Source: Bdellovibrionales bacterium (GTDB lineage: Bacteria > Bdellovibrionota > UBA1018). Taken from it: 64,000 nucleotides of DNA. Within the stretch, counting starts at the first letter, position 1. Every line of letters starts with the position of its first letter. Below, in pieces: positions 1-64,000 of this stretch. The translations under genes were made by a program, and so were the position numbers. The stretch spans positions 62,001 through 126,000 of the forward strand of contig JAFEAP010000023.1 in NCBI GenBank assembly GCA_018266355.1, given 5' to 3'. The notes below the pieces were generated by a model. That model made no database searches and was not told the origin of the DNA. It worked only from the letters and a program-made list of their open reading frames with translations.

Positions 1-294
1 GCTCCCCGCGGTCATCCAGTTCACGTCGCCGGGCCGGATCGGCTGCTCGGTCCCGAGCGAGTCGCGATGGTCGATGACTCCGTCGAAAAGGTAGGTCACC
101 GTCGCGAGCCCGATATGCGGGTGCGGAGGGACGTCGATCCCGCGGCCGGCGGCGAATTTCACCGGCCCCATGTGATCGAGGAAAACGAACGGCCCAACGC
201 CGCGGCCCCCTCGATAGGGAAGCACGCGTCCCACGAAAAGTCCGGGCGCGATTTCCGCGCGATGGGGCACGAGCCAGTCGAGCAACGTCGTCAT
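1..294 (-). CDS. Pirin family protein, N-terminal part (cut by window edge)
   Basis: The reverse strand encodes 98 residues beginning MTTLLDW and running off the window at base 1. It carries the pirin cupin signature: a V-x-R-x-LP-x-RG stretch, then [12 protein letters not shown], then an H-x-H-x-G metal-ligand stretch (PPHPHIGL), ending in DVNWMTAG. Pirins are metal-binding bicupins of about 230-290 residues, often with quercetinase-like dioxygenase or regulatory roles; the substrate here cannot be told. An AAAGGA ribosome site lies a few bases upstream of the ATG at 294. It is transcribed divergently from the RNA methyltransferase, with fewer than 40 bp between the two starts, so the promoters must overlap. 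Confidence 0.9.
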
Positions 295-332
295 CGTTTC
301 CTTTTACCCGAAGCCGCCGTAATGTCCAAGAC

Positions 333-1475
333 GTGGGCGACCTCCCGACTCTCAAGGACCATCCCGGATGCAACCCGGAGTGCCGCGCTTGCCACTACAA
401 AGCGCTCGACTATCCGGCCCAACTCGCGCGTAAGCGTCAGTGGGCCGAGACGCAGCTCGCCGAGTGGCGGGATCGTCTCGCGCCGATCGTGCCGGCGCCG
501 GAGAGCGACCGGATCGGTTACCGCGAGAAAAGCTGGTTTCGTTCTTCGTTTCGGGACGGAAAACTTTCGTTCGGGATGTTCCGCGCGCGGCAAGGCGAGA
601 CGCGGTGGGAGAGGGAATTCGTTTCTTGGGACGGGTGCCCGATCCACGTCGACGCGATCCGGGAGACGGCCGAGCGGCTAGCCGTCGCGATCGCCGAGCG
701 AGAGCCTCGGTTCGCGGCGGATTCGCTCTTCGGCGTTTGGTTCGGGGTTCCGCACGTCGTCCTCGTCGCGAACGCGCCCATTCCCGAGTCGATCGCCGCG
801 CTCGATTGGGAGAAACTCCTCGTCGCTCCGATCCGCCACGCGTGGTTCCACCGCACGAACCAGGTCGGCCGCACGGTCTTCGGCGTCGGTCCGATCGATC
901 CGCTCGGCGGTCCCGTGCCCGAGGGGCTCCACCCGATCCGCGCATTCCGCCAGATCGCGCGCACGCTCCTTCGCGAGGCTCGGACCGAAGCCGTCGCTGC
1001 GCTCGTCGCCGTGAAGCCGGACCGCGTTCTCGACCTCTACTGCGGGACCGGAGAGCTCGCCTCACTGCTTCCCGCGGACCTGGGCTGGGTCGGGCTCGAG
1101 GCGACTCGCGCGGCGGTCGAGTACGCACGCACGCTCCGCCGCCCGTCTCTCGCGGTTCCGCATCTCGCGTTTATCGGACTCGTCGAGGACCGGCTTCGCG
1201 ATTCGGCGCTCGCGGATGCCGTAGGAGACTCGAGGTACGCGCTTTACTTGAATCCACCGCGCCCCGGACTCGGGCCGGAAGGTCGAGCGGCGATGCGGGA
1301 TTTCGTCCGGGCGCGCCGCCCGGCCGGGGCGGTGTACCTCTCGTGCAGCGCTTCGAGCCTGGCGCGGGATCTTCGGATGTTCGTCGCCGAGGGGGCGAGC
1401 GTCGAGAGCTTGCGGCCCTTCGATTTCTTCCCGCAGACCGAGCATTTCGAGACGTTGGCGGTCCTTAGGTTTTGA
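333..1475 (+). CDS. TrmA/RlmD-family SAM-dependent RNA (uracil-5-)methyltransferase
   Basis: This 380-residue protein has the TrmA/RlmC/RlmD catalytic core. The SAM site is VLDLYCGTGELAS (near residue 215), followed by NPPRPGLG, a catalytic-cysteine loop YLSCSASSLARDL (Cys338) and the C-terminal FFPQTEHFE, where Glu373 matches the family's general base. An N-terminal C-x3-C-x2-C cluster (Cys13, Cys17, Cys20) resembles part of the Fe-S ligand set of RlmD-type enzymes. No TRAM domain is visible and the protein is shorter than typical RlmD (about 430). It probably makes m5U in tRNA or rRNA; the target cannot be fixed from sequence. The start is GTG 333; GTG 324 in the same frame is an alternative. 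Confidence 0.85.
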   Translation: MGDLPTLKDHPGCNPECRACHYKALDYPAQLARKRQWAETQLAEWRDRLAPIVPAPESDRIGYREKSWFRSSFRDGKLSFGMFRARQGETRWEREFVSWDGCPIHVDAIRETAERLAVAIAEREPRFAADSLFGVWFGVPHVVLVANAPIPESIAALDWEKLLVAPIRHAWFHRTNQVGRTVFGVGPIDPLGGPVPEGLHPIRAFRQIARTLLREARTEAVAALVAVKPDRVLDLYCGTGELASLLPADLGWVGLEATRAAVEYARTLRRPSLAVPHLAFIGLVEDRLRDSALADAVGDSRYALYLNPPRPGLGPEGRAAMRDFVRARRPAGAVYLSCSASSLARDLRMFVAEGASVESLRPFDFFPQTEHFETLAVLRF

Positions 1476-1532
1476 GGAAAAAAATTTTCGACGGGGTCAC
1501 GCTCAGGTCCGGTCCGGCGTTAAAGGGGGAAG

Positions 1533-2774
1533 ATGCGAATACAAGCGATGATTCTCGGATTGATCGGGCTTCTCCCATGGGCTTCTGCGCGCGCCGCCGA
1601 AGAATGCGAGAAAGGCGAGGCCTGGGACGCCGGAATGGCGATGTGCATGCCGATTCCGGCGGCGGGAAAGACTGTTCGGTCGCTCTCGGTCCGCGCGAAC
1701 GCGTTCGGCGCATACGTCACGGGCTCGGGTCCGCGAGGAAAGGATGCGTTCGCAGCGCCGAACTGGGTGATGGCCGATCTCGGGACGTCGGCCGGGGAAA
1801 GGCATTATTTCAATCTCGACTTCATGGGCACGGCGGAGAAGTGGACTTTTCCTCGCTCGGGGTATCCGCTCCTCGGTCAGATCGGCGAACACGACGAGAA
1901 CGGGGCTCCATTCATCGACTCGCAGCACCCGCACTCGTCACCGATCATGGGCCTCACCCTGAGCGATACGATCGCGCTCGGCGACGGGGAAGGCCGGAGT
2001 TTGAAGCTCTCGTTCGCTCCGCGCGGAGAATCCATCGACGGGCCGATCGCGTTCATGCACCGGTCGACCGGCGAAGTGAATCCGGATGCGCCGCTCGGCC
2101 ACCACCTCGGCCAGGACGCGGGCCACATCTCGAGTACCGTGTTCGCCGCCGGACTTGGCCTCGGGACGACCCGGATCGAGGCGTCCGCTTTTCACGGCGC
2201 CGAACCCGAACCGACCAAGGTCGATCTTCCGATGGGATCGCCCGATTCCTACTCGCTCCGCCTCTCGCACGATTTCTCCTCCGCCTTCACCGCGATGGCT
2301 TCCGCCGCGTACGTGAAGAATCCGGAGCACGACGACCCGACGATCCCGTTCGTCGCGCGGTATTCGGCTTCGGCATATTCGAAGCATTCCCTCGGCACGT
2401 TCCGCTTCGAAAATACGTTCATTCTAGGCATGATCGCGAAGTACGATCACGTCCCGACGCTCTTTTCGGTCGGCGAGGAATTCCTCCTTCGCGACGAATC
2501 CGCGAATTCGATCTTCGGACGATTCGAGTTCATCCAGCGGACGGCCGACGAACTCGCGATTCCGTCGTCGACGCCAGACGAAGCGCGCCCGGTCTACGCG
2601 ACGACTCTCGGGTACACGCGATCGCTCGTCCGCGGCGAAACGGGCGAGGTCGGTCTCGGCGTTTCGGGAACGCACCTCTTTTTACCCGCGGAGTTCCGCG
2701 GGGCTTACGACGGGGATCCTTGGAGCGGAAAAGTCTTTCTCCGGATTACCGGGATGAAGGCCTGGGATCTCTAG
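1533..2774 (+). CDS. Predicted outer-membrane protein of the metal-resistance-associated family
   Basis: A 413-residue protein with a clear Sec signal peptide (hydrophobic stretch, cleavage after ASARA near residue 21). Conserved motifs include LLGQIGEHDENG, FIDSQHPH, AFMHR, APLGHH and a QDAGHIS block, followed by alternating hydrophobic and aromatic beta-rich segments. I associate this His-rich motif set with uncharacterised outer-membrane proteins often found beside copper or silver efflux genes; that is recollection of the family and no metal gene lies nearby here. Many His residues sit in the N-terminal half, compatible with metal contact. It stands alone, followed directly by a strong bidirectional hairpin. 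Confidence 0.7.
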   Translation: MRIQAMILGLIGLLPWASARAAEECEKGEAWDAGMAMCMPIPAAGKTVRSLSVRANAFGAYVTGSGPRGKDAFAAPNWVMADLGTSAGERHYFNLDFMGTAEKWTFPRSGYPLLGQIGEHDENGAPFIDSQHPHSSPIMGLTLSDTIALGDGEGRSLKLSFAPRGESIDGPIAFMHRSTGEVNPDAPLGHHLGQDAGHISSTVFAAGLGLGTTRIEASAFHGAEPEPTKVDLPMGSPDSYSLRLSHDFSSAFTAMASAAYVKNPEHDDPTIPFVARYSASAYSKHSLGTFRFENTFILGMIAKYDHVPTLFSVGEEFLLRDESANSIFGRFEFIQRTADELAIPSSTPDEARPVYATTLGYTRSLVRGETGEVGLGVSGTHLFLPAEFRGAYDGDPWSGKVFLRITGMKAWDL

Positions 2775-2778
2775 CTAA

Positions 2779-2810
2779 GGATCTAAACTAAGAATCCTTA
2801 GTTTAGATCC
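2779..2810. terminator. Perfect 14-bp hairpin between convergent genes
   Basis: The arms 2779-2792 and 2797-2810 are perfect reverse complements around a 4-base loop. The element follows the outer-membrane gene by four bases and contains the stop codon of the convergent small gene, so it could end transcription from both sides. The stem is AT-rich rather than GC-rich and has no long T tract, so it may act as an mRNA-stabilising or attenuating structure. Confidence 0.65.
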
Positions 2811-3087
2811 CGCCGTTCATCTCAAGCGCGACCAAACAGATCGCCTCCGCCGGAGTGGAGCCCGAACGCTCGAACGCGCGCGTCTCCAAGGTCTTCGCGA
2901 CCGACTTATAGAACCGGGCTTGCCACGTCTTTCCGCCCGAGAGCTGGAGCCGGTACCCATCGGCGACGACCGTGTCGACGACTTTCCACGCCGCGGCGAT
3001 ATCGGTGCTGTACGCCGACACTTCGCCCGAACGCTGATTGAAGACGTATTCCGCGACGGCGGCGTCCATTTCCTTCCCGGCGTTCAT
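2803..3087 (-). CDS. Small protein with phage ABA-sandwich (BC1872-like) domain
   Basis: This 94-residue protein contains the pattern of the small phage-associated ABA-sandwich family: AGKEMDAAVAEYVF at the start, YSTDIAAAWKVVD in the middle and a C-terminal TPAEAICLVALEM. The function of the family is unknown. It lies 3 bp downstream of the isochorismatase-like gene on the same strand, so the two are co-transcribed. There are no phage structural, integrase or lysis genes nearby, so this looks like a stray phage-derived gene rather than part of a prophage. Its stop codon lies inside the hairpin at 2779-2810. Confidence 0.7.
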   Translation of the reverse strand: MNAGKEMDAAVAEYVFNQRSGEVSAYSTDIAAAWKVVDTVVADGYRLQLSGGKTWQARFYKSVAKTLETRAFERSGSTPAEAICLVALEMNGGI

Positions 3088-3090
3088 CGC

Positions 3091-3675
3091 TCAGTGCCCG
3101 ATCGCCGAGACGAAGGCCTCGGTCGTGACGACGGCGGCCTGTTTCGGAAAAAGCTTCGTCGTGAGAAACGCATGGGTCTCGGCGTCCGGGTCGGCGCAAG
3201 CATCGGCGAGAACCGTCATCCGGTAGTCGAGGTCGGCTCCAAGACGGACCGACGAGAGGATGCACCCGCTCGTCGAGACGCCGGCCATCACGAGGTGATT
3301 CACGTCTTTCGCGCGCAGGAGGGCGGGGAGATCCGTGTCTACGAACGGCGAAACCCGGCGTTTCGTGACGATCGGCTCGCCGAGGAAAGGCGCGAGTTCG
3401 GGATGGATTTCCGCTCCATCGGACCCGTCGACGAGGCGATTCGCGGATTTCGCCATCGTGAAGCCGAGATTATTCGGCGAGGCCTCCGGGTGTCCGGGAC
3501 GAAAGGCGACGCGCACGTGGAAAATCGGAAGTTTCGCCGCGCGGGCAGCGGTCAGGGCGCGCTTCACGCGCGGGAGTAGCGCTTCGAGCTGGGCCTCGAC
3601 GTTCTTCAGGATGTCGGGTTGGAAATCCATCAGGACGAGGGCGGAGCGTTTCAGGTCGAATTTCATTTCGGACAT
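3091..3675 (-). CDS. Isochorismatase-family cysteine hydrolase
   Basis: A 194-residue cytoplasmic hydrolase of the isochorismatase/nicotinamidase fold. The catalytic triad can be placed: Asp17 in VLMDFQPD, Lys105 in VTKRRVSPF and Cys138 in GVSTSGCILSS. Family members hydrolyse isochorismate, nicotinamide, ureido acids or similar small amides; the substrate is not evident. Length is normal for the family. The start at 3675 has a strong GAGGAGAG ribosome site. It is the first gene of a pair with the small phage-like gene and is about 100 bp downstream of the SNF2 gene, so it may have its own promoter. Confidence 0.9.
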   Translation of the reverse strand: MSEMKFDLKRSALVLMDFQPDILKNVEAQLEALLPRVKRALTAARAAKLPIFHVRVAFRPGHPEASPNNLGFTMAKSANRLVDGSDGAEIHPELAPFLGEPIVTKRRVSPFVDTDLPALLRAKDVNHLVMAGVSTSGCILSSVRLGADLDYRMTVLADACADPDAETHAFLTTKLFPKQAAVVTTEAFVSAIGH

Positions 3676-3775
3676 CGGGTCTCTCCTCGGTCCGAGAGTA
3701 ACTCGCGCGAGCGGATTCGAAAACCTTCGTGCGAAAAATGGAAGGCTCGGGGGACCTAACCGATCGAGCGATCGC

Positions 3776-7531
<3,756 letters not shown>

Positions 7532-7584
7532 TCAGACCCCAAACGCTTCTCACGGATTTCGGACGGAATGAAACGAATTTCTCG

Positions 7585-8106
7585 TTAGTCTTTCCGCTCG
7601 AGGTCGAGGAGCGCCCGTTTAACCGCTTCCCCGCCCGCGAACCCGGTTAGGCTTCCGTTAGCGCCGATCACCCGGTGGCAGGGGATGACGATCGAGATCG
7701 GGTTTCGGCCGTTCGCGGCGCCGACCGCCCGGCAGGCTTTCGGAGAGCCGATGCGCCGGGCTTGGTCGCCGTAACTCCGCGTTTCGCCAAAGGGAATTCG
7801 CCTCAGGGCGTTCCAGGCCTTCTTTTGGAACTCGGTCCCGATCGGATCGAGGGGCAGGTCGAACTCGGTCCGCCGGCCTGCGAAGTACTCGTCGAGTTGG
7901 CGAGCGGTCTCCCGCAGCACGGGATGGTCGCGATGCGTTTCGGGGTGCGCGCCTCCGCGAAGGACGGTCACGCGTTCCGGTCTATCGTTTTCCCAAAGAA
8001 TCGCCACGAGCGCGCGGGCGTTCGCGACGAGGGTGAGTTTCCCGACCGGGCTGCGGTAGGTCGTCTGAACGAGATCGGCGGATCGAACGGCGTTTCTTTT
8101 TTTCAT
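7585..8106 (-). CDS. ogt: Methylated-DNA--[protein]-cysteine S-methyltransferase
   Basis: A 173-residue suicide alkyltransferase that takes methyl groups from O6-methylguanine or O4-methylthymine onto a cysteine. The active-site motif IPCHRVIG (Cys143) and the downstream [13 protein letters not shown] helix are intact. The N-terminal domain begins at [12 protein letters not shown] near residue 18, so the ATG at 8106 is a credible start. Its first 125 nt overlap the 3' end of the Ada-AlkA gene in another frame, which is long for coupled genes. The start codon abuts a run of seven A residues (see findings). It probably works with the adjacent Ada-AlkA protein. Confidence 0.93.
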
Positions 8107-9547
8107 CGGTCTTCTTCCTTCGGTTCGAGAGGGTTTCGGCGAACGCCTCCCAGAGGTGGATCGCGGCGTAAGAGCGCCAGGGCCTCACGGAATCGAGTTT
8201 CAACTCGGGATATTTTTCGAGCGCGCGTCTCAAGATCAGGTCGGTGCCCGGAAAGGCGTCCGGGTCGCCGATCGTCCGGAGCGCGAGGTATTCGGCGGAC
8301 CATGCGCCGATGCCTTTCACTTCGCGGAGCTTGCGCTTGAACGTTTCCGGATCCTGGGCTTCGGTGAAGTCGATCGCTCTTTCCGCGACGAGGCGCGAGA
8401 ATTCGCGGATCGTCTCCTTTCGCATACCCGTCGTGCGGACCTCGTCGAGACGCGCGCGCGCGAGGCGCTCGGGCGTCGGGAAGAGCCGGATCGTCACGCC
8501 GGTTTCGGGATGGGCGAAAGGTTCGCCGTAGTGTTCGACGAGGGAAGCGAGGAGCGCCGAAGCTTGGGTCGTCGACACGAGTTGGCCGAGAATCGTCGCG
8601 ATTCCCGTCTCGAAGGCGTCCCATCCGCGCGGGAGCCGGAGTCCCGGCTTCGCACGTTCGAGCCGCCCGAGCACGGGAATTTCGCGGAAATGATTCGAGA
8701 CCCAAAGCGGATCCGAGTCGAGGTCGAACATTTTCCGCACGCGGCGGGCGACTTCGAAGAGAACGGAGGCATCGTCCGTTCGCACTCGCAGGTTCAATCC
8801 GTGGCCGGAGGTCGCGGGCGAAACCGTGAACGCTCCGCTCGCTTTCCCGATGCGGAACACGCGCGAGTAGGCGCCGTCCGCGGTGGATTCGAGGCCCGGG
8901 ATCGGGTGGCGGACGAAGAATCGGTGGATGACCGCCCAGTCGTAAGGTGGGCGATAGGCGAGGTGGAGCGTGAGGCCCTCCCCGTCCGCGGACTTCGATT
9001 TCCGCTTCCGCAGCTCGGTCGGCGGCCGGGAAAAACGCTTCCGGAAGGCGTCGTTGAAACGGCGGAGGGAGGCGAATCCGGAGGCGTCGGCGATCTCCGT
9101 CATCGGGAGCGCGGTCTCGGTCACGAGTTTTCTCGCGAAATCGAGCCGGTTCGCGTCGGCGATTTGTTTCGGACTCCTCCCGATTTCGGATTCGAAGAGA
9201 CGGCGGAGATGGCGGGCGCTCACGCCGAACGGCCGGGCGAAGTCGTCTTCGTTTTTCGCGGCCGCGGCGTTCGCGGCGAGGAGGCGGAGCGCTCGGTTCA
9301 CGATCGCCGAGGTTCCGATCCAGGCGGGGGAGAGCGGCGCGGATTCCGGGCGGCAACGGAGGCAGGGGCGAAAACCCGCGCGTTCGGCCGCGGTCGCCGA
9401 TTTGTAGAACTCGACGTTTTCGCGCTTCGGTTTCGCCGGGCAGATCGGGCGGCAGTAGATCCCCGTCGTCTTCACGCCGACGAAGAACTTCCCGTCGAAT
9501 CGGGCGTCCCGGGCGAGCATCGCGGAGTAAAGAGCCTCGTGGTCCAT
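7982..9547 (-). CDS. Ada-type methylphosphotriester sensor/AraC regulator fused to AlkA glycosylase
   Basis: About 521 residues from the ATG at 9547, chosen because the family begins close to [11 protein letters not shown]; an upstream in-frame ATG at 9598 would add 17 residues. Residues 1-70 are the Ada zinc domain with Cys32, Cys36, Cys62 and Cys65. An AraC-type helix-turn-helix pair follows (about 90-190; [24 protein letters not shown] region). The rest is AlkA 3-methyladenine DNA glycosylase with the helix-hairpin-helix [15 protein letters not shown] and catalytic Asp in FPGTDLIL. This fusion is known in several bacteria: it senses methylated phosphate backbone, activates the regulon and excises alkylated bases. 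The last 40 or so residues are basic and read across the start of ogt, so they are probably not a folded domain. Confidence 0.92.
8097..8103 (-). other. A7 homopolymer at the Ada-AlkA/Ogt overlap, slippage-prone
   Basis: On the minus strand seven consecutive A residues follow the ogt ATG directly. In the Ada-AlkA frame they are read within codons for Glu-Lys-Lys. Loss of one A in a transcript would move translation from the Ada-AlkA frame into the ogt frame and give a single Ada-AlkA-Ogt chain. This is a sequence observation; use of the site is inference. Confidence 0.4.
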
Positions 9548-9613
9548 GAACGCCACTCTAACCCGGATCGGGGGCGAAGACTCGCCATTTTCGGACATGA
9601 TCGTTCCGGGGCG

Positions 9614-10516
9614 TCAGTGCCGCAGATTCTCCCACCATTTCGCGGCTTGGGCCGCGGTAATCTCTTCTTGGACTAGAGCGCCGCAGCCTTCCCGGAGGAG
9701 GAGTTTCTTGTCGCCGTTTCCGCGTTTTCCGGATTTCAGATTCGCGCCCGATTTTTTTTGCCAATCTTGGAGCGGCTCGACCTTGCCGAACCATGGATGG
9801 CCCGGAGTCGAGTTGAACGCGAAAAACTGGTCGCCGAAGAAAATGGATTTGCTCCAATCGCTTTCGCCCCAAATCGGGAGGCGCTCCTTCTTCCCTCGGA
9901 AATGGATCCGTTCGAGCGGGGGGACATAGCGCGGATCGAGGTGGAAGGGGCGGTAGAATTTCTGCCAAAGGGGAAAGGTGATTTTCGGGTCGAACGTGTA
10001 CGCTCGGATCGCCTTCGGATTCACGATGATCCATTCGTGGAGGGTCGGGGTGACGTGCTCGACGAGCTGGCCGGATTTCAGTTCCTTCACGGAAATCGAT
10101 TTTCGGAGCGGGATTTCGTCGCCGTCCGAATGGACGAATCGATAGGCGGTGGCCTCGGGATTGATCTCGAAGGCCACGAGCACGGCGTTCGGTCCGCCGT
10201 AATGTTCATGGAGGACGCCATGGGATCCCAGGACCGGATCGATCCAGCTGAAAGCCACGCGGTTTCCGTAAAGGTCGAGTAAGTCGCGAACGGAGCGGAC
10301 GTAATCGTCGGAGTCGATCCGAGGGAGATTCGCGAGGGGCGCGCCTTCCGCCATTCCGGAACGGGACAAATTCGAAGGACTAACCCAACGGAAGAGGAAG
10401 CGAGGCGGGGCGGTCTTTTCGACCTTCGAGGCGTAGGACTTCAGGTCGACCGCGGCGCGGGCGGGTGTCGCCGCGGCCAGGAGGACCGCGAGAGTGATGG
10501 GGAAAACAGACCTCAC
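9614..10516 (-). CDS. Exported protein of unknown function
   Basis: About 300 residues if translation begins at the GTG at 10516, giving a textbook signal peptide with cleavage after ATPARA. An upstream ATG at 10570 would put 18 residues before this signal and is less likely. The mature part contains LHEHYGGPNAVLVAFEIN, an EHVTPTLHEWIIVNP block, PFHLDPRYVPPLERI and a C-terminal AKWWENLRH. I do not recognise the family. It is divergent from the metallo-beta-lactamase exonuclease and lies directly behind ada-alkA on the same strand, though its stop codon precedes that gene in the opposite functional context. No catalytic motif is evident. Confidence 0.65.
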   Translation of the reverse strand: MRSVFPITLAVLLAAATPARAAVDLKSYASKVEKTAPPRFLFRWVSPSNLSRSGMAEGAPLANLPRIDSDDYVRSVRDLLDLYGNRVAFSWIDPVLGSHGVLHEHYGGPNAVLVAFEINPEATAYRFVHSDGDEIPLRKSISVKELKSGQLVEHVTPTLHEWIIVNPKAIRAYTFDPKITFPLWQKFYRPFHLDPRYVPPLERIHFRGKKERLPIWGESDWSKSIFFGDQFFAFNSTPGHPWFGKVEPLQDWQKKSGANLKSGKRGNGDKKLLLREGCGALVQEEITAAQAAKWWENLRH

Positions 10517-10645
10517 TTTTCGAGGATAGCACTCCCTTTCAATTGAGCAGGAAAATAACGCCTCGCGCATCGGGTCAAAGTCTATCGACGAACCGGGGAG
10601 ATCGGCACCGAGTGCGGGTCTACCAATCCCCGAGCGGACTAGGCA

Positions 10646-10651
10646 TATTAT
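10646..10651 (+). promoter_or_regulatory. Candidate -10 box just upstream of the exonuclease start
   Basis: TATTAT lies six bases before the ATG at 10658, and no Shine-Dalgarno sequence is visible. If it is the -10 element, transcription would begin at or next to the ATG, giving a leaderless message. No good -35 box is seen at the expected distance. Confidence 0.3.
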
Positions 10652-10657
10652 TCCGAC

Positions 10658-11761
10658 ATGCGCAGTCTCGCCTCGCCTCTCATCGCGTGGACCGATAAAG
10701 GGTTGTACTGCGAAGCCGGAGGTTTCTACATCGATCCCCACCGTGCCGTCGACCTCGCCGTGGTCACGCACGCGCATAGCGACCACGCTCGCCGCGGATC
10801 GAAACATTACATCACCGTCGATTCCGGGATCGGACTTCTCCGCGCGCGGATCGGGAAGAAAATCTCCGTCGAAGGCGTGAAATACGGCGAGCGCATCCGT
10901 CTCGGCGACGTCACGGTCAGTCTCCACTCCGCTGGCCATATCCTCGGTTCCGCCCAGGTCCGCGTCGAGTACGGCGGCGAAGTCTGGGTCGCGTCGGGCG
11001 ATTACAAACGCGATCCCGATCCGAGTTGCGAACCGTTCGAGTCGGTTCGCTGCGATACGTTCATCACCGAGGCGACCTTCGGCACGCCGAAGTACACCTG
11101 GCCGAAGGGCGCGGATCACGGCGCAGACCTCGCCCGGTGGTGGAGCGAGAACGCGGACGCGGATCGGAACGCGATCGTCTTCGGGTATTCGCTCGGGAAA
11201 GGGCAGCGCATCCTGGCCGAGCTTGCGCGCGCGCATGACTCCGAACACGCGCCGCACGCGCGCCGACCGGTGCTGATCCACTCGGCGATGGTCGAGCTCA
11301 CGGAGTGCTACCGCGCCGAGGGCCGCGTCCTAGCGCCGACGCGTCCGCTCGACGAGGCCATCGCCGATGTCGAAGCGCGGGACGGAAAGCTCGCCGGCGA
11401 GTTGATTCTCGCTCCGCCGTCCGTCCTCGACGAGTCGTGGGCGAAGCGCCTCGGCGATTACCGCACGGCGTTCGCCTCGGGATGGATGCAGAGCGGGGGA
11501 TGGGGGCGCGGCCGGTACGATCACGGCTTCGTGATGTCGGATCACGCGGATTGGAACGACTTGAACCGGACCATCCGCGAGAGCGGCGCCACCCGCGTCT
11601 TCGTCCAGCATCGCGACGGCGCGCTCGTCCGCCACTTGCGCGGACTCGGTCTCGAAGCGTACTCCGCGGACGACCTCGTGCCCGAACGTTACGCGCGGCT
11701 GCCGGTGAAGAACCTCGATTTGTTCGCGGGCCTTCGTCCGCCGGAAGCGAGCGGTCCGTGA
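10658..11761 (+). CDS. Metallo-beta-lactamase-fold DNA exonuclease (ligase-associated exonuclease family)
   Basis: A 367-residue beta-CASP/MBL-type nuclease. The metal motif THAHSDHAR is near residue 40; further ligand regions are SAGHILGS near 90, ASGDYKRD near 110 and SDHADW near 290. It resembles the exonuclease that in many bacteria is encoded beside an ATP-dependent DNA ligase and an Lhr-type helicase and is assigned to DNA-damage response. Here neither of those partners is present; the next gene is a nuclease-XPD helicase, joined by a GTGA overlap of stop and start. Function is inferred as DNA end processing during repair. Confidence 0.88.
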   Translation: MRSLASPLIAWTDKGLYCEAGGFYIDPHRAVDLAVVTHAHSDHARRGSKHYITVDSGIGLLRARIGKKISVEGVKYGERIRLGDVTVSLHSAGHILGSAQVRVEYGGEVWVASGDYKRDPDPSCEPFESVRCDTFITEATFGTPKYTWPKGADHGADLARWWSENADADRNAIVFGYSLGKGQRILAELARAHDSEHAPHARRPVLIHSAMVELTECYRAEGRVLAPTRPLDEAIADVEARDGKLAGELILAPPSVLDESWAKRLGDYRTAFASGWMQSGGWGRGRYDHGFVMSDHADWNDLNRTIRESGATRVFVQHRDGALVRHLRGLGLEAYSADDLVPERYARLPVKNLDLFAGLRPPEASGP

Positions 11762-14211
11762 CCGAATCCGCGTCCGAAGGGGTCACGCTCAAACTCTCGA
11801 TCCGGGATTTCTCCGTGCCGTGTCCCCGCCGCGGATCGATCGACTCGCATTCCGGATACGGACGCCAGGCCCTCGACGGGATCGAGATTCACCAGGAAAT
11901 CCAGAAGCGCCACGCGAAGCTCGATCCCCTCTACGAAGCCGAAGTGAAATCCGGCCATCGTTTCGAGCGCGACGGATACGTCATCGAAGTCGAAGGCCGT
12001 CTCGACGGGATCTTCCGTCACGAGCGTCCGCGGATCGAGGAGATCAAGTCGACGTTCAACCTCTACGAACTTCGCCGCGCGATCGAGGAGGCGGGGACCG
12101 ACCACCCGTATGTCCGGCAGCTGCTCACCTACGGGTATTTCTTCTGGAAGGAAACCGGAGTCGATCCGGAACTCACCCTTCACCTCGTTTCGTCGCGGAA
12201 TCGCGAGACGCTCGATATCCCGTACGCGCTCGACGTCGCGGAATACGAAGTCTGGCTCGAGCTTCGCCTCGCGGAGCTCGCCGAAGAGGCCGCGCGCATC
12301 GAGAAAAGGATCGCGCGCCGGAAAAAGATCGCCGCCGAGTTCCCTTTCCCGTTCGAAAAACCGCGCACCGGCCAGCGCGAACTCGTCGCGACCGTCGAGG
12401 AAGGGTTCGCCGCGCGGAAACACCTGCTCCTCCAAGCTCCGACCGGTCTCGGAAAGACCGTCGGCGTGCTCTATCCGAGTCTGCGCGAAGCGATGGCGCG
12501 CGGGCAGTCGGTCATTTACGTCACCCCGAAGAACTCCCAGCACTCGGTCGCCGAGGACGCGATCGATCGTTTCCAGGAAACCGGCGCGGCCGTGAAAGGT
12601 CTCACCCTGACCGCGAAGACGAAGATTTGCATGAAGGCCGAGCCGCTCTGCAATCCGAGCTACTGCGAGTACGCGAAGGACTACTACACGAAGGTCGCCG
12701 AACAGAAACTCCTCGAACAGCTCGCGAAAAAGAAGCGGCTCTCCGCGAAAACCTTCAAGAAGATGGCCGAGGATTGCGAGGTCTGTCCGTTCCAGCTCCA
12801 GATCGACGCGCTCCCTCAGGCCGACGTCGTGATCGGGGATTATAACCACGTTTTTTCGGCTTATTCGGCGCTCTCGAAACGGCCCGAAATATCGTTCGCG
12901 GAAGAAGGAAAGCCGAATCTCGTCGTCGACGAAGCCCATAATCTCCCGTCGCGCACGATGGACTACTATTCGCCCGCGCTCTCGAGCGGAGCCCTCGACC
13001 GCATGCGCGAGGACATGAAGAAACTCTCGCCGCGGTTCGCGCGTGACGGCGCCGAACTCCTCGACGCCGCGATCCAGATCCTCGTCGATCTGCGTCCGGC
13101 CGACGGAAAACTTCCCGCCCGGATCGATCCGCCGGTCGATCCTTTCATCGAACTCGACGGAAAACTCCGGAACTTCCTGAATTCCTATCTCGAATCCGAC
13201 GCCGAGATCCAACCCCGCGACGTCGTTCTCCGGTTCTGTTTTTACTGGGCCCAGTTCACCGAGATGCTCGAAACGCTCAAGATCGGCGATCACCCCGAAT
13301 TCTTCATCACCTACCAAAACGAGTTCGTCCCGGGCGGCGCCCGCGATTCCGGCAGCGCGACGATCAAGATCACCTGCTGCGACGCCTCGCGGATGATCGC
13401 GCCGAAGTACGCCGAGTACGAGAACGTCGTCGCCTTCTCGGCGACCGTGAAGCCGTTCGAGTATTACGCGAAACTTTCGGGACTCGAGTCCGAGCGGCTC
13501 GAAACCCGCGAATTCGAATCGCCGTTCTCTCCCGAGAATCGGAAGCTCCTCCTGATCCCGCAGATCTCGACGAAGTACTCGGATCGCGAGCGGAATTACG
13601 GGAAGATCGCCGAGACGATCCGCCGCGTGGCCGAGATGAAGAAAGGGAACTACCTCGCGTTCTTCCCGAGTTTCGATTTCATGCGACGGGTGGCGGCGGT
13701 GATGACTCCGCCCGAGGGTTTTCGCATCGTCCAGCAAGAACGCGAAATGCGCGCGGGCGACGTCGAGGACGTGCTGAACGACCTCCGGCTCGCGTGGGAT
13801 CCGACGCTCCTCTTCGCCGTCCAGGGCGGCATCTTCTCCGAAGGCGTCGACTATCCGGGCGAGATGGTGATCGGGGCGTTCGTGATCGGTCCGCCGCTTC
13901 CGAATTTCGACATCGAGCGCGAGACGATGCGGAAGTACTACGACGCGAGTTACGACGGCGAGGGGTTCGAGTACGCGTACTCCTATCCGGCGATGGCGAA
14001 AGCGGTCCAAGCCGCGGGCCGCGTGATCCGTTCGGAGACCGATCGGGGCGTGATCGTGCTCATGGATCGACGGTTCCTCGACGAGAACTATTCGAAGTCG
14101 ATGCCCGGGGATTGGTTCGCCGAGAAGCCGCACGAGCTCGTTTCGCGGGGAATCCTCCGCGACGTGGCCGCGTTCTGGTCGAAGGGCGAAGGCGCCTCGA
14201 CGGAATCTTGA
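11758..14211 (+). CDS. PD-(D/E)XK nuclease domain fused to XPD/Rad3-like Fe-S helicase
   Basis: 817 residues from the GTG at 11758, whose first bases overlap the stop of the preceding gene. Residues 60-130 form a Cas4/RecB-like nuclease site: Asp83 in EGRLDG, Glu95-Ile-Lys97, then Q-x3-Y at 121-125. The helicase has Walker A APTGLGKT (227-234), an Fe-S-type cysteine set (291, 298, 303, 340, 343), DEAH at 391-394, and a C-terminal QAAGRVIRSETDRG arginine-finger motif. XPD-family helicases unwind 5'-3' and need the Fe-S cluster. The nuclease fusion and the exonuclease partner point to DNA end resection or branch repair. A start earlier in the reading frame would lie inside the previous gene and is rejected. 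Confidence 0.9.
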   Translation: MTESASEGVTLKLSIRDFSVPCPRRGSIDSHSGYGRQALDGIEIHQEIQKRHAKLDPLYEAEVKSGHRFERDGYVIEVEGRLDGIFRHERPRIEEIKSTFNLYELRRAIEEAGTDHPYVRQLLTYGYFFWKETGVDPELTLHLVSSRNRETLDIPYALDVAEYEVWLELRLAELAEEAARIEKRIARRKKIAAEFPFPFEKPRTGQRELVATVEEGFAARKHLLLQAPTGLGKTVGVLYPSLREAMARGQSVIYVTPKNSQHSVAEDAIDRFQETGAAVKGLTLTAKTKICMKAEPLCNPSYCEYAKDYYTKVAEQKLLEQLAKKKRLSAKTFKKMAEDCEVCPFQLQIDALPQADVVIGDYNHVFSAYSALSKRPEISFAEEGKPNLVVDEAHNLPSRTMDYYSPALSSGALDRMREDMKKLSPRFARDGAELLDAAIQILVDLRPADGKLPARIDPPVDPFIELDGKLRNFLNSYLESDAEIQPRDVVLRFCFYWAQFTEMLETLKIGDHPEFFITYQNEFVPGGARDSGSATIKITCCDASRMIAPKYAEYENVVAFSATVKPFEYYAKLSGLESERLETREFESPFSPENRKLLLIPQISTKYSDRERNYGKIAETIRRVAEMKKGNYLAFFPSFDFMRRVAAVMTPPEGFRIVQQEREMRAGDVEDVLNDLRLAWDPTLLFAVQGGIFSEGVDYPGEMVIGAFVIGPPLPNFDIERETMRKYYDASYDGEGFEYAYSYPAMAKAVQAAGRVIRSETDRGVIVLMDRRFLDENYSKSMPGDWFAEKPHELVSRGILRDVAAFWSKGEGASTES

Positions 14212-14235
14212 CGCCGCCGTCCCGTTCGCCCGTCG

Positions 14236-14265
14236 TGGACGCTCGGCGTCCGGCCGACATACACT
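14236..14265 (+). promoter_or_regulatory. Candidate sigma-70-type promoter for the acyltransferase operon
   Basis: TGGACG at 14236-14241 and TACACT at 14260-14265 are separated by 18 bases. The -10 box ends seven bases before the ATG at 14273, so the predicted transcript would have almost no leader. An AGAAGAA stretch between them could serve as a weak ribosome site if transcription starts earlier. Confidence 0.4.
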
Positions 14266-14272
14266 AGAAGAA

Positions 14273-15520
14273 ATGATCCGCGCGGGCCTCCAGGAAATCT
14301 TCCGGCGCAAACCGGGACGCTACGAATCGATCGACGGCATCCGCGCGCTCGCGGTGATCTGGGTGATCTTTTTCCATACGCTCTTCGAGTGGGGGAACTT
14401 CGTCTCGTCGGAAGCCTACGAGGCGATCGTGCACTCGCCTTGGAACTGGCTCTGGACGAAGGGCTACCTCGCGATCAATCCCTTCTTCATCATCTCGGGA
14501 TTCCTGATCGGCGATCTCCTGCTGTCCGAGTACGAAAAACGCGGGGGGATCGATCTCCGGGCGTTCTACACGCGCCGGATCTTCCGCCTCGCTCCGGCTT
14601 ACTACCTCGTGCTCGCCGGTTTCGTCGCGTATTGGTTTTACGACCCGACGCTTTATTCACTCCGGACGATCTGGGCGAACGTGCTCTACGTGAACAACTG
14701 GCTTCCGCATCGGAACCAACCGGCGATCTGGACCTGGTCACTCGCCGTCGAGGAGCAGTTCTACATCCTTTGTCCGCTCTTCATTCTTCTCCTCCGGAAG
14801 AAAGGACTTCCCGCGGGCAAGGTGATCCTCGCGCTGATGTTCCTCTCGATCGCGTGGAACTATCGAACCGCCGTCATGAAGGGGCCGTTCAAGGTCCTTT
14901 ACCATCCGGTCGACGACCTCGACGGGTATTTCCGGTTTTTCGATTACACCTACGCGAAAACGACCACGCGGGTGAGCGCGCTCTTGATGGGCGTCGGCTG
15001 CGCGTTCTTGAAACGCGACGGGCGGTGGATGGATCGCCTTTCCTCGCCGGTCGGAACCTTCGCGCTGACGTTCGCGTTTCTCGCGATCAGTTTCGTCTCG
15101 TTCAATCCGGCGTACCTGCCTCCGGGCGGCTCGGTCTCGCCCCCGCTCGTCACCGCGCTCTTCAATCCGCTCTCCGCATTCTCCTTCGCCTGCCTCGTCA
15201 TGCTGCTCCAAACGAAGCGCGGCTTCGGAGCGGCCGCCGATCGGTTCCTCGGCGCGGACGTTTGGTATCCCGTCGCCCAAGTTTCGTACGGACTCTATCT
15301 TCTGCATTGCCCGGTCGTGGACGCGTTTTACAAACTCTTCCCGCCCGGTCCCGAGATCGGCTTCGCTCGCCTGACCCTGAACGCGTGCGCGATCCTGCTC
15401 GCGACGTTCGTCGCGGCGAACGGTTTGAACCTTTTCGTCGAAACGCCGATGCGCAAGCTCGGTTATCGGCTCGCCCGGAGGAAAGCGGAAAATGGACTTC
15501 GCGAATCCCACGTGGCTTGA
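14273..15520 (+). CDS. Acyltransferase 3 family integral membrane O-acyltransferase (OafA/YrhL type)
   Basis: A 415-residue protein with about ten hydrophobic membrane segments. The N-terminal family signature is present: YESIDGIRALAVIWVIFFH, then a long cytosolic or periplasmic loop with a YTRRIFRLAPAYY segment, and SLAVEEQFYILCPLF in the middle. Such enzymes transfer acetyl or other acyl groups to cell-surface polysaccharide, lipid A or peptidoglycan sugars. There is no fused SGNH domain. Its end overlaps the next gene by 29 nt, so it is co-translated with a fatty-acid-hydroxylase-type enzyme; a shared role in envelope lipid or glycan modification is a fair inference. Confidence 0.9.
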   Translation: MIRAGLQEIFRRKPGRYESIDGIRALAVIWVIFFHTLFEWGNFVSSEAYEAIVHSPWNWLWTKGYLAINPFFIISGFLIGDLLLSEYEKRGGIDLRAFYTRRIFRLAPAYYLVLAGFVAYWFYDPTLYSLRTIWANVLYVNNWLPHRNQPAIWTWSLAVEEQFYILCPLFILLLRKKGLPAGKVILALMFLSIAWNYRTAVMKGPFKVLYHPVDDLDGYFRFFDYTYAKTTTRVSALLMGVGCAFLKRDGRWMDRLSSPVGTFALTFAFLAISFVSFNPAYLPPGGSVSPPLVTALFNPLSAFSFACLVMLLQTKRGFGAAADRFLGADVWYPVAQVSYGLYLLHCPVVDAFYKLFPPGPEIGFARLTLNACAILLATFVAANGLNLFVETPMRKLGYRLARRKAENGLRESHVA

Positions 15521-16235
15521 GTATTACGTCGGCACCACGCTTTTTCAGTGTGTCCGCTACGTCATCCTTTGCGGCGGGTTCTATTACCTGTTTTGGGTCG
15601 TCCTGCGGGAATGGACGATCCGGAGACGCGTGCACCCCGACGACCACGCGCGCGCGGACCTGATCCGAGAGGCGAAGGATTCGTTCTGGTTTTTCATCTG
15701 GACCTCGATTCCGATCACGCTCACGCTCGCTCCGGAGTTTCGCGTCCATTCGCGGCTCTACCTCGACGTCCGCGCGTACCCCCTTTATTGGCTGCCGATC
15801 TCGTTCTTGCTTCTCGTTTTCGGCCAGGACGCCTACTTTTATTGGGTCCATCGGATCTTGCACACGAAGTGGCTCTTCAAGCACGTCCACGGCGTCCACC
15901 ACAAATCGCTGAATCCGAACCCGCTCACCGCCTTCGCGATGCACCCCGTGGAAGGCTTGTTCCTGATGGGCTTCATCTTCGGATTCGTCTGGTGCGTCCC
16001 GACGAATCTCTACGTCTTCAGTCTCTTCCAAGTCGTTTCGATGGCCCTGAACATCAACGGGCACTTCGGAGCCGAGTTCCAACCCGAGTCCTGGAAGCGC
16101 GTTCCCGTGATCAAACACCTGAACCGCGCGACCCACCACACGAACCACCATCGCTTTTTCACCGTGAACTACGGGCTCTATTTCACGCTCTGGGACCGGT
16201 GGATGAAAACCTTTCGGGAGAACGCCGGAAAATGA
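15492..16235 (+). CDS. Sterol desaturase / fatty acid hydroxylase superfamily membrane di-iron enzyme
   Basis: A 247-residue membrane protein with the superfamily histidine boxes: YWVHRILH, then HVHGVHHKS, and near the C terminus THHTNHHRF, with an additional His in NINGHFG. These eight or so histidines bind two irons in related enzymes that hydroxylate or desaturate lipids using O2. Four hydrophobic segments flank the boxes as expected. It sits between the acyltransferase (29 nt overlap) and a GST (ATGA overlap), suggesting one transcript and possibly envelope lipid tailoring. The substrate is not predictable; bacterial homologues act on fatty acids, carotenoids or hopanoid-like lipids. Confidence 0.88.
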   Translation: MDFANPTWLEYYVGTTLFQCVRYVILCGGFYYLFWVVLREWTIRRRVHPDDHARADLIREAKDSFWFFIWTSIPITLTLAPEFRVHSRLYLDVRAYPLYWLPISFLLLVFGQDAYFYWVHRILHTKWLFKHVHGVHHKSLNPNPLTAFAMHPVEGLFLMGFIFGFVWCVPTNLYVFSLFQVVSMALNINGHFGAEFQPESWKRVPVIKHLNRATHHTNHHRFFTVNYGLYFTLWDRWMKTFRENAGK

Positions 16236-16888
16236 CCGCTCCGTACCGACTGCTCGCTTCGCCCGGGACCGGATCCGCGATCGTCGAATGCATGCTCGTG
16301 CTTCGCGGCCTGCCTTACGTGATCGAAGACTTCGCCTACGACCGAGTCCTCGCCGGTGATCCGGCGCTGATGGCGAAGAACCCGCTCTCCGAGGTTCCGG
16401 CGCTCGTCCTGCCCGACGGAACGCTCATGACCGAGAGCGCGGCGATGCTGATTTACCTCGACGAGATCGTGCGCGAAGGAACGCTCCTACGCGACCGCCT
16501 CGTGCCGCCGGCCGGGACGCCGGAGCGCGCGCGGATCTACCGGTGGACGCTCTTCCTCGCGGCGACGCTTTATCCGACGTTCACCTACGGTGACGATCCG
16601 GAGCGATGGGTCGCGGGGGCCGAGACGGGCGAGGAGCTCCGGAAGCGCACGGACGCGTATCGCGAAGAGCTTTGGGGTATGGTCGAGCGCGAGGCGTCGC
16701 CGGGACCTTACTGGATGGGCGATCAACTCACCTTGGTCGATCTCTATATCGGCGTGATGGCGTACTGGCGGCCCGGGAAGAAGTGGTTCGCGGCGAACGC
16801 GCCGAAGCTCACTCGGATCGCGGCGAACGTCGCGAGCCACCCGAAGCTCGCGGGGGTCTGGGCGCGGAATTTCCGTGTCGGCCAGTAG
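16232..16888 (+). CDS. Glutathione S-transferase-like protein
   Basis: 218 residues from the ATG at 16232, overlapping the preceding stop as ATGA. The thioredoxin-fold half has LASPGTGSAIVECMLVLRGLPY at the start, with the cis-Pro site in SEVPALVLPDG and the gamma-glutamyl-binding Glu-Ser in LMTESAAMLIYL. The C-terminal all-helical domain contains the usual N-capping-like D in LTLVDLYIGV. The expected catalytic Tyr/Ser region near residue 10 has SPGTGS. It probably conjugates or isomerises a small electrophile with glutathione or acts as a stress protein. Co-transcription with lipid-modifying genes may indicate detoxification of oxidised lipids, which is speculative. Confidence 0.9.
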   Translation: MTAPYRLLASPGTGSAIVECMLVLRGLPYVIEDFAYDRVLAGDPALMAKNPLSEVPALVLPDGTLMTESAAMLIYLDEIVREGTLLRDRLVPPAGTPERARIYRWTLFLAATLYPTFTYGDDPERWVAGAETGEELRKRTDAYREELWGMVEREASPGPYWMGDQLTLVDLYIGVMAYWRPGKKWFAANAPKLTRIAANVASHPKLAGVWARNFRVGQ

Positions 16889-16915
16889 GTTCGTGCGCGG
16901 ATGGGCGGGCTTCAA

Positions 16916-16937
16916 ACCTTCAGCGTAAGCTGAAGGT
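16916..16937. terminator. Stem-loop between convergent GST and small secreted gene
   Basis: Arms 16916-16924 and 16929-16937 are a perfect 9-bp inverted repeat around a GTAA tetraloop. It is located between two convergent genes. No clear T tract follows on either strand, so termination strength is uncertain. Confidence 0.5.
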
Positions 16938-16982
16938 GACCCGACCGCAGCCGCGCGAACTGTTCTAGTCGAGAAGGTGAAC

Positions 16983-17255
16983 TTAGAAGCCGGCCTTCGC
17001 GTCGAGATCGCGGCTCTCCGCGGCCATCTCGTCGATCTCGTTGAGCGCGTCGCAGAGATGCGGGCAAGCCTCTTCCGAGATCTCTTCCGGGGCGTGGGTT
17101 TCGTAGTTCGTGCCATGCACGACCTCGCACCCGTTGTACGCGCCGTTATCTCCCCGCATCGGCGCCGCCGCGCACTCGCCCGCGAGCGCCGACCCGAAGG
17201 AGAGCGACGCGAGAAGCGTGAGGGTGAAAAGCGCGATGAGGCGGGCGCGGTTCAT
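16983..17255 (-). CDS. Small secreted cysteine-containing protein, paralogue A
   Basis: 90 residues: a signal peptide (hydrophobic stretch to about residue 24, cleavage after GSALA) and a mature part of about 65 residues. The mature part has Cys in GECAAAP, GAYNGCEVV and EACPHLCDAL, four in total, compatible with two disulfides. The pattern D-x-GAY-x-GC-x-V...C-x2-x-C is shared with the gene directly upstream, so the two are tandem paralogues. It ends in an acidic helix. I do not recognise the family; it is most likely periplasmic or secreted. It lies 15 bp downstream of its paralogue. Confidence 0.6.
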   Translation of the reverse strand: MNRARLIALFTLTLLASLSFGSALAGECAAAPMRGDNGAYNGCEVVHGTNYETHAPEEISEEACPHLCDALNEIDEMAAESRDLDAKAGF

Positions 17256-17270
17256 GGACGTCGGACTCCG

Positions 17271-17579
17271 TTACTGGCGAACGCCGAGAAGGTCCGCCTT
17301 CGCGGATTCCTTGCCGCGGGAAGCCCCGCCGACTTCGGCCATGATCGAACAAACTTGGGAGCAGCCTTCGGGGGACGATTGCGCCGCCGAGACCGTGAAT
17401 TCGCGGTTGCCCATCTTCACGACGCAGCCGGCGTAGGCTCCGTCGGAAGATTTCCGGGCTTCGGCGGTGCAGCCGGCGGCCGCGTTCGCGTCGGAGGCGA
17501 GACCCGCTCCGATGAGAAGAAGACCGAGCAGAGCGATCGAGAGAGCACGGAGACGATTCGTGTGGATTGCGTATCCCAT
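17271..17579 (-). CDS. Small secreted cysteine-containing protein, paralogue B
   Basis: 102 residues with a clear signal peptide (LLGLLLIGAGLASDANA, cleavage near residue 34). The mature part has the same spacing of features as its neighbour: a first Cys, DGAYAGCVVKMG, then EGCSQVCSIM. A good AGAAAGAGG ribosome site precedes the ATG. The two paralogues are 15 bp apart and surely one transcript. Function unknown; disulfide-stabilised periplasmic factors are the simplest reading. Confidence 0.62.
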   Translation of the reverse strand: MGYAIHTNRLRALSIALLGLLLIGAGLASDANAAAGCTAEARKSSDGAYAGCVVKMGNREFTVSAAQSSPEGCSQVCSIMAEVGGASRGKESAKADLLGVRQ

Positions 17580-17712
17580 GCCTCTTTCTTATTCGAGAAA
17601 GATGCCGTGACACACCCCCCGGTTAAACGCGCGAAACTCGGGGCGAAAGTTCCGTGAGTCGCACGCGACCCATGATGAAGCTCTCGACAGTGACCCTTTT
17701 CGTCGGTGCGCA

Positions 17713-17735
17713 AACCGCCGTAAACAAAGGCGGTT
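17713..17735 (-). terminator. 7-bp stem-loop overlapping a stop codon
   Basis: Arms 17713-17719 and 17729-17735 are perfect complements around a 9-base loop. The structure overlaps the stop codon at the end of the eight-gene minus-strand operon, in the place expected for its terminator. The downstream T content on the minus strand is low. Confidence 0.4.
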
Positions 17736-18396
17736 AATCGCCCTTCGCGTTTAAAATCGAGAGGACGTCCGCGAATTCCCAGTCCCGAATCGTCCGCCCG
17801 CTCGCCCGCGCGGCTCGCCGGAGGCTCCGGAGGCCCTCCGCGCGTCGGTCGAGGACGGCGTGGGCCGCCGCCTCTATATAATGAGGAAAGTAATACTTCT
17901 CGCGGGAGAGGTCATAGCGCTTCCAGGCCGCGAGCGACGTGCGGGCCCATCCCGTCGCCCTCGCCTTTCCGGATTGTTTCCGGCGAAGCGCCTCGAGGCC
18001 CCCGCCGATGCCGACCGCGTAATGACCCTGGCGGTCCCCGCGCGCGGCGAGCCTCCGGCCGAAGCGCACCATGCCCGGGAAATCCTCGCGCTGGTAATAG
18101 TAGTTCAGGCAGATCCCGAATCGCGTCTTCGGTTGCTCGCCCGCGAGCGAACGTAGGAGCGGCTTCAGGATCGCGATCGCCTCGCGCTTCAGTTTTTTCT
18201 TTCGCGCCGGCGGCAGTTCGTCGGCCCAGTCGCCGAGGATCTTCGCGTATTGGAAACGGCAGAACGCTTCGCGCGGATACCGCTTCAGGGCGGCCCGCGC
18301 GACGGGTAGCGCGCGCCGGTAATCGCCCCGGTGGGTGTAGCGCGCGATTTCGGCGCCGATTTTCTCTTTCCACTCGGTCGTCGGGCGCTCGCGCAT
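17734..18396 (-). CDS. Helical (TPR-like) protein of unknown function
   Basis: 220 residues from the ATG at 18396, which overlaps the stop of the upstream gene (TGATG). The sequence is Arg/Lys-rich with repeated helical segments such as DYRRALPVARAALKRYP and PHYIEAAAHAVLDRRAEGL, resembling a degenerate TPR solenoid. A very basic PPARKKKLKREA patch lies near residue 70. No signal peptide or membrane segment is present, so it should be cytoplasmic. It is the last gene of a tightly coupled operon after an ABC-F protein and a YkgJ-type cysteine protein. I cannot assign a function. Confidence 0.65.
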   Translation of the reverse strand: MRERPTTEWKEKIGAEIARYTHRGDYRRALPVARAALKRYPREAFCRFQYAKILGDWADELPPARKKKLKREAIAILKPLLRSLAGEQPKTRFGICLNYYYQREDFPGMVRFGRRLAARGDRQGHYAVGIGGGLEALRRKQSGKARATGWARTSLAAWKRYDLSREKYYFPHYIEAAAHAVLDRRAEGLRSLRRAARASGRTIRDWEFADVLSILNAKGD

Positions 18397-18821
18397 CACG
18401 ATTTGCTCCGCATGATCTTTTCGATCTCCTCGGGAGAGTGGAGTTTGCCCTTGCCGACGCCCGGACAGAAGCTCTTCACGTCGCGGTTCCAAGCCCGCGC
18501 GTTCAGGTTTTCCGGCCAGAAGGGCCAGCTCCGGCACTGCGCGGGTCGCGCCTCGTAAACCGAGCAGCGCTTTCCGCGGAGGAACGCGCAGTCGGCTTCG
18601 GGATTCTTCAGGTGCACGTGCCCGTCGGTCGTTTCGCAGTGTTCGCGCTGGAATCGCGCGACGGTCAAACCGAAAAACTTCGCGAATCTCTTCCGGTCGT
18701 CGGTCGTCAGGTAGACGTAACCGTAGGCGCCTCGCGAAGTGCAGCACTTTCCGGAGCCTTGGCATTCGAAACGAAGGCCTTCGGCGTAGAATTTCGGATC
18801 CGCTCCGTCCGTCGAGGTCAT
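18396..18821 (-). CDS. YkgJ-family cysteine cluster (putative Fe-S or zinc-binding) protein
   Basis: 141 residues from the ATG at 18821, one base of which overlaps the ABC-F stop (TGATG). The family pattern is intact: FECQGSGKCC near residue 15, then DCAFL, RCSVYEARPAQCRSWPFWP and a final Cys in SFCPGVG. YkgJ proteins bind a metal or Fe-S centre through these cysteines; their job is unknown, and some have been linked to flagellar lysine methylation (FliB-like) in other bacteria. It has a relative in this window at 33324-33716. Translational coupling with the ABC-F ATPase may hint at translation-related work, but this is weak. Confidence 0.85.
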   Translation of the reverse strand: MTSTDGADPKFYAEGLRFECQGSGKCCTSRGAYGYVYLTTDDRKRFAKFFGLTVARFQREHCETTDGHVHLKNPEADCAFLRGKRCSVYEARPAQCRSWPFWPENLNARAWNRDVKSFCPGVGKGKLHSPEEIEKIMRSKS

Positions 18822-20683
18822 CAGCCTCCCTTCTCCTTCAGTTTCTCGAGATCGCGCCCGAGGGTTTCCTTTTCTTCGACCGCGGCGATCCACTCCTCTT
18901 CGGCGGTGGAGAGCGCGGTTTGGACCTTCCCCATTTCTTCGATCGTCGCTTTCGCGTCCGGGCTCGGTTCGCCGTTCGCGCCGTGGAGTTTCGCGTTCAA
19001 AACTTCGAGCTTCGCGATGCCGTCGGCCATTTTCTTGTCGAGGTTCGCGATCAGGGTGTCGAGTTGCCGGAGGCGTTTGTCGAGGTTCTTCCGCGTCTCG
19101 CGGTAAAGCGCCCCGTCCGAGCGCGCGTTTTCGCCGCCGGACGCGCCGCTCGCCGCGGAGGGACCGGCGCTCGCTTCGCCCTCTTTCCGGAGCGTGAAGA
19201 ACGCCCCGCGCTCGATGCTCCACACGTATTCGTCGTACGAACCGGGATAGAGGTTCGCCTTTCCTCCGGAAATCTCGAGGATCTTCGTTCCGATTCGGCG
19301 GACGAAGCTTCGGTCGTGGCTCACGATCACGAGGGCGCCCGCGAAAGAGGTGAGGGATTGGGTGAGCGCTTCGACCGTCTGGAAGTCGAGGTGGTTCGTC
19401 GGTTCGTCGAGGACGAGGCAGGACGCCTTTTGGAGGAGGACTTGGCCGAGGGCGACGCGGGAACGTTCGCCGCCCGAAAGGACGCGGATCGGCTTCTTCA
19501 CGTCGTCGCCCGAGAAGAGAAGGGAGCCCGCCAGGTCGAGGATGTCCTGCGGGCGCACGTCGGAGTGCGCTTTTCGCTCCATCGCCTGGAAAACGGTATC
19601 GTCGGGGCGGAGTTCCTCTGCGACGAACTGGTTGAAAAAGGCGAGGGTGGACTCGAAGCCGATTTCGACCTTACCGGCTTTCGGCGCGAGCCGTCCCGCG
19701 ATCGCCTTCAGCAGCGTGCTCTTTCCGGCGCCGTTCAGCCCGACGACCGCGAGGTGATCGCCAGCGCCGAGTCGGAGGTTCACCCCCTCGAGCACGGTCT
19801 TCGTCTCGTAGCCGAGGGTCACCGCGTCCATCGCGAGCACGGTCTTTCCCGCGCGCGCGGGCGGCGGGATGCGGATCCGCGCCGTGACGGGCACCGGCTT
19901 CACTTCGATCGACTCCATCCGGTCGAGGGATTTCAGCCGCGACTGCGCCTGGGACGCCTTGGTCGCCTTCGCGCCGAAGCGCGCGACGAAGTCGAGGACT
20001 TGTTTCCGCTTTTCGGCGAGCGAGAGGGCGCGCGCCTCGAGCTGGGAGCGGAGGAGTTCCTTCTGCTCGAAGTAGTCGTCGATGTTTCCGTTATATTTCG
20101 TCATGTCGCCGGCTTCGACTTCGAGGATGTGGTCGGTCGTGCGGCGAAGGAACTCCCGGTCGTGGGAGATGAGGAGGAACGCGCCCGCGTACCCTTGCAG
20201 GAACTTCTCGAGCACGAGGAGCGTCTCGAGGTCGAGGTAGTTCGTCGGTTCGTCGAGGAGCATGAGGTTCGGCTCCGTGCCGATCAGCCGGAGGAGCTTC
20301 GCCCGCATCCGGTATCCGCCGCTCAAACTCGCGATCGGCGCCTCGTAATGCTTCTCCTCGAGTCCGAGGCCCCGCCCGAGCGACTTCAGCTCCCAGATGG
20401 GAAGACTCGAACCGCGTTCGACGAATTGTTCGACGGTTTCGCCTTCGTTCCAGGTGTCGTGCTGGGCGAGGTAGCCGAGTTTCAACCCCCGCGCGCGGAT
20501 GATGCGACCGTCGTCGAGCGATTCCTCCTCGCAGAGGATCTTGAAGAGGGTGGTCTTTCCGGCGCCGTTCGGTCCGATGACCCCGACGTGCTCGCCCTCG
20601 TTCACCGAGAAGGACGCGTCTTCGAAGAGGTGCTTCGCGCCGTAGGCTTTCGCCCCGTTCTGGAATTGGAGGAGGTTATCCAC
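18821..20683 (-). CDS. ABC-F family ATP-binding protein (Uup/YbiT-like)
   Basis: 620 residues starting at GTG 20683. Two ABC ATPase domains lie in tandem. Domain 1 has Walker A GPNGAGKTT, signature LSGGYRMR and LLDEPTNYLD. Domain 2 has GLNGAGKST, LSGGERSR and VLDEPTNHLD. No membrane segments are present, and a linker of the ABC-F P-site tRNA interaction motif type (near residues 200-275) joins the domains. A C-terminal coiled coil of about 90 residues follows a low-complexity Ser/Gly/Ala segment, as in Uup-like members. ABC-F proteins act on the ribosome to relieve stalling or confer antibiotic protection. It sits in the same operon as ArfB, another ribosome-rescue factor. Confidence 0.93.
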   Translation of the reverse strand: MDNLLQFQNGAKAYGAKHLFEDASFSVNEGEHVGVIGPNGAGKTTLFKILCEEESLDDGRIIRARGLKLGYLAQHDTWNEGETVEQFVERGSSLPIWELKSLGRGLGLEEKHYEAPIASLSGGYRMRAKLLRLIGTEPNLMLLDEPTNYLDLETLLVLEKFLQGYAGAFLLISHDREFLRRTTDHILEVEAGDMTKYNGNIDDYFEQKELLRSQLEARALSLAEKRKQVLDFVARFGAKATKASQAQSRLKSLDRMESIEVKPVPVTARIRIPPPARAGKTVLAMDAVTLGYETKTVLEGVNLRLGAGDHLAVVGLNGAGKSTLLKAIAGRLAPKAGKVEIGFESTLAFFNQFVAEELRPDDTVFQAMERKAHSDVRPQDILDLAGSLLFSGDDVKKPIRVLSGGERSRVALGQVLLQKASCLVLDEPTNHLDFQTVEALTQSLTSFAGALVIVSHDRSFVRRIGTKILEISGGKANLYPGSYDEYVWSIERGAFFTLRKEGEASAGPSAASGASGGENARSDGALYRETRKNLDKRLRQLDTLIANLDKKMADGIAKLEVLNAKLHGANGEPSPDAKATIEEMGKVQTALSTAEEEWIAAVEEKETLGRDLEKLKEKGG

Positions 20684-20701
20684 GAACGGATCCCGAGGGG
20701 T

Positions 20702-21094
20702 TTAGGACCAGATCGCGTCGAATTGGTAGCCGTCGCGCAGGTACTCGTACCAAGCGACCGGTTTGCCGTTCTCGATGCGCCAGACTTGGGCCGAGCGGTA
20801 CTCCGCCGTTTCGCCGTTCTTCCGGGCGAACTTCACGGACGCGAGGGCGACCGCGTGACGATCGCTCGCGAGCACGTCGTGCACTTCGAGTTTGTATTGG
20901 CCGCCGGAAAGTTCCTTCCATTTCGCGACGAGGCCGGAGACGAAATTCGTCGCGTCGTATTTCCCGGCGAGCTTGCTCTTGCCCGAGATCTGGAAGGTGA
21001 CTTTCGGGTCGCAGAACGTGAGGGCGCGAGCGTAGTCGCCGGCGCCGAAAGCTTCGTAAATCGCGCGAACGGTGGCCTGATTCTTCTCCGACAT
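20702..21094 (-). CDS. NTF2-like / SnoaL-like protein
   Basis: 130 residues from the ATG at 21094, which has an AAGGGGAAAG ribosome site; a start 11 codons earlier is possible but less supported. The N-terminal helices (NQATVRAIYEAFGAGDYARAL) and the beta-sheet part with a C-terminal AQVWRIENGKPVAWYEY are typical of the SnoaL/NTF2 cone fold. Many such proteins are ligand binders, isomerases or polyketide cyclases. Here there are no biosynthetic genes nearby, so it may simply bind a small ligand. It lies between the AlkZ-like gene (29 bp) and the ABC-F gene (18 bp) in one operon. Confidence 0.8.
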   Translation of the reverse strand: MSEKNQATVRAIYEAFGAGDYARALTFCDPKVTFQISGKSKLAGKYDATNFVSGLVAKWKELSGGQYKLEVHDVLASDRHAVALASVKFARKNGETAEYRSAQVWRIENGKPVAWYEYLRDGYQFDAIWS

Positions 21095-21123
21095 CGGATC
21101 TTTCCCCTTTTGGGAATTCCATC

Positions 21124-21816
21124 TCAATTCGAGGCGTCGGTGTCAATTCGGGAGGAACCGTCGAGCACGACTTGGTCGAGGAACTTCCGAAACGGAGGAT
21201 CGGCCTCGAATTTCGCGTAAACCCTCGCGAACGCTGTATCGCGGTCGATTCCCCGGGCTTCGTCCCAAAGGTCCTCGAAATGGTGGCGGGTCGCGCCGAC
21301 GAGGAGCGAGGGAAAGGCGCCGTCGTCGAGCTCGCCGTGCCCGACGATAAGGAGCTTCCGCCAGAGCTCGCGCATCGCCTTCTCGTAAGTCGACTCGAAG
21401 AGTTTTCCTCGGAGATCGGTCGCGGCTTTCAGCTGCTTCGTCGAGAGCGGGGAATCGGACTCGAGGGTTTCGAGGAGGAGGCGCGCTTCGCGGGTGAGAC
21501 GGCTCCGGTCCATCCGGACCGAACCGAAACCGGCGAGGAGGTCGGTGAAGACTTCGCGCGAGAAGAACGTCGCGCGTCCGCGGAACCACTTCGCGTAGAC
21601 GACCTTCCCGGATCGCGAAAGCTCCTCGCGGAGCCGCCAGAGATCCGCGACTCGGTCGTCCCCGCCCGTGTCCCACTCCCAGCGCATCTCGCTCCTCGGG
21701 AAGAACTCCGACCAGAGCGAACGCGGGGCTTTTCGGTTGTCGAGCGGATAGACGAGGAGGACGCCGCGGTTCTCGATGAAGCCGACGGCCTTCTTCGCGG
21801 TCATTCCCGAACTCAT
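21124..21816 (-). CDS. AlkZ-related (winged-helix) protein, possible DNA glycosylase relative
   Basis: 230 residues from the ATG at 21816, overlapping the ArfB stop as ATGA. The N-terminal part (ENRGVLLVYPLDNR, RSLWSEFFPRSEMRWEWD, LWRLREELSRSGKVVYAKW, RGRATFFS) matches my memory of proteins annotated as AlkZ-related. This is followed by a winged-helix-like LTREARLLLETLESDSPLSTKQLKAA stretch. AlkZ and AlkX glycosylases unhook DNA crosslinks with a QxQ or similar motif; I do not see an unambiguous one here, so catalytic activity is uncertain. Length is shorter than AlkZ (about 370). Confidence 0.6.
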   Translation of the reverse strand: MSSGMTAKKAVGFIENRGVLLVYPLDNRKAPRSLWSEFFPRSEMRWEWDTGGDDRVADLWRLREELSRSGKVVYAKWFRGRATFFSREVFTDLLAGFGSVRMDRSRLTREARLLLETLESDSPLSTKQLKAATDLRGKLFESTYEKAMRELWRKLLIVGHGELDDGAFPSLLVGATRHHFEDLWDEARGIDRDTAFARVYAKFEADPPFRKFLDQVVLDGSSRIDTDASN

Positions 21817-22235
21817 ACGCGTACCTTCCCGCGCATCTTCTTCGTCTCGCCGTCGCGGCGTTTCGAGTCGAGTTTCCTCTTCTTGCTCGCGCGCGTGGGT
21901 TTCGTCTTCCGTCGCGCCTTCGGCACGGCGAGCGCTTGGTCGAGGATCGCGAGGAGCTTCTCGACGCAATCGTCCTTGTTCTGTTTTTGGTCCCGGAAGC
22001 GATCGCTCGTCACGAGGAGGTCGCCCTCCGCGGTCAGGCGCGCACCGAGTTTCGCTAGGACCCGGTGGTGATCCTCCGGCGAAAAGCACCACGTCCCGGC
22101 GACGTTCCACCGCAGGACGGCCTTGCTGTTCACCTTGTTCACGTTCTGGCCGCCCGGGCCGGAACTCCGGACGAACGAGAAGTCGAGTTCCGCGTAGGGA
22201 AGCGTGAATTTTCGGGGTTTACGGGCGTCGGACAC
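21813..22235 (-). CDS. arfB: Alternative ribosome-rescue peptidyl-tRNA hydrolase ArfB
   Basis: 140 residues, the usual length. It has the GGQ motif in SSGPGGQNVNKV that hydrolyses peptidyl-tRNA on stalled ribosomes, followed by an alpha/beta core and a C-terminal Lys/Arg-rich tail (RRKTKPTRASKKRKL region) that in ArfB enters the empty mRNA channel. It acts on non-stop ribosomes as a backup or replacement for tmRNA. It lies 7 bp downstream of the BASS transporter gene and overlaps the AlkZ-like gene, so it is mid-operon. Confidence 0.94.
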   Translation of the reverse strand: MSDARKPRKFTLPYAELDFSFVRSSGPGGQNVNKVNSKAVLRWNVAGTWCFSPEDHHRVLAKLGARLTAEGDLLVTSDRFRDQKQNKDDCVEKLLAILDQALAVPKARRKTKPTRASKKRKLDSKRRDGETKKMRGKVRV

Positions 22236-22242
22236 GCCCCGG

Positions 22243-23097
22243 TTATACCGGGACTTCGCGGGACTTTCCAGTCAGGGCCGTGAAGGCCGCGGCGGTGAAG
22301 AACATCACGATCGAATAGATCGCCGAAGGGAGCGCGTAGGCGGCGTTACCGAGGACGGAAAGCCCGATGTAAAGCGCGAGCGTGGCGTTATGGAGGCCGA
22401 TCTCCATCGCGATCGCCACCGATTGGTTCTTCGGCAGTTTCAACCACCGCGGGATCGTGTACCCGACGCCGAGGCTGAGGAGATTGAACGCGAGCATCGC
22501 CCCGCCGAGTTGGCTGAAACAGTCGAGGAGGCGCTGCCATTCCTGGGTGATCGCGGCGACGATGATGAGGAAGAGGACGGCGACGGAGAAGATACGGATC
22601 GGGCGATCGGCCTTGATCGCGAGCGCGGGATTCCGGCGGCGAACCGCCATCCCGATCATCACCGGCACGAGGACGATCGTGAAGACCTCGATCGCCTTCC
22701 GGTACTGGAGTCCGATGTCTTGGTCGGAATGCTCGAAATGGGCGAGGGCGAAGGCGACCATCAGCGGGAGCGTGACGGCGGCGAGCACGCTGTTGATCGC
22801 GGTGAGGGTCACGTTCAGCGCGAGGTCGCCGTGCCCGAGGTGCGAGAAGAGGTTCGCGAGCACGCCGCCCGGGCTCGCGGCGAGGATCATGAGGCCGACG
22901 GAATGCTCGGTGGAAAGGCCGAAGAGGTAACAAAGCCCGAACGCCGCCGCCGGCAGGACGAACATCTGGGCGAAGAGCCCGACGAGAACGGGTTTCGGGA
23001 AACGAAGGATCCGGCGGAAGTCCTCGATCGTGAGCGTGAGCCCGAGGCCGAGCATGATCAGGGCCAGGCCGAAGGGGAGGAATTTCGCCGCGGTCAC
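22243..23097 (-). CDS. Bile acid:sodium symporter (BASS) family transporter
   Basis: 284 residues with about nine or ten hydrophobic helices. Typical family motifs are LALIMLGLGLTLTIEDF near the N terminus, AASPGGVLANLFSHLGHGDLAL in the middle and EIGLHNATLALYI towards the C terminus. BASS members import bile acids, pyruvate, pantoate or other organic anions with sodium. Substrate unknown; no pathway genes lie next to it. Its ATG at 23097 overlaps the stop of the exported clan-CD-like gene (ATGA), so the two are translationally coupled. Confidence 0.9.
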   Translation of the reverse strand: MTAAKFLPFGLALIMLGLGLTLTIEDFRRILRFPKPVLVGLFAQMFVLPAAAFGLCYLFGLSTEHSVGLMILAASPGGVLANLFSHLGHGDLALNVTLTAINSVLAAVTLPLMVAFALAHFEHSDQDIGLQYRKAIEVFTIVLVPVMIGMAVRRRNPALAIKADRPIRIFSVAVLFLIIVAAITQEWQRLLDCFSQLGGAMLAFNLLSLGVGYTIPRWLKLPKNQSVAIAMEIGLHNATLALYIGLSVLGNAAYALPSAIYSIVMFFTAAAFTALTGKSREVPV

Positions 23098-23807
23098 GGC
23101 GTGAGGTCCCGATCGATGGTGAACGCGACGTCGCCGTCGGTTTCCTTGTGGCTATTTCCGCCCGCGATCCAGTCCATAATCGGCGTCACCCAAACGCGGT
23201 TCGCCTTTCCGATCGCCGCGCCGAAGGTTTTTCCGCGGCGCCAAGCCATCATGAACCGGTGGAGGTCGAGCGACCAATTCCCGTCGACGCCGTCCGACCC
23301 GGAGGCGACCCGGAAGCCCGCGCGGAGCCAATCGGCCATATGGCTCGCGCCGTAACACGCATCCGAATAGAGCGCGCGGAGCTTCGTAGGCGAGGCGCCG
23401 TTCGGGGAGGGAAGCGCGAGGATCTCGTCGCGAAGCCGATCGGTGCCGTAGAAACCGGTATCGACGAAGCCGATGGCGCCCGGATGGCCGTGGAGGTAAA
23501 CGATCACGTCGATCGCCCGGACCGCCGGGTCGGCCTCGGAGGAGGCGAGGGCGGCGAGGAAATTCGCGTGGGTCGCTTCGCCGTTCTCGAAGACGGTGAC
23601 CTTCCGGTAGCGGTGTCCGAGGTCGCGGCGGATCTTCATCGCGGCGCGGGCCTCTTCGTACTTGTAATTCAGCTTGAATTTCGACGTCGCGAGCCGCGAG
23701 AGATTCACGATCGCGATCAGATCGCGGTGCTCGCGCGGGATTTCTCCCCCGAATGCGGACGCGGCGAATAGCGAGACGATGAGAGCGAGGCGCGCGAGTC
23801 GAATCAT
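23094..23807 (-). CDS. Exported protein with clan-CD (caspase-like) H-G and A-C motifs
   Basis: 237 residues with a signal peptide ending near AASAFG. Downstream, a hydrophobic strand leads into HG (VIVYLHGHP, His106) and a second hydrophobic strand into a cysteine (LRALYSDACYGAS, Cys151). That strand-HG...strand-AC layout is the hallmark of clan CD peptidases (caspases, gingipains, legumains). The length between dyad residues (45) is within the family's range. Assignment is by motif only. If right, it is a secreted cysteine peptidase or a relative that lost activity. It leads the eight-gene operon; a TAAGAT box and a GGGAGGA ribosome site precede it. Confidence 0.55.
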   Translation of the reverse strand: MIRLARLALIVSLFAASAFGGEIPREHRDLIAIVNLSRLATSKFKLNYKYEEARAAMKIRRDLGHRYRKVTVFENGEATHANFLAALASSEADPAVRAIDVIVYLHGHPGAIGFVDTGFYGTDRLRDEILALPSPNGASPTKLRALYSDACYGASHMADWLRAGFRVASGSDGVDGNWSLDLHRFMMAWRRGKTFGAAIGKANRVWVTPIMDWIAGGNSHKETDGDVAFTIDRDLTP

Positions 23808-23915
23808 CCGTGATTCCTCCCGGGGGACTTCCCTCTATCTTACGGGAGTTTCGGGGGCGGGGATGGGCAAAGATTGCCGGTAATCGTTCGCCGCCGACGA
23901 TCGGGTCACGTCACG

Positions 23916-25403
23916 CTAGCTCGTGGGGAGTTCGATCGCGAAACAAGTGTTCTTCCGCTCGCGGTCGAAGACGAGTTTTCCGCCGTGTTCCTCGACGATC
24001 CCGCGGGATATCGGCAGCCCGAGGCCGGTACCCTTCCCCGGTTCCTTCGTGGTGAAGAACGGTTCCATCAAACGGCGCTGAGTTTCTTCCGAGAGTACCG
24101 GCCCGCTGTCGGTGACGGAGACGCGGACTCGGCCGTCGACGGAGGTAAAGCCGATCTCCACCCACCGCTCGGCTTCGCGCTGGACGGCGTCGAAGGAGTT
24201 GTTCAGCAAGTTCAGCAGGACTTGCGAAATTTGGGTCGGACGGCAGCGGATCGAGATCTCCGGGATTTCTTCGATCCGAAGGTCGATCGCGTAATCGCGG
24301 AACCGTTCCTGACAGAGGTCGAGCGTCTCGTCGAGGATCGCGCGCAGCGCGGTCGAAACCGGAGGATCGCTCTCCCCGCTGCGCGAGAACATGCGGAGTC
24401 CTTTGATGATCCGTGAGATCCGAAGCGCCGTTTTCTCGATGCGCTCGAGCCCTTGGGTGATCTTTCCGAGATCGCGCGTTTCGCCTTGGACGGCGCGTTT
24501 CAGGAGGCCCGCGGTGCCGTGGATTATGGTGATCGGATTGTTCACTTCGTGGGCGATGCCGGCCGCCATCTGGCCGAGGGAGGCCATCTTAGAGCTGTGG
24601 ACGATCGCCGCTTCGGCACGTCTCTTGGTTCTTAAATCCGTCGCGAAAAAGGCGACGTACTGCGGTTTTCCGTCGGACCCGAGAGAGCAAAAGGTCTTTT
24701 GCCAGATCGGGACGATCTCCTCGGTTTTCGCGTTCAGGAACTCGACTTCGCCTTCCCAGGATTCGTGACGGCCGAAGATAGCGGGAATCATCTCGGATTC
24801 GTATTTCGCGCGGGTCGCCGGAGAGATGAAATCGAAAAGGTTCCCGCCTTCGATCGGCCATCCGAGGTCGGCGACGAGAAAGTGATTCACGTAATGGGTG
24901 CGAAAATTCGCGTCGCAATATCCGATTCCGTCGTTCGACGATTCGATGAGCTGGCGGAGGATCATCGAGCGTTCGCGTTCGCGGATGAGGCTCGACGTTT
25001 CGTGGGTCGCGATCGCGGTCACGCGCTCGAGGCTTTGGAGCGCCATCCGCTGCTCGGTGATGTCGACTCCCGTCCCGTAGAAGTAACCCGATTCCGGATC
25101 GGTCGTCCCGTGCCATCGGACCCAGACGGATGAACCGTTCTTATGGAGGCAGCGATTCTCGAAGTCGCGGTAAGTCCCCCGCCGGAAGACTTCGTCTCGC
25201 GCGCTCCGGCTTCGTTCGACGTCCTCGGGGTGGAAGATCTCGTAAACTTGACGCCCTTCGATCTCGTGGGGTTCGTACCCGAGGATGTCCTTCCAACGCG
25301 GGTTCACGCGCTCGATCTTCCCTTTGCCGTTCGTCACGATGAAAAGCTCGGCGGAAATCGAGAAGAAGCGCTCGAAAACGTTAGGGGTTCGGTCGGGGGC
25401 CAT
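23916..25403 (-). CDS. PAS-PAS sensor histidine kinase without visible partner regulator
   Basis: 495 residues, soluble. A first PAS/PAC domain (about 15-120) and a second (about 150-265) are followed by a HisKA H box SLGQMAAGIAHEVNNP and HATPase boxes: N box LLNLLNNSFDAV, G1-like DSGPVLS and G2 GTGLGLPIS. The G1 box lacks its second glycine (D-S-G-P-V rather than D-x-G-x-G), which may weaken nucleotide binding. No response regulator is adjacent. It is divergent from the motor-like operon across about 200 bp, so control of that operon is possible. The kinase core is closely related to the CHASE kinase at the end of the window. Confidence 0.9.
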   Translation of the reverse strand: MAPDRTPNVFERFFSISAELFIVTNGKGKIERVNPRWKDILGYEPHEIEGRQVYEIFHPEDVERSRSARDEVFRRGTYRDFENRCLHKNGSSVWVRWHGTTDPESGYFYGTGVDITEQRMALQSLERVTAIATHETSSLIRERERSMILRQLIESSNDGIGYCDANFRTHYVNHFLVADLGWPIEGGNLFDFISPATRAKYESEMIPAIFGRHESWEGEVEFLNAKTEEIVPIWQKTFCSLGSDGKPQYVAFFATDLRTKRRAEAAIVHSSKMASLGQMAAGIAHEVNNPITIIHGTAGLLKRAVQGETRDLGKITQGLERIEKTALRISRIIKGLRMFSRSGESDPPVSTALRAILDETLDLCQERFRDYAIDLRIEEIPEISIRCRPTQISQVLLNLLNNSFDAVQREAERWVEIGFTSVDGRVRVSVTDSGPVLSEETQRRLMEPFFTTKEPGKGTGLGLPISRGIVEEHGGKLVFDRERKNTCFAIELPTS

Positions 25404-25482
25404 TCTTGAAGCCTTTCGGAATATCCCCGGGATCTTAGAGGCTTCGCGCGAAATAAAGTGACCCGCTTCGCCCCATCGATTC

Positions 25483-25513
25483 GTTGACGGCGCGACCCGC
25501 CGCGTTCGTCAAC
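25483..25513. promoter_or_regulatory. Inverted repeat in the kinase/motor-operon intergenic region
   Basis: GTTGACG at 25483-25489 and CGTCAAC at 25507-25513 are perfect reverse complements 17 bases apart. The left half could double as a -35 box (TTGACG). It is the only obvious symmetric element in the 201-bp region between the kinase and motor genes, so it is a candidate operator. No clear -10 box is found at standard spacing. Confidence 0.35.
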
Positions 25514-25604
25514 CGGTTGGCGCGGATGTTTCGCGTTCCGCGCATAAAACCCTCAGGAATCCGTACTCCGAACCGAAAAGTGAAGGTGGATAGGAGACAC
25601 TCCC

Positions 25605-27476
25605 GTGGCATTTGATTACGACAAGATCAAACACAAGAAGGATTCAGGCGAGAATTTCTGGACCGCCTACTCCGACCTTTTCACCGTGCTCAGCGCGGTG
25701 TTTCTCCTCCTCTACGTCGTTTCGAGCGTTCGTAGCGGTACGTTCGGGATCCAAAAAGAGGTGCAGTACCAGGTCCTTGCGAAAGAAGCGCAGGATTTGA
25801 AGAACCAGATTCGGATCTACAACGCCCTCCGCGACGAGACCGTCGAACAGGCGCCGGAAGACGAGCAGCAGCAGTACAAGCTCCTCATGGACAAACTCTC
25901 GCTCCTCCAGGACGAAGCGAAAGGCGAGAAGCAGGATTTGATCGAGAAGTCGCGCCAGCTCGCCCAGAAGGAAACCGCGCTGAACAAGTATCAGCAGATG
26001 ATCCGGAACATCGTGAACGTGAACATGCTTTCGAAGCGCCAGCTTAAGCAACGCGACTTCCTCATCGCGAAGAAGGATTTCGACATCACCGAAAAGGATA
26101 GCGAGATTCGCGACCTGAACACCGACATCCAGAAAAAAGAGGCGGTGATCGAAGAGAATAACCAGCAGATCGCCGCGATCCAAGACAAGCTCGCGGACCA
26201 GATCAAGCGCGTGCGCGCGGAACAGAAAGCGCACCGCACTTCGAAGGCTGCGATGGACAAGAAGATCGCCGCCCTCCAGAACCAGACCGAGGCCCAGATC
26301 GCCGCGATCGAGAACAAGAACGCTTCGATCGAACGCGACCTCCAGATGGCGAAGAGCTCGCTTTCTCTCACCCAGAACCAACTCGCGAAGACTGAGACCC
26401 AGCTCCAGGACGTGACGGCGAACGCCGCGGCCGAGAAGCAGTCGCTCACGGCCAAGATCGCCGCCGCCGAGGCGAAGGCGAACGCCGACCGCGCCGCCCT
26501 CCAAGGCAAACTCGCCGATATTCAAGGCAAGTCGGCCGCGGAAAAGCAGGCCCTCATGGGTCAGATCGAAGCGACGAAGGCCGGGTACGCGAAGCAGATG
26601 GCCGATCTCCAGCGTGAGGGCGAAGCCCAGATGGCGGCCGAAAAGGCCGCGTTCGAGAAGGCGCTCGCCGATTCGAAGGCTTCGGGCGCCGCGCGCGCCG
26701 CGAGGGAAGCCGAATTCCGGAAGAAGGCCGAAGGCGAAGCGAACGCGCTCAAGGGAGCGCTCGCGGGACTCGGCGCGAAGATGGGCGAAGCCGAAAAGCA
26801 GCTTAAGGACGCGAAAGATCGCGAAGGCCGTTACGTGGCTTCGATCGGCGACCTCAAGAAGCAGAACCAAGGTCTCGGCGAGGAGCTCGGCCGGGCGAAG
26901 GAACTCGCCGAAGCCAAGAAGAAACTCGTGAACAACATCAAGGAAAACTTCAAGAAGGCCGGCATCAAGGCCGACGTCGACGATAAAACGGGCGACGTCT
27001 ACCTTTCGTTCGGCGACGACTACTTCGAGTCCGGTCGCGCGGACCTGAAGGAATCGATGCAGCGCCGCCTCGAGAAGTTCATCCCGCAATATTCGAATTC
27101 GCTCTTCAGCGATCCGAAGACGGCGGAGAACATCGCGAGCGTCGAAATCATCGGTTTCGCTTCCTCTACGTATAAGGGCCGGTACGTCAATCCGATGTCC
27201 CTCAAACCGGAAGACAAGGAAGCCGTCGACTACAACTTGAAGCTCTCGTTCTCGCGCGCGAATTCGATCTTCAAGCACATCTTCGATCCGAACAAGCTGC
27301 AGTACCAGCACCAGAAGGATCTGTTGCCGCTCGTGAAGGTCGTCGGACGCGGTTATCTCCCGGAGGGCCGCTCGCCGGCCGAGATCCCGTCGGGCATTTC
27401 GGAGAAGGATTTCTGTAAGAAGTTCAACTGCGCCAAGGCGCAAAAAGTCATCATCAAGTTCAACCTGAAAGAATAG
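25605..27476 (+). CDS. MotB/ZorB-like membrane protein with long coiled coil and OmpA-like C terminus
   Basis: 623 residues, GTG start at 25605 with a TAGGAG ribosome site. The N terminus is MotB-like: FWTAYSDLFTVLSAVFLLLYVVSS, with Asp24 where MotB has its ion-binding Asp and one membrane helix (about 20-44). Residues 55-450 are almost continuous coiled coil rich in Glu, Lys, Gln and Ala. Residues 450-623 look like a divergent OmpA/MotB peptidoglycan-binding domain (VYLSFGDDYFESGRADL, then VEIIGFASS in place of the usual GHTD, then LSFSRANSIFKHIF). Flagellar MotB and ZorB lack the coiled coil. It is the first gene of the operon, with the channel-like partner 25 bp downstream. Confidence 0.8.
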   Translation: MAFDYDKIKHKKDSGENFWTAYSDLFTVLSAVFLLLYVVSSVRSGTFGIQKEVQYQVLAKEAQDLKNQIRIYNALRDETVEQAPEDEQQQYKLLMDKLSLLQDEAKGEKQDLIEKSRQLAQKETALNKYQQMIRNIVNVNMLSKRQLKQRDFLIAKKDFDITEKDSEIRDLNTDIQKKEAVIEENNQQIAAIQDKLADQIKRVRAEQKAHRTSKAAMDKKIAALQNQTEAQIAAIENKNASIERDLQMAKSSLSLTQNQLAKTETQLQDVTANAAAEKQSLTAKIAAAEAKANADRAALQGKLADIQGKSAAEKQALMGQIEATKAGYAKQMADLQREGEAQMAAEKAAFEKALADSKASGAARAAREAEFRKKAEGEANALKGALAGLGAKMGEAEKQLKDAKDREGRYVASIGDLKKQNQGLGEELGRAKELAEAKKKLVNNIKENFKKAGIKADVDDKTGDVYLSFGDDYFESGRADLKESMQRRLEKFIPQYSNSLFSDPKTAENIASVEIIGFASSTYKGRYVNPMSLKPEDKEAVDYNLKLSFSRANSIFKHIFDPNKLQYQHQKDLLPLVKVVGRGYLPEGRSPAEIPSGISEKDFCKKFNCAKAQKVIIKFNLKE

Positions 27477-27501
27477 TTTTCGGTAACTCGGAGGTCGAGA
27501 A

Positions 27502-28584
27502 ATGGACGCAGGCAAAATCGGTTTAATTGAATCTATCGTCAAGGACTACGCCGTAGTCATCAAGGCGATGCTCCTTCCATCGCTCCTCATCGCGTTCACG
27601 GTCGGTTGCGCCCTGCGCATCCTCGTGTACTACACGGTGAAGCGGAACGAGTGGTTCGCCATCGAGTTCGAGAAACGGATGAAGAAATTCATCGAGTCGG
27701 ACGTCCCGACGGACAAACACTCGTTCTACGTGACCGTGAAACGTCTGATGGAGAAGACTTACTACGAGCTCTTCGAAGTCCGCGCGATCATGCGTCGCCG
27801 GAAGCTCGACTACGTCATGGCACCGGGCGACCGACTGTTCCTCATCCAAGCCGGATCGGCCTTCCTCGTGAAGGACACCCTCCGCCAGATTCGCTTCCTG
27901 AGGTACGGCGGCGAGCGCCCGCGCTTCGTCGAGATCTCGAAGACGGTGTTCCAGAATAACCCGTGCTTCAATCGCGTGTTCGGGATCTTCCCGGCCGCGC
28001 CGCTGAACGACATGCTGAACGTCCTTCCGGGCCTTTTCATCGTCGGCGGGATCTTCGGTACCTTCATGGGCATCATGAAGGCCCTCCCGGAACTCACCGG
28101 GATGGACCTGACGAATACGGAAGTGACGAAGGCGACGATGGACGGGTTCCTGACCCGCCTCTCGTTCTCGATGGCCGCCTCGGCCGTCGGCATCTTCCTC
28201 TCCGTCGTCATGACGATGTTGAACACGTTCCTCAATCCGGAACGGATCTTCGTCGAGGTCGTGAACCGGTTCGAGTACTCGCTCGAGTTCCTGTGGCAGC
28301 GTTGCGACATGAACACGGTGCCGGAAGATATCCCGCACTTCGACGAGAACCGCGACGCGATCGAAGCGCTCGCCGAATATTCGGTCGCGCAGGAGATCGC
28401 GAAGCACCATCAGCGCGTCGAGAAGCTGACGGAAACGAAACCGGTTTCGGACGCGGTTCATCAGACGGCCCAGCAGATGATGCTGAACAAGATGGCCGCG
28501 AGCGGGGCGACGCTTCCGAAGTCGGGCGTCCCGACGCCGCCGCCGCCGAAACGCGACGACGGAACCGGCGGCCAAGCGGCCTGA
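27502..28584 (+). CDS. MotA/TolQ/ExbB-superfamily channel subunit, ZorA-like core
   Basis: 360 residues with three predicted membrane helices (about 18-42, 172-193 and 222-243). The second helix has LPGLFIVGGIFGTFMGIMKAL and the third FSMAASAVGIFLSVV, matching the paired P-x-GxxGTFxG and A-x2-A-x-G motifs of the superfamily; the GTFxG form is like ZorA. A cytoplasmic loop of about 120 residues separates helices 1 and 2. The C-terminal tail of about 110 residues is helical then Pro/Gly-rich; it lacks the long coiled coil of ZorA. A CGGAGG ribosome site precedes the ATG. With the upstream MotB-like protein it should form a proton- or sodium-driven stator-type complex. Confidence 0.85.
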   Translation: MDAGKIGLIESIVKDYAVVIKAMLLPSLLIAFTVGCALRILVYYTVKRNEWFAIEFEKRMKKFIESDVPTDKHSFYVTVKRLMEKTYYELFEVRAIMRRRKLDYVMAPGDRLFLIQAGSAFLVKDTLRQIRFLRYGGERPRFVEISKTVFQNNPCFNRVFGIFPAAPLNDMLNVLPGLFIVGGIFGTFMGIMKALPELTGMDLTNTEVTKATMDGFLTRLSFSMAASAVGIFLSVVMTMLNTFLNPERIFVEVVNRFEYSLEFLWQRCDMNTVPEDIPHFDENRDAIEALAEYSVAQEIAKHHQRVEKLTETKPVSDAVHQTAQQMMLNKMAASGATLPKSGVPTPPPPKRDDGTGGQAA

Positions 28585-28642
28585 TCCTTTTGTCTGCAGT
28601 GGATAGCTAACCGTTCAAGCAGTGAGCAAGTTCTAGGGAGTT

Positions 28643-31621
28643 ATGTCGGAGAAAGAATCTTCGAAGAGAATCCGGTTAACGGTGGAAGGAGGTCCGACTC
28701 GGGAGTTTCCCGGGGATCGGACCTTCGTCATCGGCCGGTCTCAAAACGCCGATTTCAGCATTCCTCACCCGAATCTGAGTCGGGAGCACGTGCGCTTCAG
28801 CCTGAAAGACGGCGAGGTGTGGCTGGAGGACCTCGGCTCGGCGAACGGCACGTTCGTCCAGGGCCAGCGGATTCCGCCTAAATCCTCCGTCAAGCTGAAG
28901 TCGCATTATCGCGTATTGCTCGGGACGGGCAGTAACGTCGTGCTCTCGTTCGAGGTCGTGGAAGGTTACGAACCGCTTCCGGCTCCGGAGCCGAAAGGGG
29001 ACGTCGATCTTCCGACGGCCCGCGAACGCACGCTCGCGGCGATCACCCGGAACCAGCAGGCCCGCGACGCGCGCGAGGGCACCGAAGGAACGAAACGCCA
29101 CGCGACCGGCTTCATTCCGGCGGGCGCCCAGCCGCTCACCCCGGTCGAAAAAAGCAATCCGATCACGAAGGACAAGACGAGCTCGAAGATGGAGCTCGAT
29201 TTCCCGCAGCAGCACTTCCCGCACGAAGTGAAAAAAGAGAAGATGGCGGAGCTCCGCATCCTCGAGGCGAAGAAGCAGCGGGTGCTCGAGGACATCCAGT
29301 ACAAGGAACGCGAAGTCGACGACCTTCGTTCGAAGATCCGGACGATGCGCGAGGAGTCGCTCAAGCTCAAGGAGCAGACCGAGAACTTCAAACGCGACCT
29401 TTCCGAACAGGCGCTCCAACTCCGCAGCGTGATCGAGCCGCTGCAGACGAAGAAAGACGACCTGGAGAAGTGCGTCCAGGAGCTCGACCTCATCTATGAG
29501 GAAAAAATCGACTCCCTCGAGACCGGGTTCCGCGACCTGAAAGCTACTCTCGAGGAATCGCACTCCGTGCGCATGGCCCGCGCGGACAAGGAATTCAAGG
29601 AAAAGACCCGTCGACTCGACGAAGAATACGCGAACAAGCTCACCGGACTCGAAGGCGAGATCAACTCCGTGCGCACGGAAGGGGAGCGCCTGCGCGATCA
29701 GCTCGTGAGTGAAAAGCGCGAGCTCGAAGAGAACCTCCGGAAGGTCCGTGCCGAAGCCGAGCGCCTCGAGGCCGACCGTAAGCTCGAACAAGTCCGCATC
29801 GACACCGAGATCGCGAAACTCCAAGGCGCGAAGCTCAAGATCGAAAACGACATCGAATCCGTCCGCCGCGAACACGCGAAGGTCCAATCCGACGCCGCCC
29901 GACTCGTCGAGCAAGGCAAAGCCGCGCGCGCGCAGCGCGAGGAAGCCCGCGCCCAAGTCGAGGAAGCGAAGAAGGAGCTCGAATCGCTCCGTCAGACGAT
30001 TTCCGACGTGAAAAAGAGCGAGGCGAAGAACCTCGAGCGTATCGACGAACTCAAGGCGCACATCACGAGCCTCGAACGGAACGCCGAAGGCATCTCCGGG
30101 CTCATCCGGAAAGCCGAGCAAGACGCCGATGCCGTCCGCCGTCAGGCGAAGGACGAAGTCGAAGCGCTGCGCCGGGCCGTGAAGGACGAAGTCGAATCGT
30201 ATCGCCGGAAGGCCCAGGAAGCCGCCGAGAACGAGCGGCAGACCATCCGGAAGAACGCCGAAGCCCAGGCGCTCGCGCAGATCCAGACCGCGGAAGCCCA
30301 AGCGTTCGCGCGCACCCAGGCGTCGGAGTCCGAGGCGCTCGCGCGGATCCAGACTGCCGAAGCCCAAGCGAACGCCCGTACGCAGTCCTCCGAGCAACAA
30401 GCCAGCCAACGGATTTCTTCCGCGGAGGCCCAGGCTACGGCCCGACTCGAGAAGGCCCAAGAAGACGCGCGCACGATCCTCGAACGCGCGCACACCGAGG
30501 GGAACGCGTATTTCGAGACGAAGAAGCGCGACGCCGACGAGATCTTCGCCACCGCGCAATCGAAGGCGCACGAGCTCGAAAGCGGTTCGAAGAACCACGC
30601 CGAACGCGCGTTGGCGGAAGCGAACGCTTCGCTCGAACAGCGCCGAAAGACGCTCGAGGCCGAGATCGCCGAGCTCCGCCGCCGGACCGACCAGGAAATC
30701 CGCCAGGTCCGCGCGAACGCGCTCGCCGACATCGAAAACGCGAAGGACCGCGAAGCGAAGGAATTGATGAACCGGATGCGCACCCGCGTGAAGTCGATCG
30801 GCGATCAGATCGAGCGCGTCGTCGGTTCGAAGCTCACCGCCCAATTCGGCGTGACGATGGATCCGGTATCGATGAAGGCTTTTTCGGACGAGATCCACCA
30901 GATCGTCGAGACCGTGATCGGTCCTTCGAAGGGCGCCGGCCCCGTGACGAGCACTTCGGCGGGAGAGAAAACCCTCTCGACGATCATGCCCGTCGACAGC
31001 CACGCCCAGGAACGCGCGGTGAAGTACTGGAAGCGCGTCGGCGTGGCCGCGGGAGTTTTCGCGGCCCTCGGCATCGCGCGCATCGCCGCTCCGGGCGCGT
31101 TCACCTGGCTCGGCTCGAAAGTCGGATCCGCGCTCGAGGTGAAGGACAATACCGACGCGGTCGTGAAGCGGATGCTCCGCGAGCGTCAGCTCGCCATGAC
31201 CGTCGTGACCGAACAGGACCAGCGCATCCGCGATTCCTACACCGACAATATCCTCTTCACCGAGGGTTTCATCGAGATGAAGGAAGACGTCGAGACCCAG
31301 AAGTCATGGACGCTCGGCTTGAACAAGTTCTTCCAATCCGAACTCGGCCTCACCGAGAAGGCGATCGTCCAGTTCGGCTCGGCCGAAGGCCGGATGATGC
31401 GCGACCTCGTCGAACAACGGAAGAACCTCGTCCCGGCGTCGAAAGACGCGGGGATCGCGAAGATGCGCGAGACGGAAGCCGGATACGTGAAGGAGATCAA
31501 ATTCACGCTCCGTACCGACGGAAATTGGCAGAAATACCTCGAGTACCAACGCGACTTCTACGCGAAGTACACCCAGTCGTTCGTGAACCGGGCACCGGCG
31601 AATGCCAAAGGCACGAAATAG
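28643..31621 (+). CDS. FHA-domain, long coiled-coil, single-membrane-helix protein
   Basis: 992 residues. An N-terminal FHA domain (about 8-105) has VIGRSQNADFSI, LSREHVRF and LGSANGTFVQG, the phosphothreonine-binding loop residues. A linker (115-190) is followed by coiled coil from about 195 to 760. Residues 539-604 are six near-perfect 11-residue repeats (AEAQALAQIQT type), with weaker ones after. One membrane helix lies near 800-822, leaving about 170 residues beyond it. The predicted layout is cytoplasmic FHA and coil, then periplasmic tail. It is the third gene of the motor-like operon (58 bp gap, TAGGGAG ribosome site), so it likely links phospho-signals to that complex. I do not know a named homologue. 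Confidence 0.85.
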   Translation: MSEKESSKRIRLTVEGGPTREFPGDRTFVIGRSQNADFSIPHPNLSREHVRFSLKDGEVWLEDLGSANGTFVQGQRIPPKSSVKLKSHYRVLLGTGSNVVLSFEVVEGYEPLPAPEPKGDVDLPTARERTLAAITRNQQARDAREGTEGTKRHATGFIPAGAQPLTPVEKSNPITKDKTSSKMELDFPQQHFPHEVKKEKMAELRILEAKKQRVLEDIQYKEREVDDLRSKIRTMREESLKLKEQTENFKRDLSEQALQLRSVIEPLQTKKDDLEKCVQELDLIYEEKIDSLETGFRDLKATLEESHSVRMARADKEFKEKTRRLDEEYANKLTGLEGEINSVRTEGERLRDQLVSEKRELEENLRKVRAEAERLEADRKLEQVRIDTEIAKLQGAKLKIENDIESVRREHAKVQSDAARLVEQGKAARAQREEARAQVEEAKKELESLRQTISDVKKSEAKNLERIDELKAHITSLERNAEGISGLIRKAEQDADAVRRQAKDEVEALRRAVKDEVESYRRKAQEAAENERQTIRKNAEAQALAQIQTAEAQAFARTQASESEALARIQTAEAQANARTQSSEQQASQRISSAEAQATARLEKAQEDARTILERAHTEGNAYFETKKRDADEIFATAQSKAHELESGSKNHAERALAEANASLEQRRKTLEAEIAELRRRTDQEIRQVRANALADIENAKDREAKELMNRMRTRVKSIGDQIERVVGSKLTAQFGVTMDPVSMKAFSDEIHQIVETVIGPSKGAGPVTSTSAGEKTLSTIMPVDSHAQERAVKYWKRVGVAAGVFAALGIARIAAPGAFTWLGSKVGSALEVKDNTDAVVKRMLRERQLAMTVVTEQDQRIRDSYTDNILFTEGFIEMKEDVETQKSWTLGLNKFFQSELGLTEKAIVQFGSAEGRMMRDLVEQRKNLVPASKDAGIAKMRETEAGYVKEIKFTLRTDGNWQKYLEYQRDFYAKYTQSFVNRAPANAKGTK
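30257..30454 (+). repeat. Six tandem 33-nt units encoding 11-residue (hendecad) repeats
   Basis: Within the FHA gene, codons 539-604 form six consecutive 33-nt units encoding variants of A-E-A-Q-A-x-A-R-x-Q-T. The units diverge at the DNA level, so this is an old amplified coding repeat rather than a recent tandem duplication. Eleven-residue periodicity indicates a right-handed or nearly straight coiled coil. Weaker units continue to about 30586. Confidence 0.75.
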
Positions 31622-31625
31622 TCCG

Positions 31626-32690
31626 ATGCGCTCGCCGCTCTCCGTTCTCGCGCTCGCGACGCTCTTCGCCTGCGCGCACGCCGCGTCGCGGGATCCCTAT
31701 CGTGTTCCCGCGTCCCAGCTGACTGCGGAAGGTTGTACGGTCGACGCCGCGAAAGAAGTGATCGCCGGTCGCGCGAAGGTGCCGCGCTACCTCTATCATT
31801 TCGGGAAGGTCTCCGCGATGGAGCCGTTCGTGAAAGGCCACGGAATTTCGGAAGCGGATTTCCGCTCGACGTTCCTCGCCCCGGATGATCGGTGGATCCT
31901 CCCCCCGTTTCGCCGCGGACTCTACGGATCGGAGGCGGCGCTCCGTCCGGATCGGTTCGCGAACGCGGCCGAGCCGAGCTTGATTCGGATCGAGATCGCC
32001 GAGGAATGCCGGGCGCCCGCGACCACGGGGACGACCCTCGGCATCCTCGACGATCCGCGCTTTCGGAAATGGGTCGCGGCGAAGCCCGAGTACGCCGACT
32101 TGAAGTGTTACGATCCCGTGCACGACCGGATCGTCGGTCGGCTTTATACGAAGTACGAAACGACGGAGCCGAGCGAACAAACCCGGAAATGCGAGTCGAT
32201 GTTCAATCAATTCCTCGTCGAGTCCGGCATGCGCGTGGTCCTCGACGAGGGGTACCCGGGAAGCTGGTACATCCGGGATCCGAAATGCGTGAAACGGATC
32301 GAAGGATCGGGCGCGGAGACGCTCGCGTGGATGGCCGATCCGAATTTCTTCGGCTCGGACGGCTGCGGTCCGATCGGAGAGACGAAAAACACTTTCCGGA
32401 TCTTCATCCGCGCGGCGGTCTCGGCGCCTTACCGCGACTACACGCCGGATCCGAATTACGACCGGGCGCGGGTGAATTGGACGAACGCGAACCTGACGAG
32501 TCCGCCGACCTCGGCTTGGGCGGGCGCGTTCGCGAACGCCTATTACCGCTGCGGCCTAGCCGGAAAATTCTCCGAGCTTCGATCCGCCCGCGCGAATTTC
32601 GACGCCGTTCTTGCGGACATCGATTTATACGAGTTCTACGTCCGTGATAACGGCGATCCCGATCCGGGATTTGACGGACTCTGCAAATAG
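31626..32690 (+). CDS. Exported protein with possible ADP-ribosyltransferase-like fold
   Basis: 354 residues from the ATG at 31626, four bases after the FHA gene stop; a signal sequence (LSVLALATLFACAHA) may be cleaved after AHA or, less likely, lipidated at Cys16. Segments resemble ART-fold landmarks: RYLYHFGK (His58), FRRGLYGSEAA (Tyr100) and GSWYIRDPKCVKRI near 212-225. The expected catalytic Glu just before the third strand is not obvious (Ser213 there). Nine or so Cys are spread through the mature part. ART-like assignment is by eye and tentative. It probably belongs to the motor operon because of the 4-bp gap. Confidence 0.55.
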   Translation: MRSPLSVLALATLFACAHAASRDPYRVPASQLTAEGCTVDAAKEVIAGRAKVPRYLYHFGKVSAMEPFVKGHGISEADFRSTFLAPDDRWILPPFRRGLYGSEAALRPDRFANAAEPSLIRIEIAEECRAPATTGTTLGILDDPRFRKWVAAKPEYADLKCYDPVHDRIVGRLYTKYETTEPSEQTRKCESMFNQFLVESGMRVVLDEGYPGSWYIRDPKCVKRIEGSGAETLAWMADPNFFGSDGCGPIGETKNTFRIFIRAAVSAPYRDYTPDPNYDRARVNWTNANLTSPPTSAWAGAFANAYYRCGLAGKFSELRSARANFDAVLADIDLYEFYVRDNGDPDPGFDGLCK

Positions 32691-32834
32691 CGGCGACGTG
32701 ATTCCGCGGACTTGGGTGGGATTCCTAGGAGGCGCTGGTCGCCTTAAAGGCGATTTCATCTGCCTTTCATTCGAGGCTGAAGGCGTTTCGATAGCCTGGT
32801 TAAAGTAACCGCATGAAGCGGAAAGGAGACTCCC

Positions 32835-33296
32835 ATGGCTAGCGAACTCTTCACCTCCACGATCGGAAACCGAAGTCCGAGGACGCTCGAGGAAAACCTC
32901 TCGGCGTTCGCCCACCGGTTCCCGGTATCCGGACGTATCGTTCACGCCATCGCCCAGGAAACGGGCGGCGTCATCGGCCTCGCCGAAAGGCTCGAAAAGA
33001 ACGGACTCTGGGAAAACGCCCAAAACTGGATGGTGACCGGCAAGCCGAGCGCCATGCCTCCGGAGCAGATCCGGGAAATTTTCGAGGAGGGCACGATCGA
33101 TATCGTCGCCCGATCCCTCGGCATTCCGCGCGAGTCGGTCGAGATCCAGGCCGCGCTCGGGATCCCGAAATTCTTCACTTCGCTCGCGAACGAAGACGAC
33201 GACGAACTCGGCCTCGGGTTCGGCGCGCCGAAGAAGAAGAAAAAATCCTCGGCGAAGGCTTCCGCCGCCCGGCGGGGTTATCCGAGACCGAACTGA
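32835..33296 (+). CDS. YidB-like (DUF937) protein
   Basis: 153 residues. The central part (GLAERLEKNGLWENAQNWMVTGKPSAMPPEQIREIF, then LGIPRESVEIQAALGIPKFFTSL) follows the YidB pattern of a helical bundle with a Gly-rich start and a final LPxLI-type helix. The tail after residue 125 is Asp/Glu-rich then Lys-rich (GAPKKKKKSS), unlike E. coli YidB. Function of the family is unknown. An AAAGGAGA ribosome site lies upstream. A compact TCGCCTTAAAGGCGA palindrome is present in the 144-bp gap before it. It stands alone and is followed by a terminator. Confidence 0.75.
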   Translation: MASELFTSTIGNRSPRTLEENLSAFAHRFPVSGRIVHAIAQETGGVIGLAERLEKNGLWENAQNWMVTGKPSAMPPEQIREIFEEGTIDIVARSLGIPRESVEIQAALGIPKFFTSLANEDDDELGLGFGAPKKKKKSSAKASAARRGYPRPN

Positions 33297-33315
33297 AAAC
33301 GTTTGCCGTGAAGGA

Positions 33316-33349
33316 GCGGCATCTTACCGGCGATTTTCGCCGCTTTTTT
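33316..33349 (+). terminator. Rho-independent terminator after the YidB-like gene
   Basis: A GC stem (33328-33332 with 33338-33342; alternatively 33316-33320 with 33339-33343) is followed directly by C and six T residues at 33344-33349. It lies 20 bp past the stop of the YidB-like gene and overlaps the last codons of the convergent YkgJ-type gene. Confidence 0.7.
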
Positions 33350-33716
33350 GCTTAGGACAGTAGCCGGGACGCGGCCCGATCTTCGGAAAACTCCGACAGA
33401 CCTCGGGCCGCGTCTCGTATACGGTGCAGAGCCTCGTCTTCGGGTGAAGGAAAACGCAGTCGCGGCCCGCGCGCTGCTCGAGGATGAAGAGCCCCGTCGG
33501 CGGATGGTAGCTGCGGACGATGCCTTCCTTGTGCAATCGGCGGAAAGCTTTCTTCAGCGAAACGGACGCCTCGTCCTCGCTCATGACGCCGAGCCGGATG
33601 AGGTCCGCCGCGCTCGTCTCGACGGGAAGCGTGCAGCATCCCGCGAAACAGCCGTCGCAAAGCTTCGGACCCGTGAATTTCACCCACGTCGAGGGGCGGT
33701 CGATCGAGACGCTCAT
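33324..33716 (-). CDS. YkgJ-family cysteine cluster protein
   Basis: 130 residues from the ATG at 33716. Conserved Cys are present in PKLCDGCFAGCC, RDCVFLHPKTRLCTVYETRPEVCRSFP and a final YCPKQ. This is the same family pattern as the gene at 18396-18821. The metal or cluster ligands are kept, but the biological role is unknown. It is a lone gene, convergent with the YidB-like gene and divergent from a small exported protein. A TATAGT box on the minus strand at 33745-33750 could be its -10 element. Confidence 0.82.
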   Translation of the reverse strand: MSVSIDRPSTWVKFTGPKLCDGCFAGCCTLPVETSAADLIRLGVMSEDEASVSLKKAFRRLHKEGIVRSYHPPTGLFILEQRAGRDCVFLHPKTRLCTVYETRPEVCRSFPKIGPRPGYCPKQKSGENRR

Positions 33717-33744
33717 GGCCGTTGTTCGGAAACTCCCGGCCCGG

Positions 33745-33750
33745 ACTATA
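33745..33750 (-). promoter_or_regulatory. Candidate -10 box for the YkgJ-type gene
   Basis: TATAGT on the minus strand lies about 29 bases upstream of the ATG, leaving room for a short leader. The -35 region is poor, so confidence is limited. Confidence 0.35.
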
Positions 33751-33935
33751 CTCCACTGTGTCGCCGCGGACACTGCGCGAAAAAGCGCCGGCGAACTTTT
33801 AGGCATCGTCGAAACCCCAGTCACCGAAGGGGGATTTAATCCCGCTAAGTCATCGGAATCATTAACCGTGTCCTGGCATACCGGTCGCACTATCTAGACT
33901 CGGGACGCGTCATTCAAACGCGAGGTGCTGGGAAC

Positions 33936-34433
33936 ATGCAAACTTTCATTCGTCGGATCATCGTCGGTTTCGCCATCGGACTCACCATGGGCTCGGCTTT
34001 CGCGGCCGCCCCGACCCGTAAACCGGCCAATAACTCCTTCAAGGAAGCGAAGCCGATGACGAGCCGGGAAGTGCTCAACACGGGGAACGAGATCTTCGCC
34101 GAGACGGAGACCTTCCAGGTCCACTCGACCCGCGTCGGGCACGTGCTCGAAGCGATGAACAAGCTCGGTCTCTCCGAAGACGTCGACTTCGCTTGGATGA
34201 ACAAGGTTCCGAGCGCGAAGGTCGTCAGCTTCGTTTGCTACTCGATCGACTGCTACCACTGGGCGAAGAAGTCGCTTCGCACGATCGCGGTTGCTCCGGC
34301 CCGCCCGGAAGAATCCATCGGCCTCCAGTGGCACGACAAGGCGATCGACAACAAGAAAGAGCGCGCGCTCTCCGAAGACGAGAAGATCAAGGCGCGTCAC
34401 GAGCTCCGCTACTCGGCCAAGAAAGACGGCTGA
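33936..34433 (+). CDS. Exported protein of unknown function
   Basis: 165 residues with a signal peptide (RRIIVGFAIGLTMGSAFA, cleavage near residue 24). The mature protein contains HSTRVGHVLEAMNKLGL, VVSFVCYSIDCYHWAKKSL (two Cys) and a C-terminal Lys/Glu-rich helix with ARHELRYSAKKDG. No known domain is recognised; it should be periplasmic or secreted. It stands alone between the YkgJ gene (divergent, 219 bp) and pruA (convergent). Confidence 0.6.
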   Translation: MQTFIRRIIVGFAIGLTMGSAFAAAPTRKPANNSFKEAKPMTSREVLNTGNEIFAETETFQVHSTRVGHVLEAMNKLGLSEDVDFAWMNKVPSAKVVSFVCYSIDCYHWAKKSLRTIAVAPARPEESIGLQWHDKAIDNKKERALSEDEKIKARHELRYSAKKDG

Positions 34434-34494
34434 TTCGTTTCCGACCGACAGGCTAAAGCGCGCCGCTCGTGGGTTAGACGGGTAGCGCGAAATC

Positions 34495-34542
34495 GATTCG
34501 CACTCGACGGACGAGCGGAGCTCGGCCCACCGGGTGCGAATC
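34495..34542. other. Structured intergenic stem-loop downstream of pruA
   Basis: Arms 34495-34503 and 34534-34542 form a perfect 9-bp stem enclosing a small inner stem (34512-34515 with 34521-34524). It is in the 122-bp convergent gap. It may end or protect transcripts from either side; no long T tract follows. Confidence 0.35.
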
Positions 34543-34555
34543 CATTTTCAGGCGA

Positions 34556-36187
34556 TCACTCGGCGAGGAACGTAGGGTAACCGTAATGCTTCGGAGGTTG
34601 GAAGGTTTCCTTGATCGTCCGCGGCGAGAGCCAGCGGTAGAGGTTCAAAGGACTTCCGGCCTTGTCGTTCGTGCCCGAAGCGCGGGCGCCGCCGAAAGGC
34701 TGCTGGCCGACGACCGCTCCGGTGGGTTTATCGTTCACGTAGAAGTTGCCCGCCGAGTGGGTCAGCCGTTTCGTCATCGTCTCGATCGCGCGGCGATCCT
34801 GGGCGAAGACGGCGCCGGTGAGCGCGTACGGCGAGGTCTCGTCGCAGACCTTCAGCATCTCTTCCCACTTCGCGTCGTCGTAGACGAACGTCGTCAGCAC
34901 CGGTCCGAAAAGTTCTTCCTGCATCGTGCGGTAGTGCGGCGAGATCGTGAGCAGGAGCGTCGGGCGGATGAAGTAGCCGGTCTTCATCTCCGCCTGGCCG
35001 CCGGCGAGGACTTTCACGTCGGGTGACTGCTTCGCCTCTTCGAGATAGCCGGAGATTTTCTTGAACGAGCGCTCGTCGATGACGGCGTTCACGAAGTTCC
35101 GGAAGTCGCGCACGTCGCCCATCTTGAGTTCGTTCGTCTGCTCGACGAGGCGGCCTTGGATCTTCTCCCAGATCGAGGCCGGAACGTAGGCGCGCGAGGC
35201 GGCCGAGCACTTCTGACCCTGGTATTCGAACGCGCCCCGGACGAGGCCGGTCGTGAGCGCGTCGACGTCGGCCGACGGGTGCGCGAAGACGAAGTCCTTC
35301 CCGCCGGTCTCGCCGACGAGCCGCGGGTAAGTCGCGTACTTCGAGAGGTTCTCTCCCACGCGTTTCCAGATCGATTGGAACGTCGGCGTCGAGCCGGTGA
35401 AGTGGACGCCGGCGAGCCTCGGATTCGCGAGGAGGACGTCGCTCGTGAGCGGTCCGTCGGCGGCGACGAGGTTGATCACGCCCGGGGGAAGGCCCGCGGC
35501 TTCGAAGAGCTTCATCGTATAGTGCGCGGCCAGCATCTGCGTGTCGGAGGGTTTCCACACGACGGTGTTCCCGAGCATGGCCGGCGTGGCCGGAAGGTTT
35601 CCCGCGATCGCGGTGAAGTTGAACGGCGTGATCGCGAGGACGAAGCCTTCGAGCGGGCGCCACTCCATGCGGTTCCAGATCCCGGGCGAGGAGATCGGCT
35701 GCTCGTCCTGGATGCGTTGGTAGAATTCGGCGTTGAAGCGGAGGAAGTCGATGAGTTCGCAAGCGGCGTCGATCTCGGCTTGGAACGCGTTCTTCGACTG
35801 GCCGAGCATGGTCGCGGCGTTCAAGGTGTCGCGCCACGAACCGGCGAGGAGGTCGGCGGCTTTCAGGAAAATCGCCGCGCGTTCGTGCCACGCGAGGTTC
35901 TCCCACTCGGCCTTCGCCTTCAGCGCGGCCGCGGCCGCCGCTTCGAGTTCCTTCGCGCCGGCGAGGTGGAACTCGGCGAGAACTTCGCCGTGGGAGTGGG
36001 GCATGACGACTTTCCGAGTGTTCCCCGTGCGGACTTCTTTTCCGCCGATCACGAGCGGGATCTCGATCTTCTCCTTCGCCATCGAGGCGAGCCGCATCTT
36101 CAAACTCTCGCGTTCCGGAGAGCCGGGCGCGTAGGTGCGGACGGGTTCGTTCACGGCGGTCGGGAGGCGGAATCCGGAGTTGCTCAT
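34556..36187 (-). CDS. pruA: L-glutamate gamma-semialdehyde (1-pyrroline-5-carboxylate) dehydrogenase
   Basis: 543 residues, the length of the ALDH4A1-type enzymes. Catalytic Cys is in YQGQKCSAASRAYVP, the Glu and cofactor loop are in VGETGGKDFVF, and NAD contacts are in TPFNFTAIAGNLP and FTGSTPTFQ. It oxidises glutamate semialdehyde to glutamate, the second step of proline catabolism. No proline dehydrogenase is seen in the window, so that enzyme must be elsewhere or a monofunctional partner gene is distant. It is 29 bp downstream of a LysR-type regulator on the same strand, likely co-transcribed. Confidence 0.95.
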   Translation of the reverse strand: MSNSGFRLPTAVNEPVRTYAPGSPERESLKMRLASMAKEKIEIPLVIGGKEVRTGNTRKVVMPHSHGEVLAEFHLAGAKELEAAAAAALKAKAEWENLAWHERAAIFLKAADLLAGSWRDTLNAATMLGQSKNAFQAEIDAACELIDFLRFNAEFYQRIQDEQPISSPGIWNRMEWRPLEGFVLAITPFNFTAIAGNLPATPAMLGNTVVWKPSDTQMLAAHYTMKLFEAAGLPPGVINLVAADGPLTSDVLLANPRLAGVHFTGSTPTFQSIWKRVGENLSKYATYPRLVGETGGKDFVFAHPSADVDALTTGLVRGAFEYQGQKCSAASRAYVPASIWEKIQGRLVEQTNELKMGDVRDFRNFVNAVIDERSFKKISGYLEEAKQSPDVKVLAGGQAEMKTGYFIRPTLLLTISPHYRTMQEELFGPVLTTFVYDDAKWEEMLKVCDETSPYALTGAVFAQDRRAIETMTKRLTHSAGNFYVNDKPTGAVVGQQPFGGARASGTNDKAGSPLNLYRWLSPRTIKETFQPPKHYGYPTFLAE

Positions 36188-36216
36188 GCGTCTTTTTCCT
36201 TCGGCTTTTTTTATCC

Positions 36217-37095
36217 CTATCGGAGGGTTTCTTCCAGCGATTCCCCGTACGCGCGACCGTGGGCGAGGAGCGACTGGATGAGCGCTTTATGCGGGCTGTT
36301 CCGGGGGTAGGCGAGGAAGAGCGGTTTGACCGCGTCGCGTCCGAGGGGTTCGAAGCGAAGCCGGCCGGCGTCGACGAGTTCCTTCGCCGCGTGCCACGGG
36401 AGGACGGTCGCGGAGCCGGGACTCGCCGCGACCCAGTGGGTGAGCGCGGTCAGGTCTTGCCAGTAGATCCGGTAAATCGGGGTCGGCATCCGCGCGCGTT
36501 TCACGATCCAGGTATCGACCGGATTTTCGGTGAGCGAGTAGGTACCCCACCGGTAGTCCGCGAGGTTCTCGTGCCGCTTCGAGGGGTGGCGCACGATTCC
36601 CCACGTCTCGGAGTAGAACGGTTTACAAACGTAGTTCGCGAGCTCTTCCTTGTGCTCGAGGATGCCCGCATCCGCGCCCGCCTGGACGGTTTCGAGCGAG
36701 ACGCGCGAGATCGAAGAGGTGCGCGCCTCGAGTTCCTGGCGGGGGAATTTCGCGGCCTCGCGAACCCACCACGGCAGCACGACCTCGCGCATGACGAGCT
36801 GGGGGCCGACGAGGACGAAATGGTCCGGCTCGGTCGGCGCGCGTTGGAGTCGGCGAAGTCCGGCCTCCCAGTTCCGCATCACTTCCTCGGCCGTGCGGGC
36901 GAAATCGAGCGCGGCGGGCAGGGGTTTGAGACCGCGAGGTCCGCGGCGCTCGAAGAGCGGGAAACCGAGTTCCGTCTCGATCGCCTGCACCCGTTTCGAG
37001 ACGGCGGATTGGTTCAAGTGAAGGCGCGCGGCCGTGCGGGAAAGGTGCGGGTCTTCGACGAGGGCCCGGATGATTTTCAGGTGTTCGAAATCCAT
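36217..37095 (-). CDS. LysR-type transcriptional regulator, probable regulator of pruA
   Basis: 292 residues. The N-terminal winged helix-turn-helix is clear (HLKIIRALVEDPHLSRTAARLHLNQSAVSKRVQAIE), followed by the usual ligand-binding domain. It precedes pruA on the same strand by 29 bp and both are probably one transcript, an arrangement that suggests control of proline or glutamate use. LysR proteins commonly bind near their own promoter; the AT-rich dyad just upstream (37111-37135) is the natural candidate site. Confidence 0.93.
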   Translation of the reverse strand: MDFEHLKIIRALVEDPHLSRTAARLHLNQSAVSKRVQAIETELGFPLFERRGPRGLKPLPAALDFARTAEEVMRNWEAGLRRLQRAPTEPDHFVLVGPQLVMREVVLPWWVREAAKFPRQELEARTSSISRVSLETVQAGADAGILEHKEELANYVCKPFYSETWGIVRHPSKRHENLADYRWGTYSLTENPVDTWIVKRARMPTPIYRIYWQDLTALTHWVAASPGSATVLPWHAAKELVDAGRLRFEPLGRDAVKPLFLAYPRNSPHKALIQSLLAHGRAYGESLEETLR

Positions 37096-37110
37096 CGCTC
37101 TAATTTTTCC

Positions 37111-37135
37111 ATTTAGGAATCATTATATTCCAAAT
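37111..37135. promoter_or_regulatory. AT-rich dyad, candidate LysR-type operator
   Basis: GGAAT at 37116-37120 and ATTCC at 37127-37131 form an imperfect palindrome with AT-rich flanks (ATTTA on the left, AAAT on the right). The surrounding 58-bp divergent gap is far more AT-rich than the rest of the window, as expected for overlapping promoters. Spacing is compatible with a T-N11-A LysR motif. Confidence 0.5.
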
Positions 37136-37153
37136 TATCTCTTTTTGGAAACG

Positions 37154-37555
37154 ATGGCTGGTGGCATACCCGCACTCCAGATGACTCAGATGAAGAAGCC
37201 GACCGTTTTGCTCCCGCTCGTTCTCGTTGGACTCGCATTCGCGGGAACCGAGGGAAGCACCGCTTATGCCCGCGGATATTGCGGACCGCGTCTCTGGCCC
37301 GAAGTCAAAAAGCTGGCTCGCACCTGCTTGGCGATGGAGAGGTCGGGACACCGGTGCCGTGATCTCCGCGTGTACGGCGGACGGTCGGCTGCCTTCTATC
37401 TCGGGAAGGATCTTTATCGCGTCCGGATCGAGGAATCCGAGCACGCCGACGGGGGCGACCTCGACGACGTTTACATCGTGCGCGACGACGGTTGCCAGCT
37501 CGAGCGGCGCAACGTGCCGGCTTTCGGCGACGTGCTCCGCGCCCTCGCCCGGTAA
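37154..37555 (+). CDS. Small exported protein of unknown function
   Basis: 133 residues from the ATG at 37154, which has a weak GGAAA upstream; ATGs at 37181 and 37190 are possible and would give a tidier signal peptide (KKPTVLLPLVLVGLAFAG). The mature part contains GYCGPRLWPEVKKLARTCL, HRCRDLRVYGGRSAAFYLG and VRDDGCQLERRN, with four Cys. The family is unknown to me. It is divergent from the LysR gene and could be under the same operator. Confidence 0.6.
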   Translation: MAGGIPALQMTQMKKPTVLLPLVLVGLAFAGTEGSTAYARGYCGPRLWPEVKKLARTCLAMERSGHRCRDLRVYGGRSAAFYLGKDLYRVRIEESEHADGGDLDDVYIVRDDGCQLERRNVPAFGDVLRALAR

Positions 37556-37644
37556 GATCTAAGGATCGAACTCCCTTATCCCGCGCCCTTCCCGCGCCGA
37601 TACGCCTATGGCAATCTTGTGAGAGAGCCCATGGGTAAGAAACG

Positions 37645-38496
37645 GTGAAAGAGCATACCAGTCGATTCCTCAGAGCGACGGCGTACGTCTATCTCGCCTT
37701 TCCGGTGACGTACCTCCTTTACGCGGCCTTGCTCTTCAATCTCAGTCCCGCGCGGTCGTCGCGCATCTTTTTCAGCTTTTCGTATTGGGCGCTCGCCGTA
37801 TGCGGAATCGCCGTCGGTTACGGGTTTCGCGAGATGACCCGCTGGGCTTGGCACGTCTTCCTCCTGAATTCGCTTTTCGTCGCTTATACGAACGCGCTCA
37901 TCGCGATCCGGTACTCGGAATCGAACAATCCCTTCCTCGCCTTCCTCGTCTCGATCGCCCTTCTCGTCGGTCTCATGGTCCGGCTCGGGAAAGAAATCCG
38001 AGTCCCGTATTTCCTACCGAAGATCCGGTGGTGGGAGACGAATCCGCGCTACAAACTCTCCGTCCCCGTTCGCGTCGAGCGCAAAGACACGGGATTCGAG
38101 GGAGAAATCCTCGATATTTCGATCGGCGGCTGTTTCATCAAGAGCCGGAACGACCTGACCCAAAACGAGCGTATCCTTTCTCGCTTCGAACTCTTCGGAG
38201 AGAAACTCGAGATCGGCGGCACGGTCGTCTGGCGCAGCCAGAGCTCCGTGACCCACCCGAAAGGGGTCGGCGTGAAGTTCGACGAACTCGATAAGCTCCA
38301 GCGGAAGATCATGAAGGCCGTGATGCTTCACCTGAAGAAAATCTCGGCCCTCCAAACGTCGAGGAACCGCCTTTCGCCGGAGGATTTCAACCAAAAGATG
38401 GCGAAGCTGAAGAACCATCACCTCGGCATTACCGAAAAGGGCGCGGATTCCGAACCTGACCCGGAGCCGGGTTCGAACCGCGAGCGGGCGTCTTGA
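37645..38496 (+). CDS. Membrane protein with C-terminal PilZ (cyclic-di-GMP-binding) domain
   Basis: 283 residues, GTG start. Four hydrophobic helices fill residues 8-115, then a PilZ domain from about 130: NPRYKLSVPVRVE and LDISIGGCFIKS, matching the R-x3-R and D/N-x-S-x2-G motifs, although the first motif here is RYKLS with a single Arg. Binding of cyclic di-GMP is probable but the weak RxxxR motif leaves doubt. The membrane part has no recognised domain. Its stop overlaps the TTG start of tadA, so the pair is co-translated. Confidence 0.82.
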   Translation: MKEHTSRFLRATAYVYLAFPVTYLLYAALLFNLSPARSSRIFFSFSYWALAVCGIAVGYGFREMTRWAWHVFLLNSLFVAYTNALIAIRYSESNNPFLAFLVSIALLVGLMVRLGKEIRVPYFLPKIRWWETNPRYKLSVPVRVERKDTGFEGEILDISIGGCFIKSRNDLTQNERILSRFELFGEKLEIGGTVVWRSQSSVTHPKGVGVKFDELDKLQRKIMKAVMLHLKKISALQTSRNRLSPEDFNQKMAKLKNHHLGITEKGADSEPDPEPGSNRERAS

Positions 38497-38957
38497 AAAA
38501 GGACGATTCCGCGTTCCTCCAGGCGGCGCTCGACGAAGCGAAACGGGCCGCGAAGGAGGACGAGGTTCCTGTCGGCGCGGTGCTCGTGCACGAGGGAAAG
38601 ATCGTCGCGACCGGCCGTAACGCGCGCGAGCGGCTCCAGTCTCCGATCTCGCACGCCGAGATCCACGCGCTCGAGGCGGGCGCGAAAAAACTCGGGAGCT
38701 GGCGGCTCGAAGACTGCGTGCTTTACGTGACCCTCGAGCCCTGTCCGATGTGCCTCGCCGCTTGCCAGCAGGCCCGCGTTTCGCGCGTGGTCTACGGGGC
38801 GAAGGATCCGAAGGGAGGGGCGATCAGTCTCGGCTACGCGCTTCACGAAGACGGTCGCACGAATCACCGGTTCGCCGTCGATTACGTCGAGGAACCGGAG
38901 TGCGGCGGAATTTTGACGGCGTTCTTCCGCGGTAGACGAAACTCCGTCAAGGAGTGA
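38493..38957 (+). CDS. tadA: tRNA adenosine-34 deaminase
   Basis: 154 residues with a TTG start, overlapping the previous stop codon. Zinc and catalytic residues are in HAEIHAL (His54, Glu56) and PCPMCLAAC (two Cys), exactly as in TadA. It converts A34 to inosine in tRNA-Arg(ACG), which is essential in most bacteria. The TTG choice is supported by the family N terminus beginning shortly after (MKKDDSAFLQAALDEAKRAA). Confidence 0.94.
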   Translation: MKKDDSAFLQAALDEAKRAAKEDEVPVGAVLVHEGKIVATGRNARERLQSPISHAEIHALEAGAKKLGSWRLEDCVLYVTLEPCPMCLAACQQARVSRVVYGAKDPKGGAISLGYALHEDGRTNHRFAVDYVEEPECGGILTAFFRGRRNSVKE

Positions 38958-39080
38958 GACTAGAACTCCGATAGGGAAGTATCCGGGAGAGGGGTGTGCG
39001 CCCGGATTTCCACCTCCCTATTTCCCACCTCATTCTTTCTCCGCCCGGAGGCTCCCGAAGGATTCGGGACGATCAAGCGC

Positions 39081-39473
39081 ATGAACGAACCCGTTAAAAA
39101 ACAGCATATTTTCGGCGAAATCGAAGACGTCATTTCCGTCGGCGCGCTTTTGCGTCCGACCGTCGCGAAAGCCGTGACCGAACTTTCCTCGACCGAACTG
39201 ACCACGTTGCGCGAACGCGTGATCGAAGCCGAGCGCGAACTCGCGAACTCCCGGCTCGAATTTTCGGAGCGTTTCCGACGCGCCCAGGAATGCCTGCGCG
39301 CGACTTACGACTTCGCGCCGACCTGGCGTTTCATCGCCGATCGCATCGCGGAGAGCTGGACCGGAGCGACCACGCTCACCGTCAAGGAACTCTCGATCGT
39401 GAGCTTGCTCTTCGGGATCCTCCTCGAGGAAACGAACGCTCGCCTCGCGAAAAAATCGAAGCGCTCGGCTTAA
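39081..39473 (+). CDS. Small helical protein of unknown function
   Basis: 130 residues from the ATG at 39081 (MNEPVKKQHIFGEIED); upstream in-frame codons give a Pro/Phe-rich extension that does not look natural. The protein is mostly helical, with Glu/Arg-rich LRERVIEAERELANSRLEFSERF and a hydrophobic LSIVSLLFGILLEE near the end, possibly a membrane-associated or oligomerisation helix. Not recognised. It follows tadA by 120 bp and is upstream of the 158-residue gene by 75 bp. Confidence 0.5.
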   Translation: MNEPVKKQHIFGEIEDVISVGALLRPTVAKAVTELSSTELTTLRERVIEAERELANSRLEFSERFRRAQECLRATYDFAPTWRFIADRIAESWTGATTLTVKELSIVSLLFGILLEETNARLAKKSKRSA

Positions 39474-39547
39474 AAAATCCGCGCTGACTTTCCGCGTTCA
39501 TCGTTCCCGGCCGTGCGTTTCGCGCGCGAAGAGGGCATAGTCCCCCT

Positions 39548-40024
39548 ATGGCCACCTCGAACCTGAAATGCGCGTTCTCGTCCCTCAGTCTCTCCGCTTC
39601 CGTCGATCAGCAGACGGGCAGCCTCTCCGTTTTCGACGTCGTCGACGAGATCCGCGCGCCTCAGGTTCCGATCCACGTGCAGATGCTCGTCCTCACGCTC
39701 GTGTGGGAGAAGCCGAAGGACCAGGGCCATTTCGACGGCCGCGTCTTCATCCACATCCTCACGCCCGACGGGAAGCAAGCGATGATCGGAAACGGCGACC
39801 TCAAGATCCCGTCCGACCAGCGCCGCGTGAAGGCGATCTTCCGCCTCGGCGGTTTTCCGCTGATGCAGTTCGGATCCCATCGCTTCGTCGTTTCGTGGGT
39901 GAACGCCGCGGGCGCGAAGGAAGGCGAGAACCTCCTCGACTTCGAAGTCGTGCAGGTCGCCGAGCAGCCGGGACCGGGCGCGGGTCCCGCGGGCGGACCA
40001 GCGAAGCCGGGGATGGCGCACTGA
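39548..40024 (+). CDS. Conserved beta-rich protein, possibly DUF6941-like
   Basis: 158 residues, mostly beta strands: LKCAFSSLSLSASVDQQTGSLSVFDVVDEIRAP then VQMLVLTLVWEKPK, a Pro-Gly-Ala-rich tail (PGPGAGPAGGPAKPGMAH). Its start resembles the DUF6941 pattern of small immunoglobulin-like proteins; I offer this tentatively. A CATAGT box sits six bases before the ATG and there is no Shine-Dalgarno sequence, so the message may be leaderless. It is convergent with the methyltransferase gene, 16 bp apart. Confidence 0.55.
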   Translation: MATSNLKCAFSSLSLSASVDQQTGSLSVFDVVDEIRAPQVPIHVQMLVLTLVWEKPKDQGHFDGRVFIHILTPDGKQAMIGNGDLKIPSDQRRVKAIFRLGGFPLMQFGSHRFVVSWVNAAGAKEGENLLDFEVVQVAEQPGPGAGPAGGPAKPGMAH

Positions 40025-40040
40025 CCTTCGATCGCGGAAG

Positions 40041-40781
40041 CTAGGGCCGACCGACCCGAAGCGCGAGGTTCCACTCGACCGCGCGCTTTCCCTCGCCCCA
40101 GTACGGCGCGATCTTCTCCGCCACCGCGAGCGTCGGATCGACGCCGTGGCGATCGACGTAGAGCTGGGTCGCCGACCAGGTCCGCACGTAGCCCATCCAT
40201 TCGGCGAGCGTCCACTCGACGGCGAGGCGGAATCGCGGCGCGGGGATCTCGCGGAACGGGAAATCGAGGTCCCGGTAGTCGTTCCAAATCAGCCGATTGT
40301 TCGGCTTCCAAAACGGGCCGAGCGTTTCGAAATGAAACGCGTCGAGGACTCGGTCGATCTCCGGCCGGATCGGGGCTTGGAATCCGTACGCCCAAGCCGC
40401 GATCACGCCGTCCGCCTTCAGCACCCGCTTCGCCTCGGCGTAGAACTTCGGGAGATCGAACCAGTGGATCGCTTGGGCGACGGTGACGAGATCGATCGAG
40501 CGGTCCGGTTCAGGGAGCGGGGCTTCGGCGGGCAGCGTGCGGTACTCGACGTTCTTCACGGCGGCGGCGTTCCGGAGTTGGGTCTCGCTCAAATCGGTCG
40601 CGATCACGCGCTCGAAATGCTGGGAGAGATCGAGCGCGGCCTGGCCGTTCCCGGTCGCGCAGTCCCACGCCGTGCGTCTCGCCGGGCATGCGTCGGCGAG
40701 GAAACGATAAAGGTCCTCCGGATAGCCGGGGCGATGAACGGAGTAGAGCGAGGACTGCTTCGAGAAAAGATCGGTCGTCAT
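40041..40781 (-). CDS. Class I SAM-dependent methyltransferase
   Basis: 246 residues from the ATG at 40781. The Rossmann SAM site is AWDCATGNGQAALDLS, with motif IVTDLSETQL-like (VIATDLSETQL) and the later VTVAQAIHWF and LKADGVIAAW. Early YRPGYPEDLY is typical of the small-molecule trans-aconitate or Tmt-like group. Substrate unknown. It overlaps the FAD monooxygenase by four bases (ATGA) as its downstream partner, suggesting a joint modification of one small molecule. Confidence 0.87.
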   Translation of the reverse strand: MTTDLFSKQSSLYSVHRPGYPEDLYRFLADACPARRTAWDCATGNGQAALDLSQHFERVIATDLSETQLRNAAAVKNVEYRTLPAEAPLPEPDRSIDLVTVAQAIHWFDLPKFYAEAKRVLKADGVIAAWAYGFQAPIRPEIDRVLDAFHFETLGPFWKPNNRLIWNDYRDLDFPFREIPAPRFRLAVEWTLAEWMGYVRTWSATQLYVDRHGVDPTLAVAEKIAPYWGEGKRAVEWNLALRVGRP

Positions 40782-42004
40782 TCGCGCCGGAGCCTCGCGA
40801 TTTCCCTTCGCGCCGGACCGACTTCCGAGATCGCGCGCGCGAGGATACCCTGGAGGAAGCGGAGATTCGCGAAGAATGGGAGCACGAAGCGGACGACGAG
40901 GCCGGTGAGCGGCGATTCCGGCCGGGTCGCGGTGCGCAGGACGAATCCCGTGATTCGGGAAACCCACTCGGCGACCGGACGGCGTTCGCGTTCGTAACCT
41001 TCGAGGGTCGTCATCGGCGCGCGCTCGCGGAGAACGTCCGCGATCCGTCGTCCGAGATTCACGGCGTCGTGGATGCCGATGTTCATTCCCTGGCCGCCGA
41101 CGGGGCTGTGGATGTGGGCGGCGTCGCCGGCGAGGAAAACGCGGTGACGACCGCACGAATTCGCGATGCGCCGATGGATGCGGAAACCGGTGATCCACGT
41201 CGGGTCGCGGAGTTTGATCGGCTGGCGGAGGACTTCGTCGACCCAACGCTGAAAATCGGCGAGCGTCGGCTCGCTCGCGGTCGTGAACGCCGAACCCTCG
41301 CGGGGAACGACGACCATCCGGTAGCGACCCTTCTCCTTGAACGGGAAAAACGCGGACGCCCCTTTTCGGGTGACGAAGGTGCGCACGCCTTCGTAATTCC
41401 AGGGCCACTCGAGGGTGAGGTCGGCGAGCATAAACGCGCCGGGGTACTGGACGCCGGTAAAGGTGAGGCCGAGCGATTCGCGCACGCCGCTATGGGAACC
41501 GTCGCATCCGACGACGAAATCCGCGCGTACGGATTCGGTCTTTCCTCCGTCGTCACGGAGCTCGACCCGAACCGCTTCGGAGAACTCCTCGAGCCCGGCG
41601 AATTCCTTTCTCCGCTCGACCGCGACGCCGCGGCGGAGGAGTTCTTCCTCGAGGAACCGCTCGGTTTCGGACTGCGCGAGGATCAAAACGAAGTTATAGC
41701 GGCTCGGCACGCGGTCGAGGCTCGCGACCGCGGTCTTCCCGCCTTCGAAACCGAGGGTGATCTCGTGGGCGACGTGACCGGCGGCGATCATGGCCTTCGA
41801 AACCGAATCGCCGAGGAGGGCGTCGAAGAGTTCGAGCGATCCCGCGTGCACGCCGAGCGCGCGCGATTTATCCGAGCGCGCGGATTGTTTCTCGATGATC
41901 CGTACGGAAATCCCCGCACGAGCGAGGACGAGGGCGAGCGTGAGTCCCGTCGGTCCGGCGCCGACGATGAGGACCTTGGGGGGGCGCGCGGAGAGTTCGG
42001 CCAT
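40778..42004 (-). CDS. FAD-dependent monooxygenase (class A, PF01494 type)
   Basis: 408 residues from the ATG at 42004. The FAD site GAGPTGLTLALVLARAG is at the N terminus, the second motif VGCDGSHSGVRESLG near 155, and the GD motif FLAGDAAHIHSPVGGQGMN near 275. These are the three signatures of aromatic hydroxylases. The product class (hydroxylated aromatic, quinone or polyketide) is not predictable. It is the first gene of a pair with the methyltransferase, a combination common in small-molecule tailoring or ubiquinone-like pathways. Confidence 0.9.
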   Translation of the reverse strand: MAELSARPPKVLIVGAGPTGLTLALVLARAGISVRIIEKQSARSDKSRALGVHAGSLELFDALLGDSVSKAMIAAGHVAHEITLGFEGGKTAVASLDRVPSRYNFVLILAQSETERFLEEELLRRGVAVERRKEFAGLEEFSEAVRVELRDDGGKTESVRADFVVGCDGSHSGVRESLGLTFTGVQYPGAFMLADLTLEWPWNYEGVRTFVTRKGASAFFPFKEKGRYRMVVVPREGSAFTTASEPTLADFQRWVDEVLRQPIKLRDPTWITGFRIHRRIANSCGRHRVFLAGDAAHIHSPVGGQGMNIGIHDAVNLGRRIADVLRERAPMTTLEGYERERRPVAEWVSRITGFVLRTATRPESPLTGLVVRFVLPFFANLRFLQGILARAISEVGPARREIARLRRE

Positions 42005-42134
42005 CGGTTGGATCCTACCCGGAAAGAGTGAATCGTGCGTCGCGTTAAGCCGCGGAATCCTTACGATGGCGGGGAGGCCGCACGCCTTGTCAACCTCACG
42101 CGTTAGGCGTACCAAGGAGGTAAGGACTTGATCC

Positions 42135-42914
42135 ATGGGACAGGTACCCGCATTCGCCGGAACGCCGGCACATCATCTTCTCGTCGGTAGCGGTAAGATT
42201 TCGCGTCACTTCGCGAAATACTTCGCCGAACTGAACCTCTCTTTCGGGACCTGGACGACTCCCCGGGAATTCTCGGCCGATTTCTTCCGGAACTTCCGCG
42301 CGACCCACGTGTGGATCCTCGTCTCCGATCGCGCGATCGCGGGCGTGGCCGCGCGGATCCGCGAGGGGCTGACCGAATTCGGGACCGGCGTCCTACCGAG
42401 CGGCGAGACCGCGCGGTTTCTCCACGCCTCGGGCGCGACTGTCGTCGACGGCGTCCGCGGCGCGCACCCGCTGATGACGTTCGGAGACGCGCTTTACGAC
42501 CTCGATACGTACCGCCGGATCCCGTTCGTGCTCGAGAACGCGTTCGACGGCGAGCTCGCTTCGGAAATCCTCGGCGGACTGCCGAACGTCGCCGTCGCGA
42601 TCGAACCTTCGCAGCGCGCGCTCTATCATTCGCTCGTATCGGTGGCCGGGAATTTCCCGGCAATGCTTTGGGCCGAGGTCTTCGCGCGTTTCGAACGCGA
42701 ACTCGGGCTTCCGCGCGAGATCCTCGCGCCCTTCCTTTTCCGGACGCTCACGAACGTGCTCGAATCGGGCGACGCCGCCCTCACGGGTCCGCTCGTTCGC
42801 GGCGACGCGCCGACCGTCCGGAATCACCGCGCGGCGCTCGCCGGCACTTCCCTTTCGACCCTGTACGGAGCGTTCGAGGACTTTTTCCAATCCCGAGGAA
42901 ACGATCATGCCTAA
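42135..42914 (+). CDS. Rossmann-fold/DUF2520 protein, candidate ketopantoate reductase
   Basis: 259 residues. It starts with a dinucleotide-binding loop LLVGSGKISRHFAKYFAEL, then a DUF2520-like C-terminal helical half (AIEPSQRALYHSLVSVAGNFPAMLW, LVRGDAPTVRNHRAAL). The fold matches small NAD(P)-dependent oxidoreductases such as ketopantoate reductase. It is the first gene of the PanB-PanC-CoaBC-CoaX operon and overlaps panB by 8 nt; no panE is present in the window, so it is a good candidate for the missing reductase. AAGGAGG lies 13-16 bp upstream of the ATG, a longer spacing than usual. Confidence 0.8.
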   Translation: MGQVPAFAGTPAHHLLVGSGKISRHFAKYFAELNLSFGTWTTPREFSADFFRNFRATHVWILVSDRAIAGVAARIREGLTEFGTGVLPSGETARFLHASGATVVDGVRGAHPLMTFGDALYDLDTYRRIPFVLENAFDGELASEILGGLPNVAVAIEPSQRALYHSLVSVAGNFPAMLWAEVFARFERELGLPREILAPFLFRTLTNVLESGDAALTGPLVRGDAPTVRNHRAALAGTSLSTLYGAFEDFFQSRGNDHA

Positions 42915-43716
42915 GACGAAGAAACTCACGGTTCCGGATTTCAAGTCGCGGAAACTCTCGCGAGAGAAGCTCGTGATGGTGACTTGCTACGATTCGAGCT
43001 TCGCGCGGGTGCTCGAAGAATCGACGGTCGATCTCCTCCTCGTCGGCGACAGCGCGGCGATGACGATGCACGGTCACGATTCGACGATCCAAGCCGACGT
43101 CGAGATGATCGCGATCCACACGATGGCGGTGGCCCGCGCGGCCCCGAATAAATTCCTCGTCGCCGACCTGCCGTTCCTCGCCATCCGGAAAGGGATGCTC
43201 GCCGGAATGGAGGCGATCGAACGCCTCGTGAAGGCGGGCGCGCACGCGGTGAAGATCGAAGGCATCCGCGGGAACGCGGAACTCGTCCGTCACGTCACCG
43301 AGTCCGGCATTCCCGTGATGGGCCACCTCGGCCTCACGCCCCAATTCGTGAACGCCTTCGGCGGGATGAAGGTCCAAGCGAAGTCGGCCGAAGAGCAGGA
43401 TCGCCTGCTCGCGGACGCGCTCGAATTCGAACGCCTCGGCGCTTTTTCGCTCGTCCTCGAATGCGTGCCGGCGGACATCGCGAAGAAGATCGCCGCCGCC
43501 CTCGCGATCCCGGTGATCGGCATCGGCGCCGGCGTCGACGTCGACGGCCAGGTGCTCGTGCTCCAGGATCTCCTCGGATTCAATCCGGGTTTCAAGCCGA
43601 AGTTCCTCCGGCAATACTTGAACGGCTACGAACAGTTCATCGGCGCGTTCGACCGATTCGGCGCCGACGTCCGCGCGGGAACGTATCCTTCGAAAGAAGA
43701 AAGTTACCAAGGTTAA
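42907..43716 (+). CDS. panB: 3-methyl-2-oxobutanoate hydroxymethyltransferase
   Basis: 269 residues, standard size. Metal and substrate motifs are VTCYDSSFARVLEES, VGDSAAMTMHGHDST, and VKIEG in the TIM barrel. It adds a hydroxymethyl group from methylenetetrahydrofolate to alpha-ketoisovalerate, giving ketopantoate. It is followed 7 bp later by panC and overlaps the DUF2520 gene, so the operon is tightly built. Confidence 0.95.
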   Translation: MPKTKKLTVPDFKSRKLSREKLVMVTCYDSSFARVLEESTVDLLLVGDSAAMTMHGHDSTIQADVEMIAIHTMAVARAAPNKFLVADLPFLAIRKGMLAGMEAIERLVKAGAHAVKIEGIRGNAELVRHVTESGIPVMGHLGLTPQFVNAFGGMKVQAKSAEEQDRLLADALEFERLGAFSLVLECVPADIAKKIAAALAIPVIGIGAGVDVDGQVLVLQDLLGFNPGFKPKFLRQYLNGYEQFIGAFDRFGADVRAGTYPSKEESYQG

Positions 43717-43723
43717 AGCGCGC

Positions 43724-44542
43724 ATGAAAACGATCGTACTGAAAACCGTGAACGAACTGATCGCCTGGCGGAAGGGCCTCGCCCCGGGCGCGCGCGTCGG
43801 TTTCGTGCCGACGATGGGCGCGCTCCACTCCGGGCACGCGAGCCTCCTCGAACGCGCGCGGAGCGAGAACGACGTCGTCGTGCTTTCGATCTTCGTGAAT
43901 CCGACCCAGTTCAACCAAGCCTCCGATCTCGAGAAATACCCGCGGACGCTCAAGGCCGACCTCGAAACCGCCGAAGCGGCGGGCGTCGACGCGGTTTTCG
44001 TCCCGAAGGATTCCGCCGAGCTCTATCCGGAGGGATACCGTTACCGCGTGATCGAGACCGAGCTCTCGAAGGAACTCTGCGGCGCCCATCGCCCGGGTCA
44101 TTTCGACGGCGTGCTCACCGTGGTCTTGAAACTTTTCGGCCTCGTTCGCGCGCGCCGGGCCTATTTCGGGGAGAAGGACTTCCAACAGCTGAGCCTGATC
44201 CGGGGAATGGCTCACGCGTTTTTCCTCGAGACCGAAGTGGTCGGTTGCCCGACCGTGCGCGAGACGGACGGTCTCGCGATGAGTTCCCGTAACCTCCGGC
44301 TTTCCCCGGCGGAACGCGAGGTCGCGCCGAAACTCCACGCCGCGATGACTTCGCTCGCCGATCTCGCGGCCGCCCGTCGCGCGATCGAGGACGCGGGCTT
44401 CCGGATCGATTACCTCGAAGACCGCGTCCAGCCGACGGGCGAGATTCGACGGTTCGTCGCGGCGACGCTCGGGGAAATCCGCTTGATCGACAATATCGCG
44501 CTTCCGGAATCGGAGAACTTCGCCATCGGAGGTCCGGTATGA
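43724..44542 (+). CDS. panC: Pantoate--beta-alanine ligase
   Basis: 272 residues. The HIGH-like loop is PTMGALHSGHASLLERA, and the KMSKS-like region and ATP site are KDFQQLSLIRGMA. It joins pantoate and beta-alanine with ATP to make pantothenate. panD (beta-alanine supply) is not in this window. It overlaps coaBC by four bases (ATGA). Confidence 0.95.
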   Translation: MKTIVLKTVNELIAWRKGLAPGARVGFVPTMGALHSGHASLLERARSENDVVVLSIFVNPTQFNQASDLEKYPRTLKADLETAEAAGVDAVFVPKDSAELYPEGYRYRVIETELSKELCGAHRPGHFDGVLTVVLKLFGLVRARRAYFGEKDFQQLSLIRGMAHAFFLETEVVGCPTVRETDGLAMSSRNLRLSPAEREVAPKLHAAMTSLADLAAARRAIEDAGFRIDYLEDRVQPTGEIRRFVAATLGEIRLIDNIALPESENFAIGGPV

Positions 44543-45837
44543 GTCGGAATCTTCTCCTCGTCGTGACCGGATCGGTCTCGGCGTTCAAGGCCGCGGCCCT
44601 CGCCTCGAAACTCTCCCAGGACGGTTTCGAAGTCCGCACGGTGCTGAGCGGAGGAGCGAAGGAATTTATCGGCGCCTCGACCTTCGAAGGCCTGACCGGA
44701 AACCGCGTCTTCGATTCGACCTTCGCGCCGGGTGAAGCGATGGCCCACATCGACCTCGCTCGGTGGGCGGATTTGACCCTCGTCTATCCGGCCTCCGCGA
44801 ACACGCTGACGAAACTCGCGCAGGGCCGCGCCGACGATCTCGTCGGGACGCTCTTCCTCGCGCACGATTTCAAACGCCCGTATTGGGTCGTTCCGGCGAT
44901 GAATCCGTCGATGCTCGCGCATCCGGCGGTCGCCGAGGCCGTGGCTAAACTCCGCGACTGGGGCGTGAAGGTGTTCGACGCCGATGCCGGCCGGATGGCC
45001 TGCGGCGAGGTCGGGACCGGCCGCCTGATCGAACCCGAGACGATGCGGAAAGCGATCCTCGCCGAGTTCGTCGCCCGGACCCGGGTCGCGGGAACGAAGC
45101 CGAGCCGGGTGCTCATCACCGCGGGCGGCACGTCCGAGTCGCTCGATCCGGTGCGCGTCCTTACGAACGTTTCGACGGGTGAGACCGGCGTGCGGATCGC
45201 GAACGCGGCCGCGGGAGAGGGCAGCGAGGTCACGCTGCTTCTCGCGGACACTTCGCCTTTCGCCGGCGAGGTCGCGCCCGAGGTACGCGTCGTTCGTTAC
45301 CGCTCGTTTTCCGACCTCGATCTCCGCATGCGCGACGAGCTCGGACACGGGAACTACAACGTCCTCATTCATTCCGCGGCGGTTTCCGACTTCCATATCG
45401 ATCGGATCGAGACGGAGACCGGCGGCCTCGTCACCGGGACGACGAAGATCCACTCGAAGGAACCGCTCCTGCTCCGCCTCATGCCGAACCCGAAGATCCT
45501 CGATCGCGTGCGTGAATATGCGAAAAACCCGAATCTTCGCGTGATCTCGTTCAAACTCGCGACGCCGGCCGTGCGCGGCGGTACCTCCGATCTTTCCGGC
45601 TACGACAGCGACGTGATCGTCCACAACGCCGTTTCCCAGATCGAACGCGGCACCGATCGCCACGCGGGCGAAATCTACGAGCGTACGCCGGAAGGGTACG
45701 CGATCCGCAGCCGCTTCAAGACCAAATCCGAACTAACGGCGGAACTCGTCGCGCTCGCTCGGCCGACGATCGACGGCCAGGAGTCGCTCCGCGATTCCGC
45801 CGCCGAACTCGGCGGATCCCCGGAGGTAACCCAATGA
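44539..45837 (+). CDS. coaBC: Bifunctional phosphopantothenoylcysteine decarboxylase / phosphopantothenate--cysteine ligase
   Basis: 432 residues. The CoaC flavoprotein half (1-190) retains the active-site His in [23 protein letters not shown] and the Cys in [11 protein letters not shown]. The CoaB half (190-432) has [30 protein letters not shown] and [19 protein letters not shown]. The CoaB motifs diverge from the usual (for example TAGGTSES where TAGPTREP is typical), so this is a divergent but complete enzyme. It converts phosphopantothenate to 4'-phosphopantetheine. Confidence 0.9.
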
Positions 45838-45856
45838 TTTTCGCGGAAGTGATCCT

Positions 45857-46645
45857 ATGATTCTCGCACTCGACGTCGGTAACAGCCAAATCTTCGGCGG
45901 GATCATCGAGGAAACGCCCCAGGGCCCGAAAATCCTCTTTCGGTTCCGGAAAACCTCGAAGGGCGGTTCGAGCTCGGACGAATACGGCCTCTTCCTTCGT
46001 CAGGTCCTTCGCGAGAACGGTTTCGACGCCGAAAAGATCACGCGCATCGCGATCGCGACCGTCGTGCCGGACGTGATGCACTCGCTGAAGGGCGCGTGTC
46101 AGAAATACTTCGACGAGACGCCGTTCGTGCTTCAGGCAGGAGTGAAGACGGGCCTCAAGGTCCGCTACAAGAACCCGGTCGAAGTCGGCGCGGACCGGAT
46201 CGCGAATTCGATCGGCGCGGTCGCCCGCTATCCGGGGAAGAATCTCGTCATCATCGACCTCGGCACCGCGACGACCTTCTGCGCGGTGACGAAGGACAAG
46301 GACTACCTCGGCGGCTCGATCCTCGCGGGACTCAAGATCTCGATGGAGGCCCTCGAATCGAAAACGGCGAAACTACCGTCGGTCGAGATCGTCGCGCCGG
46401 AAAACGCGCTCGGTAAGACGACGATCGAGAGCATCCAGATGGGCCTATACTACGGCCACCTCGGCTCGATGCGCGAGATCGTCGCCCGGATCGCGAAGGA
46501 AGCTTTCGACGGCGAGAAGCCCTTCGTGATCGGGACCGGAGGCTTTTCACGCCTCTTCGAGCGCGACCGGATCTTCGACGTGGAGATCCCGGATCTCGTG
46601 CTCTTCGGGCTTTACGAGGCGCTGAAGATGAATCCCGACGCCTAA
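45857..46645 (+). CDS. coaX: Type III pantothenate kinase
   Basis: 262 residues of the ASKHA fold. It has [12 protein letters not shown] with the catalytic-type Asp, [27 protein letters not shown] and GGFSRLF, all typical of CoaX. It makes phosphopantothenate from pantothenate, feeding CoaBC. It ends the operon; its stop overlaps that of the convergent outer-membrane gene by four bases. Confidence 0.93.
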
Positions 46646-47250
46646 AAGAGATAGCCCACGTCGATCAGTAGCCCCCGGTGGTGCGCGTCCGCGAGCCCGT
46701 CGGTGATCTTCGTCAGGCCGAGGTGATAACGGAGTTCGGCCGTGATGCCCGAGCCGCTTTCGAGGGGAAAGATCACGCCGCCGCCGAAGTCGAGGCCCAT
46801 ATGGGTGCTCTTCGTTTGGCCCTTGTCGTAAAGCGCGCCGCAATCGCCGCCGGTCGCGGTCGAGCAGCTCGTGCCGAGCTTGAGGCCGAGGACCGGTCCC
46901 ATGAGGAAGTACGGCGTGACCGGCGCGCCGGTGAACCGCGCTTGGAAGAGGAGCGGGAGTTCGAGGTAGGTCATCTTCAGATCGACTTCGGTGAGGCCGA
47001 TGTCGACCCCGAAGCCGCGCTGGATGAGCTGCAGTCCCGGAGAAAAGAAAAGATTCGGCGCGAATTCGTGATCGCAGCGCGTGCCGAGTTCCCAACCGGT
47101 CGTCGACATCGTGTTCATCGTCGAATCCATCGAAACGTCAGCGAAATTCAGTCCGAGGTGCACGCCGAGTCCCTTCGGAGCGTCGGCGAAGGCGGAAGCA
47201 CTGAGCAGAAGAAACGAAAGGACGAAAGCGAACGAACGGAAGATTATCAT
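46642..47250 (-). CDS. Outer-membrane beta-barrel (PorT/OMP_b-brl type) protein
   Basis: 202 residues with a signal peptide ([17 protein letters not shown]). The mature part shows repeated amphipathic beta strands ending in an aromatic C-terminal residue (IDVGYLF), typical of Bam-dependent barrels. It also has LGLKLGTSC and GGDCG, a possible disulfide. Likely an eight-stranded barrel of the outer membrane. It is the last gene after tldE on the minus strand and is convergent with coaX. A TTGGGAG ribosome site supports the start. Confidence 0.82.
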
Positions 47251-47293
47251 GCTCCCAAATGATCACGAGCCGGCGTTCCCGCCAAGCGAGTTC

Positions 47294-48637
47294 TTAACCG
47301 ACGACGGAAACGTCGTTCAGAAGCGCGAACTCCGGTCCGTAGTAGCCGGTCGCGACGCCGTAATCGAACTCGCTCCGCTTCACGCGATTCTTCGAGAACT
47401 TCGCGTTCTTGAAATTTTCGGAAATCGAGCCCGAGAGCGAACCGCCCTTGATGATCGAGACGGTTCCGTTCGTGTGGTCATGCAGGCGCGCGAGGCGGAT
47501 CTCGGAAGAGAAGGTGCCCGAGGTTTCCTGAATGAAGAGGCCCGAGAACTGGAGAATCTCGAGGACCTTCGGCGCGGCTTGGACGAGCTGGTTATGATCC
47601 ATCTGGCCGCCGCCGAGGACGACGTTCCCGCGGTAGGTTCCGGCTTTCTTCTTCAAGTACTGGCCGTGCTGGGCGTCGATCGCGGTCGTGACGACCTTGT
47701 TCTTTTCGACGAGGGTGAGCGGCTTCTGGACGATGCCCTGGTCGCCGATCCCCGTCGTGACCGCGCCGAATTCGAGCGAAGGATCGAGGGTGAGGGTGAT
47801 CAGGTCGCCCGAGGCGCCCGGAATGAAATCGTCGCCGGGTTTTTTGTGCGGAAGATCGAGGTATTCGCTTTTCGAGGAGAGGAGGAAGGTCGTCGAGTTA
47901 AAGAGCTTCGCGAGCACGTCGGCGTCGAGGAGGACGGGGAATTTCCCGGTGTTCGGCTTTTTCGTGTCGAGGGAGATCGCCGCGCGTTCGCTCGCTTCGG
48001 CGAAGAGCTTCGTCACCGAAACGTCTTTCGGGCTGACGGTCCAAGCCGTGTGCAGGTACTCGTCGCTTCGGCCGTCCTTCGCGAAGGAATAAGCGGCTTC
48101 GACGTACATCCGAGTCTGCTTCGAGCGGTTCACGAGGCCGTTCGAGAGGTGAAGCTCGCGCTCGTGCACGCTCATGAAGAGCTCGGAGGAATTGAAGGTC
48201 GTCTTCCGCGGCGTCGCGACGGCGTCCGCGATCTCGCGCGTGACGGATTCCATCGCGCCGTTCAGGTCCTCGACCATCTTCGGGTCGGCGGCCTTCACGT
48301 CCGGCACGTCCTTCGGGAATTCCGTCGGCAGGTCCCACGCTTCGTGATCGGTTTCCTTCGCGGCCGCGATCGCGGAGTCGAGCTGGGGCCCGATCGGTTT
48401 CTCGTGGACGATCTTCTTCGAGATCTCGCCCTGGCGCCCCGGTTTACCGATGTTCACGAAGAGGCGCACTTCGACCGACTGGGCGTGGACTTCGCGGTCC
48501 TGGTCGGTCGCGAGTTTCGCCTGGTCGAGGAGGAAATAGCGCTCGCGGCGATGGAGGTCTTCCTGGGTGACGATCCATCCCTTCACGTCTTTGCGCGAGC
48601 GGAGTTCTTGTTTCAGCTGGTCTAATGTCCAATGCAT
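47294..48637 (-). CDS. TldE/PmbA-type subunit of the TldD/TldE protease
   Basis: 447 residues of the TldD/PmbA family. Unlike the neighbouring TldD it has no HExxxH metal site, as expected for the TldE partner. Typical TldE features are the N-terminal domain and the conserved C-terminal GGGQMDHNQLVQAAP and SGTFSSEIRLA region, with a late YYGPEFALLNDVSVVG. TldD and TldE form a heterodimer that cleaves unfolded peptides and modified RiPP precursors such as microcin B17 leader. No RiPP gene cluster is visible here. Confidence 0.88.
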   Translation of the reverse strand: MHWTLDQLKQELRSRKDVKGWIVTQEDLHRRERYFLLDQAKLATDQDREVHAQSVEVRLFVNIGKPGRQGEISKKIVHEKPIGPQLDSAIAAAKETDHEAWDLPTEFPKDVPDVKAADPKMVEDLNGAMESVTREIADAVATPRKTTFNSSELFMSVHERELHLSNGLVNRSKQTRMYVEAAYSFAKDGRSDEYLHTAWTVSPKDVSVTKLFAEASERAAISLDTKKPNTGKFPVLLDADVLAKLFNSTTFLLSSKSEYLDLPHKKPGDDFIPGASGDLITLTLDPSLEFGAVTTGIGDQGIVQKPLTLVEKNKVVTTAIDAQHGQYLKKKAGTYRGNVVLGGGQMDHNQLVQAAPKVLEILQFSGLFIQETSGTFSSEIRLARLHDHTNGTVSIIKGGSLSGSISENFKNAKFSKNRVKRSEFDYGVATGYYGPEFALLNDVSVVG

Positions 48638-48715
48638 AGTCGTTCGTCTTTCTTCAGAACAGTTCGATCCCTACGGGCCGGCCAAGCCGGACCCATCCGG
48701 GCTCGAACCTACTTA

Positions 48716-50326
48716 CTACCCTAGAATCTGGTCTTTCAGGAGCATGTGCGGTCCGCCGCAGCCGGCGTAGACGATCTCCTTGTGGTATTTTCCGCAGCCG
48801 CCGCAGTCGTTGAAGGGGTGTTTCACGGTATCGGCGCCGGATTTGTCGGCCTCGATCTTCGACTTCGCGACGATCGAGTTCAGCACGTCCGGAACGTAGC
48901 CGGTGATCTGGATATCGCCGCCGGCCGGCCCCTTGAAGACCTTTCCGGTGTATTTTCCGTCCTTCACTTCCTTCAGGTACTGGACGCCGACCTGGATTCC
49001 CATGCCCTTCGGGTCTTCCATCCCGCCCGCGGCGTTCATCGCCACGAAACCGTAGTCGATCATGCCGAGGAGTTCGTCGAACGTCTTGTCGCCGGCGCTG
49101 AAGTAGGTGTTCGTCTGGCGGGTGTAGACGCCGTTCTGCCACGACTCGCGCTTCCCGTTCGAGGAGCGCGGGATACCGAGGCGAAGCGCGGAAGTGAGGT
49201 TCGTCATCGGCGGTTTCAGCACGCCTTTGTCGAGGATGACCTGTTCCTGCGCGAGCCATCCTTCTTCGTCGAAGAAGTACGAGCCCCAGGCCGCGGCTTC
49301 TTCGGTCGCGTTCTTGTAGACGGCGGGGCTGTTCAGGATCGTCGCGAGGTCGTTCCCGACTTTCGATCCTTCCTTGTGGAGTTCCCACGCCTTCGAACGT
49401 CCGCGCGCGCAGGTGTCCGCTTCCTGGGAATGGCCGAACGCTTCGTGGGCGAGCACGCCCGAAAGCGTCGGTCCGAGGAGGAGGGTGTACTTGCCGGGCT
49501 TGAGCCGTTCGGCTTCCTTCAAGCAGCGGAGGTCTTCGAGCATCTCGACGATTTTTTCGTCCTTCACCTCGGCCGCTTCCGCGCCGCCTAAGCCCCCGAA
49601 ACGGGCGGCCGCGCGTTCGGCGCCGCTCATCAGGATGAGGGTGAGCGAAACCCGGTAGAGGGTTTGGGAGAGGTTCGACTCGCGATCGACGAAGATCGAC
49701 TCTTCGACCGCGATGGCTTGCCGGGCGGCGATGTAAGAGAGGTCCTTCTCGGTGAGCGACGCTTTCGGCGCGAGGCGCTTCACCCGTTCGAGGGTTTCCT
49801 TGAGCTTGCCGATGCGGACGTCGGTCGGGATCGCCGTCGGGTCCTCGCGGAAGGCGATGCCGAAGTGAACCGGAGTCTTCGCGGAAGCGCCCGCCGGGAT
49901 CTGTTCGAGGAGTTCCGGGTCGAGCTTCCCGGTTTTCGTCGCGAGGCGCTCGGCCCAGGTCGGCGCTTTATAGATCCGTTTTTCGCCCGACGGCGTGGAC
50001 TTCTTCACGCGGGCGACGAGGTCCTTCGCCTCTTTCAGGAGGGAGGCGGGGTCCGTCTGATCGGTCGCTTGTTCGAAGAGGGTGTAACCGTCGTAGATTC
50101 GAAGGACGGCGCCCGCGGAGACGGAATCCGAGAGCTGGGTTTGCTTCAGATTCGCCATGAACGTCTGATTCGCTTTGCGTTCGAAAAAGACCGAGGCGTA
50201 CCACTCCGGATTCGCTTCGAGTGTGCCGAGGACGTCGAGGAGTTTCGGGCGGAGGGTTTCGAGGTCGGAGGAGAGGCCGGCTCTTTTTTGGCTGCGATTG
50301 GTCTTTTCGGAATTCATGGTCGGCAT
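48716..50326 (-). CDS. TldD-type metalloprotease subunit
   Basis: 536 residues with the metal site HEAFGHSQEAD (HExxxH plus a later Glu/Asp) near residue 310, as in TldD. It is upstream of the TldE-like gene by 78 bp on the same strand. The start is at ATG 50326 or, nine bases in, 50317. The 5' end is only 18 bp from the divergent ampG start, so the promoter of each gene lies inside or next to the other. Heterodimer with the following gene is expected from family biology. Confidence 0.9.
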   Translation of the reverse strand: MPTMNSEKTNRSQKRAGLSSDLETLRPKLLDVLGTLEANPEWYASVFFERKANQTFMANLKQTQLSDSVSAGAVLRIYDGYTLFEQATDQTDPASLLKEAKDLVARVKKSTPSGEKRIYKAPTWAERLATKTGKLDPELLEQIPAGASAKTPVHFGIAFREDPTAIPTDVRIGKLKETLERVKRLAPKASLTEKDLSYIAARQAIAVEESIFVDRESNLSQTLYRVSLTLILMSGAERAAARFGGLGGAEAAEVKDEKIVEMLEDLRCLKEAERLKPGKYTLLLGPTLSGVLAHEAFGHSQEADTCARGRSKAWELHKEGSKVGNDLATILNSPAVYKNATEEAAAWGSYFFDEEGWLAQEQVILDKGVLKPPMTNLTSALRLGIPRSSNGKRESWQNGVYTRQTNTYFSAGDKTFDELLGMIDYGFVAMNAAGGMEDPKGMGIQVGVQYLKEVKDGKYTGKVFKGPAGGDIQITGYVPDVLNSIVAKSKIEADKSGADTVKHPFNDCGGCGKYHKEIVYAGCGGPHMLLKDQILG

Positions 50327-50344
50327 GGTAACTTTAGGCCCAAG

Positions 50345-51604
50345 ATGAAATCAATCGTCCAGATCTTCGCCTCGCGCCGCATGTTCGTGATGCTTTTACT
50401 CGGGTTTTCCGCGGGTATTCCGTATGCATTAACGGCGGGAACGCTCCAGGCGTGGCTGACGACCGAGAACGTCGACATTAAAACGATCGGCCTCTTCGCC
50501 CTGGTCGGGATCCCCTACAACTGGAAGTTTGTTTGGGCACCGTTCATGGACCGGTACTTTCCGAAATTCCTGGGTCGCCGCCGCGGTTGGATGATCTTGA
50601 CGCAAGCGGGGCTCGCCGCTGCGATCGCCGGGATGGCGCTCACGAGCCCGTCGATGAATATTCACACCGTCGCGATCATGGCGACGCTCGTCGCGTTCTT
50701 TTCGTCGTCGCAGGATATCGTGATCGACGCCTACCGCACCGAGGCGCTCGAAAAGGAAGAGTACGGCGCCGGATCGGCGACCTACATCATGGGCTACCGC
50801 CTCGCGATGCTCGTCTCCGGCGCGCTCGCCCTCGCGATGGCCGATCACTACTCGTGGAAGACCGTCTACCTCTTCATGTCGGCGACGATCGTCGTCGGCG
50901 TGATCGGAACGCTCATCGGACCGGAGCCCGAGACGCCGAGGGCTCCGAATACGCTCCGATCGGCCGTCATCGATCCGCTCCGCGAGTTCTTCGGTCGTCG
51001 GGGCGCGTGGGAGATCGTCGTTTTCATTCTCCTTTATAAGCTCGACACGAACCTCGCTACGGCGCTGATGACGAAATTCTTCCTCGATCTCGGTTTTACG
51101 AAAACCGACATCGCGGCCGTGACGAAAGTTTTCGGCTTGATCGCGACGATCGTCGGGACCCTGATCGGGGGCGCGATGATTCCGAAGATGGGGATGAAAC
51201 GGTCGCTCATCGTGTTCGGGATCCTCCAAGGCGCGACGACGCTCCTCTTCTATATGATGGTCCACCTCGGCGCGAACTACTGGGGTCTGATCGCGACGAT
51301 CGCCGGCGAAAACTTGGCGGCCGGAATGGGAACCGCCGCCTATGCGGCGTTTTTGATGGCGCAGTGCAATCAAAAATTCACCGCCACCCAGTACGCGCTC
51401 CTCACCTCGCTCATGGCCGTTCCGACGAAGATCCTCTCCGCGCCGACGGGCTATCTCCAGGCGGCCGTCGGTTGGGACCACTACTTCATCATCTCGACGC
51501 TCACCGGAATTCCGGCCCTCCTCATGCTCGCGCGTTTCGATCGATGGAACCGACCCGCCGACGACGAAGAAGGATTCGTGAGCGCGGCGCCGGCCCGAAG
51601 TTAG
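50345..51604 (+). CDS. ampG: AmpG-type muropeptide permease (MFS)
   Basis: 419 residues with about 12 membrane helices, starting at the ATG at 50345; any earlier in-frame reading would run antisense through tldD. AmpG features include LGFSAGIPYALTAGTLQAWL at the start and VAFFSSSQDIVIDAYRTEAL in the fourth helix region. It imports anhydromuropeptides for peptidoglycan recycling, and in some bacteria controls beta-lactamase induction. The TldD/E neighbour is divergent, so a functional link is not certain. Confidence 0.88.
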   Translation: MKSIVQIFASRRMFVMLLLGFSAGIPYALTAGTLQAWLTTENVDIKTIGLFALVGIPYNWKFVWAPFMDRYFPKFLGRRRGWMILTQAGLAAAIAGMALTSPSMNIHTVAIMATLVAFFSSSQDIVIDAYRTEALEKEEYGAGSATYIMGYRLAMLVSGALALAMADHYSWKTVYLFMSATIVVGVIGTLIGPEPETPRAPNTLRSAVIDPLREFFGRRGAWEIVVFILLYKLDTNLATALMTKFFLDLGFTKTDIAAVTKVFGLIATIVGTLIGGAMIPKMGMKRSLIVFGILQGATTLLFYMMVHLGANYWGLIATIAGENLAAGMGTAAYAAFLMAQCNQKFTATQYALLTSLMAVPTKILSAPTGYLQAAVGWDHYFIISTLTGIPALLMLARFDRWNRPADDEEGFVSAAPARS

Positions 51605-51667
51605 TTCCCGCTTCACGGAAAAACCTGCCGGTTGTTCCACACTCGTTTCCCCTCGGAAAATAGAGGG

Positions 51668-53854
51668 ATGAAACGTCGGCAAATCCGAAATTCCCTTTTC
51701 GTCAGCACCGTCTTCGCGACCGTCGCGATTCTTTATTTCCACGAGCGCGCGCAGACGGCGGTCGTCGCGGTCGAACCCGCGAAAGTCGCGAGCGATCAGG
51801 TCGCGGTCTCGGCCTCCGTGGCCACCGACGAACCCGTCGCCGAGTCGGAGGACGCAGGAAGCGGCGGAGCCTCCGGGAAAGCGGATTACCGGGAATCGAG
51901 TCTGGCGCTTCACGACCGCCTAGAGAAGGTCACCGTATACTCGGACCGCGCCGAGCTGACTCGGGTCGCGAAGGTGAAGCTGAAACCCGGACGCCAGTGG
52001 CTCCGTTTCGACGAGATCGCCGCCGGCTTCTTCCCGAACACCGCGCGCGTGACGATGGGCGATTCGTTCTCCGGAAAGCTCGTGCAGATCGCCGGCGAAG
52101 AGGTCTTCACGAAGGGTATCCTGAAGGCCGAGACGCGCGCGAAAGTCGATCGGCTTCGCGGGCTCTACGGAGAACTCCTCGCGCTCAGCCAGCGCTCCCG
52201 CGCGACCGAGCGCCAGGTCCAATTCCTCCGCGACCTGAAGTTCGATACGCCGTTCGCCCGGACGCCCGCGTCGACGAATTATCGGCCGTTCTCGGCGAAG
52301 ATCGAGTCGCTTCGGTCTTCGATCGACGAAATCCACGCGAAGACTTCCGAACTGACGGGGAAGAGCGAGGACCTCCATCGCCGGATCGCCGACCAGCAGG
52401 AACGCATCTCGCTTCTCGAGCACGAGCTCGAGAACCAGTCCTCTTCGCGCGATCAGGATTGGCGGACTTCTTTCTACGCCCTCGTCGATTCGCGCGCGAA
52501 CCAGACCGCCGAGATCGAACTCCACTACCAGGTTCCGAACGCGCTCTGGAGGCCGATCTACGACGTCCGTGCGGAGCTCGATCACGATAAGGGCGTCGCC
52601 GAGATCAAGCTCGTGACCGCGGGAATGATCGAACAGAAGACGGGCGAGGATTGGCATCAAGTCGACGTGACGCTTTCGAGCCTCGATCCGGTCGCGCTTT
52701 TCCTTCCGCCGCTGAACCGCCGGCTCCTCAAGGAGACGCGGACGGAGGCGCCTCGGCAACAGGCTTTCGGAGCGAAAACGAAGCGCGCCGTGGGTTTGAG
52801 CGTCGGCAAGGAAAACGTCGCCATGGACGCCGTCGCCCAACTCGCCGACGACCGCGCGACGGCCGGAGCGCCGGCATCGGCGCCGGCACCGTCGATTCGA
52901 GACGAAGAATCGAGCTTGAAGAAGGCCGTCGCGGAACGGAAGGACGTCTCGGACAAGAACGAGATCTACGGGGGCGCGGGCCGTCTGAAGCAAGAGTCGG
53001 GCTCGCTCGCGCAGGCGTTCTCGAATGCGCCCGTGGAAAAAGACGCGGACCGCTCGCCCGCGAGCTTCACCCTCGATCGTCTCGAGCGCCTCTATCCTTC
53101 GCTCGACCGATACGCCCGAGCCGTGGCGGACGCCGATCGGTCCCGCCGCATCCAACCCCTCGACGCGAAGCTGACGGCCACCGCGCCCGATCACATCCAG
53201 TACACCGACAGCACGCTTCCGGCCGTCCAAGCCCAGGGGCGTCGGATCGAGTTCGGCTCGCCGTTTCCCGTCGACGTGCGGACCGACGATTCGCCCTTGA
53301 AGGTGCCGGTGCATACCCAGTCTCTCGTCGGGAAACTCAGCTACTACGCGGTTCCCAAGAACGATGCCCGCGTTTTCCTGAAGGCCCACACGACGAACAC
53401 GACCGAACGGCCGATTCTCGGCGGTGAGGCCCAGGTCTATATGGAAGGAGACCTCGTGAGCAAAACCGCGCTTTCGACGATTTCAGAAGACGCGTACTTC
53501 GACGTCGATCTCGGGGTCGACCGGAACGTCGAGACCAAGCGGATCGTCAGCCGGACTTCGAAGACCTCCGGCTTGATCTCGACGACCCACCAAACGGACG
53601 TCGCCGTGAAGATCGAACTCGCGAACCATCATCCGTACGCGATCGACATGGAGGTGAAGGACAATTATCCGCGTTCGCCCGCGAAGGAAATCGAAGCGCG
53701 ACTCACGAAAGTCGAACCCGACGTCTCGGAGGGCGAGAAGGATTACGGCGTGATCACGTGGAAGGTACGCGTGCCGGCGCGATCGAAGAAGACCGTCTCG
53801 TTCGAATACGAAGTTTCCCACCCGGAAAACTACCTCGTCTCGGAGTTCAACTGA
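51668..53854 (+). CDS. DUF4139 / MuiA-like protein, first copy (membrane-anchored)
   Basis: 728 residues from the ATG at 51668 with a TAGAGGG ribosome site. An N-terminal signal or anchor helix (FVSTVFATVAILYF) leads into a DUF4140-like beta domain (VTVYSDRAELTRVAKVKL), a coiled coil (about 150-260) and a DUF4139 domain (HYQVPNALWRPIYDVRAEL, TGEDWHQVDVTLSS). A long Ala/Ser/Glu-rich insert (about 360-480) interrupts it. MuiA-like proteins have been linked to mucoidy inhibition; mechanism unknown. Its stop overlaps the next gene's start (TGATG), making a tandem pair. Confidence 0.82.
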   Translation: MKRRQIRNSLFVSTVFATVAILYFHERAQTAVVAVEPAKVASDQVAVSASVATDEPVAESEDAGSGGASGKADYRESSLALHDRLEKVTVYSDRAELTRVAKVKLKPGRQWLRFDEIAAGFFPNTARVTMGDSFSGKLVQIAGEEVFTKGILKAETRAKVDRLRGLYGELLALSQRSRATERQVQFLRDLKFDTPFARTPASTNYRPFSAKIESLRSSIDEIHAKTSELTGKSEDLHRRIADQQERISLLEHELENQSSSRDQDWRTSFYALVDSRANQTAEIELHYQVPNALWRPIYDVRAELDHDKGVAEIKLVTAGMIEQKTGEDWHQVDVTLSSLDPVALFLPPLNRRLLKETRTEAPRQQAFGAKTKRAVGLSVGKENVAMDAVAQLADDRATAGAPASAPAPSIRDEESSLKKAVAERKDVSDKNEIYGGAGRLKQESGSLAQAFSNAPVEKDADRSPASFTLDRLERLYPSLDRYARAVADADRSRRIQPLDAKLTATAPDHIQYTDSTLPAVQAQGRRIEFGSPFPVDVRTDDSPLKVPVHTQSLVGKLSYYAVPKNDARVFLKAHTTNTTERPILGGEAQVYMEGDLVSKTALSTISEDAYFDVDLGVDRNVETKRIVSRTSKTSGLISTTHQTDVAVKIELANHHPYAIDMEVKDNYPRSPAKEIEARLTKVEPDVSEGEKDYGVITWKVRVPARSKKTVSFEYEVSHPENYLVSEFN

Positions 53855-55443
53855 TGAAAACCACGATTCTCGCGTTCACCGCCGGCCTATTCGTCTTCAG
53901 CGCGTTCGGAGCCGAAGAGGCACCGATCACTTCGGTCACCGTTTTCCGGGACCGCGCTTCGGTGACCCGGAAAGTGCGCCGATCCTTCCCGAAAGGGGCG
54001 GTCACGGTGGAATTCCCGGGGATCACGCCGAACGCCGACCTCGATTCGCTGAAGGCGACGCTTTCCGAGAAGAAACGGTTCACGGTGATGGGGATCCGGT
54101 CCCGGCCGGAGTACGCGCTGAAGTCCTCGAACTCGGAACTCGAGAAGTGGACCGAGACGCGGAAGCGGAAGGAAAGGGTTCGCCAGGAACTCGCCACCCA
54201 AGTAAATCTCCTGATCCAAAGCGATCGGAACCTCGATCTCCTCGCGCAGCACTACCGCGATTCCTTCAGCCTGAACCTTCACGAGAATAAATTCACGAAG
54301 GGCGGCTTCGAATCGTTCGTGAAGTTCCTCTCGACGGAGTCCGACGGGTTGAACGGCCGGTGGGCGAAGCTTTACGGGGAATACCGCGCGGTCGCCGCCG
54401 AAATCGAGCTCGCCGACGCGAAGATCGCGGAGCTTTCGAGCGTCTCCGACCGCCATACGCTCACGGTGAGCGTCGACCTCCTCGCCGAGGAGCCCGGGAC
54501 GGCGGACGTCGAGGTCCAGTACCTCGTGAGCGGCGCGGGATGGTCGCCGGCCTACGACGTCCGGATCGATCCGCGCGCGAATCGGGGCGTGGTCGAGCAG
54601 CACGCGTTCGTCTGGCAGAAGAGCGGCGAAGATTGGCGGAACGTTTCGCTCGTGCTGAGCAACGTTCGCTCGGAGCTCCGGCCCGTACCGCCGTCGATTT
54701 CCCCTTACACGCTCACGTACCAAGAGGTGAAGAAGGTGAACACTTCGATCGCCGGTAAGGAAGACTCGGCGACCGCCTTGACGGTGGGCACGGGCGACGG
54801 AAACGACGCCGGCCCCGACCGCGCGATCGCGAAGAACTTCGAGGTGCCCGGTAAGCAGACGGTGCCCGACGGGATGGCCCGAACGCGGCTCTTCCTCGCG
54901 AAGAAAGAGTCGACCTACCGCGAGCGACTCGAACTCGTCGCGGCCGAATACGACCGCGTGTTCCGGAAGGGCGACCTCGTGAATCCGTTCGAGTGGGACC
55001 TCGAAGGCGGACCGGCGGCGATCTATTACGAGGGCGATTTCCTCCAGCAGGTGAACCTCGACTCGGTCGCGCGCGGAAACGTGTTCGGCGTGAACGCGGG
55101 CGTCGATCACGACTTCCAAGTCTCGCGATACACGAACGACAAGGTCGAGAAGCCGGGCATCCTCGATACGAAAAAACACTTCCTGCGGGAGGTCGTGCTC
55201 TCGGTGAAGAATTACGGGGCGAAAAAGAAGACGGTCCGCGTCTTCGAACAGGTGCCGATCTCCGAGATCAAGGAAGTGGCCGTCTCGACCAAGGAAAAGG
55301 AACGCGCCCCGGCGAGTTTGAAGGAAGACGACGCGCACCCGGGTTGGCGTTACTGGGACCTCGGTTTGGACAGCCGCCATTCCCAAACGATCTCCCTGAA
55401 TATCGACGTCGCCGTGCCGGAAAGCTTCCAGTTCACCTGGTAG
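53854..55443 (+). CDS. DUF4139 / MuiA-like protein, second copy (exported)
   Basis: 529 residues from the ATG at 53854 with a signal peptide (LAFTAGLFVFSAFGA). It has the same domain order as the previous gene but without the long insert: DUF4140-like (SVTVFRDRASVTRKVRRSF), coiled coil, and DUF4139 (VQYLVSGAGWSPAYDVRIDP, SGEDWRNVSLVLSN). It ends in a short Phe-Thr-Trp. The tandem paralogues could form a hetero-oligomeric envelope complex. Sequence identity to the first copy looks moderate and restricted to the domains. Confidence 0.82.
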   Translation: MKTTILAFTAGLFVFSAFGAEEAPITSVTVFRDRASVTRKVRRSFPKGAVTVEFPGITPNADLDSLKATLSEKKRFTVMGIRSRPEYALKSSNSELEKWTETRKRKERVRQELATQVNLLIQSDRNLDLLAQHYRDSFSLNLHENKFTKGGFESFVKFLSTESDGLNGRWAKLYGEYRAVAAEIELADAKIAELSSVSDRHTLTVSVDLLAEEPGTADVEVQYLVSGAGWSPAYDVRIDPRANRGVVEQHAFVWQKSGEDWRNVSLVLSNVRSELRPVPPSISPYTLTYQEVKKVNTSIAGKEDSATALTVGTGDGNDAGPDRAIAKNFEVPGKQTVPDGMARTRLFLAKKESTYRERLELVAAEYDRVFRKGDLVNPFEWDLEGGPAAIYYEGDFLQQVNLDSVARGNVFGVNAGVDHDFQVSRYTNDKVEKPGILDTKKHFLREVVLSVKNYGAKKKTVRVFEQVPISEIKEVAVSTKEKERAPASLKEDDAHPGWRYWDLGLDSRHSQTISLNIDVAVPESFQFTW

Positions 55444-55516
55444 AAGGTGTTCCCCGCGCGAGACGCATCGTGTCGTGATTGACAATCATCGGGCCCTCGG
55501 ATGGAATCGAGGACCT

Positions 55517-55933
55517 ATGAAAACCCTCGTCCTTCTCGTTTCGGTTCTCGGTCTCGTCTTCGCCGCTTTCGCGGAAGACACGACGACCATCAAACAAAAG
55601 ATCCACAATGACGGTGACGGAAAGGAATCTTCCGTCCTGATCCAGACGACGAAGGGCGCGAAAATCCAACCCGACTACGAGATCATGTCCGGCGACGAAG
55701 AGATCGCGGGCGAGCCGATCGCGGGCCGCGCGGAAGCGTACAAGGCGTGGAAGGACGCGTGCGCGGATTGGAAGAAGGAACTGAAAGAGAACAATAAGGA
55801 CGGCCAGGTCCTGCTCGCGAGCTGCGGGACCGCGAAGTTCACGAAAGACGACTCGGCCGGCGCCGGTTCCGGTCTCTACGTCTATCGCTCCGAAGCGAAG
55901 TACAAAATCCGCGTTCGCATTAAAGATCGCTGA
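55517..55933 (+). CDS. Small exported protein of unknown function
   Basis: 138 residues from the ATG at 55517, with a signal peptide (VLLVSVLGLVFAAFA). The mature part has EDTTTIKQKIHNDGDG, CADWKKELKENNKDGQV and a C-terminal KYKIRVRIKDR, with two Cys (CADW, ASCGT). Not recognised. It overlaps the MbcA-like gene by one base (TGATG), and follows the DUF4139 pair by about 70 bp. Confidence 0.6.
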   Translation: MKTLVLLVSVLGLVFAAFAEDTTTIKQKIHNDGDGKESSVLIQTTKGAKIQPDYEIMSGDEEIAGEPIAGRAEAYKAWKDACADWKKELKENNKDGQVLLASCGTAKFTKDDSAGAGSGLYVYRSEAKYKIRVRIKDR

Positions 55934-56271
55934 TGGACCGTTCCGTCCCCGAATGGGTCCGCCACATTCAGATCGAGTGGGAACTCTCGCCCGGGCAGAT
56001 CGCCGCGCTCATTCGCGTGGATCCCGCGCGGCTGCCCGAACTCCTCGAGACGAAATCGACGGCGACGCTTCCTCCCGGTCTCGAGTCCGCGGCACCGCTC
56101 ATCGCGATCTACCGAAAACTTGCCGCGCGATATCCTAAAACCGAAGATCAAGTGAAATGGCTCTTCACCGAGCATCGGGATTTTGGCGGATCGAAACCCA
56201 TTGATGTTGCTGCGAGTTCGCTCGAGAACCTCTACTGGGTCGGTTACTACCTCGATAGCTCTCCCGCGTAA
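55933..56271 (+). CDS. MbcA/ParS-like antitoxin domain protein without adjacent toxin
   Basis: 112 residues. The C-terminal half (EDQVKWLFTEHRDFGGSKPIDVAASSLENLYWVGYYL) fits the toxin-binding domain of MbcA/ParS/Xre antitoxins (W-L, then FGG-KP-D). The N-terminal half resembles a small DNA-binding or linker helix bundle (SPGQIAALIRVDPARLPELLETK). Such antitoxins normally neighbour a RES-domain ADP-ribosyltransferase toxin. None lies adjacent here. It may be an orphan regulator or have an unrecognised partner. Confidence 0.6.
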   Translation: MDRSVPEWVRHIQIEWELSPGQIAALIRVDPARLPELLETKSTATLPPGLESAAPLIAIYRKLAARYPKTEDQVKWLFTEHRDFGGSKPIDVAASSLENLYWVGYYLDSSPA

Positions 56272-56356
56272 GACGCGCGAGGCCGGGCGATGAAAAAGAT
56301 TTAAGTGCGCGCGCGACTGCCGGGGCAACTCGGAGCGCGGTATCTTCAAGAACGGC

Positions 56357-57556
56357 ATGCCGTTCACCTCTTTCTTTCCCCAATCCCGAATCTCCGATGC
56401 GCTGACCGAATTGCAGAAAAAGTTCGGCGACGCGCGCACCTCGCTCCTGCGAATCCGCGCGGATCGGGTCCGGCTCGCCCGGACGGGGTGGCGGCCGCGC
56501 GTTCCGAGCGAAACGAAGCTGATTCGCGCGGCGGAATGGCGAACGGAAGCGGCGCCGATGGCGGGCGAGACCGTCGATTTCGACCTCGAATCGCGGTTCG
56601 TTCCGACCGAGGCGGCCTACGCCGAGCTCGTGCGCGAACTCGACCGAGCGGGTTCCGCGGGAAAAACGGCCCGCGTTTTCCTCCGCGGCCTCGAACTCGA
56701 CGAACCGCGATTCTCCATCGCCGGTCGTCCGATCGCGGCCGCGTTCTTCGATCTCGCGCTCGCGCTTTCCCGCGGACCGGGAGCGATCGTCGTGCTTCCG
56801 AAAGTCGACGGATACCTCGAAGCTCGGTTCTGGGCCGAGGTCGTCCGTTCGTTCGAGCTCTCCCTCGGGCTTCCGCGCGACTCCACCCGGTTCGAAGTCT
56901 CGATCGAGACGCTCGGCGGAGCGGTGGAGGCGGAAGAGATCCTCTTCGAATTGAAGGAGTCGGCGGTCGGGATCCGGTACGACGTGCGCCTCGACCGTTT
57001 CGATGCGCTTCGGCTCGACTCGGGAGCGCCGAACCTTCCGCGCGAGGATTTCACGGGCGATCCGTGGACGGGCCTCGAGATCGCCACGCGCACCGAGGCG
57101 CTCGAAACCCTAGCCCGCAAACGCGGCGTGAGACTTTCCCTTCGGCCGGACGGCGGTCCGATCCGCGAGGCGGCGTCGGCGGAGACTGGAGAGACGCCGG
57201 CCTTTTCGCTCGATCGGCTGCGGGCGATGGCGAGTTTCGCTTTCGGTTTCTTGAAGGAGTGGTACGAGGGAACGCCGACCCCGGGCGGGAGAGACTGGAC
57301 GGATTTCGAACTCGCGCGGGCGCTGCTTTGGACGGCGATCCATTCGGGGTTCCTGCGCGAAGAGAACTACGAGGCTTGGCGCGAAGAATTCGGTCCCCAG
57401 CCCTTCGAAGGGGGGTCGGCGGACGACGCCGCGATCCGCACGCTCGATCCGCTCGTGCGAACGGCGATCTTTCCCGATTCTGCGAAAACGCTCGCGTTTT
57501 CGATCCTGCTCGAACGCGAAAAGGCGCGCAGCGTCAGCTCGCTTCGCCTCGCCTGA
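56357..57556 (+). CDS. Shortened malate-synthase-like TIM-barrel protein
   Basis: 399 residues against about 530 for malate synthase A. Malate-synthase motifs can be followed: LRGLELDEP with FFDLALALS, VVLPKVDGYLEARFWAEV, SIETLGGAVEAEEILFELK (Glu of the Mg site) and a VRLDRFD where the family has GRWDY (Asp kept). Near the end RDWTDFELARALLWTAIH matches the family's DAATAEISR segment, with the catalytic Asp in place. The region around HDGTWVAHP of the family seems missing. It may be a compact acyl-CoA lyase or synthase; isocitrate lyase is not in the window. Confidence 0.65.
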   Translation: MPFTSFFPQSRISDALTELQKKFGDARTSLLRIRADRVRLARTGWRPRVPSETKLIRAAEWRTEAAPMAGETVDFDLESRFVPTEAAYAELVRELDRAGSAGKTARVFLRGLELDEPRFSIAGRPIAAAFFDLALALSRGPGAIVVLPKVDGYLEARFWAEVVRSFELSLGLPRDSTRFEVSIETLGGAVEAEEILFELKESAVGIRYDVRLDRFDALRLDSGAPNLPREDFTGDPWTGLEIATRTEALETLARKRGVRLSLRPDGGPIREAASAETGETPAFSLDRLRAMASFAFGFLKEWYEGTPTPGGRDWTDFELARALLWTAIHSGFLREENYEAWREEFGPQPFEGGSADDAAIRTLDPLVRTAIFPDSAKTLAFSILLEREKARSVSSLRLA

Positions 57557-57676
57557 TCCGCTTCGGCCCGCGTTGCGACGCGTCGTTTCCACAAACTTCC
57601 CCGTGCAATCTCCCGGACCCTGGTCTAAACGTAGCCCCGGTCCCGCATCATTTTTATTCCATGCGTAGGGGGGATA

Positions 57677-59098
57677 ATGACCACGCAAGCTGCCACGTTA
57701 GATTCGCAACTCGGAACCGCGGTTCCGTCGCAGGATGAGATCCTCGGCCACCCGAAGGGCCTCTTCGTCCTTTTCTTCACCGAGATGTGGGAACGCTTCT
57801 CGTACTACGGGATGCGGGCGCTCCTCGTCCTTTATATGACGAAGTACCTGCTGACCGGCGCCGAAGGCGGCACGATGCAGATCGCCGGATACGGCGCGGT
57901 GAAGGCGCTCATCGTTTGGCTCGCGGGACTCTTCGGTCAGCACGGCGAACTCTCGACGCAGGCGATCTCCTCCCAGATCTACGGCCTCTATACCGGCTTC
58001 GTCTATTTCACGCCGTTCTTCGGCGGGATCCTCGCCGATAAAGTCTTCGGCCAGCGCAAGACGGTTTACGTCGGCGCGATCCTGATGGCGATCGGCCACT
58101 TCCTGATGGCCTCGGAAGCGATGTTCTTCCCGGCGCTCCTCTTCCTGATCCTCGGGAACGGTTGCTTCAAGCCGAACATCTCGACCCAAGTCGGCCTCCT
58201 CTATAAGGACGGCGATCCTCGGCGCGACTCCGCGTTCACGATCTTCTACATGGGGATCAACCTCGGCGCGTTCTTCTCGCCGCTCGTGTGCGGAACGCTC
58301 GGCCAGACGGTCGGCTGGCACTACGGTTTCGGCGCCGCCGGCGTCGGCATGCTCGTCGGCCTCCTCGTCTATCACTTCGGCAAGCACCTCCTTCCGCCGG
58401 ATCGCATGATGCGCATGGAAGCCGCGCACGCCGAGCGGAAGTCGGAACCTCTGACGAAGGACGAATGGCGCCGGATCCTCGCGCTCGTCTTCCTCTGCAT
58501 CGTGAACATCGTTTTCTGGGCGGTTTACGAGCAGCAAGGCAACACGCTCCAACTCTGGGCCGACGCGAACACGAACTGGAACTTCTTTGGATGGGAAGTC
58601 CCGTCCTCCTGGTACCAGTCGTTCAACCCGGCGTTCATCTTCCTCTTCGCCCCGCTGCTCGATCGTTACTGGGCCGCGCGCGCGAAGGTCGGCAAGACCT
58701 CGACCTCGACGACGAAGATGGGGATCGGATGCATCCTCCTCGGCGTCGCCTTCGTGATCATGATCTTCGCCTCGAAGGTCGTCGGCCCGACCGAGAAGGG
58801 CTCGCTGATGTGGCTCGTGACGACCACGTGGCTCTTCACGATGGGTGAACTCTACCTCTCGCCGATCGGCCTCTCGCTCGTGACGAAAGTCGCGCCGGCG
58901 CGGATGGTCTCGATGATGATGGGAATGTGGTTCCTCTCGAGCTTCTTCGGGAACTACCTCTCCGGCGCCATCGGCGGTTACTACGACACCATGTCGAAGG
59001 ACGCGTTCTTCACGCTCCTCACGGTCATGGGCATCGCGTCCGGTCTCATCTTCTTCGCGGCGAACAAGCCGCTCAAGAAGTCGATCGGTACCGCCTAA
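57677..59098 (+). CDS. POT/PTR-family proton-dependent oligopeptide transporter
   Basis: 473 residues with about 14 membrane helices. The proton-coupling motif EMWERFSYYGMRA (ExxERFxYYG) is at the N terminus and GNGCFKPNISTQVGLLY, DSAFTIFYMGINLGAF match the PTR signatures. It imports di- and tripeptides. An AGGGGGG ribosome site lies upstream. It is a lone gene in a 120-bp intergenic setting and is followed by a strong terminator. Confidence 0.93.
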   Translation: MTTQAATLDSQLGTAVPSQDEILGHPKGLFVLFFTEMWERFSYYGMRALLVLYMTKYLLTGAEGGTMQIAGYGAVKALIVWLAGLFGQHGELSTQAISSQIYGLYTGFVYFTPFFGGILADKVFGQRKTVYVGAILMAIGHFLMASEAMFFPALLFLILGNGCFKPNISTQVGLLYKDGDPRRDSAFTIFYMGINLGAFFSPLVCGTLGQTVGWHYGFGAAGVGMLVGLLVYHFGKHLLPPDRMMRMEAAHAERKSEPLTKDEWRRILALVFLCIVNIVFWAVYEQQGNTLQLWADANTNWNFFGWEVPSSWYQSFNPAFIFLFAPLLDRYWAARAKVGKTSTSTTKMGIGCILLGVAFVIMIFASKVVGPTEKGSLMWLVTTTWLFTMGELYLSPIGLSLVTKVAPARMVSMMMGMWFLSSFFGNYLSGAIGGYYDTMSKDAFFTLLTVMGIASGLIFFAANKPLKKSIGTA

Positions 59099-59119
59099 GG
59101 CCGGCTGTTCTGGATTACG

Positions 59120-59159
59120 AAGGGCCCCGGGGGATTCCCCCGGGGCCCTTTTCGTTTTT
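59120..59159 (+). terminator. Strong rho-independent terminator after the POT gene
   Basis: A perfect 14-bp GC-rich stem (59120-59133 with 59137-59150) and a 3-base loop are followed by a T-rich tract (TTCGTTTTT). It is 21 bp past the stop codon of the transporter gene. Confidence 0.92.
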
Positions 59160-59225
59160 AGGCGGCGCGTCCGCCGGGAAATTGACGGCCTCACGGGAAC
59201 GCGGGTTTTCTCCGAAAAGGAGGGG

Positions 59226-60401
59226 ATGGCGATCTTTCGGAAGTGGCTGATTCTTGCGGCGTTCGTCCTCGCGCTTTCCAGCGCGGGGGGCGTACCGCCG
59301 ATCGCGCCGGTCGGCGGCGGCGTCGGATTCGCCATCGACTGCTCGACCACGACCGCGAAGGCCACGCCGTTCGAAAAATACGGTCCGCACTATTCGATCA
59401 AGTCGGATCCGAAGGTCCTCGGAAAGACGAAGATCAGCGAGCGGAAAAACCTGAAGGTGATGTCCTACAACATGGAGAACCTCGTCGAGTCTCCCGGGAA
59501 GTACGTCGAGATCGACGGCAAGCACGTGTGGCAGTACGGAAAACTCGAGAAGTCGGCCGACCGGCTCGAGGCGGTGCTTCGGAACATCCGTTCGGAAAAC
59601 CCCGACGTCATCGTCGGGATCGAAATCGAATCGCTCGATGCCATGCAGAAGGCCGGCCTCGAGCAGGATTATTACGCGATCCTCGTGCCCGGCAACGACG
59701 AGCGCGGGATCAATATCGGATTCTTCGTCAAGAAAGACCTCGCCGTCGACATCGACATCCAGAGCCATCGCGAGATGCGGCATCTTTACATGGGCCAGGA
59801 AACGAAGCTCTTCTCGCGCGATTTCCCCGTACTTCAGTTTCGGGACCCGGGAGCGGCCGCGGAGTCCGATCCGATCTTCATCCTCGGCGGCGTGCACCTG
59901 AAGTCCCAGCGCGCGGGCGATCCGGGTTCCCTGGGAGCGACCGACGTGAACTCGGTCGCGAAGCGCACGGCCCAGGCCGACGCCATGGCGGCGGTCATGG
60001 CGGAGTACGACGCGCAGTACGGCAGCCGCGTGCCGATCTTCATGGCCGGCGACTTCAATAACGACGTCCGTTACGGCAAGGAATTCGCCGAGGTGCGGAA
60101 GAAGTTCCGGGACGCGTTCGACGTGAAGGGCGTTCCCCAACAGTCGATCGACCGCACGACCCAGTCCTACTTTCCGCGCGCGAATCCGAATTTTCCGAAT
60201 GCCGTCCCGAAGCCGAAATACAGCCAGCTCGACGGTTTTTTTGTCTCGAAAGCCGGCACCCAAAAAGTCCAGGAAATCCACGTCGTGAAGGAACTCGACG
60301 CCAGCGGTCGGCCGATGGATCCTCCGAAGAGCTTCGAGGAGCGCGAGACGCGGGGATCGGACCACCGCGCGCTTTCGGTCACCCTGAATTTCGGGGGTTA
60401 G
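59226..60401 (+). CDS. Exported endonuclease/exonuclease/phosphatase-fold protein
   Basis: 391 residues with a hydrophobic N-terminal helix (LILAAFVLALSSAGG), so exported or lipid-anchored. The EEP active site is complete: SYNMENL (Asn), VIVGIEIES (Glu), GVHLKSQ, MAGDFNND (Asp, Asn), and a final SDHRALSV (Asp-His pair). Substrates could be DNA, RNA or a phospholipid headgroup. An AAGGAGG lies unusually close to the ATG (about 2-3 bases), so the true start could be different. It is convergent with the ATP-grasp-like gene, with overlapping ends. Confidence 0.85.
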   Translation: MAIFRKWLILAAFVLALSSAGGVPPIAPVGGGVGFAIDCSTTTAKATPFEKYGPHYSIKSDPKVLGKTKISERKNLKVMSYNMENLVESPGKYVEIDGKHVWQYGKLEKSADRLEAVLRNIRSENPDVIVGIEIESLDAMQKAGLEQDYYAILVPGNDERGINIGFFVKKDLAVDIDIQSHREMRHLYMGQETKLFSRDFPVLQFRDPGAAAESDPIFILGGVHLKSQRAGDPGSLGATDVNSVAKRTAQADAMAAVMAEYDAQYGSRVPIFMAGDFNNDVRYGKEFAEVRKKFRDAFDVKGVPQQSIDRTTQSYFPRANPNFPNAVPKPKYSQLDGFFVSKAGTQKVQEIHVVKELDASGRPMDPPKSFEERETRGSDHRALSVTLNFGG

Positions 60402-62119
60402 TGGAAGAGCGTTTCGCAGTCCATCGACGCGTTCTTACGGACGAAGACCGCCGTTTCCGAACCGCCCGAGGAGATGTTCACCTTTCCGCTTCCGGAGAGA
60501 GGCGAGGCGCGCCCCCACGGGAACGGCGCGGTCGCGACGTCTCCGAGTTTCGGGCCGACGTCGGCGATGAGCCGTAGGTCGACGAGGTTTCCGTCCATCA
60601 CGGAAAGCGGTTTGTATTCCTGGACGATGAAGAGGGAAGGCGACTCGCGGACCTTCGCTTTGAGCTCCTCGATCTCGGCTTTAGCCATCTTCTTCCCGAT
60701 CCAGACTTCCTTCCCGCCCATGCCGGCGACGCCCTTCACGACGTACTGATCGAAATCGGCGAAGACGCGATCGAACACGGTTTGGTCGAAGACCGCCTTG
60801 CCGTCCGCGAATTTGCGGAAGCTCTCCGTCGAAAGGTTCCCGAGTTTCGGCTCCTCGTGGAGATAGAAACGGATGAGGTCCGGGACGGCGGTGTAAAACT
60901 CCTTGTCCTCGACGAAACCGAGTCCCGGCGTGTAGTTCGCACCGACCTTGCCGGAATGGATCGCGTCGAAGAGGCCGGGAACTCCGCCTTTGCCGACGGT
61001 CAGGTAGGGTTCCTTATAGCCGGCCGCGCCCACCGCTTCCTTGAGGAGGGTTTCCGCCTCGCCGATCGTGAACGGGTTTCCGAGCGCGTTCTCGTGCATC
61101 ATCTTCACGACGCGGGCGTCGGCCTTCTCGCCCATGTGTTCGAGGTATCCTTCGGCCACCTTGATCAATCGGCCGCGGCGCGCCCCTTCGCTGAGCGAGT
61201 CCATGTCGTCCATGTGGCCTTGGATGAAGAGGTAGCCGACTTTCTCGGATTTCGTTTTCCCGCCGACCTTCGTCTTCAGGTAGACGCCGTTCTCTCTGAC
61301 TTCGAGGTACTTCGCGGTTCGTCCGTCCGGACTCGCGAGCGAGTTGAAGTAGACCGATTCGACGCCGAAACGATCCATCAGATCTCGCAGGCGGAAGCCT
61401 TCGTTGTCGTCGAACTCGCTCGGGCGATAGGTGAGGAGCACGGCCTTCCCTCCGAACTTTTCGGCCCGGGCATGGTAGCGGTTCGCGAGTTTCTGATAGA
61501 ACGCGAGCGGGTTCGGGACTTCGAGGTAACGCTGGTACTCCGGAACGAGCTTGAGGAGCGCGTCCGGCGCACGTTCGAGGTCGCCTAAGCCGCCGAGGTA
61601 ACCGAAATTATCCTCGACGACGGCGAAACTTCCGTCGGGTAGGCGCAGGATATCCGGTCCGTAGAGCCAGCTCAGCGCGGAGTCGGGAATCTTTCCTTCC
61701 CATGACTGTTCGCCGTGGCGGGCGATGATCTGGTCGACGAAATCGCGTGGGAGGACGTTCTCTTTCAGGTACGATTTCTTTCCCGAGTAGTGGTCTTGGA
61801 AGAAGAGCTTGAGCGCGGTCGCGCGCTGTTTGACGCCGGCTTCGAGCGTCGCCATTTCGTCTTCGGTGAGGACTCGCGGGAGGAGATTGAGCGGGTTATC
61901 CCCTTCGAAGAGTTTTTCGCCTTCGACGAGGAGTTCCTTTTTTCTTTTCGCGGGGATCTTCTCGTAGACCTGACCGATGCCCTCGTAGTGGAGGCGGTAG
62001 GATCCGTCCGCGCGGTGAACTTCGTCGTAGTTCTTCGGCGGGTCGCCGGGTCCCGCGAACGCGAAGAGGGGGACCAGCAAGAGGACGGCGAGCGACCGGT
62101 TCAGGGGGATGCGATTCAC
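60398..62119 (-). CDS. Exported ATP-grasp-like (circularly permuted type) protein
   Basis: 573 residues from the GTG at 62119 with an AGGAG ribosome site. A signal peptide (SLAVLLLVPLFAFA) is followed by a circularly permuted ATP-grasp pattern (CP_ATPgrasp type): YDEVHRADGSYRLHYEGIG, RVLTEDEMATLEAGVKQRA, DILRLPDGSFAVVEDNFGY, a GLGFVEDKEFYTAVPDLIRFYL and a late YVVKGVAGMGGKEVWIG and QEYKPLSVMDGNLVDLRL. Typical members are cytoplasmic and use ATP to ligate amine and carboxylate. Export puts it where ATP is normally absent, so it may be a non-ATP-using relative. It overlaps the EEP gene by four bases. Confidence 0.8.
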   Translation of the reverse strand: MNRIPLNRSLAVLLLVPLFAFAGPGDPPKNYDEVHRADGSYRLHYEGIGQVYEKIPAKRKKELLVEGEKLFEGDNPLNLLPRVLTEDEMATLEAGVKQRATALKLFFQDHYSGKKSYLKENVLPRDFVDQIIARHGEQSWEGKIPDSALSWLYGPDILRLPDGSFAVVEDNFGYLGGLGDLERAPDALLKLVPEYQRYLEVPNPLAFYQKLANRYHARAEKFGGKAVLLTYRPSEFDDNEGFRLRDLMDRFGVESVYFNSLASPDGRTAKYLEVRENGVYLKTKVGGKTKSEKVGYLFIQGHMDDMDSLSEGARRGRLIKVAEGYLEHMGEKADARVVKMMHENALGNPFTIGEAETLLKEAVGAAGYKEPYLTVGKGGVPGLFDAIHSGKVGANYTPGLGFVEDKEFYTAVPDLIRFYLHEEPKLGNLSTESFRKFADGKAVFDQTVFDRVFADFDQYVVKGVAGMGGKEVWIGKKMAKAEIEELKAKVRESPSLFIVQEYKPLSVMDGNLVDLRLIADVGPKLGDVATAPFPWGRASPLSGSGKVNISSGGSETAVFVRKNASMDCETLFH

Positions 62120-62456
62120 GGAGTTCTCCTAACCCTTGATTCTACCTAGGGGTTTCCCGATCGCAGCCGGCAGAACTTGCCGTGATTCCGTGAGAAGCCT
62201 CGATCTGAATGACGCATCGCATCTATGCGAACGATGCGGTGGCAGGATAATAACGCGGCGTATATAAGTCTCTTCGTCAGACCGATGGGGTTTGGACCAA
62301 GGGTTGGGGGATCTGCGGTTCAGACAGGTGGCGGTTTGCAGGTTTGCGCTTCGGACGAGGGGTCGTCCGGAGCGCGCACCGCTCTAAGTATGGTGGTTTC
62401 GTCTCACAAATCCACCGACTCCGGGCCCCGTCCCGGAAGCGGGCGTGAGAACAAGG
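62120..62456. other. Intergenic region, no convincing gene
   Basis: The gap between the ATP-grasp-like gene and the CHASE kinase is 376 bp. It holds the promoter side of the ATP-grasp-like gene, including a CGCATCG...CGATGCG inverted repeat at 62213-62238 and a TATATA stretch near 62260, either of which may be promoter or operator sequence. A plus-strand reading frame of about 127 codons runs through it into the kinase, but has no ribosome site or homology that I can see. Confidence 0.5.
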
Positions 62457-62486
62457 AGCCTCGGGATCCTCGCAGATCCCGGGGCT
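62457..62486 (-). terminator. Stem-loop terminator of the CHASE kinase gene
   Basis: Arms 62457-62468 and 62475-62486 form a 12-bp stem with one G-U type mismatch and a 6-base loop. It starts ten bases past the kinase stop codon on the minus strand, and its downstream side is moderately T-rich. Confidence 0.65.
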
Positions 62487-62495
62487 TCTTCGCTT

Positions 62496-64000
62496 TCAAC
62501 CCTCGCGCAGTTTCCGCGAAATCGAAAAAACGAATCGCGTACGACCGTCCGTCGGAACGTAGCGGAGCGAGCCGCCGTGCTCTTCCGCGATCCCGTTCGA
62601 TATGCTGAGTCCGAGGCCGGTTCCCTGACCGACGGGTTTCGTCGTGAAGAAGGGGTTCATCATGTTCTGGGCGACGGCCGGCGGAATGCCCGGTCCGCTG
62701 TCGGTTACGGCGAACTCGACCCTCTCGGCGAGAATCGTCGCCGAGAGGGAGATCCACCGCTCGTCGATTTCCTGGACGGCGTCGTAGGCGTTGTTCAAGA
62801 GATTCAGCAGGACCTGGACGACCTGGACTTCCCGGCAGACGACGGGAATATCCGGCGGCGGATCGACGTGAAAGACGATGTTTTGGTTCTTGAAGCGTTC
62901 GGAGCAAAGATCCATCGTCGCGGAGAAGATTTTCTCGATCGAGGCGGCCCGGAACGGATCGCGGTCCCCGCTGCGGGAAAAGGTGCGGAGGCCGGTGATG
63001 ATCTTCGCCATCCGGTCGACGGTCTCCATGATTTTTTCCGCGTTTTGGCGAACGACCTCCGGTTTCGCCTCGTCCTGGTCGGCGAGGCGATGCAGGAGGT
63101 TCGCGCGACCCGCGAGGATCGCGAGCGGATTGTTGATTTCGTGGGCGATTCCCCCGGCGACCTCGCCGAGGGTGGCGAGTCGGGAGGAGTGTTCGAGCTT
63201 CGCCTGCTGGCTGCGGATTTCGAGCGCCTGGCGAACGGCGAGTTCGTTCGCTTTCCGATTCAGACTCTCGAGGATCGCGACGAACGCGCAGACGAGGACG
63301 ACGACGAACGCGCTCACGAGAAGAACCCACGCCAGCGTGGTGTCGTGTCGAGATCGGAACGCGGAGGTCCGGTACCAACGAAAGATCATTTTCCGACCCC
63401 ACACCGGAAGTTCCGCTCGAATAAAGGGTTCCGTCGCGGGATCGACGGTCTTAGAAAGGTCGGTGTAAAAAGGCGTCCGTTCCGCGCCGTCGTCGTCGAA
63501 GTAGATCTGGAATCCGATCTCCTTCGCGTTTCCAAATTCGGCCTTCCCGAGGAAGTCTTCGAAGACGAGCGGGGCGTAGACCCAACCCTTCGGTTTACCG
63601 TCGGCCAGGATCGGCAAATAGAGAAGGAAGCCGACTCGAGCGAGGTCGTCTTGAACGAGACGGATCGGCCGGGTGACTTCGGGCTTGCCCGACCTGAGCG
63701 CCCGCATCGCCCCTTCGTACCGATTCGATTCCGAGGCCACGTCGAGTCCCATCGCCTCGGCGTTCCGCTCGCGCGGTTCGACCGAATTGATGATGAAGTG
63801 GGTTTGTTGGCTCTCGACCGGGATGACGATGCCGGTCTGAGCGACGGTGTGGTAGCGGAAACCCGGATTTCCTTCCGCGCGGATCCGCTGCACGTAATTC
63901 GCGAGCTCCGCGTGCGGCACGATGTCGATGTAGCCGATTCCGAGGAGTCCTGGGTAGTTCAAGTCGAGGTCGAGGCTTGCCACGTAAGCGCGCCACTCTT
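62496..64000 (-). CDS. CHASE-domain sensor histidine kinase (N terminus beyond window)
   Basis: At least 501 residues; the reading frame continues past 64000 with a CHASE-like WRAYVASLDLDLNYPGLLGIGY. The extracellular CHASE domain runs to about residue 210 of the visible part, then one membrane helix (TLAWVLLVSAFVVVLVCAFVAIL), a HisKA H box TLGEVAGGIAHEINNP, and ATPase boxes LLNLLNNAYDAV, DSGPGIP and GTGLGLSIS, all intact. CHASE domains sense small ligands such as cytokinin-like or amino-acid signals. The kinase core is closely similar to the PAS kinase at 23916-25403; no response regulator is adjacent. Confidence 0.93.
   Translation of the reverse strand, partial: EWRAYVASLDLDLNYPGLLGIGYIDIVPHAELANYVQRIRAEGNPGFRYHTVAQTGIVIPVESQQTHFIINSVEPRERNAEAMGLDVASESNRYEGAMRALRSGKPEVTRPIRLVQDDLARVGFLLYLPILADGKPKGWVYAPLVFEDFLGKAEFGNAKEIGFQIYFDDDGAERTPFYTDLSKTVDPATEPFIRAELPVWGRKMIFRWYRTSAFRSRHDTTLAWVLLVSAFVVVLVCAFVAILESLNRKANELAVRQALEIRSQQAKLEHSSRLATLGEVAGGIAHEINNPLAILAGRANLLHRLADQDEAKPEVVRQNAEKIMETVDRMAKIITGLRTFSRSGDRDPFRAASIEKIFSATMDLCSERFKNQNIVFHVDPPPDIPVVCREVQVVQVLLNLLNNAYDAVQEIDERWISLSATILAERVEFAVTDSGPGIPPAVAQNMMNPFFTTKPVGQGTGLGLSISNGIAEEHGGSLRYVPTDGRTRFVFSISRKLREG

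Follow-up and report, generated by a model that had tools for sequence, protein, structure and literature searches.

Which kind of machine is encoded by an operon that joins a MotB/ZorB-like subunit and a ZorA/TolQ-like channel subunit to a membrane protein carrying a phosphothreonine-reading FHA domain? Ion-driven motors of 5:2 composition serve flagella, Tol/Ton, gliding and Zorya. The three genes considered here, termed B, A and F, lie in a window of 64,000 nucleotides, positions 62,001-126,000 of a contig in a 3.9-Mb assembly of a Bdellovibrionales bacterium. A preliminary description, made from the letters of this window, had taken them for an energised, envelope-spanning engine controlled by Ser/Thr phosphorylation and knew of no named system of this composition; we likewise found none in the libraries and open-licence papers searched. 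We consider it on balance probable that the operon encodes a wall-anchored 5:2 ion motor of the ZorAB/MotAB type coupled to a cytoplasmic signal reader.

The three proteins of the operon

All three genes were recovered as ORFs on one strand with exactly the boundaries reported before, and are separated by gaps of 25 bp (B-A) and 58 bp (A-F). Homologues exist only in the + frames of this region, and the long antisense ORFs are therefore read as high-GC shadows.

Gene B (25605..27476, + strand; 623 aa, GTG start) was characterised by Pfam, PADLOC, conservation, PDB-profile and periodicity analyses. Its product has a short cytoplasmic N-terminus, a membrane helix with Asp24, a helical stalk of ~380 residues and an OmpA-like ZorB/MotB domain. 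The MotB-type N-terminus with Asp24 in the membrane helix, as originally described, is borne out by a MotB_plug match at residues 9-47 (Pfam, 9.1e-6) and by the retention of Asp24 in 60/61 aligned relatives, the single exception being possibly misaligned. The coiled coil of about 390 residues first ascribed to B is in part something else: residues 156-425 (~270) form a proline-free, canonical coiled coil, whose strong heptad signal when large hydrophobics are counted (z = 11.4) vanishes if alanine is counted as hydrophobic, whereas the membrane-proximal ~110 residues (aa 46-155) are a conserved, helix-like segment with a weak heptad signal. The stalk region varies between 240 and 449 residues across the main clade of the family. 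As an extended helical stalk rises by ~0.15 nm per residue, a fully extended B stalk would exceed the width of a typical periplasm and so must fold, tilt or flex; this point of geometry counts against the motor reading preferred here.

The remainder of B matches ZorB1 (PADLOC, residues 428-622, 9e-31), with the OmpA-like domain occupying aa ~430-623. A profile of this C-terminal domain found the type II ZorB chain 8vvi as its best match (5.9e-10), followed by MotB chains. Residues N544, L547, S548, R551, C604 and C609 are invariant (65/65), and with its peptidoglycan-type motif (65/65) the domain is predicted to be of the peptidoglycan-binding type.

Gene A (27502..28584, + strand; 360 aa) is matched by the ZorA models of PADLOC and NCBIfam, while its match to Pfam MotA_ExbB (PF01618) stays below the cut-off. 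When the family profile was compared with the PDB, ZorA (8qyh) came out at 5e-8, and below E = 1 there were no chains of MotA, TolQ or ExbB. An AlphaFold2 model of A (pLDDT 88.9) has helices at residues 3-65, 165-199 and 206-243, corresponding to three membrane helices, and its best fold match in the PDB is again ZorA (8qyd; Foldseek, 1.3e-4), with TolQ/ExbB next at ~1e-2; global TM-scores in this comparison were low, extended helices superposing poorly. The last membrane helix is followed by a C-terminal tail of ~115 residues. With respect to the channel motifs proposed earlier, GTFxG (Thr187) is invariant in 66/66 sequences, as is Ser227-x2-Gly230, but the proposed A-x2-A-x-G contributes its glycine alone to the invariant set. 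In the profile alignment, counted by hand, Thr187 and Ser227 correspond to Thr147 and Ser184 of ZorA, and they presumably lie in the ion path. The fold and pore motifs of A, together with the single Asp-bearing membrane helix of B, place the pair in the MotA/TolQ/ExbB/ZorA superfamily, as anticipated; by profile and modelled fold, the closest relative of A appears to be ZorA of anti-phage Zorya, not MotA or TolQ.

Gene F (28643..31621, + strand; 992 aa) combines an FHA domain, a coiled coil, one membrane helix and a predicted periplasmic domain, as judged from Pfam, periodicity, hydropathy, charge bias and AlphaFold2. The features named in the preliminary description could all be located: FHA at aa 29-94 (Pfam, 1.7e-17), coiled coil at aa ~196-690 and a single membrane helix at ~799-817 (hydropathy). 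Within the coiled coil, aa 196-500 follow a heptad pattern (z = 9.0), and the periodicity of aa 501-690 is strongest at 11 residues. A positive-inside charge bias in 40/46 relatives places the N-terminus in the cytoplasm. A conserved, all-helical C-terminal domain of ~175 residues (~821-992) had been overlooked. The model of the last 310 aa of F has a pLDDT of 88, rising above 90 in most of this helical domain, for which no match by fold was found in the PDB; we take the domain to be periplasmic and new.

The proposed control by Ser/Thr phosphorylation has been weakened. The phosphate-site Arg, Ser, His and Asn of the FHA domain are all present in the window protein, and most relatives retain them, though not universally (R32 in 41/45, H49 in 43/45, N68 in 38/45). 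However, the F protein of Bacteriovorax BSW11_IV has no FHA domain, and in one genome (G196) F is cut within the FHA domain (L122 10437-11541 / L165 6385-8457), its start remaining beside A and the rest standing as an open 691-aa frame ~0.9 Mb away, through rearrangement or assembly error. A domain that is missing in one F, altered at its pThr-site residues in several others and cut in another argues against FHA-based signal control. Moreover, no kinase was seen adjoining the genes, and co-occurrence with kinases is uninformative because all 29 genomes examined contain Ser/Thr kinases, equally with or without F.

Elsewhere (G115, L094 10231-15633), F is broken up into three overlapping fragments in which part of the FHA domain is repeated, perhaps a duplication or an assembly fault. 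We also compared F with the FHA proteins of B. bacteriovorus. Bd0474 and Bd0473 likewise combine FHA with a membrane segment, and predation depends on Bd0474, but the latter contains two FHA domains together with TPRs and belongs to a separate operon, Bd0470-0475 (PMC12034629, PMC6561027); with architecture and operon both differing, identity of F with Bd0474 was ruled out.

Distribution and exchange of partner genes

Among Bdellovibrionota genomes at least 80% complete, 165/325 carry A; some of the genomes used for comparison are draft bins. The 55 loci of the main A clade all have B directly upstream of A (55/55), and in 46/55 F is directly downstream. Nine loci depart from this by having no intact F after A: six have a divergent ankyrin-type gene, and in the others F is split into two frames (L109), broken (L122) or replaced after A by an unrelated gene (L111). 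F itself occurs in 122 genomes, 118 of which also have A (hand count; Fisher 1e-43, a value that ignores phylogeny). The genes flanking the three show no conservation across the examined loci. The B-A-F order is thus conserved across the phylum; as A also falls inside the superfamily, the reading survived both of the refuting conditions set in the preliminary description. The inheritance of the operon looks vertical. In one pair of records (L045 8443-10899 / L019), a frame of A type (819 aa) overlaps one of B type that is read in a different frame, possibly through a frameshift or assembly fault.

A further copy is found at 1,107,724-1,112,616 of genome G177, which we take to be B. bacteriovorus HD100; its B is 36% and its A 50% identical to the window counterpart. 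A search of open-licence papers around locus tags Bd1145-1150 returned nothing on these genes. Beyond Bdellovibrionota, the scope was one exact-pattern scan of contigs together with plasmid and phage searches. The peptide-pattern scan returned only records titled within this group (including Oligoflexia bacterium, Bdellovibrionaceae bacterium and Bacteriovorax sp. BSW11_IV) and one labelled just 'Proteobacteria', and the operon was not found in the plasmid and phage searches.

The partner of the A-B pair changes by clade. In a second A clade (20 rows of the cNMP type, support 100/100), the partner is a protein of ~150 residues that is mainly a cyclic-nucleotide-binding domain (Pfam 1e-14 to 2e-21). 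Its gene follows A by 0-20 bp in most loci; in one (L179) it is on the opposite strand, and in another (L048) it is cut by the contig end. A response-regulator receiver protein (6.7e-26) lies 12 bp after A in a single genome, G128, the only such case. In a third clade (9 rows, support 100/99), a divergent gene upstream of B encodes an ankyrin-type partner, in which an N-domain that is possibly FHA-like is accompanied by membrane helices, a proline-rich region and ankyrin repeats. We did not accept this N-domain as a true FHA, given its weak profile similarity (32.7%) and absent pThr residues, and leave it as a possible one. B reaches 1036 aa in operons of the second clade (L098, L100, L166-L180 and others), owing to its stalk.

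The observation new to this analysis is this clade-wise swap, either of the gene after A, for one encoding a cNMP-binding or receiver protein, or for a divergent ankyrin protein. Mapped on the A tree, the partner labels require 7 changes, as against 35 when shuffled. Taken most simply, the motor comes with a signal-reading partner, for which another has been substituted several times over. FHA would then be a single case among alternative cytoplasmic readers that accompany one and the same motor, which extends the first interpretation of the locus. Some loci, however, have A and B without a recognised reader, which weighs against a signal-linked motor.

Relationship to Zorya and other ion-driven motors

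The nearest solved relatives of the pair are ZorA and ZorB, PADLOC assigns B to ZorB1 with high significance and the modular third gene recalls the Zorya types. These features would suit a Zorya-type anti-phage defence system in which ZorAB senses wall damage and F, or the cNMP-binding or receiver protein, is a new sensor or effector. Zorya types I and II (PDB 8qyd, 8vvn, 8vvi; PMC11890865) also share with the operon a three-helix A subunit with a Ser/Thr ring, a B subunit with a membrane Asp (also D24) and an OmpA-like domain, and a two-gene core with a variable third part. The curated cut-offs were nevertheless missed, at 28.2 vs 100 bits for ZorA_2, 18.1 vs 750 for ZorA1 and 22.5 vs 400 for ZorB1. 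The short tail of A differs from the long tails of ZorA (residues 236-696 in type I, 100-378 in type II; PMC11890865), the B stalk is far longer than in Zorya, and the coiled coil and FHA domain reside in a separate membrane protein.

The genomic setting points the same way. No ZorC/D/E-type neighbours were seen: no Zorya effector was present among the 25 commonest of the 55 matching PADLOC families listed for 132 neighbour proteins, in which PADLOC matches were scattered, nor among the 10 window neighbours scanned. None of these operons turned up in the plasmid and phage searches, and A is present in half of one phylum, whereas higher-scoring ZorA candidates with long tails are sporadic, in 4/315 genomes (L153, L154, L155 and L159). 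As cut-offs, tail, effectors and distribution all fail, we reject membership in Zorya; and with no Zorya effector among the neighbour matches listed and so wide a presence of A, defence, which had been listed as one possible role, is improbable.

An accessory flagellar stator is very improbable. It would account for the MotB N-terminus with its membrane Asp, the MotB_plug match and the OmpA-like wall-binding domain, all of which recall MotAB/PomAB, and most hosts are flagellated (FliG in 287/315). But A has three, not four, membrane helices, many flagellated genomes have no A, the operon contains an extra partner gene and no linkage to flagellar genes was seen in the loci examined. This reading was rejected on account of two genomes without FliG, G283 (97% complete) and G285 (99%), which keep A and F.

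Alternatively, the operon could encode the motor still missing for surface gliding, or for prey invasion and exit, in Bdellovibrionota. F would then stand in for GltG in a machine resembling Agl-Glt, and the readers would set its timing. The Bdellovibrio gliding motor has not yet been identified (PMC13104615), both gliding and exit of B. bacteriovorus are under the control of cyclic dinucleotides (PMC9140294) and the operon is present in G177. In Myxococcus, the gliding motor AglRQS-GltG is likewise driven by ions, resembles TolQR and has a membrane partner that bears an FHA domain: GltG joins this domain to a membrane segment and interacts with the motor subunit AglR (PMC3169522). On the other hand, the operon is not accompanied by any outer-membrane or adhesin gene, and Bdellovibrio has separate Agl/Glt clusters, one of them proposed for gliding (PMC3169522). 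Nor is A of the AglR type, its PF01618 match being sub-threshold as compared with 4.4e-18 for AglR (PMC3169522). Taken as a whole, this assignment seems to us possible but doubtful.

Two narrower versions of it can be set aside. An Agl-Glt motor proper was rejected on the two subunits: AglR has a TolQ-type Pfam match and AglQ/AglS are of the ExbD/TolR type, whereas B has MotB_plug and an OmpA-like domain with no ExbD match, and A falls below the PF01618 cut-off. F was likewise rejected as GltG, which has a TonB-type domain, whereas F has a long coiled coil, an unrelated helical bundle as its C-terminal, predicted periplasmic domain and no TonB match; the GltG model of NCBIfam scored 16.3 vs 650 bits.

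We think it unlikely that the operon is a Tol/Ton-like housekeeping machine that constricts the envelope or maintains the outer membrane, F being its scaffold and not a signal-controlled switch. The superfamily fold (A resembles the three-helix subunits of TolQR/ExbBD), the vertical-looking distribution and the peptidoglycan-type domain agree with such a role. It is harder to reconcile with the absence of the operon from about half of the genomes, with a B subunit that is MotB/ZorB-like and not TolR/ExbD-like, and with an operon that has no TolA/TonB gene and no Tol/Pal-type partner; readers of three kinds, moreover, argue for regulation.

A proposed signal-linked envelope motor

The preferred reading, a ZorAB/MotAB-type motor tied to a signal reader, draws on residues that are invariant or nearly so (A Thr187 and Ser227, B Asp24), on the cytoplasmic orientation of the F N-terminus and on the retention of A and F in the genomes without FliG. 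In the superfamily, ion flow through an A5B2 channel, via an Asp/polar ring, drives rotation relative to wall-bound B (PMC11890865, PMC9389320); D24 of ZorB is required for Zorya defence, and a Ser/Thr ring has been described in ZorA (PMC11890865). From the conserved residues and the modelled fold we infer the same 5:2 stoichiometry and ion flow for A and B, such that five A subunits would surround two B subunits in the inner membrane and ion flow would turn A around wall-anchored B.

F would dock on this motor by its membrane helix and periplasmic domain, and a phosphothreonine partner bound at the predicted FHA site would gate or load it; in other clades, the binding of a cyclic nucleotide or the phosphorylation of the receiver would do so instead. 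Such gating or loading is what we infer from gene order and from the clade-wise exchange of readers, although the swapped partners could equally be effectors or scaffolds. F may in addition provide, in trans, the kind of long cytoplasmic rod that forms the C-terminal tail of ZorA itself, as the length and location of F suggest. Mechanical work on the cell envelope is the probable output; surface motility by gliding and prey entry or exit are the leading candidates, followed by general envelope work. In its boldest form, the proposal would be of an unnamed, phylum-wide set of envelope motors with interchangeable readers, powering surface movement or prey invasion and using F as a detachable ZorA tail; we offer this as a speculation that is unlikely to hold in full.

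If the motor reading is right, these genes would represent a further branch of 5:2 motors, nearest to ZorAB, apparently not devoted to defence, spread through one phylum and without a counterpart in the curated families searched. That the signalling domain of the partner differs from clade to clade would then offer a direct way to ask how cytoplasmic signals control such motors. HD100 is genetically tractable, and the operon may bear on its gliding motor. Automated defence finders may label these genes as Zorya.

Several neighbours of the operon in the window deserve mention in their own right. At 31602-32690 (+), sharing 20 bp with the 3' end of F, lies an ORF of 362 aa that carries a lipoprotein-like signal (LFAC); it has no Pfam or PADLOC match and is absent from the same place in two related loci (L023, L024). 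Divergent from the operon, at 23916-25403 (-), is a PAS-PAS histidine kinase with a homologue at the equivalent place in L024, absent from most other loci. At 40041-41408 (-), a partial PADLOC mad2 match (5e-12, residues 229-337) probably reflects a shared ATPase or kinase module. Finally, ~6 kb downstream of the operon, a PilZ-domain protein (2.4e-16; 37645-38496, +) is a possible c-di-GMP receptor.
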